Below, piece after piece: positions 1 through 64,000 of a stretch of 64,000 bases of DNA. The stretch covers positions 868,001 to 932,000 of the forward strand of contig NZ_CP087715.1 in the NCBI RefSeq assembly GCF_020991125.1, given 5' to 3'. The notes beneath the pieces were generated by a model. That model saw nothing but the letters and a program-made list of their open reading frames with translations, ran no database searches and was not told the DNA's origin. The stretch comes from Microbulbifer celer (GTDB lineage Bacteria > Pseudomonadota > Gammaproteobacteria > Pseudomonadales > Cellvibrionaceae). Position numbers and translations under genes: made by a program. Position 1 is the first letter of the stretch. Every line of letters begins with the position of its first letter.

Positions 1-1093
<1,093 letters not shown>

Positions 1094-1118
1094 TCGGGAG
1101 GCTTCAGCCTCCACGCAG

Positions 1119-1137
1119 GGCGGGCTCTAAGCCCGCC
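1119..1137 (+). terminator. GC-rich hairpin after lpd
   Basis: GGCGGGC, a five-base loop and GCCCGCC form a perfect seven-pair stem 25 bases after the lpd stop; a second small hairpin (GGAGGCTTCAGCCTCC) precedes it. Only a weak T-rich stretch follows, so this is a partial terminator or an RNA-processing element inside the operon. Confidence 0.5.
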
Positions 1138-1138
1138 T

Positions 1139-1249
1139 ATTCATTTCAAAATCCTGAGTTTGTAACGAAGCAGATGCAGGATTTTGTCTTTCGGTGCAGA
1201 GCAATCTGCAAATTGATAAACACATTTTTAATGTGAATTGGTATTTACT
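1139..1249 (+). promoter_or_regulatory. Structured leader of sucC
   Basis: The 110 bases before sucC contain two further helices: AAAATCCTG (1148-1156) pairs with CAGGATTTT (1177-1185), and TGCAGA (1195-1200) pairs with TCTGCA (1205-1210) around a GCAA tetraloop. Conserved RNA structures ahead of sucA and sucC are known in other proteobacteria; whether this belongs to one of them cannot be decided here. Confidence 0.45.
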
Positions 1250-2416
1250 ATGAACTTGCATGAGTATCAGGGCAAACAACTGTTTGCAGAATACGGATTG
1301 CCGGTTTCCAAAGGCATTGCAGCGGAAACCCCGGCAGCGGCAGCAGCGGCAGCAGACGAAATCGGCGGAGACAAGTGGGTTGTTAAGGCCCAGGTACACG
1401 CTGGTGGCCGCGGTAAAGCGGGCGGCGTAAAGCTGGTGGACTCCAAAGCGGAAATTGAAGAATTTGCCAAGAAATGGCTGGGTAACAACCTGGTAACTTA
1501 CCAGACAGATGAAAACGGCCAGCCGGTTTCCCGCATCCTCGTGGAAAGCTGCACCGACATCGACCAGGAACTGTACCTGGGCGCGGTAGTTGACCGTTCC
1601 ACCCGTCGCATCGTATTCATGGCCTCCACCGAAGGCGGTGTTGAGATCGAAAAAGTTGCGGAAGAAACTCCGGAAAAAATCCTGAAAGCCACTGTTGATC
1701 CGCTGGTAGGCGCGCAGCCTTACCAGGCGCGTGAGCTGGCGTTCAAGCTGGGCCTGAAAGGCGTTCAGATCAAGCAGTTCACCCAGATTTTCCTGGGTCT
1801 GGCCAAGATGTTCGAAGAGAAGGATCTGGCCCTGCTGGAAATCAACCCGCTGGTCATCACTCCGGAAGGCAACCTGCACTGCCTGGACGCCAAAGTAGTG
1901 ATCGATGGCAACGCCCTGTACCGTCACCCGGACCTGCGTGAAATGCACGACCCGTCTCAGGAAGACGAGCGCGAAGCACACGCAGCCAAGTGGGACCTCA
2001 ACTACGTAGCGCTCGATGGCAACATCGGCTGCATGGTAAACGGTGCCGGCCTGGCCATGGGTACCATGGACATCGTCAACCTGCACGGCGGCAGCCCGGC
2101 CAACTTCCTGGACGTTGGCGGCGGCGCGACCAAAGAGCGCGTGGTTGAAGCATTCAAGATCATCCTGTCTGACGACAACGTGAAGGCAGTTCTGATCAAC
2201 ATCTTTGGCGGCATCGTTCGTTGCGACATGATCGCAGAAGGCGTCATTGGCGCAGTGAAAGAAGTCGGCGTAAAAGTACCGGTTGTTGTTCGTCTGGAAG
2301 GTAACAACGCAGAGCTGGGCGCCAAGGTCCTGAGCGAAAGCGGCCTGAACATTATCGCTGCCACCAGCCTGACCGATGCGGCTCAGCAAGTGGTTAAAGC
2401 TGCGGAGGGTAAATAA
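1250..2416 (+). CDS. sucC: Succinyl-CoA synthetase beta subunit
   Basis: The beta chain of succinyl-CoA synthetase binds the nucleotide through an ATP-grasp fold and, with SucD, interconverts succinyl-CoA and succinate in the TCA cycle in the cytosol. The product begins [12 protein letters not shown] and is 388 residues, exactly the length usual for the family. The [11 protein letters not shown] segment near the N terminus and the GGGATKERV and [13 protein letters not shown] segments are hallmark SucC sequences. An upstream in-frame TTG at 1238 would add four residues not found in the family, so ATG 1250 is chosen. It is followed after two bases by sucD, so the two are translationally linked. 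Confidence 0.97.
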
Positions 2417-2418
2417 TC

Positions 2419-3291
2419 ATGTCAGTACTGATTAACAAAGACACTAAAGTAATCTGTCAGGGCTTCACCGGCTCTCAGGGTACTTTCCACTCCGAGCAGG
2501 CGATCGAGTACGGTACAAAAATGGTCGGCGGTGTAACCCCGGGCAAAGGCGGCCAGACTCATCTCGGCCTGCCGGTATTCGACACCGTTAAAGAAGCGGT
2601 CGAAGCCACCGGTGCAGAAGCATCCGTTATCTACGTGCCGGCGCCTTTCTGTAAGGATTCCATCCTGGAAGCGGCCAACGGCGGCATCAAGCTGATCGTG
2701 TGCATCACCGAAGGCATTCCTACCATGGACATGCTGGACGCCAAGGTTAAGTGCGACGAGCTGGGTGTACGTCTGATCGGCCCGAACTGCCCGGGCGTGA
2801 TCACTCCGGGTGAATGCAAAATCGGCATCATGCCGGGCCACATCCACAAGCCGGGCAAAGTGGGCATCGTTTCCCGCTCCGGTACTCTGACTTACGAAGC
2901 CGTAAAGCAGACTACCGACCACGGCTTCGGCCAGTCCACCTGTGTGGGCATTGGTGGTGACCCCATCCCGGGCTCCAACTTCATCGACATTCTGGAAATG
3001 TTCCAGAACGACCCGCAGACCGAAGCCATCGTAATGATCGGCGAAATCGGCGGTACCGCTGAAGAAGAAGCGGCGGCTTACATCAAGGAAAACGTCACCA
3101 AGCCGGTGGTTTCCTACATCGCTGGTGTAACCGCACCTCCCGGAAAGCGCATGGGCCACGCCGGTGCGATCATCTCCGGTGGTAAAGGCACTGCAGACGA
3201 GAAGTTCGCAGCACTGGAAGATGCCGGTGTTAAAACCGTCCGCTCCCTGGCGCAGATCGGTGATGCACTGAAGGAAGTAACTGGCTGGTAA
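2419..3291 (+). CDS. sucD: Succinyl-CoA synthetase alpha subunit
   Basis: The alpha chain binds CoA and carries the phosphorylated histidine of the ligase. The 290-residue product has the N-terminal CoA-binding Rossmann motif [10 protein letters not shown], the GPNCPG segment, and near the C terminus [10 protein letters not shown], whose histidine is the phospho-His. The ribosome site GGAGGG lies in the end of sucC. It is the last gene of the operon and is followed by a strong terminator, beyond which the cassette array begins. Confidence 0.97.
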
Positions 3292-3312
3292 TCAGCGAGT
3301 ACTTTCACGCAT

Positions 3313-3342
3313 AAAAAAAGCTGCCCTCGGGCAGCTTTTTTT
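3313..3342 (+). terminator. Rho-independent terminator of the lpd-sucCD operon
   Basis: An A-tract, the stem AGCTGCC-CTCG-GGCAGCT and a seven-T tract form a symmetrical intrinsic terminator 20 bases after sucD. It would work in both directions. Confidence 0.93.
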
Positions 3343-3718
3343 ATGGCTGCCAGATATGGAAGGTATTTTCCAATCGGCTTCAGGGGACCAGCACAGGGGG
3401 CAGGAGAATACTCAAATAGTGCGCATGACTATAGTGACTTTAGGTTCAATCTTTCCACAAGGTTACCGAGATCAGAAGCCTATGGCTTGTGTGCAAGGTG
3501 TGAGATAGGCTAACTTATTGATTTTAAAATAAATTGATTGGATCAATCGAGCCATTCAGATTTAGTAAACAAAAGCCCCAGGCTTCTTTTGCCTAGGACT
3601 TCAATAGCGTTGCTGGCTGTAACACATTGATTTCAAATGGTTTTCTTTATGTCGGATGTTTTTTGCGCCGATAAACAAAAGCCAGAGCAACAGAAGCCCT
3701 AGGCGTATGAATAAAACT
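3343..3718. other. Non-coding segment between sucD and the cassette array
   Basis: No credible gene is seen in these 376 bases on either strand, and nothing resembling an integrase gene. Two related 30-base segments, both starting TAAACAAAAGCC and ending near CCTAGG (about 3567-3596 and 3672-3703), are direct repeats; the first also folds as a hairpin. AT-rich sequence around 3515-3545 could hold a promoter reading into the array, but no clear -35/-10 pair is seen. Confidence 0.5.
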
Positions 3719-3725
3719 GTTATGC
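3719..3725 (+). other. First core site of the cassette array (attI- or attC-like R')
   Basis: GTTATGC precedes the first cassette gene and matches the GTTRRRY core at which cassettes join. Nothing upstream resembles a full attC, so it could be the crossover point of an attI site or of a deleted attC. Confidence 0.45.
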
Positions 3726-3741
3726 AATAAAGGTGTAGTTA

Positions 3742-4101
3742 ATGAATACAGATCTAGGGCAATATTTGTACAGAAATAAAAGTAAGTGGGAACAGGTAAA
3801 GGATAAAAAAATAACTCTTACTTGGTCACAACAGCAGGTAGTGGTCAGCTATCCGCCTGAGGGGCCTGAATTAACGATTACATCGCCATTTCCAATTTTG
3901 AGTAAGTCGGGTAGTGAAGTGTTCTGTAGCACTTTAAGGTTTCCTGAGTCTTCCTCAAAGGAAGAAGTGGACTCAATTCTTAAAAGGGGCTTCGTAAACA
4001 TCGTTCCTGCAAAACTTTGCAAAAGCTACAAAGCTCAAGGTGGCTCAGAAACTTATCGGCCAGTTCAAATACTACTCAGCACCGCGCCTGAAAATGCATA
4101 A
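3742..4101 (+). CDS. Cassette 1: hypothetical protein
   Basis: A 119-residue soluble protein that I do not recognise. It has no signal peptide or membrane segment and contains a tryptophan/glutamine-rich patch (LTWSQQQ) followed by YPPEGPEL. The stop codon overlaps the R'' core of the following attC, as is common in gene cassettes, and the start lies 17 bases after the first core site. Base composition is clearly more AT-rich than the sucCD genes, which supports foreign origin. No function is proposed. Confidence 0.75.
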   Translation: MNTDLGQYLYRNKSKWEQVKDKKITLTWSQQQVVVSYPPEGPELTITSPFPILSKSGSEVFCSTLRFPESSSKEEVDSILKRGFVNIVPAKLCKSYKAQGGSETYRPVQILLSTAPENA

Positions 4102-4237
4102 CAAGCCAGGCAGTTCGCTCCGGGCCTTCGGCCCTACGCGGGACAGCCTACCTTATGCACGTTTTGCGCGGTCGCTGCGCTCCCATTATTGCGCAAAACG
4201 CGCACAAGGTAGGCTGCCCCTGCTGGCGGCGTTATGT
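4096..4237 (+). other. attC 1 (family A, long)
   Basis: R'' GCATAAC and R' GTTATGT bound two complementary arms (ACAGCCTACCTT with AAGGTAGGCTG). The left arm carries an extra hairpin GGGCCTTCGGCCC at 4122-4134. Confidence 0.9.
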
Positions 4238-4356
4238 GTCCTACGGAAAAATGAAAAATAGAGCGGTACCGATCACAGTTTCAATTGTAGTTCTAGTTGC
4301 GCTGTCAGTTCTATTCGGTGTTGCTTATGAGGAGTGGGATGGTCTCTGTGTAGTGG

Positions 4357-5534
<1,178 letters not shown>

Positions 5535-5800
5535 TAATTCACCTGATCTCGTTGAGCATGATAATATCACTCAAAGTCAGGTGGCCAAATTCAGTGTGCC
5601 ACTACACTGTGGCCACAAGGAAGAGTTTGGTCTTTTTCCGTTCTATCGTATTGGCATTCCATCTGATCCATCTGGAGAATGTTCGACGGGTTTTATAGCT
5701 AAGGGAGTAGTTCAAACTAGTATCGCGGTTATATTCTTAGTGGTCTCCGTGGTTTTTTCATTGCGGAAACACGAAGGGAAGGTAAAGTGCCAGTAACTCC

Positions 5801-5920
5801 ACATAACAAACAGCGGCAGAGCGACAGCCAACGCTACGCACCTTTTGTGTTACTCGCTGGCGCTCAAACATTAACACAAAAAGTGCTCCGCGCTGGCTGC
5901 GCCTGCGCTGGGCGTTAAAG
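5801..5920 (+). other. attC 2 (family B)
   Basis: ACATAAC to GTTAAAG, 120 bp. The outer arms pair (CAGCGGCAGAGCGACAGCC with GGCTGCGCCTGCGCTGG). The centre has TGTGTTACTCGC and ATTAACACA, typical of this family. It is identical over its length to attC 15. Confidence 0.9.
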
Positions 5921-5945
5921 CTCACAAGCACTGTGATTCATATTT

Positions 5946-6194
5946 ATGGCAGAAATAACTGATTATATAGTCATTTCCGGAAACGGATCAGAGTTAAAAG
6001 CCGATCCATTCGGAGAGAGTCTGGCTTTCGCTTGTGGTGATTGTGGGTATCCCGTTGTAGCGGTGACTGAAAAAGGGCAGCGTGGCTCGTCTATTGAGAA
6101 TGCTTCAGTTTGCAGAGGCTGTTGGCAACATTATGTTGTGGAAGTACGAAACTCCGTACAGAAAATCGTGGTGTATCGGGCCCATGAGCTTTAA
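5946..6194 (+). CDS. Cassette 3: small zinc-ribbon-like protein
   Basis: An 82-residue soluble protein with two cysteine pairs, CGDCG near residue 31 and CRGCW near residue 57, spaced as in a zinc ribbon. The N-terminal third is acidic and the C-terminal third is beta-strand-like (VVEVRNSVQKIVVYRA). The stop codon is embedded in the attC R'' core. No known family is recognised; metal binding is inferred only from the cysteines. Confidence 0.7.
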   Translation: MAEITDYIVISGNGSELKADPFGESLAFACGDCGYPVVAVTEKGQRGSSIENASVCRGCWQHYVVEVRNSVQKIVVYRAHEL

Positions 6195-6334
6195 CAAAGC
6201 CAGGCAGGATGCTCCGGGCCTTCGGCCCTCCGCGGGACGTCCTACTTTGCGCACTTTGTTGCGCGAGTCGCTGCGCTCCCATTATCGCGCAACAAAGCGC
6301 GCAAAGTAGGCCGCCCCTGCTGGCGGCGTTATGT
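6189..6334 (+). other. attC 3 (family A, long)
   Basis: CTTTAAC to GTTATGT, 146 bp, with arms CCTACTTTGCGCACTTTG and complement. The accessory hairpin GGGCCTTCGGCCC lies at 6216-6228. Confidence 0.9.
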
Positions 6335-6347
6335 GTAGTAGAAAATT

Positions 6348-6668
6348 ATGAGCAATGTACTTGTAATCGCAGCCAATATATTTCTTTATCTCGGTCTAAT
6401 TATCATGTTCGTAGCCGGGATTTTTGCCGTTAAGAGGCTCCGGAATTCCGGGTCAATTTTTATACTCTTGGGCGCAATTATTACAGTCGTGGGATACACA
6501 ATGATAAAGCTTGGCATCCCTAGCTTTCCTGGTGGAGTAGAGTTTGCAGAAGATAGTTTTCTTAAAATGAGAGCATTGCTATTTGGTGTCTTGCAAGCTA
6601 GCTTGGCCCTAGGTCATTTGAGTATTGCAATAGGGGTTTTTTTGCTGGTCCGTCAGAAAAACACATAA
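6348..6668 (+). CDS. Cassette 4: three-helix membrane protein
   Basis: A 106-residue hydrophobic protein with three predicted membrane helices (about residues 5-28, 37-55 and 78-100) and a short polar loop containing GIPSFPGG. It is about 90% identical to the product of cassette 24 (17059-17379), so two versions of one gene occur in the array, each followed by a different attC type. No family is recognised. The gene starts 14 bases after the attC 3 core. Confidence 0.8.
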   Translation: MSNVLVIAANIFLYLGLIIMFVAGIFAVKRLRNSGSIFILLGAIITVVGYTMIKLGIPSFPGGVEFAEDSFLKMRALLFGVLQASLALGHLSIAIGVFLLVRQKNT

Positions 6669-6806
6669 CAAACGCAAGCAGTATGCTACGGCCCTTCGGG
6701 CCTCCGCGGGACGCCCAACGCTATGCACATTTTGTGCGGGTCGCTGCGCTCCCAGTTTCGCACAAGACGTGCATAGCATTGGTCGCCCCTGTTGCGGGCG
6801 TTATGG
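6663..6806 (+). other. attC 4 (family A, long)
   Basis: ACATAAC to GTTATGG, 144 bp. The accessory hairpin here is GGCCCTTCGGGCC (6690-6702), a compensated version of the hairpin in attC 1 and 3. Confidence 0.9.
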
Positions 6807-6818
6807 ATCGTAAACACC

Positions 6819-7112
6819 ATGGGTAGTAAGTTACCTCAAGATCAGCTGGAGCTATACAAGAGAATTGATGAAATTCTTTTCTATAAATGGGATCCGATTG
6901 GTATTTCTAATGGTGATTGGGCCAGAGATGAGTATCAATCATACTTGCCTAGAGTATTTAAAATGGCAATTGAAAATGGCTCAGCAAAGGAAATAGCTAA
7001 TTATTTGACCAAAATTTCAACTGAGTATATGGGGTTGTCGGAAGCTAAAGAGCATGATTTAGCCGTTGCCAAACTCATACTTGAGGTAAAAAATTCCGTT
7101 GGTCTCAGTTAG
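6819..7112 (+). CDS. Cassette 5: hypothetical protein
   Basis: A 97-residue soluble, mostly helical protein beginning MGSKLPQDQLELYKRIDEIL. In-frame codons continue upstream to a TTG at 6792, but those lie inside attC 4, so ATG 6819 is taken as start. It contains a tryptophan-rich patch (YKWDPIGISNGDWARDEY), which recalls small DUF-type proteins often found in cassettes and beside toxins, but no family is claimed. There is no signal peptide or membrane segment. Confidence 0.75.
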   Translation: MGSKLPQDQLELYKRIDEILFYKWDPIGISNGDWARDEYQSYLPRVFKMAIENGSAKEIANYLTKISTEYMGLSEAKEHDLAVAKLILEVKNSVGLS

Positions 7113-7127
7113 TGCGAGGCAAGTAAT

Positions 7128-7271
7128 CCATAACAATCGCAGGCAGTATGCTCCGGCCCTTCGGGCCTCCGCGGGACGCCCAACGCTATGCACATTTTGT
7201 GCGGGTCGCTGCGCTCCCAATTTCGCACAAAATGTGCATAGCATTGGTCGCCCCTGCTGCGGGCGTTATGG
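7128..7271 (+). other. attC 5 (family A, long)
   Basis: CCATAAC to GTTATGG, 144 bp, very similar to attC 4. The accessory hairpin GGCCCTTCGGGCC is at 7155-7167. Confidence 0.9.
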
Positions 7272-7543
7272 TGCCGGGCCGTAAAAATGGTTGTCTGTGC
7301 CAACGTGTAATTTACAGCTCTGTTTTGGCACGCAGCATCCGGTTTTCTGCCGTGATAAAATCAAGCAGTTTCGTTCCTGGTGCTTTCGTTCAAGTTCGTA
7401 GGAATCGCGGTAAATCCGCTACAGTGACGTGGAGTGCCAATAAGAGAATAATTGGTTGGGGAAAGCTGGAAGTTCTTTCCTCGTTTTTAAGGAGCTTCGG
7501 CGCATTCGGTGCCCGTAGGTATTTCGGAGCGCGTCAGCCATAA
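7268..7543 (+). other. Cassette 6: repeated ORF-poor cassette, copy A
   Basis: This is one of four copies of a cassette body of about 273 bp that begins GTGCCGGGCCGTAAAA right after the core site and ends CGTCAGCC-ATAACC. In this copy alone a frame from ATG 7268 (inside R') stays open for 91 codons to the attC stop. The other three copies carry in-frame stops, notably TAA where this copy has CAA near codon 42, so the long frame is probably fortuitous. A conserved TGnTAAAAT is present near 7356-7364. It may be an RNA, a promoter cassette, or a decayed small-protein gene. Confidence 0.6.
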
Positions 7544-7656
7544 CCAGTCGCTGCAACCGACATCTTACTTTGGGCACTTTGTTGCGCAGTCGCTACGCTC
7601 CTATTTTCGCGCAACAAAGCGCCCAAAGTAAGCTGCGGCTGAGCGCGGCGTTAAAA
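7538..7656 (+). other. attC 6 (family D)
   Basis: CCATAAC to GTTAAAA, 119 bp, with arms CATCTTACTTTGGGC and GCCCAAAGTAAGCTG. This family closes all four copies of the repeated cassette. Confidence 0.9.
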
Positions 7657-7664
7657 ATCGGTCT

Positions 7665-7883
7665 ATGAACACAGGATATCTCTTCAAAATTATTTGGCGC
7701 GGTTGGTTTACTAGCGTAAGTATTCTGGCTTTCATAGCTGTTTTACTTGGATACTTTTTTGGTCCAGAGCTAGGGAAACCTCTCATCTTGCTCTTGGCCC
7801 TGGTCCCCCTAATAGCCGCGCTCCAAGGGGTGCTTGTGGCAGCATTGGTATGTGTTGGAGTCAAAATATGGCCTTTGAAATAG
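7665..7883 (+). CDS. Cassette 7: two-helix membrane protein
   Basis: A 72-residue hydrophobic protein with two membrane helices (about residues 17-33 and 39-66) joined by a short turn containing FGPELGKP. Charged residues sit only at the ends (KIIWRGW at the N terminus, KIWPLK at the C terminus). It starts nine bases after the attC 6 core. The family is not recognised. Confidence 0.7.
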   Translation: MNTGYLFKIIWRGWFTSVSILAFIAVLLGYFFGPELGKPLILLLALVPLIAALQGVLVAALVCVGVKIWPLK

Positions 7884-7899
7884 CTCAGAAGATAATTAT

Positions 7900-8010
7900 T
7901 TTTAACAAGGCCAGGCTGTACGCTCCGGCGCTGCGCGCCTCCGCGGGACGGCTTACGCTATGCGCTACGCGCATAAACAGCGCAGGCCGCCCCAGCTGGC
8001 AACGTTATGG
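7900..8010 (+). other. attC 7 (family C)
   Basis: TTTTAAC to GTTATGG, 111 bp. The accessory hairpin is GGCGCTGCGCGCC (7927-7939), in the same position as in family A but with different, paired bases. Confidence 0.9.
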
Positions 8011-8282
8011 TGCCGGGCCGTAAAATTAGTTGTCTGTGCCAGCGTGTAATTTTGAGCACTATTTTGGCACGCAGTATTTGGCTTTTTGCCATGATAAAAT
8101 TCAACAGATTCGTTCCTAGTGCTTTCGTTTAAGTCCAAAGGAATCTCGGCAACTCCGCTGTAGTAACGTGGAGTGCCAGTAAGAGAATAATTGGTTGGGG
8201 AAAGTTCAGAGTTCTTTCCTCGATTTTAATGGGCTGCGGCACCGTAGCTGCCAGTAGGTACCTCGGAGAGCGTCAGCCATAA
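8007..8282 (+). other. Cassette 8: repeated ORF-poor cassette, copy B
   Basis: This is the second copy of the cassette body described at 7268-7543, the same length (273 bp from the GTG to the attC TAA) and roughly 80-85% identical by eye. From ATG 8007 a frame runs 41 codons (MVPGRKISCLCQRVIL...) and stops at TAA 8130-8132. Copy D has a 41-codon frame of the same length with eight residue differences, several of them conservative. Copy C stops after 15 codons. A short hydrophobic peptide is therefore possible but not established. Confidence 0.55.
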
Positions 8283-8395
8283 CCAAGCGCTGCAGCCGAC
8301 ATCTTACTTTGGGCACTTTGTTGCGCGGTCGCTGCGCTCCTATTTTCGCGCAACAAAGCGCCCAAAGTAAGCTGCGGCTGAGCGCGGCGTTAGCG
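8277..8395 (+). other. attC 8 (family D)
   Basis: CCATAAC to GTTAGCG, 119 bp, nearly the same as attC 6. Confidence 0.9.
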
Positions 8396-8688
8396 TTTTT
8401 TATGAGTGTCGCCGCTTTTAAAAAAGAAAATGAGCGGTCGGCAATGATCAGAAAGTTCAGCGCTTCAAAGTAAAATCGCTGAAACGCTGGTACAAAATGT
8501 GTTCGTTTAGAATTCGGTGGTATAGATTCTAAAAGCATTTTCTGGAAGCGGCTCTGAGAGTCATTGCCAGGTTCGGTGCGGCGGTTGCGGAAAGCTTGCA
8601 TTCCAAGCTGGGCCCGCTGCGTAATTCGGTTGGGTTAAGTGGTTGCGGCCAGTTCGCACATGTAGCGAAGTTTGTCATTGCGTCATCG
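8396..8688 (+). other. Cassette 9: body without a convincing gene
   Basis: These 293 bases lie between two attC cores and contain no forward frame of useful length; the longest from an ATG at 8404 is 22 codons. A 131-codon frame on the - strand (8206-8601) runs through attC 8 and is judged accidental. It is the second type of gene-free cassette in the array. Confidence 0.6.
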
Positions 8689-8805
8689 CGCTAACAAAGC
8701 GCTGCAGGGGACGTCTTACGCTGTGCACCTTTTGCGCGGTCGCTACGCTCCCATTTTCGCGCAAAATGCGCACAGCGTAAGCCGCCCCTGAGCGCGGCGT
8801 TAAGC
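8689..8805 (+). other. attC 9 (family D-like)
   Basis: CGCTAAC to GTTAAGC, 117 bp, with arms GTCTTACGCTGTGCACCTTTTGCG and complement, and ends GCGCTGCAGGGGA and CCCCTGAGCGCGGC. Confidence 0.88.
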
Positions 8806-8808
8806 GTC

Positions 8809-9144
8809 ATGAATGAAGAACCAGTAATCGTCACAAATTTCGTTATCTACCAAGGCGAATACATAGTATGCCAATGTGGGTTTCAGGTTCTTGAGGTGGA
8901 AAAGCTTAATGTATTTCCCTCTACGGATGGAGGTGAGTTCGCAGTAGCCCATTCATACCAGGGCTCGGTCTGTAGTGTTGATCTTTCCTATCGCAAGGGC
9001 GGTAAATTAATACATTCTCTTAAACTGGAAATGCCAATAAATAAAACAAAAATAAAGTGGAAGGAAGCTAAATTTGGAGAAGAATTTCGGTTGTTTTATA
9101 GTAGCGGAGTTCAACCTTCGGTTAAAATTAGGCGGCCGATTTAG
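8809..9144 (+). CDS. Cassette 10: hypothetical protein
   Basis: A 111-residue soluble protein, predicted mostly beta (alternating hydrophobic strands such as VIVTNFVIYQGEYIVCQCGF). It has two close cysteines (CQC) near residue 21 and a basic C-terminal end. The start is four bases after the attC 9 core, so the ribosome site would have to overlap the core. The family is not recognised. Confidence 0.72.
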   Translation: MNEEPVIVTNFVIYQGEYIVCQCGFQVLEVEKLNVFPSTDGGEFAVAHSYQGSVCSVDLSYRKGGKLIHSLKLEMPINKTKIKWKEAKFGEEFRLFYSSGVQPSVKIRRPI

Positions 9145-9175
9145 GGGTTTTGAACACGCACAGAGCGAGGGCAAC

Positions 9176-9293
9176 GCTTAACAAAGTGCTGCAGAGGGAC
9201 GGCTTACCTTATGCACCTTTTTGCGCAGTCGCTTCGCTCTATTTTGCGCAAAAATGCGCATAAGGTAAGCCGCCCCTGAGCGCGGCGTTAGTT
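9176..9293 (+). other. attC 10 (family D-like)
   Basis: GCTTAAC to GTTAGTT, 118 bp, with arms GGCTTACCTTATGCACCTTTTTGCG and complement. Confidence 0.88.
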
Positions 9294-9300
9294 GCTATCC

Positions 9301-9735
9301 ATGAATGAGAATACGAGTGCACCATACATAGCATCCCTCACCGCCGGAGTGGTCGGCGGGTTGTATCTTGCATTGAATGAACTCATATTCTTCAGCGATG
9401 GGTTTTCATTCATGTTTGCGGGGTTGCTGGGTATTTTTCTATATGGCTTGTTGGGGCTGTTATTCGCGAGCATCCTTCTATTTCCACTAAAACCAATCTT
9501 CAAGAAATGTTCACTATCTATTTCCTGTATTAGTTTTCTAGTCGCCGGTATAGTAGTTCCGCTGTTATTGCAGCATGGCTTAAATCAAATACATGCTCAT
9601 GGCATCGATCCATACTCACCCGAAGAGAAATGGGGCACAATTAGCCGCATGGCTATAATTTGTTCTATTGGGGCTGCTAGCTCTCTTAGCGCTTGGTTCA
9701 CATTAAAAAGGGGGCTGCAAGCAAGTGGCAACTAA
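9301..9735 (+). CDS. Cassette 11: four-helix membrane protein
   Basis: A 144-residue integral membrane protein with four predicted helices (about residues 10-27, 38-60, 75-97 and 115-135). The start is ATG 9301; an in-frame TTG at 9292 falls inside the attC core. The stop codon overlaps R'' of attC 11. Hydrophobic profile and size resemble many small uncharacterised cassette membrane proteins. No family is recognised. Confidence 0.75.
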   Translation: MNENTSAPYIASLTAGVVGGLYLALNELIFFSDGFSFMFAGLLGIFLYGLLGLLFASILLFPLKPIFKKCSLSISCISFLVAGIVVPLLLQHGLNQIHAHGIDPYSPEEKWGTISRMAIICSIGAASSLSAWFTLKRGLQASGN

Positions 9736-9874
9736 CAAGGCCAAGCAGTTCGCTCCGGGCCTTCGGCCCTCCGCGGGACAGCTCACTTTGGGCACTTTAT
9801 TGCGCGGTCGCTGCGCTCCCATTATTGCGCAATAAAGCGCCCAAAGTAAGCTGCCCCTGTTGGCGGCGTTATAA
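9730..9874 (+). other. attC 11 (family A, long)
   Basis: AACTAAC to GTTATAA, 145 bp. The accessory hairpin GGGCCTTCGGCCC is at 9757-9769. Confidence 0.9.
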
Positions 9875-9887
9875 ATCCAAGTTACCC

Positions 9888-10217
9888 ATGAAAGCACTTT
9901 TTCCTCTGCTGTTACTCGTATTGCTCTCAGGCTGTATAACAGGAAACCCTTGGGAGCAGTTCATGACCAACGTTGAACACAACTATAAAGGTAAAGATTT
10001 TACCGAGGTAAAAGAATATCTGGCTCAGGGTGGTAGGTATGAAACTACTCCTGATACTGGATACAAGCTACCAAACGGCAATAGGCAGCATGAAATTGAC
10101 TGGGGAACAAGAGATGGTGCTACATGCACACTCATTCTAGAAGTAGAAAATAGAACTGATAAGATTGTTTCAGTTGGTGGTAAGGGTGGGCTACATGCCT
10201 GCTATTGGGGTGGATGA
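9888..10217 (+). CDS. Cassette 12: small lipoprotein
   Basis: A 109-residue protein starting MKALFPLLLLVLLSGC, a type II signal peptide whose lipobox LSGC predicts lipidation and anchoring in an envelope membrane. The mature part is polar, with EWxxR-type spacing absent and a glycine-rich C-terminal end (VGGKGGLHACYWGG) containing a second cysteine. ATG 9888 is chosen over longer in-frame extension because upstream codons lie in attC 11. The family is not recognised. Confidence 0.8.
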   Translation: MKALFPLLLLVLLSGCITGNPWEQFMTNVEHNYKGKDFTEVKEYLAQGGRYETTPDTGYKLPNGNRQHEIDWGTRDGATCTLILEVENRTDKIVSVGGKGGLHACYWGG

Positions 10218-10218
10218 T

Positions 10219-10329
10219 TTATAACCAGGCCAGGCAGTACGCTCCGGCGCTGCGCGCCTCCGCAGGACGGCCTACGCTATGCGCTGCGCGCATAAACAGC
10301 GTAGGCCGCCTCTGCTGGCAACGTTATGG
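10219..10329 (+). other. attC 12 (family C)
   Basis: TTATAAC to GTTATGG, 111 bp. The accessory hairpin GGCGCTGCGCGCC is at 10246-10258. Confidence 0.9.
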
Positions 10330-10601
10330 TGCCGGGCCGTAAAAATGGTTGTCTGTGCCAGCGTGTAATTTAGAGCACTAATTTGGCGCGCAGCATTTGG
10401 CTTTTTGCCATGGTAAAATTAAGCAGTTTCTTTCCTAGTGCTTTCGTTTAAGTTCATTGGGATAGCGGCAACTCCGCTGCAGTAACGTGGAGTGCCAATA
10501 AGAGAATAATTGGTTGGGGAAAGCTGGAAGTTATTTCCTCGTTTTTAAGGAGCTTCGGCGCATTCGGTGCCCGTAGGTACTTCGGAGTGCGTCAGCCATA
10601 A
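10326..10601 (+). other. Cassette 13: repeated ORF-poor cassette, copy C
   Basis: This is the third copy of the repeated cassette body, again exactly 273 bp from GTG to the attC TAA. It is closest to copy A in its 3' half. The frame from ATG 10326 stops after 15 codons at TAG, and a second in-frame TAA lies where copies B and D also stop. This copy therefore argues against a conserved protein. TGnTAAAAT is retained (TGGTAAAAT). Confidence 0.6.
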
Positions 10602-10714
10602 CCAGGCGCTGCAACCGACATCTTAATTTGGGCACTTTGTTGCGCGGTCGCTACGCTCCTATTTTCGCGCAAAAAAGCGCCCAAAGTAAGCTGCGGCTGA
10701 GCGCGGCGTTATGC
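10596..10714 (+). other. attC 13 (family D)
   Basis: CCATAAC to GTTATGC, 119 bp. One arm carries CTTAATTTGGGC in place of CTTACTTTGGGC, giving a mismatch in the stem. Confidence 0.9.
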
Positions 10715-10733
10715 ATCTAGATAAGGAGATCTC

Positions 10734-11036
10734 ATGAAACCGAGTGAATACAACAAAGAAGCTAGAGAAGCTTTTGGCAAAACTCTCGTTGATATCGGCA
10801 TGGCCGTTTTTAAGGGGATTATCCTACTGTTCACCATCATCCCGATTACAGCAATTCTTAAAAGTATCTTTGATGGCCCAGAATCTACAGATACTATGGT
10901 TCAAGCTTTCTTCACAATGGATAATGGTACGTACTTACTGCTCGTTGGTTTTATTGGGTTATCTTTCCTTATAGGTCATATTTTTAGGAAGGAAGGTCTC
11001 AAGCATATACATGCTGCAAACCAAGAAAATGCATAA
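10734..11036 (+). CDS. Cassette 14: two-helix membrane protein
   Basis: A 100-residue protein with an amphipathic charged N terminus (MKPSEYNKEAREAFGKTL), two membrane helices (about residues 22-44 and 67-86) and a basic tail. It has the best ribosome site in the array, AAGGAGAT seven bases before the ATG, suggesting that it is expressed. The stop codon overlaps attC 14. The family is not recognised. Confidence 0.8.
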   Translation: MKPSEYNKEAREAFGKTLVDIGMAVFKGIILLFTIIPITAILKSIFDGPESTDTMVQAFFTMDNGTYLLLVGFIGLSFLIGHIFRKEGLKHIHAANQENA

Positions 11037-11150
11037 CAAACAGCGGCAGAGCGACAGCCAACGCTACGCACCTTTTGTGTTACTCGCTGGCGCTCAAACA
11101 TTAACACAAAATGCGCTCCGCGCTGGCTGCGCCTGCGCTGGGCGTTATGT
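11031..11150 (+). other. attC 14 (family B)
   Basis: GCATAAC to GTTATGT, 120 bp, nearly identical to attC 2 and 15 apart from AATGCGCTCC near the right arm. Confidence 0.9.
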
Positions 11151-11163
11151 GTCCTACGGAAAA

Positions 11164-11448
11164 ATGAAAAATAGAGCCGTACCGATCACAGTTTCAATTG
11201 TAGTTCTAGTTGCGCTGTCAGTTCTATTCGGTGTTGCTTATGAGGAGTGGGATGGTCTCTGTGGCCACAAGGAAGAGTTTGGTCTTTTTCCGTTCTATCG
11301 TATTGGCATTCCATCTGATCCATCTGGAGAATGTTCGACGGGTTTTATAGCTAAGGGAGTAGTTCAAACTAGTATCGCGGTTATATTCTTAGTGGTCTCC
11401 GTGGTTTTTTCATTGCGGAAACACGAAGGGAAGGTAAAGTGCCAGTAA
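11164..11448 (+). CDS. Cassette 15: two-helix membrane protein (intact copy of cassette 2)
   Basis: A 94-residue protein with an N-terminal helix (PITVSIVVLVALSVLFGVAY), a loop containing two cysteines (GLCGHKEEF, GECSTGF) and a C-terminal helix (TSIAVIFLVVSVVFSL). The cassette is almost base-for-base the same as cassette 2, which carries an IS3 insertion; this copy shows the uninterrupted target sequence. Start ATG follows TACGGAAAA, a weak ribosome site. Function is unknown. Confidence 0.8.
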   Translation: MKNRAVPITVSIVVLVALSVLFGVAYEEWDGLCGHKEEFGLFPFYRIGIPSDPSGECSTGFIAKGVVQTSIAVIFLVVSVVFSLRKHEGKVKCQ

Positions 11449-11452
11449 CTCC

Positions 11453-11572
11453 ACATAACAAACAGCGGCAGAGCGACAGCCAACGCTACGCACCTTTTGT
11501 GTTACTCGCTGGCGCTCAAACATTAACACAAAAAGTGCTCCGCGCTGGCTGCGCCTGCGCTGGGCGTTATAC
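11453..11572 (+). other. attC 15 (family B)
   Basis: ACATAAC to GTTATAC, 120 bp, identical to attC 2 except at the last core bases. Confidence 0.9.
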
Positions 11573-11581
11573 GCAACCAAC

Positions 11582-12040
11582 ATGAAACATAGTGCCGACG
11601 AATACAATGTTCTGAGCTATCTCTTGAAGAAGAATGCTATTTCTTACGAGAAAGTTGTCGAATGGGCATACTCCCAATACACGGATGAGGGAGTTGATCC
11701 ATTTGTTGAGAAAACATCTTTGGCATCTGATATTTCTGAGGTTCTAGAATTGATAAGCAACGGGTTCCGAGTGCACGGAGAGCCAAGCCAAGAATTTCTT
11801 GCTGGTGAAGTTGCCAGTGAATATTCAAAAGAAAAATTGTCATTGTATGATGCTGTAGCACGCATACTTTTCGATCTTGATTTGGATTTGTCCGAAGAAG
11901 AGCGCCAAGAGCTATACATCGCTGAAGATTACTTTGGCTGGCATAAGCAAGCAGAAAAAGAGGCTGTAAATCATGCGCTACCAATTTTTAGTAAATACAG
12001 GCCCATATATGAGCACGCTATTGCAAAGTTCAGCGTATAA
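11582..12040 (+). CDS. Cassette 16: acidic hypothetical protein
   Basis: A 152-residue acidic, helical cytosolic protein starting MKHSADEYNVLSYLLKK. It has no membrane segment or signal. The patterns DEYNVLSYLL and DLDLSEEERQELYIAEDYF resemble small immunity-like proteins in tone (acidic, all-alpha), but I do not recognise a family and none is claimed. The stop codon overlaps attC 16. Confidence 0.75.
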   Translation: MKHSADEYNVLSYLLKKNAISYEKVVEWAYSQYTDEGVDPFVEKTSLASDISEVLELISNGFRVHGEPSQEFLAGEVASEYSKEKLSLYDAVARILFDLDLDLSEEERQELYIAEDYFGWHKQAEKEAVNHALPIFSKYRPIYEHAIAKFSV

Positions 12041-12154
12041 CAAGTAGCGGCAGAGCGACAGCCAACACTACGCGCCTTTTGTGTTACTCGCTGGCGCTCA
12101 AACATTAACACAAAAAGCGCTCCGCGCTGGCTGCGCCTGCGCTGGGCGTTAGCT
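12035..12154 (+). other. attC 16 (family B)
   Basis: GTATAAC to GTTAGCT, 120 bp. Confidence 0.9.
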
Positions 12155-12166
12155 GTAAGAGGAAGT

Positions 12167-12583
12167 ATGAAGCATAAAGAGAAAGTTGAAGAAGTGGTGG
12201 ATCTTCAAACAAATGATGAAAATAAATTGCTTCAACTTTCTAGTTTTGAGCTATTCGGCAATGGAGCTTTCAAGTGCCGAGTCACATTAAGTTCTCGCGG
12301 CTTCGCTTATACAGGGGACGCCTATTTTGATAATGGCGTTTCATTTATTAATGATCTTGAAATGGCCGCTACAGATTTTATCGGATCGGCTGAGCTGAAA
12401 GAAGATTACAATGATCACTTTATAAAACTTGAAGTAAATAGTATGGGGCATGTGATCGTTAGCGGTACTTTTATCGAGTATAGCGACCACTCGCAAAATA
12501 TGTCATTTGAGTTCAAAACAGATCAAACTTGTCTTGGCGGGTTCATCAATGCATTCAAAAAGGTCGTGCTACGAAACAGCTAA
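12167..12583 (+). CDS. Cassette 17: WapI-immunity-like protein (tentative)
   Basis: A 138-residue soluble, beta-rich protein. The order of features, a strand with GFAYTGDAYF, a helix FINDLEMAATDFIGSAEL, then GHVIVSGTF and the closing segment MSFEFKTDQTCLGGFI, resembles the WapI-family / DUF6228-type immunity proteins that neutralise contact-dependent toxins. This is recognition by pattern only and would need a profile search. No toxin gene lies next to it, as expected for an orphan immunity cassette. Confidence 0.6.
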   Translation: MKHKEKVEEVVDLQTNDENKLLQLSSFELFGNGAFKCRVTLSSRGFAYTGDAYFDNGVSFINDLEMAATDFIGSAELKEDYNDHFIKLEVNSMGHVIVSGTFIEYSDHSQNMSFEFKTDQTCLGGFINAFKKVVLRNS

Positions 12584-12697
12584 CAAACAGCGGCAGAGCG
12601 ACAGCCAACGCTATGCACCTTTTGTGTTACTCGCTGGCGCTCAAACATTAACACAAAAGGCGCTCCGCGCTGGCTGCGCCTGCGCTGGGCGTTAGTG
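12578..12697 (+). other. attC 17 (family B)
   Basis: AGCTAAC to GTTAGTG, 120 bp. Confidence 0.9.
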
Positions 12698-12964
12698 TTT
12701 TAAGAGTATTTGAGAAAAATCGGCTTCGTAGATAGTAATGTAAAAATTCCGGTGGTGGCTCGAAGTGTGGATTTCTCAAATTCATTGCTGAAAACGTGGT
12801 CCCACCATTTGGCTTTAGTTGTCAGGTAGAAACTTTCAGAAGTATTGTGTGTGCGGAAAGGCACTGTGGAAGGTATAAAGTTTTATAAAAGGAGTTTCCC
12901 GTTCGTTCTCTTGGGTGGTGGCATCAGATAATTTTCCAGGAAAACGCTCGGTAGAAACCCAAAA
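12698..12964 (+). other. Cassette 18: body without a convincing gene
   Basis: No forward frame of useful length is seen in these 267 bases. ATTTGAGAAA (12708-12717) and TTTCTCAAAT (12772-12781) are perfect inverted repeats, and CTTCG/CGAAG pair inside them, so a transcript would fold into a long hairpin near its 5' end. A structured RNA is possible. Confidence 0.5.
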
Positions 12965-12991
12965 CACTAACAAGGCGCTGCAGGCCGACGG
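12965..12991 (+). other. attC 18, truncated by an IS
   Basis: CACTAAC followed by AAGGCGCTGCAGGCCGACGG is the left 27 bases of a family D-like attC. The IS3 element begins at 12992 and the right half is absent on the far side, so a deletion accompanied or followed the insertion. Confidence 0.8.
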
Positions 12992-13042
12992 TGATCTTCC
13001 CCCGCTTTAGCGGACACCAAAGTCAAACTGACGAGGTGTCTG

Positions 13043-13408
13043 ATGCCGAAATGCAACAACCCCAAAAAAACCTGGAAGTATTCAAACGAATTCAAAGTAA
13101 AAGCAGTATTGCTCAGCTTAATTGACGGTGTTCGAGTAAAAGAGGTGGCCGCTACACTCGACATTCATCCGTTCATGCTGTCACGATGGCGAAAAGAGTA
13201 TAGGGATGGAAAGATAGTGGCTGATAAAAGAAAGAAGTTGACCGGGGTAGTGTCCAAGCATGAGAAAGAGCTGTCGAAAGTAAAGCGCTTAGAAGCGGAG
13301 AATCGGAAGCTCAAACAGGAGGTCGATCTGCTAAAAAAGTGGCAACGGTTTCTTGCGGAGGAACATCAGCAAGGTATCGATTCATCCAGAGATTTGGACA
13401 AGAGCTAG
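13043..13408 (+). CDS. IS3-family transposase OrfA
   Basis: A 121-residue helix-turn-helix protein (VKEVAATLDIHPFMLSRWRK) followed by a long coiled coil (KRLEAENRKLKQEVDLLKK). AAAAAAG at 13333-13339 in the LLKK codons is a typical -1 slippery site for making the OrfAB fusion. The start MPKCNNPKK is preceded by GACGAGGTG, a reasonable ribosome site. Confidence 0.92.
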   Translation: MPKCNNPKKTWKYSNEFKVKAVLLSLIDGVRVKEVAATLDIHPFMLSRWRKEYRDGKIVADKRKKLTGVVSKHEKELSKVKRLEAENRKLKQEVDLLKKWQRFLAEEHQQGIDSSRDLDKS

Positions 13409-14226
13409 GTATACGAAAAACATGTGAGTGGCTGGGCGTGTCACGCAGTGGCTACTATGACTGGGTGAAAAGGCCGCTATCAGGTAGAAAGTGCGAAGAT
13501 GAAGACCTGAAAACACAGATTCAGCAAATATTTGATGAATCTGCAGGGCGCTATGGTAGTCCGCGAATCTGGAAAGCACTGCAGAACCAAGGTTATGAGG
13601 TTAGTCGTAAGCGTGTAGCCCGTTTGATGCAGGAGATGGGGCTAATAGGTAGGGTAACTCGCGTAACACGAAGAGCGCCGGGTGTGAAGCGTTTCCTGGC
13701 TTCTGGCGACAATCTTCGATCGGACGGAGCAGTGCCAAGTAGCATGAACCAGGTTTGGGTTGCTGACGTAACGTATCTAAAAGTTAAGGGCCAATGGCAT
13801 TACTTATCAGCCATCATGGATTTACACTCTCGTCGAGTTGTCGGGTGGAGCTTAGATACGAAGAGAACAACCGAGCTTACTAGAAGAACGCTGGCAAATG
13901 CTGTAAGGAAAAGAGGTGCGCCACCAGGATTGATGCTGCATACAGATAGGGGCGTTGAGTACCGAGGGTCTGAATACCAAAAGGACCTGAAACGATACGG
14001 TATTCAGCATAGCTTGAGTCGGCCAGGTAAGTGTACTGACAATGCTCATATGGAGTCGTTCTTCCATAGCCTCAAAGCCGAGCTAATTCGAGGTACAATC
14101 TTCCACAAAGCGAGCGATTTAAAGTATGCTTTGGCTCGGTATATTAATGATTTCTATAACCGTAAGCGGCTGCATTCTGCGCTAGATTATCAATCTCCGA
14201 TGGAATATGAACGAATAGCAGCATGA
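13339..14226 (+). CDS. IS3-family transposase OrfB
   Basis: The catalytic DDE transposase, with an HTH_21-like N terminus (CEWLGVSRSGYYDWVKR), the GRYGSPRIW segment and the acidic triad in VADVTYLK, LHTDRGVEY and HMESFFHSLK. The frame overlaps orfA by 70 bases in the -1 register, so a GTG at 13339 is only formal; translation comes through the frameshift. All key residues are present and the element appears functional. Confidence 0.92.
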   Translation: MATVSCGGTSARYRFIQRFGQELGIRKTCEWLGVSRSGYYDWVKRPLSGRKCEDEDLKTQIQQIFDESAGRYGSPRIWKALQNQGYEVSRKRVARLMQEMGLIGRVTRVTRRAPGVKRFLASGDNLRSDGAVPSSMNQVWVADVTYLKVKGQWHYLSAIMDLHSRRVVGWSLDTKRTTELTRRTLANAVRKRGAPPGLMLHTDRGVEYRGSEYQKDLKRYGIQHSLSRPGKCTDNAHMESFFHSLKAELIRGTIFHKASDLKYALARYINDFYNRKRLHSALDYQSPMEYERIAA

Positions 14227-14260
14227 AAAATGGTGTGTCCGTTTTATCGGGGCAAGATCA

Positions 14261-14558
14261 TTCGGATCGGGGCGTTCAATACCGGTCAGGAGAGTACCAA
14301 AGCTTGCTCCTCAATGAGGGTATTCAACCAAGCATGAGCCGAAAAGGTAACTGCTGGGACAATGCAGCAATGGAGTCATTCTTCGGCAGGATGAAGGTCG
14401 AGTCTATCTTCGCGGAAGAGCTGGCCAATAAGCAAGAAGCTCTTTCCTGTGTGTTTGAATATATAGAAATGTTTTATAACACGGTGCGTAGACATTCGGC
14501 TAATGATCAGGTCAGTCCGAACGAATTTGAGGGAGCATATTTTGAAAATTGCGCCTGA
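14261..14558 (+). pseudogene. IS3 OrfB fragment
   Basis: The encoded 99 residues run from the second acidic motif (HSDRGVQYRS) through NCWDNAAMESFFGRMK to the C terminus VSPNEFEGAYFENCA. This covers the last two of the three catalytic residues; the N-terminal half, including the first aspartate, is missing. It is therefore inactive. The reading frame happens to run in from the end of the adjacent intact IS. Confidence 0.9.
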
Positions 14559-14588
14559 AAAACTGTCTACTTCTCGTGGGTAAGATCA
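14261..14588 (+). mobile_element. 3' fragment of a different IS3-family element
   Basis: About 328 bases of a second IS3 element remain: the C-terminal part of its orfB and its right end, CTCGTGGGTAAGATCA (14573-14588). The 5' part is missing and the neighbouring IS3 element occupies that side. The same 16-base end is found alone at 19802-19817. Confidence 0.85.
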
Positions 14589-14611
14589 GTCACACAAGCA
14601 CGATTAATGAG

Positions 14612-14878
14612 GTGAATTTGAGCGATATAGGAAAATCTGAATGTGAGGAAAAACAGCGGCGCCTTCTAAAGGGAAAGCTTGGTGGCTCTATTTTCTTATT
14701 TGGACTGATTGTGGTGGCTATATTTGATCGCACAATTTACTTACCGGGTAGAGAGGGATTTATTCACGAGTCCGAGAACCCAACGTTATTTATGTTCATG
14801 TTTTTAGTCTTGGTGTTTTTAAGTGGCCTTTCTTTCTATCAGGGTTACACTGGGCTCTACACCAAGTCAAAGACTTAA
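14612..14878 (+). CDS. Cassette 19: two-helix membrane protein, 5' end uncertain
   Basis: At least 88 residues with two membrane helices (LGGSIFLFGLIVVAIFD and LFMFMFLVLVFLSGLSFY) and a KLGG linker. No ATG or cassette core lies between the IS end (14588) and the gene. GTG 14612 or TTG 14618 are possible starts, and the original start and upstream attC half may have been removed with the IS. The in-frame codons further up read into IS sequence. The family is not recognised. Confidence 0.65.
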   Translation: MNLSDIGKSECEEKQRRLLKGKLGGSIFLFGLIVVAIFDRTIYLPGREGFIHESENPTLFMFMFLVLVFLSGLSFYQGYTGLYTKSKT

Positions 14879-15016
14879 CAATCACGGGCAGTGAAGCTCC
14901 GGCCCTTCGGGCCTCCGCGGGACGGCTTACCTTATGCACGTTTTGCGCGGTCGCTACGCTCCCATTTTTGCGCAAATCGCGCATAAGGTAAGCCGCCCCT
15001 GCCGTGGGCGTTATGG
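14873..15016 (+). other. attC 19 (family A, long)
   Basis: ACTTAAC to GTTATGG, 144 bp. The accessory hairpin GGCCCTTCGGGCC is at 14901-14913. Confidence 0.9.
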
Positions 15017-15286
15017 TGCCGGGCCGTAAAATTTGTTGCTTGTGCCAGCGTGTAATTTTGAACACTGTTTTGGCCCGCAGCATGTGGCTATTTGCCATGA
15101 TAAGATCAAGCAGTTTCGTTCCTAGTGCTTTCGTTTAAGTTCATAGGAATCGCGGAAAGTCCTCTGCAGTAATGTGGAGTGCCAGTAAGATAATGAGTAG
15201 ATGCGGAAATTTTGCATTCTTTCCGTGTCTTTAATAAGCCGGGAGCCATCGGTGCCAGTAGGCATTACGGGGCGCGTCAGCCATAA
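15013..15286 (+). other. Cassette 20: repeated ORF-poor cassette, copy D
   Basis: This is the most divergent of the four copies, 271 bp from GTG to the attC TAA, with a rearranged stretch near 15190-15245. From ATG 15013 a 41-codon frame (MVPGRKICCLCQRVIL...) ends at TAA 15136-15138, matching the frame in copy B. The rest of the frame downstream is closed. TGATAAGAT replaces TGATAAAAT. Confidence 0.55.
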
Positions 15287-15399
15287 CCAGGCGCTGCAAC
15301 CGACATCTTACTTTGGGCACTTTATTGCGCAGTCGCTACGCTCCTATTTTCGCGCAATAAAGCGCCCAAAGTAAGCTGCGGCTGAGCGCGGCGTTACAT
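15281..15399 (+). other. attC 20 (family D)
   Basis: CCATAAC to GTTACAT, 119 bp. Confidence 0.9.
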
Positions 15400-15410
15400 A
15401 TAGGTAGGCA

Positions 15411-15896
15411 ATGACCAAAGATCTCGGAGTTTTATTTTGTAGGGCCATCGCAGTAGTGCTGGTTGTCATAGCGATCCCGAACATTGCTTATGTCCTACAT
15501 ATGGCTATTACAGGAAACTATGATCCAGAAGTAGCCATTTTGACTCTTCTACTACAAGTTGTATTTCCGCTATTTTTGGCCGTGGTATTCTTTGCAAAGT
15601 CTCGCTTGCTAGCCCATCTGATTACTGGCGGAGTTGAGAATGACTTGTCCGCAAGTGAAATAGGTATCGTTAGAGCGGGTACTTTTTTACTCGGGTTATG
15701 GCTTTTGGTTAAATCTCTACCGGAGCTTAGTAATTTGTATTCAAAAACAAAATTTATGAGTAGGCTCGGTTACGACAAGCCAGAACTATGGTTGGAAAAT
15801 AATGTAACCTTAATTTCTACCCTCTTTCTCGGGGTTTGCCTGATACTCGGCAGTAGAGTAGTGGGCAGTGCCTACACCAAACTACGAAATATGTAA
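15411..15896 (+). CDS. Cassette 21: membrane protein
   Basis: A 161-residue integral membrane protein with four predicted helices (about residues 9-32, 42-63, 85-105 and 132-152). Between helices three and four lies a polar stretch, SKTKFMSRLGYDKPELWLEN. AGGTAGGC precedes the ATG at suitable spacing. The stop overlaps attC 21. The family is not recognised. Confidence 0.78.
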   Translation: MTKDLGVLFCRAIAVVLVVIAIPNIAYVLHMAITGNYDPEVAILTLLLQVVFPLFLAVVFFAKSRLLAHLITGGVENDLSASEIGIVRAGTFLLGLWLLVKSLPELSNLYSKTKFMSRLGYDKPELWLENNVTLISTLFLGVCLILGSRVVGSAYTKLRNM

Positions 15897-16010
15897 CAAA
15901 CAGCGGCAGAGCGACAGCCAACGCTACGCACTTTTTGTGTTACTCGCTGGCGCTCAAACATTAACACAAAAAGTGCTCCGAGCTGGCTGCGCCTGCGCTG
16001 GGCGTTATGC
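15891..16010 (+). other. attC 21 (family B)
   Basis: ATGTAAC to GTTATGC, 120 bp, with one change in the right arm (CCGAGCTGG). Confidence 0.9.
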
Positions 16011-16021
16011 ATAGCTCAAAA

Positions 16022-16336
16022 ATGAGACGCTTTTTACTAGCATCTGGAATATTTTTTTTATCACAGTTCTGTTTTGCTGAAGAAAATTTCAAGATAGCTA
16101 TCATTCGAGACAGCATTTTCTTAAACGGGGTGGAGACTACATTAGAGTCAATTGAAAGAAAATTGGAAGTTCCATCAAGCCGCATGTATCTGTATTTCGA
16201 GAATGGCGATGAAGTTGCTTACGTTTCTGTGATCCTTTACGCAACTGAAAATGATCACGAAATATACTTGTCGGAGAATAAAGATTTCTCCGCTGTGTTT
16301 CCCCTGGAAGGCGAAAAAATAGAGAGTGCCAAGTAA
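16022..16336 (+). CDS. Cassette 22: small exported protein, ExbD/TolR-like fold possible
   Basis: A 104-residue protein starting MRRFLLASGIFFLSQFCFAEE, a clear signal peptide with likely cleavage after CFA. The mature 80 residues alternate strands and helices: IAIIRDSIFLNG, a helix TLESIERKLEV, then MYLYFENGDEVAYVSVI. This order resembles the periplasmic domain of ExbD/TolR proteins, which here would lack the membrane anchor. The resemblance is weak and by eye. An upstream in-frame ATG at 16007 lies in the attC core. Confidence 0.7.
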   Translation: MRRFLLASGIFFLSQFCFAEENFKIAIIRDSIFLNGVETTLESIERKLEVPSSRMYLYFENGDEVAYVSVILYATENDHEIYLSENKDFSAVFPLEGEKIESAK

Positions 16337-16457
16337 TGCATAACAATCAGCGGCAGAGCGACAGCCAACGCTACGCACCTTTTGTGTTACTCGCTGGCGC
16401 TCAAACATTAACACAAAAGGCGCTCCGCGCTGGCTGCGCCTGCGCTGGGCGTTATGT
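16336..16457 (+). other. attC 22 (family B)
   Basis: GCATAAC to GTTATGT, 122 bp. Confidence 0.9.
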
Positions 16458-16472
16458 TTTTGGGAGCCGCTC

Positions 16473-16961
16473 TTGAGCACGGCAGAGTTTTTTAAGTGGT
16501 TTACACCAATAGTTGTAGGCCTGATATCGGCTTATTTTGCTTCATCGCTTGCCCTTAAAAAGTTCAAGAAAGAGAAGGTTTGGGATGAGCGGAGGGCCGC
16601 CTACAAAGAAGTCATCGAGTCAATCGAAGAAATTATTCACTGGTCAGAACAGGTGCGCGCATCTCACTGCTGCGAGCCTACCATTGGCAATGAAGGTGAC
16701 CTAGATGGTTCGCTGAGAAGTCTCGCAAAATATAGCGCGACTGGTTCTCTTATTTTCTCAGAGAAATTCCATGAAGTTTTGAAGAACGCCAATTCTAAGG
16801 TCCACAGGGTCATGTTCCAGATCGACGATGATAGTAAGCCGGACTTAGACTCTGAACGAGAAATGGCTGAATGGCGTTTTGTGCTGGCAAATGAAATAAG
16901 GGCAGTGCTGGAGGAATGCCTTCCAGAATTAATCCGTGTTGCAAAGGCTGAACAGCCGTGA
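16473..16961 (+). CDS. Cassette 23: membrane-anchored helical protein
   Basis: A 162-residue protein with one N-terminal membrane helix (about residues 8-28, FTPIVVGLISAYFASSLAL) followed by a charged, largely helical cytosolic domain. KKFKKEKVWDERRAAYKEVIESIEEI is characteristic of small single-pass proteins seen in many phage and cassette regions. It probably starts TTG 16473 (encoding MSTAEFF), preceded by GGGAGCC. The family is not recognised. Confidence 0.72.
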   Translation: MSTAEFFKWFTPIVVGLISAYFASSLALKKFKKEKVWDERRAAYKEVIESIEEIIHWSEQVRASHCCEPTIGNEGDLDGSLRSLAKYSATGSLIFSEKFHEVLKNANSKVHRVMFQIDDDSKPDLDSEREMAEWRFVLANEIRAVLEECLPELIRVAKAEQP

Positions 16962-17045
16962 ACATAACCAGTGCAGGCACAACGACGCCCTTTCCATTGC
17001 GCCTTCGGCTCCATTCCAAGGGCGCGTGTGCTGCAAGCGTTATGT
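16962..17045 (+). other. attC 23 (short, unlike the others)
   Basis: ACATAAC to GTTATGT, 84 bp. Arms GTGCAGGCACAACGACGCCC and GGGCGCGTGTGCTGCAAGC pair, with TTGCGCCTTCGGC at the tip. It is the only member of its type here and a standard short attC. Confidence 0.85.
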
Positions 17046-17058
17046 GTAGTAGCAAATT

Positions 17059-17379
17059 ATGAGCAATGTACTTGTAATCGCAGCCAATATATCTCTGTAT
17101 CTCGGTCTAATTATTATGTTCGTAGCCGGGATTTTTGCCGTTAAGAGGTTTGGAAATGCTGGATCAATTTTTATACTCTCGGGCGCAATTATTACAGTCG
17201 TGGGGTACACAATGATTAAGTTTGGTATTCCTAGCTTTCCTGCTGGAGCAGAGTTTGCAGAAGAGAGTTTTCTGAAAATGAGAGCATTGCTATTTGGCGT
17301 CTTGCAAGCTAGCTTGGCCATAGGTCATTTGAGTACTGCAATAGGGGTTTTTTTGCTGGTCCGTCAGAAAAACACATAA
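17059..17379 (+). CDS. Cassette 24: three-helix membrane protein (paralogue of cassette 4)
   Basis: A 106-residue protein with the same three-helix layout as cassette 4 and about 90% identity; about eleven residues differ, for example GIPSFPAG against GIPSFPGG. The 5' leader GTTATGTGTAGTAG before the gene is also shared, but the attC that follows is family C and interrupted by an IS. Function is unknown. Confidence 0.8.
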   Translation: MSNVLVIAANISLYLGLIIMFVAGIFAVKRFGNAGSIFILSGAIITVVGYTMIKFGIPSFPAGAEFAEESFLKMRALLFGVLQASLAIGHLSTAIGVFLLVRQKNT

Positions 17380-17383
17380 CAAG
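17374..17383 (+). other. attC 24, left part
   Basis: ACATAACAAG is the R'' end of an attC. The site continues at 18571 with ACAAGGCCAGG after the inserted IS110-type element, so ACAAG is present on both sides. Confidence 0.75.
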
Positions 17384-18570
17384 CGACTGTGGTTCAACCT
17401 CAGTGTAAAAAATTCCTAGTGCGCCCAGGCTTGCCCTTCTCGAACCATTGCATTCAGGATGGTGAGGAGCTTCCTCATTGCGGCTGTCAGCGCCACTTTC
17501 TTGTGCTTTCCCTGACCTACCAGGTGTTTATAGAACCCGCCAATGACAGGGTTGCACTGGGTTGCGCTCAATGTGGCCATATACAGAGTTGTGCGGACAT
17601 TGTGGCGCCCTCCCAGTATACGCCGCTTACCTTTGGTTTTACCGCTATCACGGTTAATGGGAGCTAGGCCGGCTAACGCTGCTATCTCTTTGTTGTTGAG
17701 CGTTCCGAGCTCCGGCATCTCGCTTAGTAGCGTCCACACGAGTGCATTACCAACACCTGGTACGCTGTCTAGAAGTTGCTTTCGCTCGCTCCATGCCGGT
17801 TCATCATTTACTGCTTTGGCCAGTTTTTTCTCTGTCCATTCAATGTCTTTGTTGATTGCCTTTATCAGGCGGTTACAGGATCGAGCGACCTCTTTGCCGG
17901 AGACTTTTTCTCGATTACTTTCCTGCGTTCTCATATTAATTAACTGTCTTCGGCGTGTCACTAAGTCCTTGATTAACTGAAGATTTTTGCTTCTTTGTGC
18001 AGTCAACCGCGGTTGCATTACCGCGGAGAAGCGAGCAATTATTTTTGCATCAATCTTGTCTGTTTTAGCCAGCTGATCGGCAGCTTTGGCAAACTGGCGG
18101 GCAAGGATTGGCCTGACGATTGCGACAGGTATGCCCATTTCAAATGCCAGATATGCGAACGCCATTTCATAGCGGCCTGTCGCCTCCATGGTAATACGCT
18201 CGATACGATAACGCTTAAGGATCTTCAGCGCCTCACGGATACCAGCCTCATCATTCTCAACTGTAAAGTGTCTATCTCTTTCCCAGATGTGGATATCTAG
18301 CTGAAACTTACCTACATCTATACCGACGTTAACACCCGTGTTCTCATTATTGATTGTCATAATAGCCCTTACTTGCTAAATTCGGGCTCGGAGCCCATTC
18401 GACTGTTCGAGTTTAATTCGGGTCGGAAAGGCGTCCAGGCTTGTTAACGGTATCGAGTACCTGGCATGCATCGGACTGCCTTTCCGGTAACTGGTTGCAG
18501 CCAGATTACGGGCTCCAACTTATCTCTTTTCAGTCGCATGGAATAGCGGTTGACATGAATATTTAACCAT
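17384..18570 (-). mobile_element. IS110-family (IS1111-type) element inserted in an attC
   Basis: About 1187 bp. Boundaries are inferred from the split attC: ACATAACAAG on the left and ACAAGGCCAGG on the right, which restore a family C attC when the element is removed with one ACAAG. The transposase is on the - strand, opposite to the cassettes, with about 210 bases of non-coding IS DNA upstream of it. IS1111-attC elements that target cassette attC sites are known. The terminal bases could be shifted by a few positions. Confidence 0.78.
17416..18360 (-). CDS. IS110-family transposase
   Basis: A 314-residue DEDD transposase. The N-terminal RuvC-like domain has VGIDVGK (first Asp), TMEATGRYE (Glu) and KTDKIDAK (Asp pair). 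The C-terminal transposase_20 domain has LDSVPGVGNALVWTLLSE and the family hallmark ALAGLAPINRDSGKTKGKRRI. Such enzymes act through a Holliday-junction-like mechanism and are often site-specific. The gene is full length with no stop or shift. Confidence 0.95.
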   Translation of the reverse strand: MTINNENTGVNVGIDVGKFQLDIHIWERDRHFTVENDEAGIREALKILKRYRIERITMEATGRYEMAFAYLAFEMGIPVAIVRPILARQFAKAADQLAKTDKIDAKIIARFSAVMQPRLTAQRSKNLQLIKDLVTRRRQLINMRTQESNREKVSGKEVARSCNRLIKAINKDIEWTEKKLAKAVNDEPAWSERKQLLDSVPGVGNALVWTLLSEMPELGTLNNKEIAALAGLAPINRDSGKTKGKRRILGGRHNVRTTLYMATLSATQCNPVIGGFYKHLVGQGKHKKVALTAAMRKLLTILNAMVREGQAWAH

Positions 18571-18642
18571 ACAAGGCCAGGCTATACGCTCCGGCGCTCC
18601 GCGCATAAACAGCGTAGGCCGCCCCAGCTGGCAACGTTATGC
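18571..18642 (+). other. attC 24, right part (family C with internal deletion)
   Basis: ACAAGGCCAGG to GTTATGC. Compared with attC 7 it lacks about 36 bases, including one side of the accessory hairpin and much of the left inner arm, so the site cannot form the full symmetrical fold. Confidence 0.75.
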
Positions 18643-18665
18643 TCTTTTTGAGCCATCGAGTAAAT

Positions 18666-19214
18666 ATGAAAAATTTCTTTGAAAAATTCTTCAATAAGGC
18701 GCCGTCGATAGAGGATTCTGTCTCAGGTTACTTCCAAGCTATAAGGAGCTGGCTTGAGAAGAACGCTAGTTCTATTAAGAAAAATCTCAACGACGCTGCA
18801 AGTGAAGCTGACATTTCACGCATCGAATCAGAATTGAAAATAGTAATACCTGAAAAAGTCAGAGAAGCCTACCTAATTCATAACGGCGAAAAAACAGATT
18901 CTGATGGCCTATTTGGGCTTTGGCGGTGGCTTTCACTCGGCGAAATGAAAGTAGAATTTCATAAGCTCCAAGATGATTCTGATTCAAATGTTGCCCGCAT
19001 ACCTCTACTGTTATCTCCTGGCGGCGATATTCTATATGTAGAGTCCGGTAGTAGTGGCGAAATCGTAGAATGGTGGCATGAACGTCCGTCACGTGATGTT
19101 AAGCATTCAGATTTTCAAGCATATCTCAAGTGGTTCGTGGCCAAACTATATGAGGGTGGGTATGTATATTTACCCGGAGAAATGGCAGGTCTCGTAGACA
19201 AATCGGAACTATGA
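18666..19214 (+). CDS. Cassette 25: SMI1/KNR4 (SUKH) family protein
   Basis: A 182-residue cytosolic protein. After a charged helical N terminus, the segment ISRIESELKIVIPEKVREAY followed by HNGEKTDSDGLFGLWRWLSLGEM is the recognisable SUKH core. In bacteria SUKH proteins are mostly immunity proteins against nuclease and other polymorphic toxins. The downstream part ends in KWFVAKLYEGGYVYLPG, also typical of the family. ATG 18666 is chosen; codons back to 18639 belong to the attC. No partner toxin lies nearby. Confidence 0.82.
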   Translation: MKNFFEKFFNKAPSIEDSVSGYFQAIRSWLEKNASSIKKNLNDAASEADISRIESELKIVIPEKVREAYLIHNGEKTDSDGLFGLWRWLSLGEMKVEFHKLQDDSDSNVARIPLLLSPGGDILYVESGSSGEIVEWWHERPSRDVKHSDFQAYLKWFVAKLYEGGYVYLPGEMAGLVDKSEL

Positions 19215-19266
19215 GCATAACCAGGCGCTGCTGAGGGACAGTTTACTTTATGAGCCCAGGTTACTC
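19215..19266 (+). other. attC 25, shortened
   Basis: GCATAACCAGGCGCTGC and GTTACTC are 52 bases apart. The left arm resembles family D, but the matching right arm is missing, so most of the site has been deleted. Confidence 0.6.
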
Positions 19267-19683
19267 ATGCGAATAGTTGTTCTATGCTTCTTGCTAAACT
19301 CTGCATTTGCATCAGCTTCTTGGCCATCTGCGCCTAATAAGCCATTGAAAGAAATGTTTTCTGATTCTTCATTTGTGGCTTACGCTGAGGCTGTTGGAAA
19401 TTTTCCCTCTAAAAATCCCAAAGAAACATTAACAAAATACAAAATCATAGATGTCCTTAAAGGAGTCGAGTCGCCCTATATCATTTTAAGGAAAGAGATT
19501 TATCCTGGTAGCGAAAGTCATACTCCATCATCTGAGGTCTATAAAACCCTTTTGTTTTTGCGTGAAGTGCAGGGTCGGAAACACTATTTTGAAGAAAATA
19601 GCAAAGGAAAACCCACAGTAGTCTATGAAGGCACAGTAGTTTTCTTTCCTAAAAAATGGAATCCGGATATCGGCAATGATTAA
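19267..19683 (+). CDS. Cassette 26: exported hypothetical protein
   Basis: A 138-residue protein with an N-terminal signal peptide (MRIVVLCFLLNSAFASASW) and a beta-rich mature part. The order SSFVAYAEAV, TKYKIIDVLKG, then YKTLLFLREV resembles small exported OB-fold proteins of TIMP-like type that recur in proteobacteria without known function. This is inference. The start directly follows the shortened attC 25, so the gene has no separate leader. Confidence 0.72.
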   Translation: MRIVVLCFLLNSAFASASWPSAPNKPLKEMFSDSSFVAYAEAVGNFPSKNPKETLTKYKIIDVLKGVESPYIILRKEIYPGSESHTPSSEVYKTLLFLREVQGRKHYFEENSKGKPTVVYEGTVVFFPKKWNPDIGND

Positions 19684-19733
19684 TGTATACAATCACTATG
19701 CTAAGGTCACGGAGTTTCAAGCGGTTCTGAAAG

Positions 19734-19800
19734 CTATAACAATTCGAGGCAGTTCTTTCCGGCCCTGCGGGGCTCCACCGGACTGCTTACTTTGGGCACT
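19734..19800 (+). other. attC 26, left half only (family A)
   Basis: CTATAAC starts a family A left arm with accessory hairpin GCCCTGCGGGGC (19762-19773) and CTGCTTACTTTGGGCACT. It breaks off at 19800 and IS-derived sequence follows, so the right half is missing. Confidence 0.75.
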
Positions 19801-19801
19801 G

Positions 19802-19817
19802 CTCGTGGGTAAGATCA
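19802..19817 (+). mobile_element. Solitary 16-base IS end
   Basis: CTCGTGGGTAAGATCA is identical to the right end of the IS3 fragment at 14573-14588. It abuts the truncated attC 26. It looks like the scar of an IS-mediated deletion. Confidence 0.65.
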
Positions 19818-19831
19818 ATGGCGAGGCCAGC

Positions 19832-20155
19832 ATGGAAAATATAAACGAGATCCATTGGCATGACTCAGAGATTGAGTCAGTCATAGAGACCCCGGCTACG
19901 GATGAGCTGGTCTATAACGTCCGGTATCCTGAAGACTGGAGCCAGAACATTTTCACTGCCAAGGCAATTACATTTTGCGGTTATCATTCACACGTGGTTG
20001 AGGAAATGCCATTTGAGGGCAGCCCAACTATATTGGCTGTTTCGGTGGTGAAAAGGGAAGGCGGCTACACTACCGTCAAACTTGAAACCAATTCCGGTAA
20101 TCGCTTTGTCACGGCCAAAAGCGTTCATATCGGGTTACGGCGTGCCAGTATTTAA
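19832..20155 (+). CDS. Cassette 27: hypothetical immunity-like protein
   Basis: A 107-residue cytosolic protein, beta-rich, beginning MENINEIHWHDSEIESV. The HDSEI opening, a YPEDW motif near residue 33 and EMPFEGSPTIL are the pattern of small immunity-type proteins often found alone in cassettes and beside polymorphic toxins. No specific family is claimed. ATG 19832 is used; upstream codons run through IS and attC sequence. Confidence 0.68.
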   Translation: MENINEIHWHDSEIESVIETPATDELVYNVRYPEDWSQNIFTAKAITFCGYHSHVVEEMPFEGSPTILAVSVVKREGGYTTVKLETNSGNRFVTAKSVHIGLRRASI

Positions 20156-20234
20156 ATCGAATCGTGGACCGCTACCATGAATAAACGGCGCCAGATGGAT
20201 CAAACTTCCGCTTGTTATGCATGGAGAATACAGA
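20156..20234 (+). other. Degraded cassette junction
   Basis: Only an R'-like GTTATGC (20214-20220) remains. There is no matching R'' at the end of cassette 27 and no complementary arms. It is probably the remains of attC 27. Confidence 0.45.
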
Positions 20235-20564
20235 ATGCATGAGATCCACTTAGCCATTCTAATCCTTGGCACGCTGATGGCCGGCGGTTTGACTGCGCTC
20301 TACTACTGGAGCACCGATAACCTCTCTCATGGCACTTGGCTATCTTCCACTGGTCTGGCACTTGTCCTGGGTTATTCTGCCGTAGCCGCACTTGGCATTA
20401 GCTATCTTTTGTTTGCAATAATTATTGGTAGCTATGTTGTTTATTTCGTATATCTCAAAGACTATCAACAATTTACGCCTACTACTGAAAGCAGTATGGC
20501 GTCCCTCGTGTGCGGGTCGGTAATAGGAATTTCTGGTTTAATAGGGTGTATCCTGTGTGCATAA
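20235..20564 (+). CDS. Cassette 28: membrane protein
   Basis: A 109-residue membrane protein with three predicted helices (about residues 5-24, 36-70 and 88-107). The start is ATG 20235, with GGAG nine bases upstream; an in-frame ATG at 20217 overlaps the core site. It ends LIGCILCA at a GCATAAC core (20559-20565). The family is not recognised. It is the last clear member of the array. Confidence 0.72.
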   Translation: MHEIHLAILILGTLMAGGLTALYYWSTDNLSHGTWLSSTGLALVLGYSAVAALGISYLLFAIIIGSYVVYFVYLKDYQQFTPTTESSMASLVCGSVIGISGLIGCILCA

Positions 20565-20701
20565 CCAGACTCAACCATTCGCTGTCGCGAGCAGCGGCAG
20601 GGCGCTTGTAAACTCGCGCCTCTGTGCTTTGTGTTGTACAAATGAGCAAGCCCCCGGCATTACCGTCGCTCCAGCTGTTCAGTTTTGCCTAAGGGTACCA
20701 T
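20559..20701 (+). other. Last core site and distal edge of the main array
   Basis: GCATAAC (20559-20565) starts an attC-like site, but no right arm or R' can be found in the following 130 bases. GAGCAGCGGCAGGGCGC vaguely recalls the family B left arm. Confidence 0.5.
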
Positions 20702-21184
20702 TCACAACCACCGCTTCGGATACTGCTGCCCGGAAATAAGCCGGTGGTATAGCACCCCGAACGCGACAATCAGAGCGGCTCCTGCCGCCACCGGCATCAA
20801 CAGGAAATCCCAGTGTTCACCAGCGAGCATAACCACTAGAGGATTGGCTCCTGCTGGTGGGTGAGTGGTGTTGGTCAACAGCATCAAGCTTACCGCTAAT
20901 CCGACTGCCAACCCCATAGACCAGGGGGTAACACCTGCGAAAGCTGCCACAGAAAGGCCGATGGCGGTCGTTAACATGTGTCCCACGATGATGTTCCTGG
21001 GCTGTGCAAGCGGGCTTTCCGGCAATCCGAAAAGGATTACCATGGTCGCGCCAAAGGGAGCCATCAACCAGATGGAGGACTGAACTGCGCTACCCAGGCT
21101 GCTCAGCGTGGTGATACACAGCATGGCTCCCAGGCCCGCTAGCAAACAGACAAAATAGCGTGAAGTGGTCAGACGATGGCGCAT
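20702..21184 (-). CDS. HPP-family integral membrane protein
   Basis: A 160-residue protein with four to five membrane helices and the family signature THPPAGANPL near residue 108, preceded by WLMAPFGATMVILFG near residue 40. HPP-family proteins are membrane proteins, some linked to nitrite transport in plastids and cyanobacteria; the substrate here is unknown. It is divergent from a TetR regulator across paired operators, so it is probably the regulated target. The gene is on the opposite strand to the cassettes. Confidence 0.88.
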   Translation of the reverse strand: MRHRLTTSRYFVCLLAGLGAMLCITTLSSLGSAVQSSIWLMAPFGATMVILFGLPESPLAQPRNIIVGHMLTTAIGLSVAAFAGVTPWSMGLAVGLAVSLMLLTNTTHPPAGANPLVVMLAGEHWDFLLMPVAAGAALIVAFGVLYHRLISGQQYPKRWL

Positions 21185-21200
21185 AGGTAAAACCTCAAAA

Positions 21201-21218
21201 GTAGACAGATCGGTCTAC
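21201..21218. promoter_or_regulatory. Putative TetR operator 1
   Basis: GTAGACAGATCGGTCTAC has perfect six-base arms. It lies 17 bases upstream of the HPP gene start, where repression of that gene would be expected. Confidence 0.75.
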
Positions 21219-21223
21219 GTAGG

Positions 21224-21241
21224 GTAGACAGGCTTGTCTAC
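21224..21241. promoter_or_regulatory. Putative TetR operator 2
   Basis: GTAGACAGGCTTGTCTAC has seven-base perfect arms. Its centre is 23 bp from that of operator 1, about two helical turns, so two repressor dimers could bind on one face. It lies upstream of the TetR gene. Confidence 0.78.
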
Positions 21242-21283
21242 TAATGTCAAGATTCGAGTATCTGATCTGATGTGGGTATAGCG

Positions 21284-21862
21284 ATGGATAAGCAAGAGTT
21301 GCTGGTTCGTACCGCCTTTAAATTGTTCTACACACGCGGCATCCACGCCGTGGGTGTGAATCTGGTGTTAGCAGAGTCCGGCATAGCTAAAAAAACGCTT
21401 TATCACCATTTCCCCAGCAAGGAGCATCTTGTAGAGGCGGCGATCCGTTATCGTGACTGTAGTTACCGGGCGTGGCTTATTTCGAGACTGGAGCATGTTC
21501 CTGCTGGCAGGCCCGCATTGCTGGAACTGTTTAATGCCTTAAGTGACTGGTTTCACAGTCGGGTACCGGATATTGGCCATTTCAATGGCTGCTTTTTTAT
21601 CAATGCCAGCGCTGAGTTTGGTGACCGAGACAATGCTATCCATCGGGCCTGTGCCGAGCACAAGGCGGGTATGATGGCATTGATTCGAAGGCATGTTGAC
21701 GAATTGTCGCTGTCAGAGGGCAGAACAGAAGAGATCACAAACCTGACGGTGCTGCTTAAGGAAGGGGCTATCTCAATGGCTCATGTTCAGGGAAATCTTA
21801 ATGCGGCGTTTGAAGCCAAGGGAATACTGGAAAATATTCTAAATGGTTATGCTGACGAATAA
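21284..21862 (+). CDS. TetR/AcrR-family transcriptional regulator
   Basis: A 192-residue one-component repressor. The N-terminal TetR helix-turn-helix is complete: AFKLFYTRGIHAVGVNLVLAE followed by SGIAKKTLYHHFPSKEHLVEA. The C-terminal ligand domain is of the YxaF/TetR_C type, with CFFINASAEFGD. It is divergent from the HPP gene and two GTAGAC-type palindromes lie between them, so it probably represses both itself and the HPP gene. ATG 21284 is preferred over GTG 21272, as the N terminus MDKQELLVRTAF fits the family. Confidence 0.9.
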   Translation: MDKQELLVRTAFKLFYTRGIHAVGVNLVLAESGIAKKTLYHHFPSKEHLVEAAIRYRDCSYRAWLISRLEHVPAGRPALLELFNALSDWFHSRVPDIGHFNGCFFINASAEFGDRDNAIHRACAEHKAGMMALIRRHVDELSLSEGRTEEITNLTVLLKEGAISMAHVQGNLNAAFEAKGILENILNGYADE

Positions 21863-21906
21863 GCTGGGAGTTTTTGAAGGTAAAGAACTCCCGTTGAGAG
21901 GAAGAT

Positions 21907-21913
21907 GCATAAC
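21907..21913 (+). other. Isolated attC core-like site
   Basis: GCATAACC follows the TetR gene by 44 bases in the way R'' cores follow cassette genes. No second arm is found. It is a weak sign that the array once extended here. Confidence 0.3.
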
Positions 21914-21996
21914 CAAGTAATACACGTGACAAGCGCGGTCAGATCAGTTTTGTGAAAGGTCGATCGGTTGGCTTAAGTTTTTAATTGGATTTAGTG

Positions 21997-22428
21997 ATGA
22001 TTATTGAGGTCGTAGAAAAAGCAGACCACCTTAAGCTGATAGAAATTTGGGAAGCCTCGGTCAGGGCAACCCATGATTTTCTGGCGGAGGATGATCTGCA
22101 AGAATTGAAACCGTTAATTCTGGAGCAGTATTTTGACGCCGTTGATCTAAGGTGTGCTAAGAATGGCCATGGTGAAATACTGGGTTTCTGTGGCGTTCAT
22201 GACGGTAATATTGAAATGCTGTTCATTGCACCTGATGCGCGAGGAAAAGGGGTTGGTGCCATGTTAGCTGCTCATGCTATTGATGAGCAGGGTGCGTTAA
22301 AGGTTGATGTCAATGAGCAGAATGTGCAAGCGCTTGGTTTTTACCAGCATATTGGTTTTCAGGTGACAGGTCGCTCACCAGTCGATGGGCAGGGTAAGGC
22401 TTATCCGTTGTTGCATATGGCCCTGTAA
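21997..22428 (+). CDS. yjaB: GNAT acetyltransferase, YjaB type
   Basis: A 143-residue Gcn5-related N-acetyltransferase. The acetyl-CoA loop is ARGKGVGAML near residue 84, with the preceding strand NIEMLFIAPD. The C-terminal segment VNEQNVQALGFYQHIGFQVTGRS is strikingly like E. coli YjaB. The N terminus WEASVRATHDFL also matches. The substrate is unknown. ATG 21997 matches the family start. It is followed by a miniature attC-like sequence, so it may have been a cassette gene. Confidence 0.85.
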   Translation: MIIEVVEKADHLKLIEIWEASVRATHDFLAEDDLQELKPLILEQYFDAVDLRCAKNGHGEILGFCGVHDGNIEMLFIAPDARGKGVGAMLAAHAIDEQGALKVDVNEQNVQALGFYQHIGFQVTGRSPVDGQGKAYPLLHMAL

Positions 22429-22430
22429 AA

Positions 22431-22461
22431 ATTTAACAAGGCCGCCTCGGCGGCGTTAGGA
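22431..22461 (+). other. Miniature attC-like relic
   Basis: ATTTAAC and GTTAGGA flank AAGGCCGCC-TCG-GCGGC, a total of 31 bases between an acetyltransferase stop and a LysE gene start. Ends match attC consensus exactly (RYYYAAC, GTTRRRY), but the arms are collapsed to a short GC hairpin. Confidence 0.5.
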
Positions 22462-22478
22462 TCCGGCTAGGGGGCACG

Positions 22479-23093
22479 ATGAGCCTACTTGAAATAGTTG
22501 TTCTCTTTGTCGTAATGGCGGTTTTGGCGCTCGTGCCGAGTGCTAGCGTAGCCTTGGTTGTCGCTCGATCTTCGGCAGGTGGGTTCCTGAACGGTGCGGC
22601 TGTTGCAGCCGGTGTCGTAATTGGTGACCTCGTTTTTGTGTTTCTAGCCGTTCTGGGAATGGCCGCGTTGGCCGAAGCGATGAGCGGCTTTTTTCTGATT
22701 TTCAGGTATGTGGCGGGAGTGTATCTGATCTGGTTCGGGATAAGCCTTTTGAGGTCGAAGGCCGCTGTGCGAGTTCCGGCTGGCCGCTCAGTATCAACCT
22801 TATCTACAAGTCTCCTTTCTGGCTTGGTTGTTACCCTTGGTGATGTGAAAGCCATTTTATTCTATGCAAGCTTGTTTCCTGCTTTTGTCGATCTGGCCAC
22901 CATCAAGACTTCGGACGTTGCAACGATTATGCTTTTGACCGTGGTTTCCGTCGGCGGCGTTAAATTGGGTTATGCATATTCCGCGAGCAGAATCATATCT
23001 TTGGCTAGAGGGTTCAAGGCACAAGGCGCTGTTAAAGTCACTGCTGGTGGGTTTATGGTTGGCGCAGGTTCGTATCTCATAGCAAAGACTTAG
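22479..23093 (+). CDS. LysE-family exporter
   Basis: A 204-residue inner-membrane protein with six predicted helices, of the LysE/RhtB type that exports amino acids or related small molecules. The N-terminal part VPSASVALVVARSSAGGFLNGAA corresponds to the conserved PGP-x-n-R-G region, here with VPSAS in place of PGP, and YLIWFGISLLRS is the typical third-helix end. The substrate cannot be inferred. It starts 18 bases after the attC-like relic, and like the acetyltransferase could be a former cassette gene. Confidence 0.85.
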   Translation: MSLLEIVVLFVVMAVLALVPSASVALVVARSSAGGFLNGAAVAAGVVIGDLVFVFLAVLGMAALAEAMSGFFLIFRYVAGVYLIWFGISLLRSKAAVRVPAGRSVSTLSTSLLSGLVVTLGDVKAILFYASLFPAFVDLATIKTSDVATIMLLTVVSVGGVKLGYAYSASRIISLARGFKAQGAVKVTAGGFMVGAGSYLIAKT

Positions 23094-23400
23094 TATCAAG
23101 TTTGAAGTACAGCGTTGTTGATTAGGGGGGCACGGATTTTGCCCCTGCCTACTCACCACTCTTCGGCAGTGGTACACTTCGCCGCCGGTTATGTCAGTTG
23201 CCGGAATATCTATCCCGACTAGCTGTTACCCTCTTAATTGTTGTAGCCCTCTTCACCATATTTCAGTGTGGCCGCGGTAACGCCATAGCCTGTAACAAAT
23301 CAGTCAACTCTCCGCAACGCCCTGTATCGTGTCACCACAGCACTTCGCGAACAGAGTGAGGCCGTGGCTTCCGGCGTTTGAGCAAAAGACAGGGACTTCC
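23094..23400. other. Intergenic region before the exported-protein operon
   Basis: These 307 bases hold no credible gene. GGGGCA (23127-23132) and TGCCCC (23140-23145) form a small hairpin after the LysE gene. GTTATGT at 23188 resembles an attC core but has no partner. No clear promoter is identified. Confidence 0.4.
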
Positions 23401-25644
23401 ATGAAAAGCTGTAGCTACTTATTTTCCGGCATACTGGCCGCCATTGTTCTCCTCACTGCCTGCTCTCGGGAACCCGACGCTCCTCCGGGCGCGATTGTAT
23501 TCTCTCCATCGGCGGGCGAGGTGCGCAGTTATCAGGTTAACAGTCATACTCATATTCGCGTGGGCGATTCCTCTCGCGAACGCTCCATGCGGATGGAGAA
23601 CGATGCCGTGCTGCGCTATGAAGTGCTCGATACCGGCCACACACTGAAGCTGGGGATAGAGGTCCCCTACACCCGGTTTTCCCTCGACGGCCGCAAGAGC
23701 TTTTCCAGTACCAACTCCGACGGTCAACGCGGCACCACGGTGCTGCGTGAACTGATGTCCGCCGGCTTCGAGGTCGATATCGATTCTGACACCGGCAGCA
23801 TTGAGCGCTTCGTCAACCGCAACGAAGATCTCTGGCAGACAGTACTGGAAGACGGCCCCGATCCAGTGGTAGATAACCTGAAAAAGCAGATGACTCCGCC
23901 GGGGTTCCCACAGCCGGCCATTCCTCTGAACGAGGGGGAAACGGTCACACTGCCGGACTTCCGCGGTATCGGCAAACTGCAGTTGACTACCGAGCGGGTG
24001 ACGGACGAGGAAGTGGTCACCACACTGGAGGCGCAGGGGGATAAGGTTCGCCTGCAGGGTACCATGGTGCTGGAGCGGGGCAACGGCTGGTTGAAGCGCT
24101 TGGCACTGGTCAGTGAAACCGAAATTGAACGGCATGGCATCAAAGGGACCAGCCACCAGAAGCTGGTAATGCTGCCGGAGGGGGCGCCCTCTTCACTGGG
24201 CGACTGGCTGTTGGATATAAACCTCGGCGGGGACGAAGGCCGTCCCTTCCCGCCAGCTCCGGCACCGGGCGAACTGGTCGATACCACCGCAGAAGAGCAG
24301 GTAGTCTCTTCCCCCGTGGGCAGCTTCACTGCCTTTGGCGACCAGTTGCACCTGAGCATCGCCCTCGGTCTCGACAACAACGCTCTGTCTGGCGACTTCG
24401 AACTGAAAGACTTGACGCTGCGGGACGCCGCCGGCAACCCTCTGCCCCTCAATTTCTTCCGCTCGTCGCGCTACACCTACATCAACCCCGAGACCGAACA
24501 GCACCACACCATAGCGCAGTTCATTCCGCTGGGGTGGGACGACACGCGTGAACAATTACACAAGGTCCAGCAGATCACCGCGACCGGGCACTACCGGCCA
24601 CTGAAGGCCGAAGCCCTGACCCTGCCGCTGAATCCGGAAAAGGCGACGGCGGTAGCATCGCGCGGTGCTCGCGCCGAGGTTATACCGACGGGCAATCCAC
24701 GTGAGTTCCGGCTTCGTTTTCACAACACCGAAACACACCGCTTCAGTCCCCGGATTCACGACCTGACCGGCGCCCGCGGGTACGTGTCCGACGGCGAATG
24801 GCTCAGTGCAGAAGAGCGGGAGATACTGCGGCTGGTGGCGTTGGGCCGCTACGCCGCCGGGGATACCCGCCTGGTTTTCGAACGCGAGATACCGGAGGCC
24901 CTGACGCTCTATCTCCTCAGCGATACCGACAGCGAACCCTTCGACTATCAACTGCGCTTTGTTACCGAGGAGGCCCTGCGTAACGATCTGAACCTCCCAC
25001 CGACCGGCGAGGTCCTGCTCTACGGCGATGGATCCGGCAATACCGCCGGCGAGGTGGCGTTGGACGAACTGGAACTACCACAGCCGCAGCGCAACCAACT
25101 GTCCCTGGAGCTGCCCGGCTCCCTGGCGGAAGCCTGTAAACCCGTCGTGCTCGAAGCGCCGCAGATCAACGGCCATCAGCTTGTCTGGCTCCGGCAAACC
25201 GCGGAGGCTACGGACAATACCCGACTCAGCACTACCCAGTACTGGCAAATCGGCACCGAGGATGGAGTGCGCAGTTACTTCTACGACATCCAGGTTGAAA
25301 ACGCCGTGCGTTGTGAGGGGCAGGCAAAATGGCAGGCGGTTCCTGGCTCCCTGGGAGACCGGCCCTGGCTGGTCGATCTGGCGCAGCTGCCGGGAGAGAT
25401 CGACCCGGAGCAATCCATTGCCGGTTTCCTGCGGCGCTATCGCTTTATCGGCGAGCAGGGGCGGGCGCTGGCCCCCGTTCCTCCGAACAGCGGGGTCTCC
25501 CTCAATACCGCCACGGTCGGCGACTATTTAACACAGGGCGGCCGGCTGAGACTGGCCGGCAAAGTACAGCGGATCGAACAGCTGGTATTTACCGGCGAGC
25601 CCGAAGAACGAAGCTGGTCCGCAAGCTTCCAACCGCTGCCATAA
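23401..25644 (+). CDS. Large lipoprotein of unknown function
   Basis: A 747-residue protein with lipoprotein signal peptide MKSCSYLFSGILAAIVLLTAC (lipobox LTAC). The mature part is beta-rich and acidic, with no transmembrane helix and no recognised domain. A proline-rich linker (GRPFPPAPAPGE near residue 285) divides it into an N-terminal and a longer C-terminal region. Starts further upstream would put the signal peptide in the interior, so ATG 23401 is used. It is first in a three-gene operon of exported proteins, 12 bases before the second gene. Function is unknown. Confidence 0.85.
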   Translation: MKSCSYLFSGILAAIVLLTACSREPDAPPGAIVFSPSAGEVRSYQVNSHTHIRVGDSSRERSMRMENDAVLRYEVLDTGHTLKLGIEVPYTRFSLDGRKSFSSTNSDGQRGTTVLRELMSAGFEVDIDSDTGSIERFVNRNEDLWQTVLEDGPDPVVDNLKKQMTPPGFPQPAIPLNEGETVTLPDFRGIGKLQLTTERVTDEEVVTTLEAQGDKVRLQGTMVLERGNGWLKRLALVSETEIERHGIKGTSHQKLVMLPEGAPSSLGDWLLDINLGGDEGRPFPPAPAPGELVDTTAEEQVVSSPVGSFTAFGDQLHLSIALGLDNNALSGDFELKDLTLRDAAGNPLPLNFFRSSRYTYINPETEQHHTIAQFIPLGWDDTREQLHKVQQITATGHYRPLKAEALTLPLNPEKATAVASRGARAEVIPTGNPREFRLRFHNTETHRFSPRIHDLTGARGYVSDGEWLSAEEREILRLVALGRYAAGDTRLVFEREIPEALTLYLLSDTDSEPFDYQLRFVTEEALRNDLNLPPTGEVLLYGDGSGNTAGEVALDELELPQPQRNQLSLELPGSLAEACKPVVLEAPQINGHQLVWLRQTAEATDNTRLSTTQYWQIGTEDGVRSYFYDIQVENAVRCEGQAKWQAVPGSLGDRPWLVDLAQLPGEIDPEQSIAGFLRRYRFIGEQGRALAPVPPNSGVSLNTATVGDYLTQGGRLRLAGKVQRIEQLVFTGEPEERSWSASFQPLP

Positions 25645-25656
25645 GGAGATGAAAAA

Positions 25657-27534
25657 ATGAAAGCACTCTGGATTTTACTGGCGCTCCTGCCTTCGGCCTT
25701 GTGGGCGGCGGAGCAACCGCGGCAATGGCTGGACTACAACCTGCAGCCGGTGGAGGCCGGCAGCGATAAGGCCGTCTACTACCATGCACCGGCAGTGCGC
25801 GACGGCGATCGCTGGAAGCTCACGCTCTATTACAAGGACAGCAGCGACGGCGAGGCCGTACCGGCGCTCAAAACACAGCTGGATGGCCCGGACCTCGCCA
25901 GCGCACATATGGTCGGCGAGGAGATCCACTACTACGAAGACGGCAGTGTAAAACTTCGCGGTACCCGCAACGAAAATGGCAAGTGGCACGGCGAGTTCAC
26001 CCGCTACCGGAAGAACGGCCACTACACCGTCACCCAACTGCGCAACGGCGTGCGTCACGGCAGCGAACGACACTTCTACGCCAATGGCCAGCTGGAAAGC
26101 GAGCAGCACTATGTCGACGGGGAGAAAGCCGACGGCGAGCGCATCCGCTACGACAAAAACGGGGCGGTGAAAGAGCGCTACACGATCGTGGACGGCGAGA
26201 AGCACGGTGTGCACGAGCACTCCCGCGATGGTGTTGTGTTCAAGCGCACGCACTACAAGCACGGCCAGATGGACGGTCTGTTTCAGCGCTTCACCAGCGA
26301 TGGCGAAAAAGTGCTCGAGGCCCCCTACGTCGATGGCGAGAGACACGGTCTGGTCAAGGCGTGGCGAAAAGGAAAGCTCAGCGAGGAAACACACTACCGG
26401 GCAGGGAAGCGGCACGGCGTGGCCAAGCGCTGGAGAAATGGGGTACTGGAGGAGGAAGTCCACTATGTCGACGGCCGTAAGCGCGGGGATGCCCGCTACT
26501 TCTATCGGGATGGCTCGCGCGAAAGTTACGAGCACCGCGACGATAACGGCAAGTTGACCGAGCGGCGCAGCTACGACCGGAAGGGCGCTCTGACCAGGCT
26601 CCTTGTCGTCGAGGATAGTGCCTACGGCCCGGCGGAGCGCAAAGAGCAGTATAACGACGACGGCAGTCTGTCCCGGCGCACTATCTACAGCGATGACCGT
26701 CGCTGGATTATGGAAGAGAGATACGCAGACGACGGCGAAGAGGTTATCTATCGTCGCGAAACCGTTGATCACGAGCCACACGGCCTCCAGATCCGCCCCT
26801 CCTACGTGCGGGCTGATGCCACCGAGATTACCCGCTACGAGCACGGCGTACCAGTCGGTGATTACCGAGAGATCGACAAGGATGGCAATGTGCTGTCCAA
26901 CGGTCAGTACCGGAATGGTGAAAAAGTCGGCGACTGGGTAATCAGTGAGTACGGCCGCACTGTCTATGAATCCTACGACAACGAAGGACGCCTGCAGGGG
27001 GAACGGCGCGAAGAGGCCACTGACGGCGGATCGCTACGAGAGCACTACGTCGCCGGCGAGCTGCACGGAGAGCAGGTCAAGAGGAAAAAGGACGGCAGCC
27101 TGGTCAGTCGTGGCGAATATCGCCACGGCGAGAAAACCGGCCGCTGGCGCGAATACGACGAATTCGTTAAAGGTCTCTTCGAGGGTGAATACGTCGACGG
27201 AAAAAGACACGGCCCCTGGCTCGCCTATTCCGACGAGGGCTATGAAATGGCCCGATTTCGCTTCGAGCACGGCGACCCCGTCGGCAAAAGCTACGTCTTC
27301 GCCCGCAATGGCTCACTGCGGGAAGTCATTCCCTACAAGGACGGTAAGAAACACGGAAAGCGTGAAGCGTACAGCAACGGTGCGCTGGTGGAGGTCGAAC
27401 GCTTCCGCAATGGCAAGCGCCACGGACTCTCAGAGTACTTCCTTTCCTACGGAGAGCGCTATATGGCCGAAGAATATGATAACGGCACCTACGTGCGCTC
27501 GATCGATGACAGCGAAGAGATAAAAAAACGATGA
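25657..27534 (+). CDS. Exported YwqK/MORN-variant repeat protein
   Basis: A 625-residue protein with signal peptide MKALWILLALLPSALWAAE. The rest is a long array of about 20 repeats of 20-24 residues of the type DGxxHGxxxxYxxNGxLxxxxxY, with HG dipeptides at the turns (for example GKWHGEF, GEKHGVHEH, GERHGLVKAW, GKKHGKREAY). This is the MORN_2/YwqK-type repeat, which forms elongated beta structures. Strong ribosome site AAGGAGATG lies before the start. It overlaps the next gene by four bases, so all three are probably co-expressed. Confidence 0.87.
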   Translation: MKALWILLALLPSALWAAEQPRQWLDYNLQPVEAGSDKAVYYHAPAVRDGDRWKLTLYYKDSSDGEAVPALKTQLDGPDLASAHMVGEEIHYYEDGSVKLRGTRNENGKWHGEFTRYRKNGHYTVTQLRNGVRHGSERHFYANGQLESEQHYVDGEKADGERIRYDKNGAVKERYTIVDGEKHGVHEHSRDGVVFKRTHYKHGQMDGLFQRFTSDGEKVLEAPYVDGERHGLVKAWRKGKLSEETHYRAGKRHGVAKRWRNGVLEEEVHYVDGRKRGDARYFYRDGSRESYEHRDDNGKLTERRSYDRKGALTRLLVVEDSAYGPAERKEQYNDDGSLSRRTIYSDDRRWIMEERYADDGEEVIYRRETVDHEPHGLQIRPSYVRADATEITRYEHGVPVGDYREIDKDGNVLSNGQYRNGEKVGDWVISEYGRTVYESYDNEGRLQGERREEATDGGSLREHYVAGELHGEQVKRKKDGSLVSRGEYRHGEKTGRWREYDEFVKGLFEGEYVDGKRHGPWLAYSDEGYEMARFRFEHGDPVGKSYVFARNGSLREVIPYKDGKKHGKREAYSNGALVEVERFRNGKRHGLSEYFLSYGERYMAEEYDNGTYVRSIDDSEEIKKR

Positions 27535-28631
27535 TGGCGCACTTCAGGTACGGCGCCCGCCTGGCGGCAATGGTGTTCGCAATCGCGGGCTGCGGGCCGG
27601 CGGCGAACGACAGCCCGGCAGTGGTATACCGCGGCAATGCCGAGCGCACCGGGCTGTTTGCGGGCGAAGGGCCGGCTGAAAAGCCGCAAGAGTTGTGGCG
27701 CTTTCTCACCCTCGGCGTCCTCACCGAAACACCGGTGATCGCTGGCGATACCCTGTTTGTCGGCACCACCGATGAGTCCGTCTACGCACTGGACCTGCAC
27801 ACGGGAAAGCGGCGCTGGCGCTTCAAGGCCTTTGGCAATATCCGTGACAGCGTCGCCGTGGATCGAGACCGGGTCTATGTGGCCAGCGAAGACAATAACT
27901 TTTATACCCTGGATCGCGCCACCGGCGAAAAGCTCTGGAGCTCGCGTTTCGATAAGACTCCGCAGGGAGCGGCCGCTGTCAGAAACGGGCGAGTGTACTT
28001 CGGTGGTTTCGATAAAAAGGTACGCGCCCTGGACGCGGCTACCGGCACACCGGTATGGGAGTTCGCGGCCAAGCAGTCGGTAGGGGCTGGTGTCACCCTC
28101 GTGGACGACACCGTTTATGTCGCCGCCTTCGATGGCCGCCTTTACGCCCTGCACCGGGAAACCGGAAAAGTACTGTGGCAGGTTCCCGCAGGCGGGGGCC
28201 AGTGGCTGACCACCGCCCCGGCGGTACACGACGGCCAGGTCTTCGTGGGCGGCTGGGGGCAGAAACTGTCGGCCATCGACACCACGAGCGGCGAGATCAA
28301 CTGGTCCTTCGATGCCGGTATGCGGGTTGATCACCCGCCCGCCGTGGCCCACAGCCAGGTCTATATCAGCGGCCTTGGGCCGCTGCATGTGGTGGACGAG
28401 AAAAGTGGCGAACTTCGCTGGACCTTTGGCGAGCGGATCTTCCGCTCCGTCGCCGCCACCGCCGAGCGGATCTACGCCGCCTGCGGCAAACAGATCTGTG
28501 CACTGCAACCGGACAGCGGCGAGCTACTCTGGCGGTCCGAGACACTGAGCGATACGGTCACCAGTATTACCGTGTACGCCGACCGCCTGTATGTCGGCAC
28601 GATCGATGGCTATATCTACGCACTGCAGTAG
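27531..28631 (+). CDS. PQQ-type beta-propeller lipoprotein
   Basis: A 366-residue protein with an N-terminal lipoprotein signal (MVFAIAGC, lipobox IAGC) and about seven propeller blades of the PQQ/BamB type. Repeats follow the pattern DTLFVGTTDESVYALDLHTGKRRWRF, seen again as NNFYTLDRATGEKLW, KKVRALDAATGTPVWEF, GRLYALHRETGKVLWQV and so on. BamB-type propellers act as protein-interaction scaffolds, in BamB for outer-membrane assembly. bamB itself is normally beside der and hisS, so this is not BamB. It starts ATGATGG across the previous stop. Confidence 0.9.
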   Translation: MMAHFRYGARLAAMVFAIAGCGPAANDSPAVVYRGNAERTGLFAGEGPAEKPQELWRFLTLGVLTETPVIAGDTLFVGTTDESVYALDLHTGKRRWRFKAFGNIRDSVAVDRDRVYVASEDNNFYTLDRATGEKLWSSRFDKTPQGAAAVRNGRVYFGGFDKKVRALDAATGTPVWEFAAKQSVGAGVTLVDDTVYVAAFDGRLYALHRETGKVLWQVPAGGGQWLTTAPAVHDGQVFVGGWGQKLSAIDTTSGEINWSFDAGMRVDHPPAVAHSQVYISGLGPLHVVDEKSGELRWTFGERIFRSVAATAERIYAACGKQICALQPDSGELLWRSETLSDTVTSITVYADRLYVGTIDGYIYALQ

Positions 28632-28771
28632 AAGCGCCGTTTCCCAATCTCAATCAGAAGCCTCATGTTCGGGGCTTCGAAAACACCAGTCCCACTCTAT
28701 TGCGTTAAACCTGCTGGAAATCCACGTAAAACAAACGGCGATTGACGGATTGTCGGAAGAGTCTGATTAAA

Positions 28772-29884
28772 TTACTTTGCCTGTGCCCGAAGGTACTCGA
28801 TGACTTCCTGTTGGTTGCCGCGAAATACAATACGCACTGCTTTCTTTTCAGCTTGGTGGGCATACATGGGGTCATAGTAATCCCGTATCAGCGCGGCAAT
28901 CCAATCTCGGTGCCGTTCTACCGTACCGTCTGCAATTTGTTGCTGCAAAGCGTCCTGCATGATGATATCCAGCTCTGTGTGGCGTTGACCACCGAGACGC
29001 TTTCGGATGTTGGCCAGGTTTTGTCGTAGTGCCTGCGCAAATGCCATCGGGCCTTTTTCAGCACCGTGCAGCGCGACAAACTCTGCACACAGGTCGACTA
29101 CATAATCTCTCAAAATCCGCTCGACACGACTGTCCAGAGTATCCTCCAGCCATACCAACGGGTAGTCGCGCATTCCCTGATGGAGCGATAGCGGAACGGA
29201 ACAGCGGCCGATCAGGCGGCTCTCATCTTCCAGCACGAATCGGGATTGACCGGCGGCGCGGCGTTTGAGGAAGTCGATGGCCAGGGCATTTTCAAATGTG
29301 ATTTGTGTTGGTTGTGCCGTTGCCCGCTTGCCGAAGCTGGAGCCTCGATGGTTGGCGTGGCCCTCGAGATCCACGGCGTTGTCCAGTTGAATCAGCACTT
29401 CCGTTTTGCCGGTACCGGTCATGCCGCCGACCAGGGTAAAGCCGCAGTCGCGCACTGCGCTTTCAGTTTCTTCGATCAGGAAAGTGCGCATTGCCTTGTA
29501 ACCGCCGGTAATCCGCGGGTAGCGAACTCCGGCTTCTGCCAGCCACTGTTGGCTGATCTGTGAACGTAGGCCGCCACGAAAACAGAACAGGTAGCCTTCC
29601 GGGTGCGTGTGAGCGAATTCCGCCCAGGCGGTTACTCGGGCTTCTTTGGTAGCACCGCTGACCAAGTCGTGGCCCAGGGCGATGGCTGCCTGCTGTCCGT
29701 GTTGTTTGTAGCAGGTACCCACTTTCTGACGTTCGTCATCCGTCATCAGCGGCAGATTGACGGCGGTGGGGAAAGAGCCTCTGTTGAACTCCACCGGTGC
29801 GCGCGTATCGATCATCGGTACATCGTGCAGAAAAATTTCCCGATAGTCCGCGCTGTCGGTGCATGCGGGTGTATCCGAGCTCAT
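28772..29884 (-). CDS. mnmH: tRNA 2-selenouridine synthase
   Basis: A 370-residue enzyme (also SelU/YbbB) that replaces the sulfur of 2-thiouridine at tRNA position 34 with selenium from selenophosphate. The N-terminal rhodanese domain has the catalytic cysteine at residue 101 ([12 protein letters not shown]), and the second half has a P-loop [10 protein letters not shown] at 153-162. It is downstream of selD and overlaps it by four bases, so they form one operon, which is the standard partnership. Confidence 0.96.
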
Positions 29885-30951
29885 CGAACGATCACCGCAA
29901 CCCGGTGATCGGTGTCGTCTCTGGCGATCAGTTCACCGATGGGCGCGAGTTGCAGCCCCTGCTCTTTCGTCACCGCAAGGAAATCTGCTTCGCCTTCCGG
30001 GGTTACCGCGACCAGCAGTCCGCCGCTGGTCTGGGGGTCGCAAAGTAGCTGGTGTTGGCTATCCGCGCTCAGGCGAACACGGTGGCCATAGCTCTCAAAG
30101 TTACGTCCAGTGCCGCCGGGGATACACCCCTGTTCGAGGTAGTGGGGCACGCTGGCAATACGGGGTACGGCGCCATAGTCCAGTTCGGCGCAGAGGCCGC
30201 TGCCATCCGCCATTTCCACCAGATGCCCGAGCAGTCCGAAACCGGTGACATCGGTCATCGCGGTGACACCGGCAAGCCGGGCAAACTGGCTGCCGGGTCG
30301 GTTGAGAGTACACATTAGATCCCGTGCCACGCCGATATCTTCCTCGCGCAGTCTGTTCTGTTTTTCTGCCGTGGTGAGCACCCCAATACCGAGGGGTTTG
30401 GTCAGGTAGAGTTTGCTGCCGGCGGTGGCGGTGTCATTGCGTTTCAGCAGGCTTTTTTCCACGACGCCGGTCACTGCCAGACCGAAGATGGGTTCCGGGG
30501 CATCGATGGAGTGGCCGCCCGCCAGCGGGATTCCCGCCGCTGCACACACCGCGCGGCCGCCGCGAATGACTTCCCGCGCCACTTCCGGGGGCAGCACATT
30601 CACCGGCCAGCCAAGAATGGCAATTGCCATCAGCGGGTCCGCGCCCATGGCGTAGATGTCGCTGATGGCATTGGTAGCGGCGATACGGCCGAAGTCGTAC
30701 GGATCATCCACGATCGGCATAAAGAAATCGGTGGTCGACACCACGCCGCGCTTTTCGTCCAGTGCATACACTGCGGCATCGTCGCGGGAGGCGTTCCCCA
30801 CCCACAGGTCCGGATCGGGGAGTGGGGCACCACTGTCCGCAAGGATTCTGTCGAGCACCGCCGGCGCAATCTTACAGCCACAACCGGCGCCATGGCTGTA
30901 CTGGGTGAGGCGAACGGGCTGGGCGGAGGCTGTGGGGGCATTAGTGGACAT
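29881..30951 (-). CDS. selD: Selenide, water dikinase
   Basis: A 356-residue enzyme that makes selenophosphate from selenide and ATP. The active-site segment SHGAGCGCK places the catalytic cysteine at residue 24 and the lysine at 27; it is a cysteine, not selenocysteine, form. The metal and ATP loop [13 protein letters not shown] and the [12 protein letters not shown] motif are intact. No selA or selB is in the window, so selenium may be used here only for tRNA modification. Confidence 0.96.
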
Positions 30952-31118
30952 GGCGGCCTTATGGATTTGAGCGAGAGTGGCGGGATTTGAGACCTGAATA
31001 TTATCAGTGGTTGGCGGGGAATTTAATCCACGGGGGGGAACTCTGCACTATGTTTTCTACTGTTTATACCCGGTTGATCCGGGAGGCGTTTCAGACCACA
31101 TGAAGAGGAATCCCGAAC

Positions 31119-32564
31119 GTGAGTAAGGATAAAACCCACCGCACTACGACAGATGGCGGTATTCCGGTTGCCAGCGACGAATACTCTCTGACAGTAGGCC
31201 CGGATGGCCCCATCATCCTGCAGGATCACTACCTGATTGAGCAGATGGCGAACTTCAACCGCGAACATATCCCCGAGCGGCAGCCCCATGCCAAGGGCTC
31301 GGGCGCCTTCGGTTATTTTGAAGTGACCAACGACATGAGTGCCTACACCAAGGCAGCAGTGTTCCAGCCCGGCACCAAAACCGACACTCTGATTCGCTTT
31401 TCCACGGTGGCGGGGGAAAAGGGCAGCCCGGATACCTGGCGTGACCCGCGCGGCTTTGCGCTCAAGTTCTATACCAGTGAAGGGAATTACGATCTGGTGG
31501 GAAATAATACCCCGGTATTCTTCATTCGCGACCCGATGAAATTTCAGCATTTTATCCGCTCGCAGAAGCGCCGTGCGGATTCGGGGCTGCGCGATCACGA
31601 TATGCAGTGGGATTTCTGGACCCTGTCACCGGAGTCTGCGCACCAGGTGACCTGGCTGATGGGAGACCGGGGTATACCCAAGACCTATCGCCATATGAAT
31701 GGCTATTCGAGCCACACCTATATGTGGGTGAACGCCAAGGGAGAGCGTTTCTGGGTGAAGTACCATTTCAAGTCTGATCAGGGCGTGGAAAGCCTGACCC
31801 AGGAAGAAGCGGACCGTATTGCAGGGGAGGATTCCGACGCGCACCGCCGGGATCTGTTTAACGCGATCGCCAATGGGGATTATCCCAGCTGGACTCTGAA
31901 CGTACAGATCATGCCCTATGAGGAGGCGAAGAATTATCGCTTCAATCCCTTCGACCTGACCAAGGTCTGGCCGCACGGTGACTACCCATTGCAGGAAGTG
32001 GGCAAGCTGGTGCTGGATCGCAACCCCACCGATTTCCACAGCGAAATCGAGCAGGCGGCGTTCGAGCCGAACAATCTGGTACCGGGCATCGGTTTCAGCC
32101 CGGACAAGATGTTACAGGCGCGAGTATTCTCTTACGCCGACGCCCACCGCGCACGTATGGGCGTGAACTACAAACAGATTCCGGTAAATCGTCCCAAGTG
32201 TCCGGTGCACAGTTACAGCAAAGACGGCGCCATGCGGGTAGAGAATGTGTCTGACCCGGTGTATGCCCCGAATTCCAAAGGTGGTCCCAAAGCAGATCAC
32301 TCGTTCACCGAAAAGTGGGAAGCCAGCGGTGAGTTTGTGCACGCAGCCTATACATCGCACAAGGAAGATGGCGACTTCGTGCAACCGGGCATACTGGTAC
32401 GCGAGGTGATGGACGATGCAGAGCGGGAGCGATTGGTATCCAATGTGGTTGGGCACCTCAAGGCGGGCGTATCGGATGAAGTTCTGAAGCGCGCCTTTGA
32501 GTACTGGCGCAATGTAGACAAGGATATTGGCGACCGTATCGAAAAGGGTGTGAAAGGCAGCTGA
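31119..32564 (+). CDS. kat: Monofunctional heme catalase
   Basis: A 481-residue small-subunit catalase that breaks hydrogen peroxide into water and oxygen. The distal heme histidine is residue 57 in [12 protein letters not shown], the asparagine pocket is in [10 protein letters not shown], and the proximal tyrosine is in the segment [14 protein letters not shown]. The start is GTG 31119 with AAGAGGAA 10 bases upstream; the ATG at 31100 runs into a stop. Length and motifs fit clade 3 catalases. It is monocistronic and a hairpin follows it. Confidence 0.95.
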
Positions 32565-32569
32565 AGACG

Positions 32570-32607
32570 AAGGCGCGGGGGCCGATCATTTACCGCCCTG
32601 CGCCTTC
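32570..32607 (+). terminator. Hairpin after catalase gene
   Basis: GAAGGCGCGGGG (32570-32581) pairs with CCCTGCGCCTTC (32596-32607) with one bulge. It starts six bases after the catalase stop. There is no T-tract, so it may act in RNA stability or as a rho-linked terminator. Confidence 0.5.
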
Positions 32608-32990
32608 CCATCGAACACCTGACCAACCTCGGGATGTTGCCTACCTGTTCACGGTAAAGCCCGATGCCTCTAGCAATTACGTTGCCGCTGCGCTGGATGC
32701 TTCTTTGTCCGGCGCCGCCGTTTCTGTCTCCAATGGTCGTGTTTTCTACAGACTACCTTCCTACGCTTACCTTTATCCTCTCCGCTGAAAGTTGGTGGTC
32801 AACCGGTTTACATTTGTGGTCAGGCCAAATATATTGATCGACCGATGAATGAGCTGAATAGCCTGACAATATTGTCAATTTGACAATATGGCCCGGTACA
32901 CGTCGACCGATTTACTGCAGTGGAACCGGCAACAGGCAGTCCTCAGAGAAATCCCGTTGGATCAAAAAAATAAAGGTAAGGCGCAGAAGT
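32608..32990. other. Regulatory intergenic region before the GH105 gene
   Basis: No gene is seen. The only structured part is the palindrome cluster at 32864-32889. Two copies of GTGGTCA (in TTGGTGGTCAACC and TTTGTGGTCAGGCC) lie about 70 and 50 bases further upstream. Confidence 0.5.
32864..32889. promoter_or_regulatory. Overlapping palindromic operator
   Basis: TGACAATATTGTCA (32864-32877) is a perfect 14-base palindrome, and ATATTGTCAA with its complement around a central T (32869-32889) is a perfect 21-base palindrome that overlaps it. Three TGACAAT half-sites are thus arranged in alternate orientation. This fits a dimeric repressor, for example of the GntR type, acting on the GH105-GH43 operon. 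Confidence 0.65.
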
Positions 32991-34271
32991 ATGATTAAAA
33001 ATGTAAACGTTTTCATTTTGACCATAAGGGCCATGGCGGCAGCACCGGTGAGTGCTGTGGCAAGAGGAGTGGGAAGCAGAGCGGGAAGAGGAGTCGTAAG
33101 CACAATGTCAGGTGCGGTGCTCGCCCTGGCTGCGTTCAGTGCTTCCGCAATCGTTCCCTCCGACACCAGCTGGGCAGAGCGTATGGCGCTGTCGGATATG
33201 CAGCGCAATCCGGAGCCGTGGCAAATCGATTTCCGTACGACGCCAAAGTGGAATTACACCCACGGCTTGATGATGACCGCCTACCAGCGGCTGTATGAAG
33301 AGACCGGCGACAAGCGCTACGCCGATCATATTCAGGACTACGCGGATACCATGATCGATGCCGACGGCAGCATCGACACCTACAAGCTCAGTAACTACAA
33401 CATCGATCACCTGACCCCAGGGCGGATGCTGCTGTTTCTCGAGCAGTACAGCCCAAAACCCCGCTACCAAAAAGCGCTGCAGACCCTGACCACCCAGTTG
33501 GAAGGCCAACCCCGTACCAGCGACGGCGGCTTCTGGCACAAGAAGCGCTATCCGCACCAGATGTGGCTGGACGGCCTGTATATGGGGGCGCCTTTCTATG
33601 CCCAGTACCTGAACCGCACCGGCGCAGAAGCGTCCGCGTTTGACGACGTGCAGCATCAGTTTGATCTGGTGATGCAGCACCAGATCGACCCGCAAACCGG
33701 TCTCCCTTACCACGCCTGGGACGAGAGTCGCGAGCAGAAATGGGCCGACCCGGAGAGTGGCGTTTCGCCGAACTTCTGGTCCCGCTCCATCGGCTGGTAT
33801 GTGATGGCCCTGGTCGATGCGATCGAGTATTTCCCCGAAGACCACGCAGGCCGAGAGGTACTCTCCGGGTACCTGCAACAGGTGCTGGATGCGACGCTCA
33901 GGTACCGGGATGCAGAGTCCAACCTCTGGTACCAGGTCACCGATCAGGGCGGTCGTGAGGGCAATTATCTGGAGGCTACCGGCAGCGTGATGTTCGTGTA
34001 TGCCATGGCCAAGGGGGCCAACCGTGGATACCTGCCGCCGCGCTATCGGGAACTGGCAGAACAAAGCTTTACCGGCCTGGTGGATCAGCTGGTACGGATA
34101 GATGCGGACGATCATGAAGTACACCTGATGAAGAACTGCGCCGTTGCCGGTCTTGGAGGTAACCCATACCGGGATGGCTCCTTCGAGTACTACATCAGTG
34201 AACCGGTGCGGGATAACGACCCGAAAGGTGTGGGGCCTTTTATCCTCGCCAGCCTGGAGCTGGAAAAATAA
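32991..34271 (+). CDS. GH105 unsaturated glucuronyl/galacturonyl hydrolase
   Basis: A 426-residue exported enzyme that removes unsaturated uronic acids left by polysaccharide lyases (YteR/YesR-type). The alpha/alpha-barrel motifs YTHGLMMTAYQRLYE, HQMWLDGLYMGAPFY (with the catalytic aspartate) and NFWSRSIGWYVMALVD are clear. ATG 32991 gives an unusually long, arginine-rich signal region; ATG 33105 (MSGAVLALAAFSASA) preceded by GAAGAGGAG is an equally plausible start with a compact signal peptide. It is followed by GH43, with 25 bases between, as one operon. The fit to an acidic polysaccharide such as pectin, xylan or ulvan is inferred. Confidence 0.9.
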   Translation: MIKNVNVFILTIRAMAAAPVSAVARGVGSRAGRGVVSTMSGAVLALAAFSASAIVPSDTSWAERMALSDMQRNPEPWQIDFRTTPKWNYTHGLMMTAYQRLYEETGDKRYADHIQDYADTMIDADGSIDTYKLSNYNIDHLTPGRMLLFLEQYSPKPRYQKALQTLTTQLEGQPRTSDGGFWHKKRYPHQMWLDGLYMGAPFYAQYLNRTGAEASAFDDVQHQFDLVMQHQIDPQTGLPYHAWDESREQKWADPESGVSPNFWSRSIGWYVMALVDAIEYFPEDHAGREVLSGYLQQVLDATLRYRDAESNLWYQVTDQGGREGNYLEATGSVMFVYAMAKGANRGYLPPRYRELAEQSFTGLVDQLVRIDADDHEVHLMKNCAVAGLGGNPYRDGSFEYYISEPVRDNDPKGVGPFILASLELEK

Positions 34272-34296
34272 AACCAAAAGAAACGGAGAGAGACGG

Positions 34297-36012
34297 ATGA
34301 AAAATCTAAGGAATACCCCATTCAAGTGGTGTGCAAGCCTCATGGCATTGGGCGTCAGTGCCAGTATGACCGGGTGCGAACAGCCGGTGGCCGAAAGTCA
34401 TCAGCTGGAAAAGGTAGCGAAAGATCCGGCAAAAAATACTGCCCTGTGGCGGGCGGACCTGGGCAATGGCCACTACCAGAACCCGATCCTGTACGCAGAT
34501 TATTCCGATCCGGACGTGGTTGCGGTGGGCGATGATTTTTACATGACCGCATCCAGCTTCAACGCCTCCCCGGGCCTGCCGCTGCTGCACTCCACTGACC
34601 TGGTGAACTGGGAACTGATCGATTACGTGGTGGATAAAAATGTACCCGAGGAGCGGTTTGCCAAGCCCCAGCACGGCAATGGCATCTGGGCGCCGAATAT
34701 CCGCTATCACGACGACAAACTGTGGATCTTCTTTCCCGATCCCGACCACGGCATCTACATGACCAACACCGCCGACCCCAAACAGGGTTGGAGCGAACCG
34801 AAATTGATTCTGCCGGGTGAAGGGATTATCGATCCCACACCGATGTGGGATGACGACGGCCAGGCCTACCTGTTGCACGGCTGGGCAAAAAGCCGCGCAG
34901 GTAAAAACAATATCCTGACTTTACGCAAAATGTCTGCGGATGGTACCGAAGTGGAAGCGGAAGGCGAGGTGATCATCAACGGCCACGAGCTGGAAGGCTA
35001 CCGCACTTTGGAAGGGCCGAAGTTTTACAAGCGCGGTGAATATTATTACGTGTTCGCCCCCGCCGGTGGCGTGCCCGTGGGCTGGCAGTCGGTATTCCGC
35101 TCCAAAAACATCTACGGCCCTTATGAAGACCGTATCGTGATGGAGCAGGGCGACAGCATCACCAACGGCCCGCATCAGGGCTCCTGGGTGCACACCGCGG
35201 CCGGTGAAGACTGGTTTATCCATTTCCAGGCGCGCGGTCCCTACGGCCGTATCGTGCATATGCAGCCCATGCAGTGGAAAGATGGTTGGCCGGTAATCGG
35301 GGTGGACGAAGACGGCGATGGGGTGGGCAATCCGGTGACCAGTTACCGTAAGCCGGAAGTCAGCAAACCGAGCCCGGTGAAAACCCTACCGTTCGCCGAC
35401 GATTTCTCTGGCAACGAGCTGGCGCTACAGTGGCAGTGGAATGCCAATTTTGATGAAGACTGGTATAGCCTGGACGCGCGTGAAGGCTACCTGCGTCTGT
35501 TCGCGCAACAGAACGTAGACCCGCAAAGCGATAACCTGTGGTTGCAGCCTTCACTGTTGTTGCAGAAACTGCCGGCGCCGGAATTTATCGTGCAGACCAC
35601 GCTGGAGATTCCCGAAACGCTCGGTGAAGCGGAAGGCGGGCTGCTGATGTTTGGTGAAGACTACGCCTGGATCGGTTTCCGCAACCTGCCGGGCACCGGT
35701 GAGGTGGAAGTCGGCGAGGTCAGTTGTCGCGATGTACGCAAGGACTGCACCGAAAACTTCGAGCCGCACACCCGAGTCAAAGCCGGTGAACTGACTTTGC
35801 GTATGACAGTCAGTCAAGGCGGGCAGACGGTACTCAGTTACCAGAAAGAAAATGGCCGCTTCCGCGCTTTGGGCGAACTGTTCCAGTCCCGTCGCGGACG
35901 CTGGGTCGGTGCCAAGGTTGGCTTGTTTGTTCGCACCGATAATTCCGAACTGGTGAATGCGGAAAACTATATCGATGTAAAAGATTTCAGGTTTATCCCG
36001 CCGAAGGGTTGA
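34297..36012 (+). CDS. GH43-family glycoside hydrolase lipoprotein (beta-xylosidase / arabinofuranosidase type)
   Basis: A 571-residue exported enzyme. Signal peptide with lipobox MTGC near residue 27 (MALGVSASMTGCEQ), so it is lipid-anchored. The five-bladed GH43 propeller has the catalytic base Asp in YADYSDPDVVAVG, the pKa-tuning Asp in IIDPTPMWDD, and the acid Glu in RTLEGPKFYKRGEYY. The C-terminal 200 residues form the beta-sandwich (GH43 C2-type) that follows many beta-xylosidases. ATG 34297 has GGAGAG upstream. It acts with GH105 on side chains of hemicellulose or pectin; the exact substrate is not known. Confidence 0.92.
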   Translation: MKNLRNTPFKWCASLMALGVSASMTGCEQPVAESHQLEKVAKDPAKNTALWRADLGNGHYQNPILYADYSDPDVVAVGDDFYMTASSFNASPGLPLLHSTDLVNWELIDYVVDKNVPEERFAKPQHGNGIWAPNIRYHDDKLWIFFPDPDHGIYMTNTADPKQGWSEPKLILPGEGIIDPTPMWDDDGQAYLLHGWAKSRAGKNNILTLRKMSADGTEVEAEGEVIINGHELEGYRTLEGPKFYKRGEYYYVFAPAGGVPVGWQSVFRSKNIYGPYEDRIVMEQGDSITNGPHQGSWVHTAAGEDWFIHFQARGPYGRIVHMQPMQWKDGWPVIGVDEDGDGVGNPVTSYRKPEVSKPSPVKTLPFADDFSGNELALQWQWNANFDEDWYSLDAREGYLRLFAQQNVDPQSDNLWLQPSLLLQKLPAPEFIVQTTLEIPETLGEAEGGLLMFGEDYAWIGFRNLPGTGEVEVGEVSCRDVRKDCTENFEPHTRVKAGELTLRMTVSQGGQTVLSYQKENGRFRALGELFQSRRGRWVGAKVGLFVRTDNSELVNAENYIDVKDFRFIPPKG

Positions 36013-36064
36013 GGGTAGATATCCATCGTTCAACAAAACCTGGCGTCGACTTCGTCGCCAGCTT

Positions 36065-36103
36065 CTGTAGGGAGGATAAGCGCAGCGCTTATCCACCCTA
36101 CAG
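36065..36103. repeat. REP-like palindrome
   Basis: CTGTAGGG-A-GGATAAGCGC, central A, and the exact complement form a 39-base palindrome with a single A/A mismatch. Its sequence is of the kind dispersed widely in gammaproteobacterial intergenic DNA. It lies 52 bases after the GH43 stop and could stabilise or end that transcript. Confidence 0.75.
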
Positions 36104-36113
36104 CTGCTTTCAC

Positions 36114-36426
36114 TTACCTGGCTTCGGGACTGCAGTTGGAAGTGATTCCTTTGTCGACATTGAGGGCGGTGAACGAGCAGATGTAGGTTTTTCCCTGACA
36201 GTCGGCCTTCCAGACTCCCATGTTGCGCGAGCTAGACTACTTGCACTTCAATGTCCGTAGGGAGACATCCCGTCGCGCCTGCACTCATATTTTTCAGGGT
36301 TTTCAGGCTGCTTTCGGAGTTCGCAGCTTCAACGGGGTCTATGAAAGGGAAATCAAGACAGCCTGACAATGCCGGCAAGCACAGTATTGTCAGGAGTTGA
36401 ATGCCTCTTCGTTGATTCTTCGACAC
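36114..36426 (-). pseudogene. Small lipoprotein gene with a frameshift
   Basis: A GTG start with strong ribosome site AAGGAGGA leads to MSKNQRRGIQLLTILCLPALSGC, a lipoprotein signal (lipobox LSGC), and stops at TAG 36232. In the other frame the sequence continues for about 40 codons (SSSRNMGVWKADCQGKTYICS and on to NCSPEAR), ending at 36114. One extra base around 36234-36240 explains the break. The restored product would be about 104 residues with four cysteines. It sits between GH43 and GH5 on the - strand, downstream of GH5. Sequence error is possible. Confidence 0.6.
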
Positions 36427-36448
36427 AATACTTCCTCCTTAAAACCCT

Positions 36449-38368
36449 TTAATCTGCGACACAATCGGGAGTCACAAACTGGCCACCGTGTGACCCCTGC
36501 AATCCGAAGCTGGCACTTGCCCCGGGCTGCAGACTGTCGTTCCACTCCAGGTTACGCACGGTTACCTGTTGACCGTCATCAGACGCGGAAAATACGCCTC
36601 CCCAGCCGCTGTCGAAAGTGTTGTCGGCGCTGAAGTTCAGTTCTACTTCCCAGTCATTTACTGCGCTGTCACCAGTGTTGGTGACAGTGATGGTGTTGAG
36701 CACAAACCCATCCGACCAGGTGTCTGCCTCCCCCGGTTCACAGCTGATTGTTGACTCGGGTTCGGGGTCCGGAATCACTTCTTCAACCACCTGAATGCCG
36801 ACGGTATCTGTGGCCGGGAGTTCGATGCTGTCGCTGTCCAGGGCGATCAGTTGCAGTTGATAGCTACCGATTTCTGCCGGTGCGGTGATGGTTGTGGGGC
36901 TACTGCTTGCACTGGTAACCAGGCCGCCATCGATATAGATATTGGCGCCACTGCTTTTACGTTGATTGAATGTGATGGTGATGGTTTCTTCCGGCAGGTA
37001 CTCGCTGCCTTGTGATGGCGTGACGATATCCAGTACCGGGCTGTCTGTACCATAGAACTCACTCACGGTGATACCGGTGCGGCTGTTGCCGAGGGGTACC
37101 TGGTGATCAAGACCTACGAATTTGCCATCGGTATCCCGCCATAACGCGCTTTTCAGCAGTGCGTACTTGTCTTCGTCCCAGGTTTTCCAGTCGTATCCCC
37201 ACAGGCCGCCGGTGTCGCCGGAGTTGGGGTTCAGGCACCAGAAAGTGTGATGCAGCTTGTGCTCGACGATCAGATCCCGCGCATAGCCCATCCATTTTTC
37301 GTTCTGGCCGCCGTCCATATGACCACCCCATTCACCAAACAGCAGCGGTGAGGTTCCCTCTTCGTATAAATAGAACCAGTTGTCCCGCCAAGCATCTTCA
37401 ATCAGGGATTCATAAGTAAAATCCGGCTCGAACCAGGGTTGCTGGTATACCGAGGGACCGTAAATATGGGGGGAGTACACCAGCTGGTCCTGGTCTGGAC
37501 CGAGATCAATCGGGTGATCGGAGACACCGCGCAGGTTGCCGCCCCACCAGTAGTTGTGGAAGTCTTTGCTGGAATCACTGTTCCAGGTCACCCCGTCTTT
37601 GGGGTAAGACTCGATACCTTCACACAGCACCAGCAGGTTGGGGTTGATGGCGAGGACCCGTTTTGATGCGGTCTCACAGGCGTGCTTCCAGTTGCTCTCG
37701 TCGGTGGAGCTGTCCCATTTGGCAAAGGGGGAGTCTGCCCAGGGTTTGCCGTGGGGTTCGTTTTCGATATCGAAAGCGAGGATAGTGTCGTCGTACTTGT
37801 AGCGTTCCGCCATCCACTCCCAGGTCTGGTAGAAAATTTCGGATGTCAGTTCCTCGTTGTACCACATTGGCTCGAAGTGGCCTGAGTTGTCTGCTTTGGC
37901 ACTGTGCACATCGATCAGAATTTTGACCCCGTACTTTTTCGCCTGGGCGACCACTGCATCGAATATCTCCAGGGACGTTTTGCCTTCCAGTTCCGGATTT
38001 ACATAATCATTGATGCTCGGCACGGCGGCGAGCCCGCTTTGCCATTCATAAATCAGCTCGGTGGAGATGGGGATCCGCAGAATATTGATGCCACGGCCGG
38101 AAAGGTCTGCCATGGCCTCTTCGAGATTCACTGCCCACAGGCCGTGGAATACCCGTTCACTGGTATTGAAGCCAAACCAGTTGGCGCCAGTGAGCCATAC
38201 CGGATTGCCCTGTTGGTCGACAATCTGGTTGCCTTCCACGTGCAGCCAGTCGTCATCTGAAGGTGGCAGGGATGGTGACTGTGATGATGACGGGGATTGT
38301 GCCGGTGCATTGGTGCTAATGGCGAGTGCCAACGCGCTGGTGAGCGCGAGTACTGTCAATTTCTTCAT
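36449..38368 (-). CDS. GH5 endo-beta-1,4-glucanase (cellulase) with CBM2
   Basis: A 639-residue secreted cellulase. Order: signal peptide 1-23, serine/proline linker, GH5 catalytic domain about 40-420, a Ser-rich Ig-like module about 450-530, a short PDPEPES linker, and a C-terminal CBM2 about 540-639 with paired cysteines (SCEPGE and TPDC). The acid/base Glu is residue 204 in DIENEPHG and the nucleophile Glu is 346 in [18 protein letters not shown] precedes the ATG. It is downstream of GH9 with 87 bases and a hairpin between, so they may be partly co-transcribed. Confidence 0.93.
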
Positions 38369-38414
38369 GGATTCCTCATTATTCTTATCAATATATTTTG
38401 CGAATTGAAGCGAG

Positions 38415-38436
38415 ATCCCCGGCCTAAGCCGGGGAT
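38415..38436 (-). terminator. Hairpin between GH9 and GH5
   Basis: ATCCCCGGC-CTAA-GCCGGGGAT is a perfect nine-pair stem 20 bases after the GH9 stop. On the GH9 strand it is not followed by a T-tract, so it may allow read-through to GH5 and protect the GH9 mRNA end. Confidence 0.6.
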
Positions 38437-38455
38437 TTATCAGAAGTGAAAAAGA

Positions 38456-41278
38456 TTAATTGGCACTGCAAGTGGGCAGGCTGAAGTTGCCGCTATAGCC
38501 GCCCTGGAACCCGAACACCGTAGAACCACCGGGCTGCAGTCCGCCATTCCATTCGACGTTGGATACGGTGAGTGCGCGGCCATCGCTCGACAGGCTGAAC
38601 TCGCCGCTCCAGCCGTTGACCAGCGTAATCGGTTCGGCAAAGGTGAGGGTGATTTCCCAGCTCTGTACCGCGTCACTGCCGTCGTTGGTCACGGTGACAT
38701 TGTTGAAGACAAAGCCGTTGTTCCAGGTGTCCGCACTCAGGGCCTCGCAGGTGATGCCATCGCCACCGGTGGATTCGGCTTCCACAGTAACCGATACACT
38801 GTCTGTGGCAGCAAGCTCCGCGCCGTCATCTACCGCGCGCACCTCGATCTGGTGGTCACCCACTGCCGGTGCCGGGATCACCAGATCCGTTGTGCCGCTG
38901 GCGCTGTCGGTGAGCAGGCCGTCGAAGTACAGGTTGACCCCGTCCGCATACTGCAGGGTGTACTGCACGGTAATGTCGTCGCCTTCGGTGAAGGTGCTGC
39001 CATTGGACGGCGAGGTGATGCTCACTGCGGGTACCGGTGGAGACTCCACGTCGATGGTGACCGTGGCCGGTGAGGATATGGCACCGCCGTTGTCGGTGAC
39101 GCTGTAGGTGAAGCTGTCGCTGCCGAAGAAGCCTGCATCCGGTGTGTACAGCAGTTCCGCACCCGTGCCGCTCAGACTGCCATTGGCGGGATCACTTTCC
39201 ACGGTATAGGCGGTGATGCTGCCGTCGGCGTCGGTGCCGCTGAGGGTGACCATTACCTGGGATTCAAAACCGGTCTGTACACTCACATCGTTTGCGGTGG
39301 GCGCGCAATTGATACCGGAATCGCCACCGCAGCCTTCACCGGGTTCCTGGCCCCAGATCAGTGCACCGTCGTCATACAGTGCGATCAGTGGCGCCTGTTC
39401 GCGGCTGCTGCCGTAGTTGTCCCAGGACGGGTCGTTGTTTGGATCCCAGGGTAACCCTTCAGGTACCGCCACGCGGAACTGGGTTTCCTTTTTGCTCTCG
39501 GACTGGCCGCCGGGATAGATGTCGACACCGGCAAATGAGACTTCTACGTAGTAGAGATTGTCCGCGGGATCCCCCCACGGGTGCGGGCCGCTGAAGCCAC
39601 TGGCCTGACTGTAGGCGCTGGAGAGTTGCAGGTCACTGGCGGAATAACCCGCGTCCACCAGCTCGGAGATGTCGATCCAGTAACGCAGGCTCAGGTTGTC
39701 GGTCAGTCGCGCCGGCCAGGCGCTGCGGTTGTGGGGGCGTGCGCTGATTTCCGTGTGGCGGGGGCCACTGGAATTCAGTTTGGCGTCGATAAAGAACTCT
39801 GTATCGCGCTGTTCAGGCGCGGGGAAATTCGCTTCCGGAATCGGATTGCCACCGAAGTCTAGCCACAGGCGCGCCAGTGCGCCGGTAAAGCCGGCGTTAT
39901 AGTCGGTGGCCACTTCATTCAGCACGTAATCGCCGCGGTCATTCTCAAAGTTGTCACTGGTATCCGGGCCGCCGACCAGTGCGCCAACCAGAGTGTGACG
40001 GTTGTCCACCGGGTCGGAAAGACTGTCGTTCCAGGAGCCGTGCGCGGTGCGGTGGTGGGGGGAGGTGGGATAAACCGGACCGTAGCCGATCTGGTAACTC
40101 ATGTTCATGGGGTTGTCCCCCAGCAGATATTCCATCTGGCTCACGGCGAAGTCGTAATAGGTCTGCGCGCGCGGGTTGCCCGGATCGGCACTGTTCAGAT
40201 AGTCCGCGTACACCAGCGCGATAAACGAGGTGTTGGAGGTGTAGCGGGCCGCGCCCCACTGGTCCAGATGTGCGAGACCGCCGGGGGTGTAGGAAACCCG
40301 GTCGCCGTTGTGGCCGCTGGTCCAGAAATCCAGCCAGCGCTCCGCATCCGAGCGGTACTGGGGATTGTCGGTGAGCTGTGACATCAGCACATAACTGCCG
40401 TAGCTTTTGTCATCCCAGGCGTGGGTCCACTTGTAGGATTTGATGGTGGACTGGGGCTCGGTAGACAGATTGGCGTAATAGCTGTTGGCCTTGTCGAGAT
40501 AAGACTGGTCGCCGGTGGCGCGATACAGCCACGCGGCCCCCCATACCAGCTCATCGTTGTAGCCGCTCCAGGAGTTGTAATAACTGGTGGCATCGGTAAT
40601 GCAGTCGCTGTAGGCGCCGCGGTAATTGTCGGCAAAGCTGTACAGTTGCTCTGCGTGGCTCAACAGATTGTTCGCATAGGCCGCGTCGGTGGATTCAAAC
40701 ACCATCGCAATCGACGCCAGTGCCGCCGCGGTTTCACCGGCCAGGTCCGATCCCGGGCAGCTGGCATCCACCTTGTAGGAGGGCCGCGCCATTGGCATCA
40801 CTTCCGCTGAGCCCCACCAGGCATGGTCGGCACCGCCATTGCCTACCTGACCCCAGAGCTCGTTGGGCGCGGTGTGCGCTTTGACAAAGTAATCCGCTAC
40901 AAAGCGCAGATTGTTCTGGATATGTTCCAGCTGCCCGGTCTGCGCGTAGGCCTCGCGGTTTTCCACCACACCCCAGGCCAGCATGGTGGCACTGGCGGCC
41001 ATCGGGAAGCCGAATTTCACATGGTCACCGGCGTCGTACCAGCCCCCGGTGAGATCCACATTCTGATCCGCACCATCCGTCATGCCGGAGTCACCGCGCC
41101 ACTCATTGCGGTTCCAGCCGGGGATTGGGCCTGATTGCTGGGCCTCGTAGAAATAAATGGACTTCTGCAGCGCTTCGCCATAGTTGGCAGCGAGGGTGGC
41201 GGTAGAGAATAGGGCGGAACCAGTCAGCACCGCCGCGATGGCGGCACTGAGCGTCTTTTTGGCTCTGATCAATCGCAT
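38456..41278 (-). CDS. GH9 processive endoglucanase with CBM3c-like, Ig-like and CBM2 modules
   Basis: A 940-residue secreted cellulase. Signal peptide 1-31, GH9 alpha/alpha barrel about 32-465, a CBM3c-like module about 470-630, a cadherin-like domain about 660-750 (PTANDVSVQTGFESQVMVTL), a second Ig-like domain about 755-835 and a C-terminal CBM2 about 845-940. The catalytic base is in WYDAGDHVKFG (residues 80-90), the histidine site in HHRTAHGSW, and the acid glutamate in DRGDYVLNEVATDYNAG. GH9 fused to a CBM3c is the arrangement of processive endoglucanases. It is the most 3' cellulase gene of the block and possibly the first in its operon. Confidence 0.95.
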   Translation of the reverse strand: MRLIRAKKTLSAAIAAVLTGSALFSTATLAANYGEALQKSIYFYEAQQSGPIPGWNRNEWRGDSGMTDGADQNVDLTGGWYDAGDHVKFGFPMAASATMLAWGVVENREAYAQTGQLEHIQNNLRFVADYFVKAHTAPNELWGQVGNGGADHAWWGSAEVMPMARPSYKVDASCPGSDLAGETAAALASIAMVFESTDAAYANNLLSHAEQLYSFADNYRGAYSDCITDATSYYNSWSGYNDELVWGAAWLYRATGDQSYLDKANSYYANLSTEPQSTIKSYKWTHAWDDKSYGSYVLMSQLTDNPQYRSDAERWLDFWTSGHNGDRVSYTPGGLAHLDQWGAARYTSNTSFIALVYADYLNSADPGNPRAQTYYDFAVSQMEYLLGDNPMNMSYQIGYGPVYPTSPHHRTAHGSWNDSLSDPVDNRHTLVGALVGGPDTSDNFENDRGDYVLNEVATDYNAGFTGALARLWLDFGGNPIPEANFPAPEQRDTEFFIDAKLNSSGPRHTEISARPHNRSAWPARLTDNLSLRYWIDISELVDAGYSASDLQLSSAYSQASGFSGPHPWGDPADNLYYVEVSFAGVDIYPGGQSESKKETQFRVAVPEGLPWDPNNDPSWDNYGSSREQAPLIALYDDGALIWGQEPGEGCGGDSGINCAPTANDVSVQTGFESQVMVTLSGTDADGSITAYTVESDPANGSLSGTGAELLYTPDAGFFGSDSFTYSVTDNGGAISSPATVTIDVESPPVPAVSITSPSNGSTFTEGDDITVQYTLQYADGVNLYFDGLLTDSASGTTDLVIPAPAVGDHQIEVRAVDDGAELAATDSVSVTVEAESTGGDGITCEALSADTWNNGFVFNNVTVTNDGSDAVQSWEITLTFAEPITLVNGWSGEFSLSSDGRALTVSNVEWNGGLQPGGSTVFGFQGGYSGNFSLPTCSAN

Positions 41279-41424
41279 TGTGGGAATTCCTTCTTGTGAA
41301 TTATTGTTCTCGGGCAGATGGATTGCCCGGCGAGCCTGTGAACCCGCACAAGAAGGACGTATTGCGATTTAGTTATGGAAAGGTTTTTCCGCCAGTGTTT
41401 ACATTTTGTGATGTATTACGACAT

Positions 41425-42696
41425 TCAAAGCGTGGAAAGCGTTTCGTTCATGGCACTTGTCAGATTTGTCAGATCTGATGGGGCGATTATATAGGGGGGC
41501 ATGGTGTAAACCAGCTTGCCAAATGGACGCAGCCATACACCGCGTTCGATCAGGCTTTCCTGCAGTGTGCGGTTGTCCACGGGTTGTTGCATTTCGACGA
41601 CGCCGATGGCGCCAAGTACGCGAACATCCGCCACGCCAGCGGCATTTTTTAGTAGTGCCAGTTCTTCTTTCATCTGCGCTTCAATGCTCTGTACCTGCCG
41701 CTGCCAGTCCCGCTGCAGTAATAATTCGATACTCGCATTTGCTACCGCGCATGCCATCGGGTTGCCCATAAATGTGGGGCCGTGCATGAATACACCGGCT
41801 TCGCCGTTACAGATTCCGTTGGCGACCTTGTCCGTACACAGGGTGGCCGCCATAGTCATGGTGCCGCCGGTCAGGGCTTTCCCCACAGAGAGAATATCCG
41901 GAGAAATGCCCGCGTGTTCACAGGCAAACATTTTGCCGCTGCGGCCGAAGCCGGTGGCGATCTCGTCGGCGATCAGCAGCAGGTCGTATTGGTCGCATAG
42001 TGTGCGCACTTTGCGTAAATATTCCGGGGAATAAAAACGCATGCCGCCGGCGCCCTGGACGATGGGTTCCAGGATAACGGCGGCGAGCTGTTGATGGTTC
42101 TGTTCGATGATTTGTTGCAGTTCGGCGATGTCGTGGTCGGTGCACGGTTCATCGAATGAGGGCTGTGGTGCGGGCGCGAACAGGTGCTGGGTGAGCTGGC
42201 TGGCGAACAGGTGGTGCATGCCATTCACGGGGTCGCAGGTGGCCATGGCGCCGAAGGTGTCGCCGTGGTAGCCGTTGCGCAGGGCCAGCAGGCGGTTTTT
42301 TTCCGGTTTGCTCTGGGATTGCCAGTATTGCAGGGCCATTTTGATGGCGACTTCAACGGAGACGGAGCCGGAGTCGGCGAGGAAGACTTTCTGTAGTGGC
42401 TCGGGGGTTAATGCGACGAGTTTTTTGCTGAGTTCGATGGCGGGTTCGTGGGTGAGGCCGCCGAACATGACGTGGCTCATTTTTTCCATCTGCGCTTGCA
42501 TGGCGGCGTTCAGTTCGGGAACGTTGTAGCCGTGCAGGGTACTCCACCAGGAGCTCATACCGTCGATCAGTCCGCGGCCGTCTTCCAGATAAATGCGTAC
42601 GCCCTCTGCTCTTTCGATGGGATAAACCGGGGGCGGATTGATCAGGGAGGAGTAGGGGTGCCAGATATGGTTTTTGTCGAACTCTAAATCCATCAT
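41425..42696 (-). CDS. bioA: Adenosylmethionine-8-amino-7-oxononanoate aminotransferase
   Basis: A 423-residue PLP enzyme that transfers an amino group from S-adenosylmethionine to KAPA in biotin synthesis. Recognisable segments are WHPYSSLINPP, GMSSWWSTLHGYN, the PLP loop ADSGSVSVEVAIKMALQYW, LIADEIATGFGRSG and the lysine in SVGKALTGGTMT. No other bio gene is nearby, as is common when bioA is separate from bioBFHCD. The - strand start is at 42696 (MMDLEF); the second methionine is also possible. Confidence 0.95.
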   Translation of the reverse strand: MMDLEFDKNHIWHPYSSLINPPPVYPIERAEGVRIYLEDGRGLIDGMSSWWSTLHGYNVPELNAAMQAQMEKMSHVMFGGLTHEPAIELSKKLVALTPEPLQKVFLADSGSVSVEVAIKMALQYWQSQSKPEKNRLLALRNGYHGDTFGAMATCDPVNGMHHLFASQLTQHLFAPAPQPSFDEPCTDHDIAELQQIIEQNHQQLAAVILEPIVQGAGGMRFYSPEYLRKVRTLCDQYDLLLIADEIATGFGRSGKMFACEHAGISPDILSVGKALTGGTMTMAATLCTDKVANGICNGEAGVFMHGPTFMGNPMACAVANASIELLLQRDWQRQVQSIEAQMKEELALLKNAAGVADVRVLGAIGVVEMQQPVDNRTLQESLIERGVWLRPFGKLVYTMPPYIIAPSDLTNLTSAMNETLSTL

Positions 42697-42736
42697 GCTT
42701 CGTGGTTCTGTGGGTGTGTTTTTTAGCAGGTTAGGT

Positions 42737-42856
42737 GGCGGCGAAGCACCGGGTATCTGTTTTCAAAACCGCTGTATATACATCCCTGTACGCTGCGGCG
42801 GCGACGTCCCTGTCGCCGACGCTTTTGAAAACAGATCCCCGGTACTTCACCTTCGC
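42737..42856. repeat. Palindromic interspersed repeat, type 1
   Basis: An arm CACCGGGTATCTGTTTTC (within 42737-42768) is matched by the near-complement GAAAACAGATCCCCGGT (within 42823-42856), giving about 27 paired bases. The interior has a GC-rich palindromic part around GCGACGTCCCTGTCGCC. It forms a 120-base foldback element in the gap between bioA and ybbP. Confidence 0.7.
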
Positions 42857-42890
42857 GTTGGGCTTTGCTACTTCGTAAGAAGGTTTTATA

Positions 42891-42920
42891 CCGTCATTCC
42901 GGCGAAGGCCGTAATCCAGC
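42891..42920. repeat. Short dispersed repeat unit
   Basis: CCGTCATTCCGGCGAAGGCC followed by GTAATCCAGC is of the common 'GTCATTCCGGCGAA' REP-like class in proteobacteria. It folds to a small hairpin around GGCGAAGGCC. Confidence 0.45.
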
Positions 42921-42948
42921 GCTACGAAGTCGGGAACTAAGCCATAAA

Positions 42949-45417
42949 CTAAGCCAGCTCTCGCAAAACTTTCAATGGCGGCTGACTGACCGCACTGCGG
43001 CAAGCCAGGGTGCCGGCAGTGCCGACCAGCAACGCGCCCACCAGCGGGCCGAGTATCCACAGCCCGGGGTGGAAGTTGAATGGCAATTCAAACACCCGCT
43101 GTGAGAGCACCGCCAGTGTCGCTTCGGTACCAAAAGCAGCGAGCAATCCGGCGGCGATGCCCAGCAATCCAAACTCGATCATCAGGCTGCGGATGAGCAG
43201 TTGCCGGCGGCCGCCCAGTGTGCGGATGACAGCGGCTTCCTGCAAGCGTTCGGCGATGCTGGCGCGCACGCCGGCGATCAGGACCAGGACCCCGGCGATG
43301 AGCATGAGGGCGAGGACGGATTCGATGGCGATGGCGACCTGACCGATGGTTTCGCGGATGTTTTCCAGGATTTTATCCAGTTCGATGATGCTGACACTGG
43401 GGAAGTTTTTTACCAGTTCGTTGACGAAGAGTTTGTCTTCCGGTGGCAGGTAGAAGCTCTGGATGTAGGTGGCCGGGAAGTCGTCGAGGCTGCCGGGGGC
43501 GAACAGCATGAAGAAGTTGGGGCGCATGCTGTTCCAGTCGAGGGTGCGCAGGCTGGTGACGGTGGATTCGGTCTCTAAACCGCCGATGGAGAAGCGCAAT
43601 ACGTCGCCCAGTTTGAGGCCCAGGCGGGCGGCGACTTCGACTTCTACAGAAACGCCTTGGGAAGAGTCGCCTTCCTGAAGGTCGTTGCTCCACCATTCAC
43701 CGGCGACGATTTTGTTGTCGGCGGGGAGGGTGTCGGTCCAGCTTAAGTTGAGTTCGCGGCGGATGGCGCCATCTTTGTTTTCACGCTCGGTAACCGGGGT
43801 GCCGTTTACTGCGATGAGGCGGCCGCGCACCATGGGATAGAACTCGGTGCCTTCGAGGTTTTTGCCTTCAATTTTCTGTTTTACGCCGTCCAGTTCATAG
43901 GGGGCGATGTTGACGAGGAAGTGGTTGGGGGCGTTTTCCGGTAGCTGCATTTTCCACTCGTCGATCAACGCGGTACGCGCGTAGAACATGGCGAGCATGG
44001 CCAGAAGGCCGGTGCCGAAGGCGGCGATCAGCAGGGTGTTGAAGCCGGCGCGGCGCTGCAGGCTGCCCAGCGCGATGCGCCAGCTGCCACCGAGTGCGGC
44101 GAGCTTGCCGCGCACCAGTACGCGGTTGATCAGTGCGGCGCCGGCCACCAATAGGCCGAGGCCGGCAAGCAGCGCGACGGTGGTGGCGAGGCTGCCGGAG
44201 AGCCACCAGATCAGCAGCAGCATGGACAGCGGGCCGGGGATCAGGCCGAACCACTCCCGTTTATCCGGGTTGCTCCAGTCCTGACGTAGGGTCTGCATCG
44301 GGTCTGTCTGGGCGAGGCGGAACAGCGGTGGCAGGGCGAAGCCGATCACACAGGCGAGGCCGGTGGCGATGCCCACCAGCAATGGCTGCCAGCCGCTGGG
44401 CGGGGGCGTGACCGGGAAGAAGCCGGAGAGCAGGTTCACGGCCTGGGATTGCACGAAGGAGCCAATGGCGAGGCCGGCAACGGTGGCGATGATCGCGAGC
44501 GCGGCCATCTGGCCGATGTAGATGCCGAGGATTTTGTTTTTGCCCGCGCCGAGGCTTTTCATGACCGCCACATAGTTGGCGTGGCGCAGGCCGTAGCGAC
44601 GGGCGGCGAGACCGACGGCGACGCTGGCGAGCAGCACCGCGAGGCTGGCGGCCAGATAGAGAAAGCTTTCGGCGCGATCCAGTGCCTTGGCGACACGGGG
44701 CTGGCCTTCTTTCAGATCGGTAATGTGTTCGTGCAGGGTCAATTTTGGCCGCAGCCATTTGAGGTAGTTATCCAGCGCAGCGTCGTCGCCGGCCAGCAGG
44801 TAGCGGTAGTTCACGCGGCTGCCGGGCTGCAGGATGTTGGTGGCGGCGAGGTCGTCGGTGTGCATCATCACCCGCGCCCCCATCGAGAACAGGTTGGCGC
44901 CGCGGTCCGGTTCGTGGTCGATGATACCGCTTATGTTGAAGCTGCGATCACCCAGTTGCAGCTGTTCGCCAATATCCAGTTGCATCAATGGCAGCAGGCG
45001 CGCTTCCAGCCACACATTGCCCGGTTCAGGGCCCTGCTGGACGGTTTTTGACGGGGCGTCAGCCTGAGCGCGCATTTCCAGGTGGCCCACCAGGGGGTAG
45101 CCGTCGCTGACGGCCTTGACGGAGGCAAACTGGAATTCATCACCGGCGGAGAGCATCGAGGCAAAGGTGACGGTTTTGGCCCGTTGCAAGCCCAGGGCGT
45201 CGGCTTTGTCCAGCCATTCCTGGGGGACTTCCTTGCTGCTTTTCAGCACGCGCTCTGCGGCCAGAAAGCTCTGGGATTGGATATGCATGGCGCGGGTGAG
45301 GCGGTCGGAGAAGTGGGCGATGGCGGTGACGCAGCTCACCGCTAGTACCAGGGCGGTGGCGATCAGGGCCAGCTCGCCGCCGCGCCAGTCACGGCTCAAT
45401 AATCGCAGCGGCAGCAT
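42949..45417 (-). CDS. ybbP: ABC transporter permease, YbbP type
   Basis: An 822-residue FtsX/MacB-type permease with the N-terminal helix RLLSRDWRGGELALIATALVLAVSC, a large periplasmic domain, two central three-helix FtsX modules (about 255-450 and 690-815) and a C-terminal helix pair. It is the partner of the ATPase YbbA, with which it overlaps by one base; the E. coli order tesA-ybbA-ybbP is conserved. The role of the YbbAP system is export or extraction of hydrophobic compounds from the envelope, possibly with TesA. Confidence 0.93.
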   Translation of the reverse strand: MLPLRLLSRDWRGGELALIATALVLAVSCVTAIAHFSDRLTRAMHIQSQSFLAAERVLKSSKEVPQEWLDKADALGLQRAKTVTFASMLSAGDEFQFASVKAVSDGYPLVGHLEMRAQADAPSKTVQQGPEPGNVWLEARLLPLMQLDIGEQLQLGDRSFNISGIIDHEPDRGANLFSMGARVMMHTDDLAATNILQPGSRVNYRYLLAGDDAALDNYLKWLRPKLTLHEHITDLKEGQPRVAKALDRAESFLYLAASLAVLLASVAVGLAARRYGLRHANYVAVMKSLGAGKNKILGIYIGQMAALAIIATVAGLAIGSFVQSQAVNLLSGFFPVTPPPSGWQPLLVGIATGLACVIGFALPPLFRLAQTDPMQTLRQDWSNPDKREWFGLIPGPLSMLLLIWWLSGSLATTVALLAGLGLLVAGAALINRVLVRGKLAALGGSWRIALGSLQRRAGFNTLLIAAFGTGLLAMLAMFYARTALIDEWKMQLPENAPNHFLVNIAPYELDGVKQKIEGKNLEGTEFYPMVRGRLIAVNGTPVTERENKDGAIRRELNLSWTDTLPADNKIVAGEWWSNDLQEGDSSQGVSVEVEVAARLGLKLGDVLRFSIGGLETESTVTSLRTLDWNSMRPNFFMLFAPGSLDDFPATYIQSFYLPPEDKLFVNELVKNFPSVSIIELDKILENIRETIGQVAIAIESVLALMLIAGVLVLIAGVRASIAERLQEAAVIRTLGGRRQLLIRSLMIEFGLLGIAAGLLAAFGTEATLAVLSQRVFELPFNFHPGLWILGPLVGALLVGTAGTLACRSAVSQPPLKVLRELA

Positions 45418-46157
45418 CAGGCAGATACCTCCGCTTCACCATCGAAAGAGGATCCGGGGTTTTCGGCGCTGGAGATTTCTCCGGCAGCCATGCGCAGGTG
45501 GGCGCCGCAGCGCTCGGCAAGGCGTTGTTCGTGGGTGACCAACACCAGGGTGGTGCCGGTTTCCGCGTTGAGGCTGAACAGCAGGTCGATGACTTTGTCG
45601 CCGTTGTTGGCATCGAGGCTGCCGGTGGGTTCGTCGGCGAACAGAATGCCGCTGTCGGTGGTCGAACCGTTGTTGGCTATGCTGCAGAACGCCCGTGCGA
45701 TGGCGACACGCTGTTGCTCGCCACCGGACAACTGGCGCGGGTAGTGGTGCAGTCGGTGGCCGAGGCCGACCCGCTCGAGAAACTCTTCAGCCCGTTTGCC
45801 GGCACTGCGTTCGCCGCGGAGTTCGCTTGGCAGCATCACGTTTTCCTGTGCGGTGAGGCCGGGGAGCAACTGGAAGGTCTGGAATACAAAGCCCACACAG
45901 CGGGCGCGCAGTGCGGCGCGCTGTTCTTCGTCCATGGCGGTGATATCTTCACCGGCGAGCCAGATCTTGCCTTCGGTAGGACGGTCGAGACCGGCGAGGA
46001 GGCCCAGCAGGGTGGATTTGCCGGAGCCGGAGGCGCCGGTAATGGCCAGGCTCTGGCCGTGGGGGAGTTGCAGGGAGATGTCGTTGAGCAGGGTAAGTGG
46101 ACCTTCACTGGTGCTGACGCCGTGGTGAAGGTGTTCGGCTTTTAGCATTATCGACAT
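45417..46157 (-). CDS. ybbA: ABC transporter ATP-binding protein, YbbA type
   Basis: A 246-residue ATPase of the LolD/MacB class. Walker A GASGSGKST is at residues 41-49, the Q-loop follows, the signature is LSGGEQQRVAIARAF, and Walker B is ILFADEPTGSLD. Start ATG 46157 (MSIMLKAEHL) has an AGGGA ribosome site; codons further upstream are not part of the family. It energises YbbP and is divergent from tesA with a 57-base gap. Confidence 0.94.
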   Translation of the reverse strand: MSIMLKAEHLHHGVSTSEGPLTLLNDISLQLPHGQSLAITGASGSGKSTLLGLLAGLDRPTEGKIWLAGEDITAMDEEQRAALRARCVGFVFQTFQLLPGLTAQENVMLPSELRGERSAGKRAEEFLERVGLGHRLHHYPRQLSGGEQQRVAIARAFCSIANNGSTTDSGILFADEPTGSLDANNGDKVIDLLFSLNAETGTTLVLVTHEQRLAERCGAHLRMAAGEISSAENPGSSFDGEAEVSA

Positions 46158-46214
46158 GGCAAGTCCCTGGTTTTCCTGCAAAATGCGTAACAAGTTTGAA
46201 GTGGAGAGTATGAC

Positions 46215-46952
46215 ATGGCGGCAGTTTTTTTCCGGTCTTTCGGTGGCGATTCTGTCCCGCGCTGGCTGCTTTTCGTCGCGCTGGTCACGTCTTTGTACGC
46301 CGGTTCTCTGCGGGCGGATGGGCAAGTGGATACTCAGGCCGAGGGAGATACAGCGTCAGAGAAGCAGAAGACGTTGCTGGTGCTGGGGGATAGTATCAGT
46401 GCGGCCTACGGCCTGGATGAGCGCGAGGGTTGGGTGCAGTTGCTGCGTAAGCGTTTGGCGGAGAACGGCCTTCGAGTGCAGGTGGTCAATGCGAGTGTGA
46501 GTGGGGAGACGTCTTCCGGCGGTGTGGCGCGGTTGCCGCGGCTGTTGTCGGAGCATTCGCCGAGTTGGCTGGTGCTGGAACTTGGCGGCAACGACGGCCT
46601 GCGGGGGTATCCGCCGCGGGCGTTGCAGCAGAATCTGCAGCGGATGGTGAAGTTGGCCCGGGCCGGTGGCGCTGAGGTGTTGTTGCTGGGGATGCAGATG
46701 CCGCCGAATTACGGCAAGGCGTATACGAAGGCGTTTGCGGCGGTGTATCCGAAGGTGGCGGCGGCGGAGCAGGTGCCGTTGATTCCGTTTTTCCTGGAGC
46801 CGGTGGCGCTGGAGGAGGGGGCGATGCAGACCGATGGGATTCATCCGACGGCGAAGGCGCAGCCGGCGCTGCTGGAGCACGTGTGGCCCTGCCTCGAAAC
46901 CATACTGAAAGGCAATGAGAACACCCGGTCCGATAGCCTGTGCACTTCCTGA
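46215..46952 (+). CDS. tesA: SGNH-family esterase/thioesterase TesA
   Basis: A 245-residue exported lipolytic enzyme (acyl-CoA thioesterase I / lysophospholipase L1 type). The nucleophile serine is residue 60 in LVLGDSISAAYG, the glycine and asparagine blocks are in VNASVSGETSSGG and LELGGNDGLRG, and the Asp/His pair is DGIHPTAKAQ. An N-terminal hydrophobic stretch (WLLFVALVTSLYAGSLRA) is the signal peptide. It is divergent from ybbAP as in E. coli. Confidence 0.93.
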   Translation: MAAVFFRSFGGDSVPRWLLFVALVTSLYAGSLRADGQVDTQAEGDTASEKQKTLLVLGDSISAAYGLDEREGWVQLLRKRLAENGLRVQVVNASVSGETSSGGVARLPRLLSEHSPSWLVLELGGNDGLRGYPPRALQQNLQRMVKLARAGGAEVLLLGMQMPPNYGKAYTKAFAAVYPKVAAAEQVPLIPFFLEPVALEEGAMQTDGIHPTAKAQPALLEHVWPCLETILKGNENTRSDSLCTS

Positions 46953-47240
46953 TCGGAAAGCGTACAATCGCGCCCTGATTTTTCTGGCCCTCTGTGTGAC
47001 GTCGTAGCTCGGGCCTGTGGCGGCCCTGCCACCGGTGAAGCCATCGCGGGACACGCTACGAGTTCATCCATGAACGCTCGGCTGTGGCCATCCATGGCCA
47101 CAGACGGTCCCGCGATGGCTTCCCCGGTGTCAGCGCCTTCGCATCTGCGATTGGCGTTCATTCAACGTAAGGTGGGGAAGGCCTAAGATGCGCCCAACTT
47201 CGGGCCCAACAAATTGCTGTTTTGTATTTGAGATTTACCC
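46953..47240. other. Intergenic region tesA-ttcA
   Basis: No gene is seen in these 288 bases; the main content is the foldback repeat at 47030-47129. Confidence 0.5.
47030..47129. repeat. Palindromic interspersed repeat, type 2
   Basis: CACCGGTGAAGCCATCGCGG plus GAC (47030-47052) pairs with GTCCCGCGATGGCTTCCCCG plus GTG (47107-47129), with one mismatch. The interior holds a second palindrome TGTGGCCATCCATGGCCACA (47083-47102). It has the same design as the element at 42737-42856 with similar ACCGG ends, so the two may be related. Confidence 0.75.
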
Positions 47241-48170
47241 ATGTCTGATCTGGAAAACCGCCGCGGGCGGCTGGAATTCAACAAGCTGCAAAAGCGCCTG
47301 CGCCGCAATGTGGGCAAGGCGATCGCTGACTTCAATATGATTGAAGAGGGCGACAAGGTGATGGTGTGCCTGTCTGGCGGTAAGGATTCCTATGCGATGC
47401 TGGAAATCCTGATGAACCTGCAGAAGACGGCACCGGTGCACTTTGAGCTGGTGGCGGTGAATATGGATCAGAAGCAGCCGGGCTTCCCGGAGCACATTCT
47501 GCCGGAGTATCTGCAGTCGGTGGGGGTGCCTTATCACATTGTGAATAAAGACACGTACAGTGTGGTGAAGGAGGTGGTGCCGGAGGGGAAGACGACTTGT
47601 GGCCTCTGCTCGCGCCTGCGTCGTGGGACTCTGTACGGGTTTGCGGAGGAGATCGGGGCGACCAAGGTGGCGCTGGGGCATCACAAGGACGATATCGTCG
47701 AGACGCTGTTCCTGAATATGTTTTACGGTGGTCGCCTGAAGGCGATGCCGCCCAAGTTGCGGGCAGATGACGGGCGCAATATTGTGATTCGCCCGCTGGC
47801 ATATTGCCGCGAGTCGGATCTGGTGGCGTTTGCCGAGCACAAGAATTTTCCGATCATTCCGTGCAATCTGTGCGGCAGTCAGGAAAACCTGCAGCGGCAG
47901 GCGATCAAGCAGATGCTGGTGGATTGGGACAAGAAGACCCCGGGGCGCAGCGATAATATTTTCGCGGCGCTGACGCGGGTGTCCCCGTCACAGCTGGCGG
48001 ATCGGGATCTGTATGATTTTGAGAGCCTGGAGCTGGATCGCTCTAAACCCGCGCCTGAGGTGGACGCGCGTTCGATCGAGCAGTCTGTGGATTCCTGGGT
48101 TCCCGAAGATGCCCGCGAGGAGTCGGTTGAGTCGACGCAGCCGATGTATATTGAGGCGCGCAACCTTTAG
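47241..48170 (+). CDS. ttcA: tRNA 2-thiocytidine biosynthesis protein TtcA
   Basis: A 309-residue enzyme that thiolates cytidine 32 in tRNAs. The PP-loop SGGKDS is at residues 45-50 and the Fe-S cysteine pairs are [10 protein letters not shown] in the middle and [11 protein letters not shown] near residue 215. It has the family length plus a short C-terminal tail that overlaps the next gene on the other strand by 128 bases. Confidence 0.95.
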
Positions 48171-48750
48171 TCCGATCAACTTCAGCCTGATCGATTTCGT
48201 CGCTCTCGATCAGTAGGGTATCCGTTTTTTTCACAACCTCGGCGTCCGCCGCGGCTGTTCTGTTTTGGGGGGACGGTGGTTTGATCAGGCGGCAATAGCT
48301 GTCGACAAAGTCGCGCAGTTTGGCGCTGGGCCCGTGGTGGAAGTGTTTTTTCCACAGCTTGGCCATTCTCGGCAGATCTTCGCTTTCCACTTTCTCCACA
48401 CCTGCGGCGCGATAGATCAGCCAGGCAATCGCTGTGGCGTAACGCAGGTTGGTGGTGAGTTCGGCGTGGGGGTGCTGCAGGAAGTCGCGCTGGCTGGCGA
48501 GCCCGCGCACTTTGGAGGCCAGGGCGGGGAAGTTGATCAGGTATTTATCCCAGATCTGTCGGTGAGTGCTGGGGAGGATTTGAAAAATCCCCATGCCGTG
48601 GCGACGGCCCAGTTTGAGGTGGAAGCCGAGCTCGGATTCCTGCGCAGCTGTGCCGAGCAACAGGGCTTCCATCCCCGGCGACCAGGCACGCAGTTGCTTC
48701 AAGGTGGGACGAACTACCAGTAACCGCAGTTCGTCTAAACAAATACCCAT
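48043..48750 (-). CDS. Lysozyme-like (transglycosylase-like) protein
   Basis: A 235-residue protein. The first 165 residues look like a lysozyme-fold domain: a helix with [33 protein letters not shown] carries a glutamate in the position expected for catalysis (QESELG), and [13 protein letters not shown] follows. The family is one often annotated as a phage-related protein in Pseudomonas. The last 70 residues are low-complexity and read antisense to ttcA. There is no signal peptide. The activity is unproven. Confidence 0.75.
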
Positions 48751-48971
48751 AGTGTGTTAGGTGATCCCTCACCGCTCCGTTTGAAGTGCCATTCCGTGGT
48801 CATTTTCAGTAGTGTTGGTAAACGCAGTACTCTTCCCTTGGTTTAGTTTGCGGATTGAGCAAACGCCAGCAAATGGGTAGATTTACGCGCAATAAAGACC
48901 GATAACGACGGATTCAGCCTATTCTTTCGCCAGAAAGGGCTTTATCTGCCAATTCTGACGGGGAGTCCCTT

Positions 48972-50447
48972 ATGTCCGGACAGTGGCTTGTAGCCCTCAC
49001 ATTTATTGCCTACCTGGCATTGATTCTGGTAATCGGTGTCTACGCGTACCAGCGTACAAAAAACGCCAGTGATTATTTTCTCGGTGGCCGCTCTCTGCCG
49101 CCGGCGGTGGCGGCGCTGAGTGCGGGTGCTTCGGATATGAGTGGCTGGCTGCTGCTCGGCCTACCTGGTGCAGCCTATGCCACAGGCCTATCATCGGCCT
49201 GGATTGCGATTGGTTTATTCAGCGGTATTGTGCTGAGCTGGACCACCATGGCTCGCCGGCTGCGCATCTACAGCTACGATCTTGAGGATTCGTTGACCTT
49301 GCCGGCGTATCTACATCGCCGATTCAATATGGGGCACCCCTACCTGCGCACCATCTGCGCGATTTTTATTCTGCTGTTCTTCCTGTTTTATGTGGCCTCG
49401 GGGCTGATTGCCGGGGGGAAACTTTTTGAGACCGTATTCGGGTGGGACTACCAGTGGGCGGTGGTGATTGGCGCGATTGCGGTCATTTCCTACACGCTGT
49501 TCGGCGGTTTTCTGGCGGTGTCCTGGACGGATGTGTTTCAGGGCTTGTTGATGAGTCTGGCACTGGTCATTGTTCCGGTGATCATTATTTCCGATGAGGG
49601 AGGATGGGGCAGTGCCTGGGGGGCCATGCAACAACAGCATCCCGAGCTGATGCACTGGATGACGGATAACACCGGTGCCTCATTGGGCATGGCTGCAATT
49701 TTGAGTTCCCTGGCCTGGGGACTCGGGTATTTCGGGCAACCGCATATTCTGGCGCGTTTCAAAGCATTGCGGCATCCGGATGATATGCCGGCGGCGGCTA
49801 CGGTAGCGGCGGTGTGGTCACTGGCGGGCTTCCTGGGGGCCATGTGTGTGGGGCTGTTCGGCCACCTGGAGTTAAGTCAGACCCTGCCGGATGGCGAGAG
49901 GATTTTCATGGCACTGGTGGAGGCGCTGTTCCATCCACTGGTCGCGGGAATTTTACTGGCCGCGATTCTGTCGGCGATCATGAGTACGGCAGACTCGCAA
50001 CTGCTGGTGTCATCTGCGGCGCTTGCGGAAGATCTTTATCACGTGTGGTTTGGCAAGCAAGCGACGTCTGAAAGTGTTGTGAAAGTAGGCCGTTGGGCGG
50101 TGGTCGCGCTGTCGTTGATCGCTGTCGGTGTCGCCATGGATCCCGACTCGAAGGTGTTGGATGTGGTGGCCTACGCCTGGGCGGGCCTCGGCGCGGCCTT
50201 TGGGCCGACGATTCTGATCAGCCTCTACTGGTCACGGATGAGTGGTGCCGGAGCCATTGCCGGCGTGGTGGTGGGCGGTATCACCGTAGTGATCTGGAAG
50301 CAGCTTTCCGGTGGCGTGTTCGACCTATACGAGCTGTTACCAGGCTTTGTACTGTCATCAGCTGCTATTGTTTTAGTTAGTGCTGTGACGCATTGCCCCG
50401 AAGAAATATCAACGCGCCATCGTCAGTTACTAGGGCAAAAGCGGTAA
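48972..50447 (+). CDS. putP: Sodium/proline symporter
   Basis: A 491-residue inner-membrane protein with about 13 helices of the SSS family. The N-terminal helix and signature GVYAYQRTKNASDYFLGGRSLPP, the sodium-binding segment GASDMSGWLLLGLPGAAY, and GYFGQPHILARFKAL are diagnostic of PutP. GGGGAGTCC precedes the ATG. It takes up proline for osmoprotection or catabolism. It is not beside putA here. Confidence 0.95.
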   Translation: MSGQWLVALTFIAYLALILVIGVYAYQRTKNASDYFLGGRSLPPAVAALSAGASDMSGWLLLGLPGAAYATGLSSAWIAIGLFSGIVLSWTTMARRLRIYSYDLEDSLTLPAYLHRRFNMGHPYLRTICAIFILLFFLFYVASGLIAGGKLFETVFGWDYQWAVVIGAIAVISYTLFGGFLAVSWTDVFQGLLMSLALVIVPVIIISDEGGWGSAWGAMQQQHPELMHWMTDNTGASLGMAAILSSLAWGLGYFGQPHILARFKALRHPDDMPAAATVAAVWSLAGFLGAMCVGLFGHLELSQTLPDGERIFMALVEALFHPLVAGILLAAILSAIMSTADSQLLVSSAALAEDLYHVWFGKQATSESVVKVGRWAVVALSLIAVGVAMDPDSKVLDVVAYAWAGLGAAFGPTILISLYWSRMSGAGAIAGVVVGGITVVIWKQLSGGVFDLYELLPGFVLSSAAIVLVSAVTHCPEEISTRHRQLLGQKR

Positions 50448-50514
50448 CCTGATCACAGTACCACGCGTTTATTCGCGCCAGTAGCCGATGGTGCCTGTGG
50501 TTGGAGTATAGGGA

Positions 50515-51027
50515 GTGATCGAAGTACACCTCGGTGATATCACTCGGTTGCACGTGGATGTAATCGTGAATGCAGCCAACCAGAGGCTTCTCGGCGGCGG
50601 CGGCGTCGATGGAGCCATTCACCGCGCGGCGGGCCCTGAATTACTGGAAGCCTGCCGCCAGATCGGCGGATGCCCCGTTGGCGATGTGCGAACTACCCCG
50701 GGATTCCGCCTGCCGGTAAAACGAATCTACCACACCGTGGGCCCAGTCTGGCGGGGTGGCAACCTCGGCGAACCCGAGTTGCTCGCCGCCTGCTACCGTC
50801 AGTGTCTGGCAATGGCCCGTCGCGATAATGTCCACTCAATCGCGTTCCCGGCGATCAGTTGTGGCATTTACGATTACCCTCGGGACCAGGCCGTGGAAAT
50901 TGCTGTTGAAGAAGTGCAACAGCACCTCGACCGGGAGGGCAGCCCGCGCCATGTGGTTTTCTGTTGCTTTGATGACGACATGGCGGAGCTGTACCGGTTG
51001 CAGCTGGATGCAGTTGTGCGCCGCTGA
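50515..51027 (+). CDS. ymdB: Macrodomain protein, O-acetyl-ADP-ribose deacetylase type
   Basis: A 170-residue single macrodomain. ADP-ribose binding residues are in [16 protein letters not shown], the [14 protein letters not shown] loop, and [15 protein letters not shown]. It is the E. coli YmdB/MacroD type, which removes acetyl from O-acetyl-ADP-ribose and can reverse ADP-ribosylation. The start is GTG 50515, with GGAG 13 bases upstream. Confidence 0.93.
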
Positions 51028-51216
51028 GGATTGCTTGTCCAGTTTGAGCCCCGGCAACTGGCTGTAATGTGCCAGATGCCGGGGTTTTTATTTACCCGCC
51101 GGAAGCCCTGCGGGCCCTGGTAGCCCTTCAGGTTGTGACCGTTTGGTCTCGTCTGGTTCTGCTGTACCATGAATCTTTGCCAAAAACCCAATAACAATCG
51201 AAGGCGAGGATGAAAT

Positions 51217-51681
51217 ATGCGCACTGCAGAGCAATGGTTCAGCGAATACGGCGAGAGTCACCAGAACCCCACCAACAAGGCTATTCACTGGGTGGCTGTT
51301 CCCCTGATCTACGCGACGGTCGTGGGACTTTTCTGGTCTATTCCCCAACCCGACTGGATGGCACAGATTACATGGTTGAACTGGGCGGTAGTGGCTCTGA
51401 TTCCCACGATGCTGTTCTACCTGTTGATGTCTCTGCCCCTTGCTCTCGGCATGGTCGGGTTGGCGGCGCTGTGTCTTTGGGCCTGTAGTGCGCTGGAGGC
51501 GGCCGGGCAGAGTGTGCTCTGGTGGTCCGTTGGCCTGTTTGTGGTGATGTGGATTTTCCAGTTTGTGGGGCACCATATCGAAGGCAAGAAGCCATCTTTC
51601 TTCAAAGACCTGCAATTCCTGCTGATCGGCCCTGCGTGGGTGATTGGCTTCCTGTACCGCAAGCTGGGCATCAAATACTGA
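51217..51681 (+). CDS. Mpo1-like (DUF962) membrane protein
   Basis: A 154-residue membrane protein with the N-terminal signature WFSEYGESHQNPTNKAIHWVAVPLIY and the C-terminal GHHIEGKKPSFFKDLQFLLIGPAWV, with four helices between. The three histidine-containing motifs match the yeast Mpo1 2-hydroxy fatty acid dioxygenase family. In bacteria the role is mostly unknown. GAGGATGAAAT lies before the ATG. Confidence 0.9.
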   Translation: MRTAEQWFSEYGESHQNPTNKAIHWVAVPLIYATVVGLFWSIPQPDWMAQITWLNWAVVALIPTMLFYLLMSLPLALGMVGLAALCLWACSALEAAGQSVLWWSVGLFVVMWIFQFVGHHIEGKKPSFFKDLQFLLIGPAWVIGFLYRKLGIKY

Positions 51682-51727
51682 TCGCTCCGGAAAGACCCCG
51701 GGATCCTCCCGGGGTTTTCATCTCTGC

Positions 51728-52213
51728 CTACCGGTTGTAGTGCACCGGTACTTCCAGCGTTTCTTTTACCTGTTCCATGACCACGTAGCTGGTGCACTCC
51801 TGCACTTCCGGCAGGGTGAGCAGGGTCTCGCCGTAGAATTTCCGGTAGGCGCTCATATCGGCGACCCGCGCCTTGATCAGGTAATCGAAATTACCAGAGA
51901 CGAGATAGCATTCCTGTACTTCCGGTAGTGCGGATACCGCCGTGCGGAAGTCCTCAAATGCATCCTGGGCCGAGCGGTTCAGGCGGATCTGCACAAACAC
52001 CACCAGTGCCGCATCCAGATACTCCGGGTTGATCAGGGTGGTGTAGCCCTGAATCACACCGTCGGACTCCATCTTTTTCACCCTCTCCACACACGGTGTG
52101 GCGGTCAGGCCTACCTGGCGCGCCAGCTCCGCATAACTGGTGCGGCCGTTCTTCTGTAGTACCCGCAGGATGTTGCGGTCGATGGTGCTGAGTTCGCTGG
52201 CGCGTCTTTTCAC
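51728..52213 (-). CDS. Lrp/AsnC-family transcriptional regulator
   Basis: A 161-residue regulator. The N-terminal winged helix (LSTIDRNILRVLQKNGRTSYAELARQVGLTATPCVERVKKME) is followed by the RAM domain (VQECYLVSGNFDYLIKARVADMSAYRKF). GTG 52213 is chosen since CAGGAGATCA lies just ahead; the open frame continues to 52249. It is divergent from alanine dehydrogenase, the usual setting for a regulator that senses alanine and activates ald. Confidence 0.93.
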   Translation of the reverse strand: MKRRASELSTIDRNILRVLQKNGRTSYAELARQVGLTATPCVERVKKMESDGVIQGYTTLINPEYLDAALVVFVQIRLNRSAQDAFEDFRTAVSALPEVQECYLVSGNFDYLIKARVADMSAYRKFYGETLLTLPEVQECTSYVVMEQVKETLEVPVHYNR

Positions 52214-52451
52214 TCTGATCTCCTGATTTGATTCCCGTTTGTTCTGCACTTGTGACCGGGTGGGAGGTGGTCTCGGAGAGCAGCGTGAAATACGGGGACT
52301 TGACTTGTCTGTGGCGCAAGTAATGGTCTCGTTTGGCTAAAAAGCGTCCTTCCCGCCTCTTAAGCAGTGGATTCCACTAATGATATTGAAAAGTTTACAG
52401 AAATCCACTCAAAGAGCATGCCTATACTGCGGGAATCCAACAAAAGAAGGG

Positions 52452-52467
52452 GCGCACACACGTGCGC
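52452..52467. promoter_or_regulatory. Palindrome in the lrp-ald gap
   Basis: GCGCACACACGTGCGC has six-base perfect arms around ACAC. It is a candidate binding site for the Lrp-like regulator; experimental support is not available. Confidence 0.5.
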
Positions 52468-52482
52468 TCACACTGTGCTTAC

Positions 52483-52527
52483 CGAGTACTGACAAACAAG
52501 TACTGACAAACAGAGTACCGACAGAGT
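52483..52527 (+). repeat. Tandem repeat upstream of ald
   Basis: GAGTACTGACAAACAA and AGTACTGACAAACAGA stand in tandem, followed by degenerate AGTACCGACAGAG and AGTATTGAG copies. The unit is about 13-15 bases. It ends about 18 bases before the ald start and covers its leader. Confidence 0.6.
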
Positions 52528-52544
52528 ATTGAGGAGAAGACGTT

Positions 52545-53690
52545 ATGTTGATCGGTGTCCCAAAAGAGATTAAGAACCACGAGTACCGCATTGGCCTGAC
52601 TCCGGCCAGTGTCCGCGAGCTGATCGGCCACGGTCACGAAGTAATCGTGCAAAAAGATGGCGGTTCTGCGATTGGCTTTACTGACGAAATGTACGAACAG
52701 GCTGGCGCCAAGATTATCGACAGTGCGGAAGAAATCTTCGCTACTGCCGATATGATCGTGAAGGTGAAAGAGCCGCAGCCGCACGAGTGCGAAATGCTGC
52801 GCCCGGGTCAGCTGCTGTACACCTACCTGCACCTGGCGCCCGATCCCAAGCAGACTGAACTGCTGGTGAAATCCGGTGCGACCTGTATTGCTTATGAAAC
52901 CGTCACCGACCGCCTCGGTGGCCTGCCGCTGCTGGCGCCCATGTCTGAAGTTGCCGGCCGTATGTCCGTACAGTGCGGTGCGCACCACCTGGAAAAAGCC
53001 CAGGGTGGCCTCGGCGTATTGCTCGGCGGTGTGCCCGGTGTCGCTCCGGCCAAAGTATTGATTATCGGTGGCGGTGTGGTTGGTACCAACGCAGCCAAGA
53101 TGGCGCTGGGTATGGGTGCTGATGTGACCATCCTGGATCGCTCTCTGCCGCGCCTGCGTCAGCTGGACGATATCTTCGGCGGCGCTGTGCGCACCGAGTA
53201 CTCCACCAACGATGCGATTGAATCTCACGCGCTGGAAGCGGACCTGGTTGTCGGTGCGGTACTGATTCCGGGTGCTGCGGCACCGAAGCTCCTGACCCGC
53301 GACATTATCAGCCGCATGAAGAAAGGCGCGGTGGTTGCAGACGTGGCCATTGACCAGGGCGGTTGTTTCGAGACCTCCAAAGCCACTACCCACCAGGAAC
53401 CCACTTATGTGGTAGACGGCGTGGTGCACTACTGTGTCGCCAATATGCCCGGCGGTGTTGCGCGTACCTCTACCATGGCGCTGAACAATGCGACCCTGCC
53501 GTTTGCGGTGGCGCTCGCCAACAAGGGTGCCAAACAGGCGCTGCTGGACGACGCCAACCTGATGGAAGGCCTGAACGTGCACGCCGGTATGGTGACTTAC
53601 AAGGCGGTGGCCGATGTACTGGGTTACGAATACGTCGACCCGAAACTGGCCCTGCAGAAATCCGCGGTGGATTCCGGCGTAGCCGCCTGA
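52545..53690 (+). CDS. ald: Alanine dehydrogenase
   Basis: A 381-residue NAD-dependent L-alanine dehydrogenase. The N terminus MLIGVPKEIKNHEYRIGLTP, the catalytic lysine segment DMIVKVKEPQ, the LHLAPDPKQT histidine, and the Rossmann motif VLIIGGGVVGTNAAKMALGMGA all fit. ATG 52545 is preceded by GAGGAGAA. It makes pyruvate from alanine and is under likely control of the divergent Lrp-type gene. A good terminator follows. Confidence 0.96.
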   Translation: MLIGVPKEIKNHEYRIGLTPASVRELIGHGHEVIVQKDGGSAIGFTDEMYEQAGAKIIDSAEEIFATADMIVKVKEPQPHECEMLRPGQLLYTYLHLAPDPKQTELLVKSGATCIAYETVTDRLGGLPLLAPMSEVAGRMSVQCGAHHLEKAQGGLGVLLGGVPGVAPAKVLIIGGGVVGTNAAKMALGMGADVTILDRSLPRLRQLDDIFGGAVRTEYSTNDAIESHALEADLVVGAVLIPGAAAPKLLTRDIISRMKKGAVVADVAIDQGGCFETSKATTHQEPTYVVDGVVHYCVANMPGGVARTSTMALNNATLPFAVALANKGAKQALLDDANLMEGLNVHAGMVTYKAVADVLGYEYVDPKLALQKSAVDSGVAA

Positions 53691-53801
53691 TTTCCGCCAG
53701 GCCGCACATAAGCGGCCGTTGAGAGTTGGAAGAGTTTTCTTCTCGGGGCGCCCCCACGCCCCGCTCTGTGAGACCCGGCAGTGTCTTAAACTGTCACTTT
53801 G

Positions 53802-53827
53802 GCCGCGCTTTTTAGCGCGGCTTTTTT
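53802..53827 (+). terminator. Rho-independent terminator of ald
   Basis: GCCGCGCT-TTTT-AGCGCGGC followed by six T. It lies about 110 bases after the ald stop. Confidence 0.9.
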
Positions 53828-53888
53828 ATGGGAAAAATTTGTTGAACAGGTGTGCCGCTTAGGGCTTTGGTAGGGGATGCTTGGGCGG

Positions 53889-54629
53889 TTAGTTGCTTGG
53901 AAAAAGCCGGCTCAGAAGCACGGGCAGCGCAGTCTCCACGCGCAATATACGCGGCCCCAGGTGTACCGATTCGAAACCGGCCTCCTGTAGCTTTTCCACT
54001 TCATAGGGAATAAAGCCGCCCTCTGGGCCAATGGCGAGGGTGGTCTGCTGGCGGATATCCACCGGGCAGGGCTGTTCGGTAACGGGATGCGCCACCAGTT
54101 TGCGCGAGTCCGCGGCAATGGTTGGCAACTCGTCTTCCACGAAGGGTTTGAAGCGTTTGCGCAACTGGATCTCTGGCATCTGGGTATCGACTGCCTGCTC
54201 CAGCCCGAGTACGCATTGCTCGCGCAATTTGCTGGCGGCGAGCCACGGACTTTGCCAGTAGGATTTCTCCACCCGGTAGGCGTTGATCAGGTAGATCTTC
54301 TTCGCCCCCAGCGCAGTTGCGTTCTGCAGTGTGCGTTTCAGCATCTTTGGCCGGGGCAGGGCGAGAATCAGGGTCAGAGGCAGCGGTGCGGGGGATTCCC
54401 GCTTCAGGGATACCTGCAGAGCGATATGCCCCTCGCGGTGTTCGATCACTTCCCCGTCGCCGATGAGGCCGTTGAGCAGTCCCACCCTGAGGGTGTCGCC
54501 GACCTCGGCGCGGTGCACTTCAATAATATGCTGATAGCGGCGGCCGCTGATGCGTACTGTATCCGGTGCGATGTCCGGTGCGCTGTCCGATGATAGAAAG
54601 TCGCCGGGCTCGAGCAATATAAGGTTCAC
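53889..54629 (-). CDS. rsmE: 16S rRNA m3U1498 methyltransferase
   Basis: A 246-residue SPOUT methyltransferase. The N-terminal PUA-like domain has RISGRRYQHIIEVHRAEVGD, and the knotted C-terminal domain has LALPRPKMLKRTLQNATALG, LAIGPEGGF and LGPRILRVETALP, all diagnostic. The start is GTG 54629, four bases after the upstream gene's stop, so the two are one operon. Confidence 0.95.
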   Translation of the reverse strand: MNLILLEPGDFLSSDSAPDIAPDTVRISGRRYQHIIEVHRAEVGDTLRVGLLNGLIGDGEVIEHREGHIALQVSLKRESPAPLPLTLILALPRPKMLKRTLQNATALGAKKIYLINAYRVEKSYWQSPWLAASKLREQCVLGLEQAVDTQMPEIQLRKRFKPFVEDELPTIAADSRKLVAHPVTEQPCPVDIRQQTTLAIGPEGGFIPYEVEKLQEAGFESVHLGPRILRVETALPVLLSRLFPSN

Positions 54630-54633
54630 GGGT

Positions 54634-55476
54634 TCAGCGCCGTGACTGGGCCACAGCGCCCTTACCGATACCCTCGTAGGCGCGTACCGTCAGTGTGTCC
54701 CCCGGGGATTGTTCGGCGAGGGTATCGGCGATGTACTGCGCCAGTTGCTCTACGGTGGTATCGCAGTGCAGTAGCTCGCAACGATCGCTGGGGATCGAGA
54801 GGGCGAAGTCGCCCTGGCGGGCGCGGTAGGCGAAATGAAGTTGGCCGTCTTCTTCCTTTTGCAAGTCTTCCCGCGTGCCCAGGTAAATGTCTGCCCAGCG
54901 CTGGCTCCACAGGTGTTCCAGTTCGGCGCTGCGTTCGCCATTGCGGTCAATGCGAATCCGCGAGCGGTGACCGTGGGCAATGCGTTGACAATTGCCGTCG
55001 TGTTTTTTCAGGCCGTGACTGTAGTGATAGAAGGGCGAGGGAATTTCTTCGCAAGTAAAGCTCAGGTTGAGCTGATCCACGCTGGTGGGAAATACGCCGG
55101 CCAGCTGCTGTACGCACCAGGTGGCCACGGATTCTGCCGTGATACTTTCCGCTTCTACCAGAGCAAACGCCTGCTCCGGGCCGCTGACCGTGATTTTTCT
55201 CTCTGCGGGCAGGCGCCATGTCAGGGTTAGGCGACCGGCTTCCTGTTGCAGGGACAGGTGCGCAGAGCGGGTCGGTACCAGCAGCCGGTGGTCCAGCTCG
55301 TCGTCCAGCCAGTTGCGCAGGGTTTTCTTGACGATACCGAAGTCGACCACCATGCCCTGGTGGTCCAGCGCACCGTCCAGAGCGGCGTTGGCGAGCCAGG
55401 TTTCACCGACCACGCCCCGGTGATGATCCAGGTAGCTGAAATCCACATTGGTGAGATTGTCGACGAACAGGTGCAT
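54634..55476 (-). CDS. 6-pyruvoyl-tetrahydropterin synthase / QueD-like protein
   Basis: A 280-residue protein with two T-fold halves. The second half has the HYSHGLKKHDGNCQRIAHGHRSRI segment, with the zinc-binding histidines; the first half has DGALDHQGMVVDFGIVKKTLRNWLDDELDHRLL, also a QueD pattern. A two-domain form of this kind is common in Pseudomonas relatives. The function is most likely 6-carboxytetrahydropterin synthesis for queuosine. Start ATG 55476 (MHLFVDNLTNVDF). Confidence 0.88.
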   Translation of the reverse strand: MHLFVDNLTNVDFSYLDHHRGVVGETWLANAALDGALDHQGMVVDFGIVKKTLRNWLDDELDHRLLVPTRSAHLSLQQEAGRLTLTWRLPAERKITVSGPEQAFALVEAESITAESVATWCVQQLAGVFPTSVDQLNLSFTCEEIPSPFYHYSHGLKKHDGNCQRIAHGHRSRIRIDRNGERSAELEHLWSQRWADIYLGTREDLQKEEDGQLHFAYRARQGDFALSIPSDRCELLHCDTTVEQLAQYIADTLAEQSPGDTLTVRAYEGIGKGAVAQSRR

Positions 55477-55658
55477 AAAACTTCCGCTGCAATTGGGGGT
55501 GGAGCCCGACGGTGGGCGCGGCACAGTATAGCTTTTTGCTTGCTGGATTTGTCGCCCGCGCGGTTTCGATTTGCCGTGAATACTGCGGTAGCGGGGATCT
55601 ATGAAGATTGAGTCAGGATTGTTGGCGATCGGGGGTAGCACCCGGCGCTTTGAATCTC

Positions 55659-55664
55659 TATAAT
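55659..55664 (+). promoter_or_regulatory. Promoter -10 of the SRP RNA gene
   Basis: TATAAT is a perfect -10 sequence about 60 bases before the mature RNA; the -35 region is TTGAAT-like or TTTGAA and poorly defined. Confidence 0.6.
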
Positions 55665-55726
55665 CGCGCCCTCTTCAAGCGAAGGCAGTCCAATTCCAGG
55701 GTGTGCCGGTGGCTTGAAAGCGTGAT

Positions 55727-55836
55727 GGCGGCCCTTCCGGTCTCCTCGCGATGATCAGCTGTGAACTCCGCCAGGCCCGGAAGGGAGCAACGGTAGCAGT
55801 GACATCATGTGCCGAGGGTGTGCTGGTTGGGCTGCC
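55727..55836 (+). ncRNA. ffs: 4.5S RNA, bacterial signal recognition particle RNA
   Basis: Closing stem GGCGGCCC / GGGCTGCC and the conserved domain IV core GCCAGGCCCGGAAGGGAGCA with the GGAA tetraloop and the asymmetric loop AGCA. Its length of about 110 bases is right. It binds Ffh. A T-tract at 55842-55848 follows. Confidence 0.93.
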
Positions 55837-56139
55837 TCCAATTTTTTTCCCCTCTCTTGTCTTCTCCTCTTACTCATCCCTGTTGCTTCTCCCCAGTTCC
55901 CCTGCAATCGGTGCTCACTACGCAATTGCCCGTATTTTCTCCAGCGCGGTGCCGAGCATATTTTTCCTGTTTCTCTCAAATCGAGATATAACTCCATTCA
56001 GAACCTGAAAAAGGGAATTTTGTGCCGATCTGCGGGCTGGAATTGAGACGGCATCCCGCGCTGCCTGAGCCCTGTGCTATAAAACGGCGACAGATTCCGT
56101 TTTCCTTCCGATAAATAAGTCGAACAACCGAGGATGCCG
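55837..56139. other. Intergenic region ffs to peptidase gene
   Basis: A T-tract, then 300 pyrimidine-rich bases without a gene. TATAAA near 56090 could be the -10 of the peptidase gene. Confidence 0.4.
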
Positions 56140-58074
56140 ATGAAAAAGTTAGCGTTGGTAATTGCCGCTGCCATGGCCGTTTCCGCCTGTGACAACCGAA
56201 CGCCGGAGCAGGAGGAGTCGCAGACCGTTCCGAATTCTGCCAGCCAGGTGTCCTACGGTGCCGATCAGACCGAGACCGGCACCGTTGCCAAAGGTGATGA
56301 CGGCGATACCATGACTGAGGCGGACGCCGAGCAGTTCCTCGAAGATGCCCAGGCGCGCATGGCAAAGATGTCAGAGGAGGTCAGTCACGCCAGTTGGCTT
56401 GCATCCACCTACATCAATGTCGACTCCCAGTTCACGGAGGCGCTGGCGGTGGAGCGGTTTACCTCGTTGGCTGTGGAGCTGGCCCAGGAAGCCGCGAAGT
56501 TTGACGATGCGGATCTCACACCCGAAACCCGCCGTATGCTCACCATGCTGAAGCAGGGCCTGGTATTCCCCGCGCCGAAAGATCCCAAGCTGACCGCCGA
56601 GCTCGCCCAGATTGGCTCCAAATTGCAGGGCATGTACGGTGCCGGCAAATACTGCCCGGACCAGGAGCCGGGAGAAGAAAGCAGTGGCGCGGATGACGAC
56701 AAGGGCAAGTGCTACACCCTGACCGAAATGGGGCAGATGATGGCCAAGAACCGCGACCCCAAATTGCTCAAAGAGCTCTGGGTGGGGTGGCGTAAGGTGT
56801 CTCCGCCAATGAAGCCCTTGTATGAGCGTCAAGTCGAGATTGGCAACGCCGGTGCCCAGGAACTGGGGTACGACAACCTGAGCGTCATGTGGCGGTCCAA
56901 ATACGATATGGGTGCCGACGACTTTGCTGCGGACATGGACAAACAATGGAACAAGGTCAAGCCGCTGTACGAGGCGCTGCATTGCCATGTGCGGGCGAAA
57001 CTGAACGATCACTACGGCGATGACGTTGTGCCGGCAAGCGGCAAAATCCCTGCACACCTGCTGGGGAATATGTGGGCGCAGGAGTGGGGCAATATCTACG
57101 ATGTCGTCAAAGATGATGACATGCAGGCGCCCTATGACCTCACTCAGCTGGTGGTGGACTCCGGCATGAGTGAGAAAGAGATGGTCAAGGCGGGAGAGAA
57201 ATTTTTCACCTCGCTCGGATTTAAACCGCTGCCGAAAACCTTCTGGGAGCGCTCACAGTTTACCCAGCCTCAGGATCGAGATGTTGTCTGCCATGCCAGT
57301 GCCTGGAACCTGGACGGCAAAGACGATATCCGTATCAAGATGTGTATCAACAAGACCGGAGAAGATCTGGTAACCATTCATCATGAGCTGGGGCACAACT
57401 TCTATCAGCGTATCTACAACGATCAGCCGTTCCTTTACAAAGAGGGGGCCAATGACGGTTTCCATGAAGCAGTCGGCGATACCATTGCGCTGTCAATCAC
57501 ACCGAAATATCTGAAGCAGATCGGCTTGCTGGACGAGGTGCCCGGAACCGACAAGGATATCGGTTTTCTGATGCAGCAGGCACTGGATAAGATTGCCTTC
57601 CTGCCGTTTGGCCTGCTGGTAGACAAGTGGCGCTGGCAGGTATTCAACGGTGAAGTGGAGCCGGGTGATTACAATAAGGCGTGGTGGAAGCTGCGGGAAG
57701 AGTATCAGGGTATTGAGGCCCCGGTAGAGCGCAGTGAAGCTAACTTTGACCCCGGTGCCAAATATCATATTCCGGGAAATACGCCCTATGCGCGTTATTT
57801 CCTCGCGCGTATTCAGCAATTCCAGTTCCATCGCGCGTTGTGTGAGGCAGCCGGTGAAACCGGTCCGCTGCACCGCTGCTCTATTTTCAATAACAAGGCC
57901 GCGGGCAAAAAGTTGCGCAATATGCTTGCCATGGGCGCGAGTAAGCCGTGGCCTGATGCCATGGAGGCGCTGACGGGGCAGCGTGAACTGGATGCCACTG
58001 CCATCGTCGACTACTTTCAACCGCTGATGGAATACCTGCAGGAGCAGAATAAAGGTCGTCAGTGTGGTTGGTAA
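56140..58074 (+). CDS. M2-family peptidyl-dipeptidase lipoprotein (ACE-like)
   Basis: A 644-residue zinc metallopeptidase that removes dipeptides from C termini. The signal peptide ends at lipobox VSAC (MKKLALVIAAAMAVSAC). The zinc motif HHELGH is at residues 414-419, and the downstream zinc-ligand glutamate lies in NDGFHEAVGDTIALS. GLLVDKWRWQVFNG and the region with YARYFLARIQQFQF match the M2 family. ATG 56140 fits the ribosome site CGAGGATG better than 56134. Location is the periplasmic side of an envelope membrane. Confidence 0.95.
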   Translation: MKKLALVIAAAMAVSACDNRTPEQEESQTVPNSASQVSYGADQTETGTVAKGDDGDTMTEADAEQFLEDAQARMAKMSEEVSHASWLASTYINVDSQFTEALAVERFTSLAVELAQEAAKFDDADLTPETRRMLTMLKQGLVFPAPKDPKLTAELAQIGSKLQGMYGAGKYCPDQEPGEESSGADDDKGKCYTLTEMGQMMAKNRDPKLLKELWVGWRKVSPPMKPLYERQVEIGNAGAQELGYDNLSVMWRSKYDMGADDFAADMDKQWNKVKPLYEALHCHVRAKLNDHYGDDVVPASGKIPAHLLGNMWAQEWGNIYDVVKDDDMQAPYDLTQLVVDSGMSEKEMVKAGEKFFTSLGFKPLPKTFWERSQFTQPQDRDVVCHASAWNLDGKDDIRIKMCINKTGEDLVTIHHELGHNFYQRIYNDQPFLYKEGANDGFHEAVGDTIALSITPKYLKQIGLLDEVPGTDKDIGFLMQQALDKIAFLPFGLLVDKWRWQVFNGEVEPGDYNKAWWKLREEYQGIEAPVERSEANFDPGAKYHIPGNTPYARYFLARIQQFQFHRALCEAAGETGPLHRCSIFNNKAAGKKLRNMLAMGASKPWPDAMEALTGQRELDATAIVDYFQPLMEYLQEQNKGRQCGW

Positions 58075-58190
58075 CCCGTTATCTCGATTGAGCATGGCTA
58101 TAGACCGTATATCCACGATTAATGGAGTTTAGGGTTTGAAAAACTGCGTTTGACCTTAGTATTAGGTCTGAAAGCTAAAGAATTGAACCT

Positions 58191-58351
58191 TAGTGGGCCG
58201 TGCGTAAAGTTCTGAAACCATTCGCTGCGCCAAAACGCCCGGCTCCGCGTTGAGAAGGCTTGAAATGGAGCCAAATTCCATCGCGTTCTCGCCTTGATCA
58301 GAACGTTTTGGCTGTGCTCCTTGGTTGCAAAACTTCATGCACGGCCCACTA
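58191..58351. repeat. Palindromic interspersed repeat, type 3 (MITE-like)
   Basis: TAGTGGGCCGTGCGTAAAGT (58191-) and its near-complement ACTTCATGCACGGCCCACTA (ending 58351) form 29-base imperfect terminal inverted repeats of a 161-base element. Inside, GCCAAAACG and CGTTTTGGC also pair, so nearly the full length folds back. It lies between the M2 peptidase and dps, 20 bases before the dps start, so it spans the dps promoter region. Confidence 0.75.
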
Positions 58352-58371
58352 GCCAAAAAAAGAGGTTGCGA

Positions 58372-58842
58372 ATGAGCAATATTGATATCGGTATTGGTGA
58401 AAAAGATCGCGAACAGGTCGCAGAAGGGTTGAAGCGCCTGCTCGCAGACTCCTACACACTGTATCTGCAGACCCACAACTTCCACTGGAATGTTACCGGC
58501 CGTCTGTTTCGCGAGCTGCACCTGATGTTCGAAGAGCATTACACCGAGTTGGCCACTGCTGTGGATGATATCGCGGAGCGTATTCGTACTCTGGACGTTG
58601 TTGCTCCGGGCACCTACAAGGCGTTTGCCGAACTGAGCTCCATCAAGGAGGTTCAGGATGTGCCCGCCGCTGAAGAAATGGTGCGCATCCTGACTCAGGG
58701 GCACGAGCAGGTGGTGAAGACCTGTCGCGAAGTGTTGAAAGCTGCACAGGACGCCGATGATGAGTCTACCGCCGCGCTGGTGTCTGACCGCATGCGTGTT
58801 CACGAAAAGACCGCCTGGATGTTGCGTGCCACAGCGCAATAA
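58372..58842 (+). CDS. dps: Dps-family DNA-binding ferritin-like protein
   Basis: A 156-residue protein that forms dodecamers, oxidises and stores iron with peroxide, and protects DNA. The ferroxidase motif is [26 protein letters not shown], with the His/Asp/Glu ligands, and [12 protein letters not shown] follows. ATG 58372 is used, with AGAGGTTGC ahead; the frame upstream to 58294 lies in the repeat. A strong terminator follows. It pairs functionally with the catalase elsewhere in the window. Confidence 0.95.
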
Positions 58843-58865
58843 GTCGCGACCTGAGCCGTTCCAAG

Positions 58866-58892
58866 TGGCCCGCGGATGCGGGCCATTTTTTT
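58866..58892 (+). terminator. Rho-independent terminator of dps
   Basis: TGGCCCGC-GGAT-GCGGGCCA followed by seven T. Confidence 0.93.
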
Positions 58893-59378
58893 ATCTGGAA
58901 AATTGTCCCGAGTAACTCACTCTCAATCTCTCCGAGCCTGCTCTCCAAATCTACTCCCCAGACCTGTTCAGCCCGCTGAATGGTTTTCCTGCAAAGGTCG
59001 GGTTAATTTCAAAAGTAAAATTTACAGTTCAAACAATATGTCACGCTGGATTGGCCCATGGTTTGGTTGTTAAATGATCAAATTTATCCTCTTTTGGCGT
59101 CTAAGGTTTATCTTTTTGCCGCATATCGCTAGAATTTCCCCGCAATTCGGCGTCCGGTTCCGGTATTTTTTGCGGCACCGCCCTCTATAGCACTGCTGAA
59201 GACCGATGTATCTGAGCCTGTCTGGCAGCTTTAGCTACTCATAATAATTACACCACTAAATTAATAGCGAGATGATGCATGCATTCCTGCGGGCAGCGAT
59301 GTGCTGCCATGCCGCGGCGTGCTGTGGTGGGTTCTCTGCGTCGAAATCACACAAAAAATTTAGAGAGAGGAGATCTCT
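58893..59378. other. Leader and intergenic region of the TonB receptor
   Basis: No gene is seen in 486 bases. A short palindrome ATGCATGCAT lies at 59275-59284, and the last 30 bases hold a clear ribosome site. Long TonB-receptor leaders are common; nothing specific is recognised. Confidence 0.4.
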
Positions 59379-61790
59379 GTGTTCAAAACCAACAAGCTGC
59401 ACAGCGCGATTCTGGCGGCTACTGCCGCTGTACTGGGGAGTCAGCCGGCACTGGCCCAGCCGCGCCAGATTGAAGAAGTGACGGTCACTGCCACCAAACG
59501 TGCGGCAAGCACCCAGGATATTCCGGTGACAGTACAGGCGCTGGGGGAGCAGAACCTGGAAAACCTCAACGTCGCCAACTTTGACGACTACATTCGCCAT
59601 ATGCCCAATGTGACCTCCGGTGGTCGCGGCCCGGGTCAGTCCTCCATTTACATCCGCGGCATGGCGACCGAAACCATCTCCACCCAGCTGTCCCAGGCCA
59701 ACGGCACGGCACCGAACGTGGCCCTGTACGTGGACGAAGCGCCGGTGAGCATCGGTGGGCGCAACCTGGATGTGTACGTGACCGATGTTGAGCGTGTGGA
59801 AGTATTGAAAGGTCCGCAGGGCACTCTGTTCGGTGCCAGCTCTCAGGCCGGTACCGTGCGCCTGATCACCAATAAGCCGCGCTTGAATGAGTTCGAACTC
59901 GGCATCGACGCCGGCCTCGCCACCACCAAAAACGGCGAGATGTCCGACACTCTGGAAACCGTGGTCAACCTGCCGTTGATCGATGACAAGCTGGCGGTGC
60001 GAGTAGCTGCCTACCAGTCCAACGAGGGTGGTTACATCGACAACGTTGCCGGTACCTACACGCCGGATCCAGAGCTGAATCCGGTATGGGAAGGCTATCC
60101 GGTGGAGAGCACCAGTAACGAAGATCTGGTGGAAAAAGACTTCAACGATGCCAGCTACCAGGGCGCGCGCGTGGGGGTTAAATGGGCTATCAATGACGAT
60201 TGGGAAGCCCTGGTACAGCACACCCATCAGGATCTGGAAGCGGACGGCGTGTTCGATCACGATCCGGAAAATGTCGGCGACCTGGAAGTACGTCGTTACT
60301 TTGAGGATTCCCTGGAAGACAGCTTCGATCTCACCAGTTGGACTCTGGAAGGCCGCCTGGCGGCACTGGATGTGGTCTACACCGGCGCCTACCTGGATCG
60401 TGAAGTCGAGCAGTCCATGGACTACACCGGCTACAACGATGTGGGCGGCTATGTGGACTACTACACTTGTGATACCGCGACACGCGATGTCTGCTATGAC
60501 CCCACCAAGGCCTACGTTGGAGAAGTAGACAACACCCGAATTTCCCACGAGCTGCGTTTCTCCACTTCTGAAGAACATGCACTGCGCTTTACCGGTGGCG
60601 TCTTCTACGAAGACGTGGAGATTCTCGACAACGGTAATTTCCTCTATCCGTCCGTGGCCGATCTCGGCAACAGTGAGAACTATCCCCGCGGTTGGGCGCC
60701 CGGTAGTAATGATGAAATTCCGGCAACTGTGATCGATCCGAGTGCGCGTCCGGCGGAAGTAGCGTTTTTCAACGACATTACCCGTACCGAAGAGCAGCTG
60801 GCGTTCTTTGGTGAATTGACCTACGACATCACCGACAAGCTCGCCGCTACCGTTGGTCTGCGTCACTACGATATCGATGTGGAACTGAAGGGCTCCGCCA
60901 ACTCTTCCTTCGATACCCTGTTCACTGACACGGATCAGGATTCCTCCGGCGATAACCTGGACCTGAAATGGGTTGAAGAGGGCATCGACACGCCGCTGAA
61001 CGAAAGTGACACTATCACCAAGTTCACCCTGAGCTACACGCCCAACGACGATGTGCTGCTGTATGCAACCTACTCCGAAGGGTTCCGTCCGCCGGCCTAT
61101 AACCGCGGCGGTGGCAACGGCAACGACACCACCACCGTGCCTTTCACCGTAAGCACAGATACCGTCGACAACTACGAAGCCGGTTGGAAAACCAGCCTGG
61201 CGGACAACAGCCTGCAGTTCAACGGCAGCGTCTACCGCGTGGACTGGAAAGATATCCAGACTGCGGTCTTTGATCCCAGCGTTTACTTCCTGTTCTACCT
61301 CGACAACGCACTGGATGCGCAGATCAACGGTATCGAAGCGGATGTGACCTGGCTGCCCACGGACAACCTGCAGATCATCGGTGCCTTCTCCTACAACGAC
61401 ACCGAGATCACCAATGTGCCGGGCAGTGCGGTCAATGTTGCGCCGGAAGGCAGCGAACTGGCCCTGTCTCCGCCTCTGCAGATGAACCTGCGTGCGCGCT
61501 ACGAGTGGACCGTGTCCCAGTTTGACGCCTACTGGCAGGCGGGTGTGCAGTACAGCGATGAGTCCTGGAGCTCTATCGTGGTTCAGCCCAACGACCGTTT
61601 CAAGCAGGATGCCTACACCACGGCCGACGCGTCTGTGGGCCTGCGTGAGATGAACTGGGGTGCCGAGTTGTATGCGGAAAACCTCACCGACGAGCGTGCC
61701 GAACTGTTCATCAACACCCTGGATGCTTCCAAGCGCATCACCACCAACCGTCCGCGTACCCTGGGTGTGCGGGTGACCTACGATTTCTGA
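59379..61790 (+). CDS. TonB-dependent outer-membrane receptor
   Basis: An 803-residue receptor. Signal peptide 1-26 (ending ALAQ), TonB box-like EEVTVTATKR at about 32-41, plug domain about 45-155 with RGMATETIS and VERVEVLKGPQGTLFG, and a 22-strand barrel ending GVRVTYDF (terminal phenylalanine). The long loops are acidic. It is of the type with very short N terminus and no signalling domain. Start is GTG 59379 with GAGAGGAGA upstream. The substrate is not known; followed by a TPR-sulfotransferase, as in several related marine bacteria. Confidence 0.95.
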   Translation: MFKTNKLHSAILAATAAVLGSQPALAQPRQIEEVTVTATKRAASTQDIPVTVQALGEQNLENLNVANFDDYIRHMPNVTSGGRGPGQSSIYIRGMATETISTQLSQANGTAPNVALYVDEAPVSIGGRNLDVYVTDVERVEVLKGPQGTLFGASSQAGTVRLITNKPRLNEFELGIDAGLATTKNGEMSDTLETVVNLPLIDDKLAVRVAAYQSNEGGYIDNVAGTYTPDPELNPVWEGYPVESTSNEDLVEKDFNDASYQGARVGVKWAINDDWEALVQHTHQDLEADGVFDHDPENVGDLEVRRYFEDSLEDSFDLTSWTLEGRLAALDVVYTGAYLDREVEQSMDYTGYNDVGGYVDYYTCDTATRDVCYDPTKAYVGEVDNTRISHELRFSTSEEHALRFTGGVFYEDVEILDNGNFLYPSVADLGNSENYPRGWAPGSNDEIPATVIDPSARPAEVAFFNDITRTEEQLAFFGELTYDITDKLAATVGLRHYDIDVELKGSANSSFDTLFTDTDQDSSGDNLDLKWVEEGIDTPLNESDTITKFTLSYTPNDDVLLYATYSEGFRPPAYNRGGGNGNDTTTVPFTVSTDTVDNYEAGWKTSLADNSLQFNGSVYRVDWKDIQTAVFDPSVYFLFYLDNALDAQINGIEADVTWLPTDNLQIIGAFSYNDTEITNVPGSAVNVAPEGSELALSPPLQMNLRARYEWTVSQFDAYWQAGVQYSDESWSSIVVQPNDRFKQDAYTTADASVGLREMNWGAELYAENLTDERAELFINTLDASKRITTNRPRTLGVRVTYDF

Positions 61791-61812
61791 TCTGACGATT
61801 GGAAATCCCGTC

Positions 61813-61899
61813 GGGGCACGGATGGATCTTCCATTGAGTCCGTGACCCCGGCACTGTGATCCGAAAATCGTCGTCATGTCGGCCGATACCGGCATGACG
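61813..61899 (+). terminator. Two hairpins after the TonB receptor gene
   Basis: CGGGGCACGGA pairs with TCCGTGACCCCG (61813-61851), and CGTCATGTCGG pairs with CCGGCATGACG (61872-61899). Neither has a T-tract, so read-through to the next gene is likely limited but not excluded. Confidence 0.5.
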
Positions 61900-61946
61900 A
61901 TCCCTATTCTTAATGCATCTTCCTCAATAACCGCGAGCGATTGACC

Positions 61947-63983
61947 GTGTCTTCCTCTCCATCGTCCCCTTCCGGTCCTGCCGATTCCAATCATCAGGCA
62001 TCCCTCATAGAAATCCGCGGCGCGATAAAAAAGCGCGACTTTTCCGGTGCCCGTGATCAGGCGCTGGCTTTACTGGAGGAACAGCCCGAGGACACGGAGT
62101 TACTCTACCTGCTTGCGGCCAGCCAGCGCTATCTCGGCGAGCACGCCGCGGCACAGCAGACCCTGGAAACCCTTTTAACGGTGGACAGTGAGAATGCCCG
62201 CGGCCATCAAGAGCGCGGACACAATGCGGCACAGTTGCAGGATACCGATACGGCATTGGCGGCTTACCGCCGTGCCACGGAACTGAATCCGGCGCTGCAT
62301 GCCAGTTGGCGCGGGCTGGCTTTGACGTTGCGGGCACAAGACGACAGCGAGGCTGCAGAACACGCCCTGCGCCAGTTCCAGCACCTGCAAAAGCTGCCCC
62401 CGGAACTGTTGAGCGCCGCCAGCCTGTTATACGAGCGCAAGCTGCACAAAGCGGAACAGCTCTGCCGGACCTTTCTGCAAAAGCACCGCCATCACCCGGA
62501 GGGGATGCGCCTGCTGGCGGTAATCGGTGCCGAGCTGGGGATTCTCGACGATGCGGATTTTCTGCTGGAGAGTTGTCTCGCCCTGTGTCCGGATTTTCAT
62601 CAGGCGCGTTTTGACTATATCGGCGTGTTGCGCAAACGGCAGAAGTTTGCTGTGGCACTGGAGCAGGCGCGGATTTTGACGGATCAGCTGAAAGAGCAGC
62701 AGGGTGCCCGTCAGGCCGAGATACTGTTTGCCACCCAGAGTGCCATGGTGGGGGATTACGATACGGCGCTTGCCACTTATGATCGGATTGCTAGCGAGGC
62801 GCCCGAGTTACATGGCGTACATCTGCAGCGCGGCCATGTTCTGAAAACCATCGGCGACGCGGATGCGGCCAATCGCGCCTATCACGATGCCTGCCGGGCC
62901 AAACCGGATTTTGGCGATGCCTACTGGAGCCTCGCCAATATGAAAACCTACCGGTTTGAAGACGCGGAAATTACGCGGATGCGCGAACTCGAAGCGGCGC
63001 CTTCGACCGCGCGCGATGATCGCTACCACCTCTGTTTTGCCCTGGGTAAAGCGTTGGAGGACAGAAAGAATTTTGCCGAGGCATTCCAGTGGTATGAGAA
63101 AGGCAATGCCCTGAAGCAAGAAGAGTGTCGTTACAGTATCGAGTACAACCGTCGCGACACGGATCTGCAGATTGCCCACTGTACCCGGGCGCTGTTGGAC
63201 CGGCATGCGGGAGCTGGTTGTGATGCGCCGGATCCGATTTTTATTGTCGGTCTGCCGCGCGCCGGTTCCACCCTGCTGGAGCAGATTCTTGCCTCCCATT
63301 CACAGGTAGACGGCACCCTGGAACTGCACAATATCCTCGCTACCGCGCGCCGTCTCGACGGCCGTCGCCGCGCCAGCGAAGAGCCCCGTTACCCGGCGCT
63401 GTTGCACGAGCTGGAAGCGGAAAAACTGGTGCAGCTCGGGCAGCGCTATCTCGACGAGACCCGTATCCACCGTGCGGGAGCACCGCTGTTTATCGACAAG
63501 ATGCCGAACAATTTTCGCCATATCGGCCTGATCCAGCTGATGCTGCCCAATGCCAAAATCATCGATGCCCGCCGCCATCCGCTGTCCTGTTGTTTCAGTG
63601 GTTTCAAGCAGCTGTTTGCCGAGGGGCAGGAATTTACCTACGGCCTGCAGCAGATCGGTGAATACTACCGGGACTATGTGCGACTGATGGACCACTGGGA
63701 CAGGGTGCTGCCCGGTAAGGTACTGCGGGTGCACTATGAAGACGTGGTGTCCGATCTGGAGGGGCAGGTCAGGCGGATTCTGGACTACTGCGGCCTGCCA
63801 TTTGAAGAAGCCTGTATCGACTTCCACAAAACCGAACGCGCGGTGCGGACCCCCAGCGCCGAGCAGGTACGTCAGCCGATCTATCGCAGTGGCGTGGAGC
63901 AGTGGAAGCATTTTGAAGCGCAGCTTGAACCACTGAAAGCGCTTTTAGCGGCGGAAATTGCCGGCTATCCGGCCGAGTCCTGA
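61947..63983 (+). CDS. TPR-repeat sulfotransferase
   Basis: A 678-residue cytosolic protein. The N-terminal 430 residues are tetratricopeptide repeats (for example NARGHQERGHNAAQLQDTDTALAAYRRATELNPALH). The C-terminal 230 residues are a sulfotransferase_1/3 domain: the 5'-phosphosulfate loop is PIFIVGLPRAGSTLLEQIL and the 3'-phosphate site is DARRHPLSCCFSGF. It uses PAPS to sulfate an unknown target. The start GTG 61947 or TTG 61941 is uncertain. It follows the TonB receptor. Confidence 0.9.
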   Translation: MSSSPSSPSGPADSNHQASLIEIRGAIKKRDFSGARDQALALLEEQPEDTELLYLLAASQRYLGEHAAAQQTLETLLTVDSENARGHQERGHNAAQLQDTDTALAAYRRATELNPALHASWRGLALTLRAQDDSEAAEHALRQFQHLQKLPPELLSAASLLYERKLHKAEQLCRTFLQKHRHHPEGMRLLAVIGAELGILDDADFLLESCLALCPDFHQARFDYIGVLRKRQKFAVALEQARILTDQLKEQQGARQAEILFATQSAMVGDYDTALATYDRIASEAPELHGVHLQRGHVLKTIGDADAANRAYHDACRAKPDFGDAYWSLANMKTYRFEDAEITRMRELEAAPSTARDDRYHLCFALGKALEDRKNFAEAFQWYEKGNALKQEECRYSIEYNRRDTDLQIAHCTRALLDRHAGAGCDAPDPIFIVGLPRAGSTLLEQILASHSQVDGTLELHNILATARRLDGRRRASEEPRYPALLHELEAEKLVQLGQRYLDETRIHRAGAPLFIDKMPNNFRHIGLIQLMLPNAKIIDARRHPLSCCFSGFKQLFAEGQEFTYGLQQIGEYYRDYVRLMDHWDRVLPGKVLRVHYEDVVSDLEGQVRRILDYCGLPFEEACIDFHKTERAVRTPSAEQVRQPIYRSGVEQWKHFEAQLEPLKALLAAEIAGYPAES

Positions 63984-64000
63984 AGTAATTTTAGAAAAGC

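Follow-up and report, generated by a model that had tools for sequence, protein, structure and literature searches.

Why an integron should repeatedly carry a cassette without a clear gene is the question raised by the window analysed here, a 64,000-nucleotide stretch of Microbulbifer celer DNA (contig NZ_CP087715.1, positions 868,001 to 932,000), in which the initial annotation recognised one such cassette in four dispersed copies and took its repeated capture as a sign of function, as a promoter, a small RNA or a microprotein. A conserved folded-RNA pattern in relatives from other genera leads us to conclude that the cassette probably makes a structured RNA; the element would then be a conserved structured RNA carried as a gene-less cassette.

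A gene-less cassette dispersed over five arrays

All four copies were found at the places first reported, and within the limits given there their bodies measure 276, 276, 276 and 274 bases, three being equal as had been said (Table 1). Each body lies between GTTA and TAAC and is followed by an attC of about 112 bases, of the same family in all four copies; body and attC together show 85.2-92.0% pairwise identity. A 41-base pattern written from the four copies, starting at body base 6, matches the window at exactly four places, and 100 shuffles contain no match.

Table 1. Copies of the gene-less cassette in the window, with their conserved cores and the predicted structural elements of copy 1 (window positions).
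Feature	Position	Strand	Description
Copy 1	7268-7653	+	gene-less body 7268-7543 and attC about 7541-7653
Copy 2	8007-8392	+	body and attC (about 8280-8392)
Copy 3	10326-10711	+	body and attC (about 10599-10711)
Copy 4	15013-15396	+	body and attC (about 15284-15396)
Conserved core, copy 1	7361-7492	+	model R1, 140.3 bits
Conserved core, copy 2	8100-8231	+	model R1, 137.6 bits
Conserved core, copy 3	10419-10550	+	model R1, 137.3 bits
Conserved core, copy 4	15106-15236	+	model R1, 123.2 bits
Predicted hairpin Pa, copy 1	7297-7331	+	GTGCCA 7297-7302 with TGGCAC 7326-7331; arms read from sequence
Predicted stem P1, copy 1	7334-7384	+	AGCATC 7334-7339 with GGTGCT 7379-7384; support moderate
Conserved GTGGAGTGCCA block	7429-7439	+	possible small hairpin P2; near-invariant columns
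Predicted hairpin P3, copy 1	7458-7482	+	GGGGAAAG 7458-7465, 9-base loop, CTTTCCTC 7475-7482

Four copies are too narrow a view, the element being more numerous across the genome: 20 full or nearly full copies (21 places by the core model) lie in five arrays, and by a crude segmentation it is the largest cassette family of the genome (18 of 92 bodies, with 6 in the next family). Every window copy has a twin in another array, 99.2-100% identical over body and attC and set among different neighbours, which indicates that the unit moves as a cassette. With G000 denoting this genome, copy 1 is 100% identical over 386 bases to both G000:2340862-2341247 and G000:2345530-2345915, copy 3 is 100% identical to G000:1004109-1004494, copy 2 matches G000:2334206-2334592 at 99.7% with one gap column, and copy 4 matches G000:2330094-2330477 at 99.2%. 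An open integron-integrase frame is present in the genome; two copies were compared with the stretch of intI and attI, and their complementarity to it did not exceed 10 bases.

The copies had been said always to carry the same attC family (D), which holds for the four window copies and the close clade, while other clades, compared over about the first 30 bases of attC, start with other attC sequences. Both boundary motifs occur in 156 of 177 family sequences and are lacking in 21; the attC search, too crude a tool for many of the more distant copies, found neither side in 66 of 172. Terminal inverted repeats were considered as a special feature of the element and rejected, since the window's other cassettes have them too. 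The ATG within the core site belongs to this terminal complementarity, which those cassettes have as well.

Distribution across genera and families

Early searches suggested that the element was restricted to the genus Microbulbifer, a view overturned by matches at family and order level. With our own genome counted at each level, matches to the core models occur in 28 of 48 Microbulbifer genomes (147 places, some partial), 25 of 120 genomes and 7 of 32 genera of the family at E<=0.01, and 18 of 390 genomes and 11 of 143 genera of the order at E<=0.001. Matches in five genera of the family fall below E 1e-6, and another four families of the order have one at 1.1e-6 or better; in the class samples searched, the only match was our own genome. 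The core had no match in the plasmids and phages searched, the single 44-base match on a Klebsiella plasmid involving sequence downstream of the core; in viral contigs, one pattern had a single match, which we took as chance (15.3 bits to the model), and a second pattern had none. One of 77 matches (E 0.001) was left out before counting, as were four partial copies from a set of 143, and the clade comparison used 169 of 177 sequences, the other 8 being judged divergent or partial. Identical copies across arrays, together with a core conserved at the nucleotide level across genera and families, strengthen the proposal that repeated capture of this non-coding cassette reflects a function.

The element is not a protein gene

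The frames are as first described, with 91 codons in copy 1, 41 in copies 2 and 4 and 15 in copy 3 (counted by eye). Gene-less Vibrio cassettes are defined as having neither an annotated gene nor a frame above 70 codons, a limit that the core-site frame of copy 1 exceeds. A microprotein had been offered as one possible function, a suggestion contradicted by substitution patterns: the three codon positions carry 116, 106 and 104 substitutions among 33 distinct close copies and 918, 920 and 878 among 139 distinct copies, against 659, 419 and 1668 in intI, which served as positive control because no coding cassette in the fetched loci had enough distinct homologues. One candidate control family (25, 23 and 23 substitutions) lies antisense over a copy of the element in locus L077. 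Frame lengths among the 33 close copies range from 5 to 91 codons, and two 131-aa frames had no match in Pfam or NCBIfam at E<=1. Judged by its sequence, then, the element is not a protein gene. That it is a decayed gene or a microprotein retained as a repeat we consider very improbable on the same grounds, even though copy 1 has its longer frame, some translated words are similar across clades and, according to the available part of PMC11014356, gene decay accounts for some of the gene-less cassettes of Vibrio.

Evidence for a conserved RNA structure

The predicted fold would consist of two hairpins, Pa and P3, and between them the stem P1, which encloses an inner hairpin. Set A2 comprised 47 of 50 listed references and A3 41 of 43; sets A4 (10), A5 (18) and A6 (27) consist of chosen sequences. 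In 10 chosen sequences from other genera, 32 pairs include 11 with double changes, and covariation is 0.349 against 0.236 when shuffled (reached in 0 of 500), with slid versions scoring at most 0.169; in 27 chosen sequences from several families it is 0.251 against 0.177 (0 of 500), with slid versions at most 0.145. A tree-aware null reached the 10-sequence value in 0 of 300 runs, the 27-sequence value in 2 of 300 and that of its P3 alone in 0 of 300. A hairpin equivalent to Pa is supported in the 10 sequences of other genera. The covariation of P1 is weak against this null (26 of 300), with 3 of 300 for its pairing; one of its pairs is C-G in copy 1, U-A in copies 2 and 3 and a G.A mismatch in copy 4. 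The block that may form P2 has 78.7% of its cells paired. Windows of 80 bases over P3 fold better than shuffles in 50 sequences (mean z near -1.9, both strands). An excess of G.U over A.C cells (89:33, 50:11 and 59:9) favours the sense strand, although the tested structures had themselves been drawn from these sequences on that strand, which biases both the pair counts and this test.

The suggestion of a small RNA thus gains from hairpins that covary across genera, but within Microbulbifer alone P3 covariation is not significant (tree-aware null 33 of 300), and an all-pairs scan of 51,360 column pairs in that genus gave none with E<0.05. In a joint alignment of 41 cross-genus cores RNAalifold predicted no pair, and when a partner arm for P1 was sought freely, the score was barely above that of shuffled arms (18.7 vs 17.3 +/- 3.6). 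Folded in full, the body of copy 1 does not surpass its shuffles (z -0.69 and -0.99 on the two strands); elsewhere z is -1.44 (L081) and -3.35 (L091). Compensatory counts obtained after re-registering P3 were discarded as inflated, control windows scoring as high or higher, and P3 was rejected as an intrinsic terminator, its U-tract being found mainly in the close clade. Rfam 15 has no family that reaches its gathering score over the element, gathering-level matches being group II introns elsewhere; below threshold, miRNA models hit attC palindromes, and JUMPstart matched 23 bases of one distant copy (E 4.2).

Possible functions of the cassette

We propose that the body, roughly 290 bases, probably specifies a conserved, structured and non-coding RNA in the sense direction of the array, that the integron machinery copies and disperses the cassette as a unit, and that the body may be transcribed with the array or from its own start, the folded RNA then presumably acting as a regulatory RNA. 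Tentatively, we favour a small RNA that acts in trans after its release from the transcripts of the array, because copies precede unrelated genes and because a cis role would be redundant for copies that directly follow one another. More speculative, and in our view unlikely, is the broader reading that integrons in several families of one gammaproteobacterial order carry an undescribed class of structured RNA, a mobile protein-less RNA gene that sets the expression of whole arrays or of the integron itself.

Two other accounts concern function and are both compatible with a structured RNA. The body might start transcription of the next cassettes, its conserved blocks being promoter and regulator sites, as would suit copies that lie dispersed in the arrays ahead of many different cassettes, and most of the gene-less Vibrio cassettes tested had sense promoter activity (PMC11014356, available part). 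One position in the P3 loop, most commonly TATTCT, scores above the threshold in 49% of the 138 copies, but it reads AGTTCT in the window's clade, and no sigma70-like site is common to most copies, which leaves the promoter first suggested without support of this kind, even if consensus scans cannot decide the matter, as the available part of PMC11014356 says likewise. The best sigma70-like score per copy equals that of shuffles (7.49 vs 7.29 +/- 1.70 sense; 6.84 vs 7.59 +/- 1.79 on the other strand). The TGnTAAAAT or TGnTAAGAT motif described in the window is indeed present in all four copies (TGATAAAAT in copies 1 and 2, TGGTAAAAT in copy 3, TGATAAGAT in copy 4), but this extended -10 motif is absent from the family's other clades. 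A promoter would also leave the covarying hairpins unexplained and fits poorly with the three copies in direct tandem in our own genome, so that we hold this account to be doubtful. The same tandem would be redundant for a cis-acting leader, that is, an RNA attached to the downstream cassette's message that alters how this message is terminated, processed or translated; it might be an antiterminator letting polymerase pass the array's many attC hairpins. Such a leader is suggested by structure across genera and by the own-genome copies examined, each of which is followed, in the direction of the array, by a further cassette whose kind varies from copy to copy; P3 has no conserved U-tract after it, and we think a leader somewhat unlikely.

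The conserved folds could instead belong to DNA, aiding excision or insertion by the integrase when single-stranded and so giving a high copy number without any RNA. attC sites function as folded single strands, and the element is the most amplified family. Its body, however, lies outside attC; the integrase acts on the bottom strand of attC, whereas G.T pairing favours the top strand (by the biased test above); and other cassette families, of coding size, are likewise spread over several arrays though they lack this core. We therefore regard structured DNA as quite unlikely and retain a structured RNA as the better reading.

Implications and comparison with known systems

Large integrons often contain gene-less cassettes, and explanations for them are poor. 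That one homologous family has persisted in several genera and families, and outnumbers every other cassette in one genome, strongly indicates a selected function for some of them. The covarying helices lead to a concrete proposal that can be tested, namely a structured RNA moved by site-specific recombination and not beside a protein gene. If true, this would add an RNA family unrecognised by Rfam 15 and a class of cargo for integrons.

The sRNA-Xcc1 of Xanthomonas (RF02221) is likewise an integron-borne non-coding RNA with evidence of horizontal transfer (available parts of PMC12444791, PMC8876359 and PMC4909258), and in Xanthomonas it shares a cassette with symE, opposite to Pc (PMC12444791, available part). 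The RF02221 covariance model does not match our element, its places in Microbulbifer lie elsewhere (1,435,120-1,435,198 in our own genome), and five fetched RF02221 loci have no match to model R1. ORF-less Treponema cassettes from oral metagenomes are also gene-less, with reported promoter activity (PMC6557892, available part); they differ in host and integron layout, by the description in the available part of PMC11014356 and not by sequence. Closest in setting are the gene-less cassettes of Vibrionaceae superintegrons, which share with ours an attC, the lack of a protein gene and a place in large chromosomal arrays, and for which a regulatory role was shown in those tested, 29-30 cassettes having been assayed singly for promoter activity (all from the available part of PMC11014356). 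Unlike that set, the element described here has no promoter-like site common to most copies and has covarying helices, and it forms one homologous family spread over genera and families, with a conserved core and up to 21 places per genome.

A mobile cassette family without a gene

The element is a genuine family of mobile cassettes that lack a gene and share a conserved core; this core most probably functions as a structured RNA. The initial annotation had described four dispersed copies of a non-coding cassette in the window; all four (copies 7268, 8007, 10326 and 15013, named by position) were recovered where it placed them, with a pairwise identity of 85.2-92.0% including attC and, as it had said, a single attC family. 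The window spans 868001-932000 of a single 4.35 Mb contig, on which BLAST located 20 copies, complete or almost so, spread over five arrays, and a model of the conserved core found 21 places. Six stretches of this genome hold 103 attC-like sites and 92 bodies according to a crude attC finder; in the resulting segmentation, 18 bodies belong to the element and 6, 4 and 3 to the next families.

Two copies near 2.34 Mb match copy 7268 at 100% across body and attC, and the twins of copies 8007, 10326 and 15013 show 99.7, 100 and 99.2% identity, respectively. Comparing the flanks of the twin pairs revealed no common neighbour stretch longer than 150 bases in any pair. Since the twins lie elsewhere beside different neighbours, the window copies fall into distinct subfamilies and did not arise by local duplication. 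One tandem of three copies is present in the genome. A copy in another fetched locus (L074) looks by eye like a mosaic, its 5' half resembling a long-form clade and its 3' half the close clade (the copies most like those of the window), which suggests recombination between element copies.

Coordinates of features associated with the element (genome, M. celer contig; L, fetched loci)
Feature	Location	Remarks
Integron cassette array	window ~3.1-18.6 kb	
Second cassette family	window 8389-8695; genome 2338010-2338306; genome 3621602-3621900	longest frame 50 codons
Cassette stretch	window 12691-12990	no listed frame of at least 70 codons; directly before IS-like element
IS-like element	window ~12990-14260	IS3-like by look only; overlapping frames 13043-13408 and 13339-14226
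Identical IS-like left end, TGATCTTCCCCC	genome 1018229 (L067)	breaks attC of an element copy, 1.018 Mb array
Sole strong integron-integrase match (TIGR02249)	genome 1,001,077-1,002,015	adjoins one array
Tandem of three element copies	genome 1,003,725-1,004,879	
RF02221 match	genome 1435120-1435198	apart from cassette arrays examined
Mosaic-looking element copy	L074:1319-1593	
Degenerate core fragment	L200:1165-1290	no clear attC boundaries

Integron setting and neighbouring elements

The integrase match span has one TAA flagged in the table of matches, and direct reading gives an open frame of 361 residues that includes the catalytic region. Cassette arrays at 0.87, 2.33, 2.54, 3.09 and 3.61 Mb lie away from this integrase; element copies in three of them (0.87, 2.33 and 3.61 Mb) match copies of the integrase-linked 1.00 Mb array at 99.7-100% identity. 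Microbulbifer is an integron-rich genus, as 42 of 48 genomes have an integrase match above the TIGR02249 cut-off. The best such match in the genome carrying the degenerate core fragment falls under the cut-off.

The IS-like element of the window sits inside an attC and interrupts that site. Because its left end interrupts an attC at two arrays, the sequences suggest that it targets attC. All three copies of the second, frame-poor cassette family adjoin a copy of the main element.

Distribution across genomes

All genome counts include M. celer itself. BLAST detected the element in 14 of 58 genomes, every one within the genus, and the core model detected 147 places in 28 of 48 Microbulbifer genomes. 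Across the family, matches of this model at E<=0.01 came from 25 of 120 genomes, representing 7 of 32 genera, two of these genera weakly (E 5.0e-4 and 0.006). For the order, a second model gave matches at E<=0.001 in 18 of 390 genomes, representing 11 of 143 genera, and reached E 1.1e-6 or better in four families other than that of M. celer; three order genomes at E 1e-4 to 5e-4 may be chance matches. Class samples yielded M. celer alone (1/369 with the first model, 1/274 with the second), and absence is soft in the order and class searches, which score 7-10 candidates per genome. The best-conserved blocks are TTTCGTTCCT-G-GC-TTCG, GTGG-GTGCCA-TAAG and both arms of a predicted hairpin, P3.

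Microprotein, promoter or RNA

The initial annotation had proposed a promoter, a small RNA or a microprotein, the last from a 41-codon frame. The start ATG is part of the attC R-box: among the window bodies listed, 21 in all, perfect terminal complementarity extends over 4-11 bases. Among 33 distinct close copies, frames from this ATG run for 5, 11, 15, 24, 41 and 91 codons in 1, 1, 11, 1, 15 and 4 copies. By parsimony, substitutions at the three codon positions did not depart from even in the close clade (116/106/104, p 0.68) or in 139 distinct copies (918/920/878, p 0.60), and the 41-codon frame itself gave 57/50/42 and 448/445/394, so the microprotein did not survive this test. The identical test on 14 intI genes, a positive control, gave 659/419/1668, and its power at 326 changes was full. 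Two 131-residue frames of the element had no Pfam or NCBIfam match at E<=1.

Scanned with a sigma70 matrix, the element scored about like shuffled sequences, its best common position passing threshold in 49% of 138 copies, and a second promoter scan of the region found no excess (14 against 11.9 +/- 3.1 expected). The element may still be a promoter, since the authors of a study of Vibrio gene-less cassettes say that such prediction fails (PMC11014356).

For structured RNA, RNAalifold on 10 chosen sequences from other genera predicted a hairpin (Pa), P3, a short long-range helix and a stem (P1) with a further hairpin inside it, with double changes in 11 of 32 pairs, exceeding shuffled and slid versions. 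In 27 chosen sequences from several families, helices P1, P2 and P3 jointly had a covariation score of 0.251 vs 0.177 when shuffled. The covariation check proposed initially held across genera and families: a null in which columns evolved independently along the tree (300 simulations) reached the observed level in 0/300 for the 10 sequences, 2/300 for the 27 and 0/300 for P3 of the 27; P1 of the 27 was weaker, at 26/300. Covariation fell short of significance within Microbulbifer alone (33/300 for P3), where the predicted structure is the single hairpin P3, with 95.7% of cells paired and double changes in 4 of 7 pairs.

The P3 loop has 9 bases in 126 of 169 cases, and mean stem strength is 14.3 vs 7.2-12.1 for the best stems of the element's other windows, excluding those overlapping P3. 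Over 50 Microbulbifer copies, 80-base windows on P3 have a mean folding z of about -1.9 on both strands; most windows away from it lie between 0.0 and -1.4. In a chosen set of 18 sequences, the four window copies among them, two pairs of P1 change in concert (A-U 9 with G-C 7; C-G 9 with U-A 7). G.U cells outnumber A.C cells in the predicted helices, although the way in which these helices were derived biases the count; the excess favours the sense strand for a putative element RNA.

Comparison with known RNAs and integrons

Rfam 15 gave no gathering-level match over the element in the loci scanned, and only sub-threshold matches, located on attC, in the window. Group II intron domains at gathering level occur on stretches around family copies (L089, L090, L093 and L223). 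Among the open papers in the library searched, none describes this cassette family, judged by title and abstract start. For Saccharophagus degradans, the 2008 genome paper reports an integron that has satellite repeat sites (PMC2386152). RF02221 matches at E<=1 occur in 8 of 48 Microbulbifer genomes, two above cut-off. Regulatory RNAs are encoded by some ORF-less cassettes, according to a review citing Xanthomonas (PMC8876359); the Xanthomonas RNA concerned is sRNA-Xcc1, the RF02221 family, and it does not match the element.
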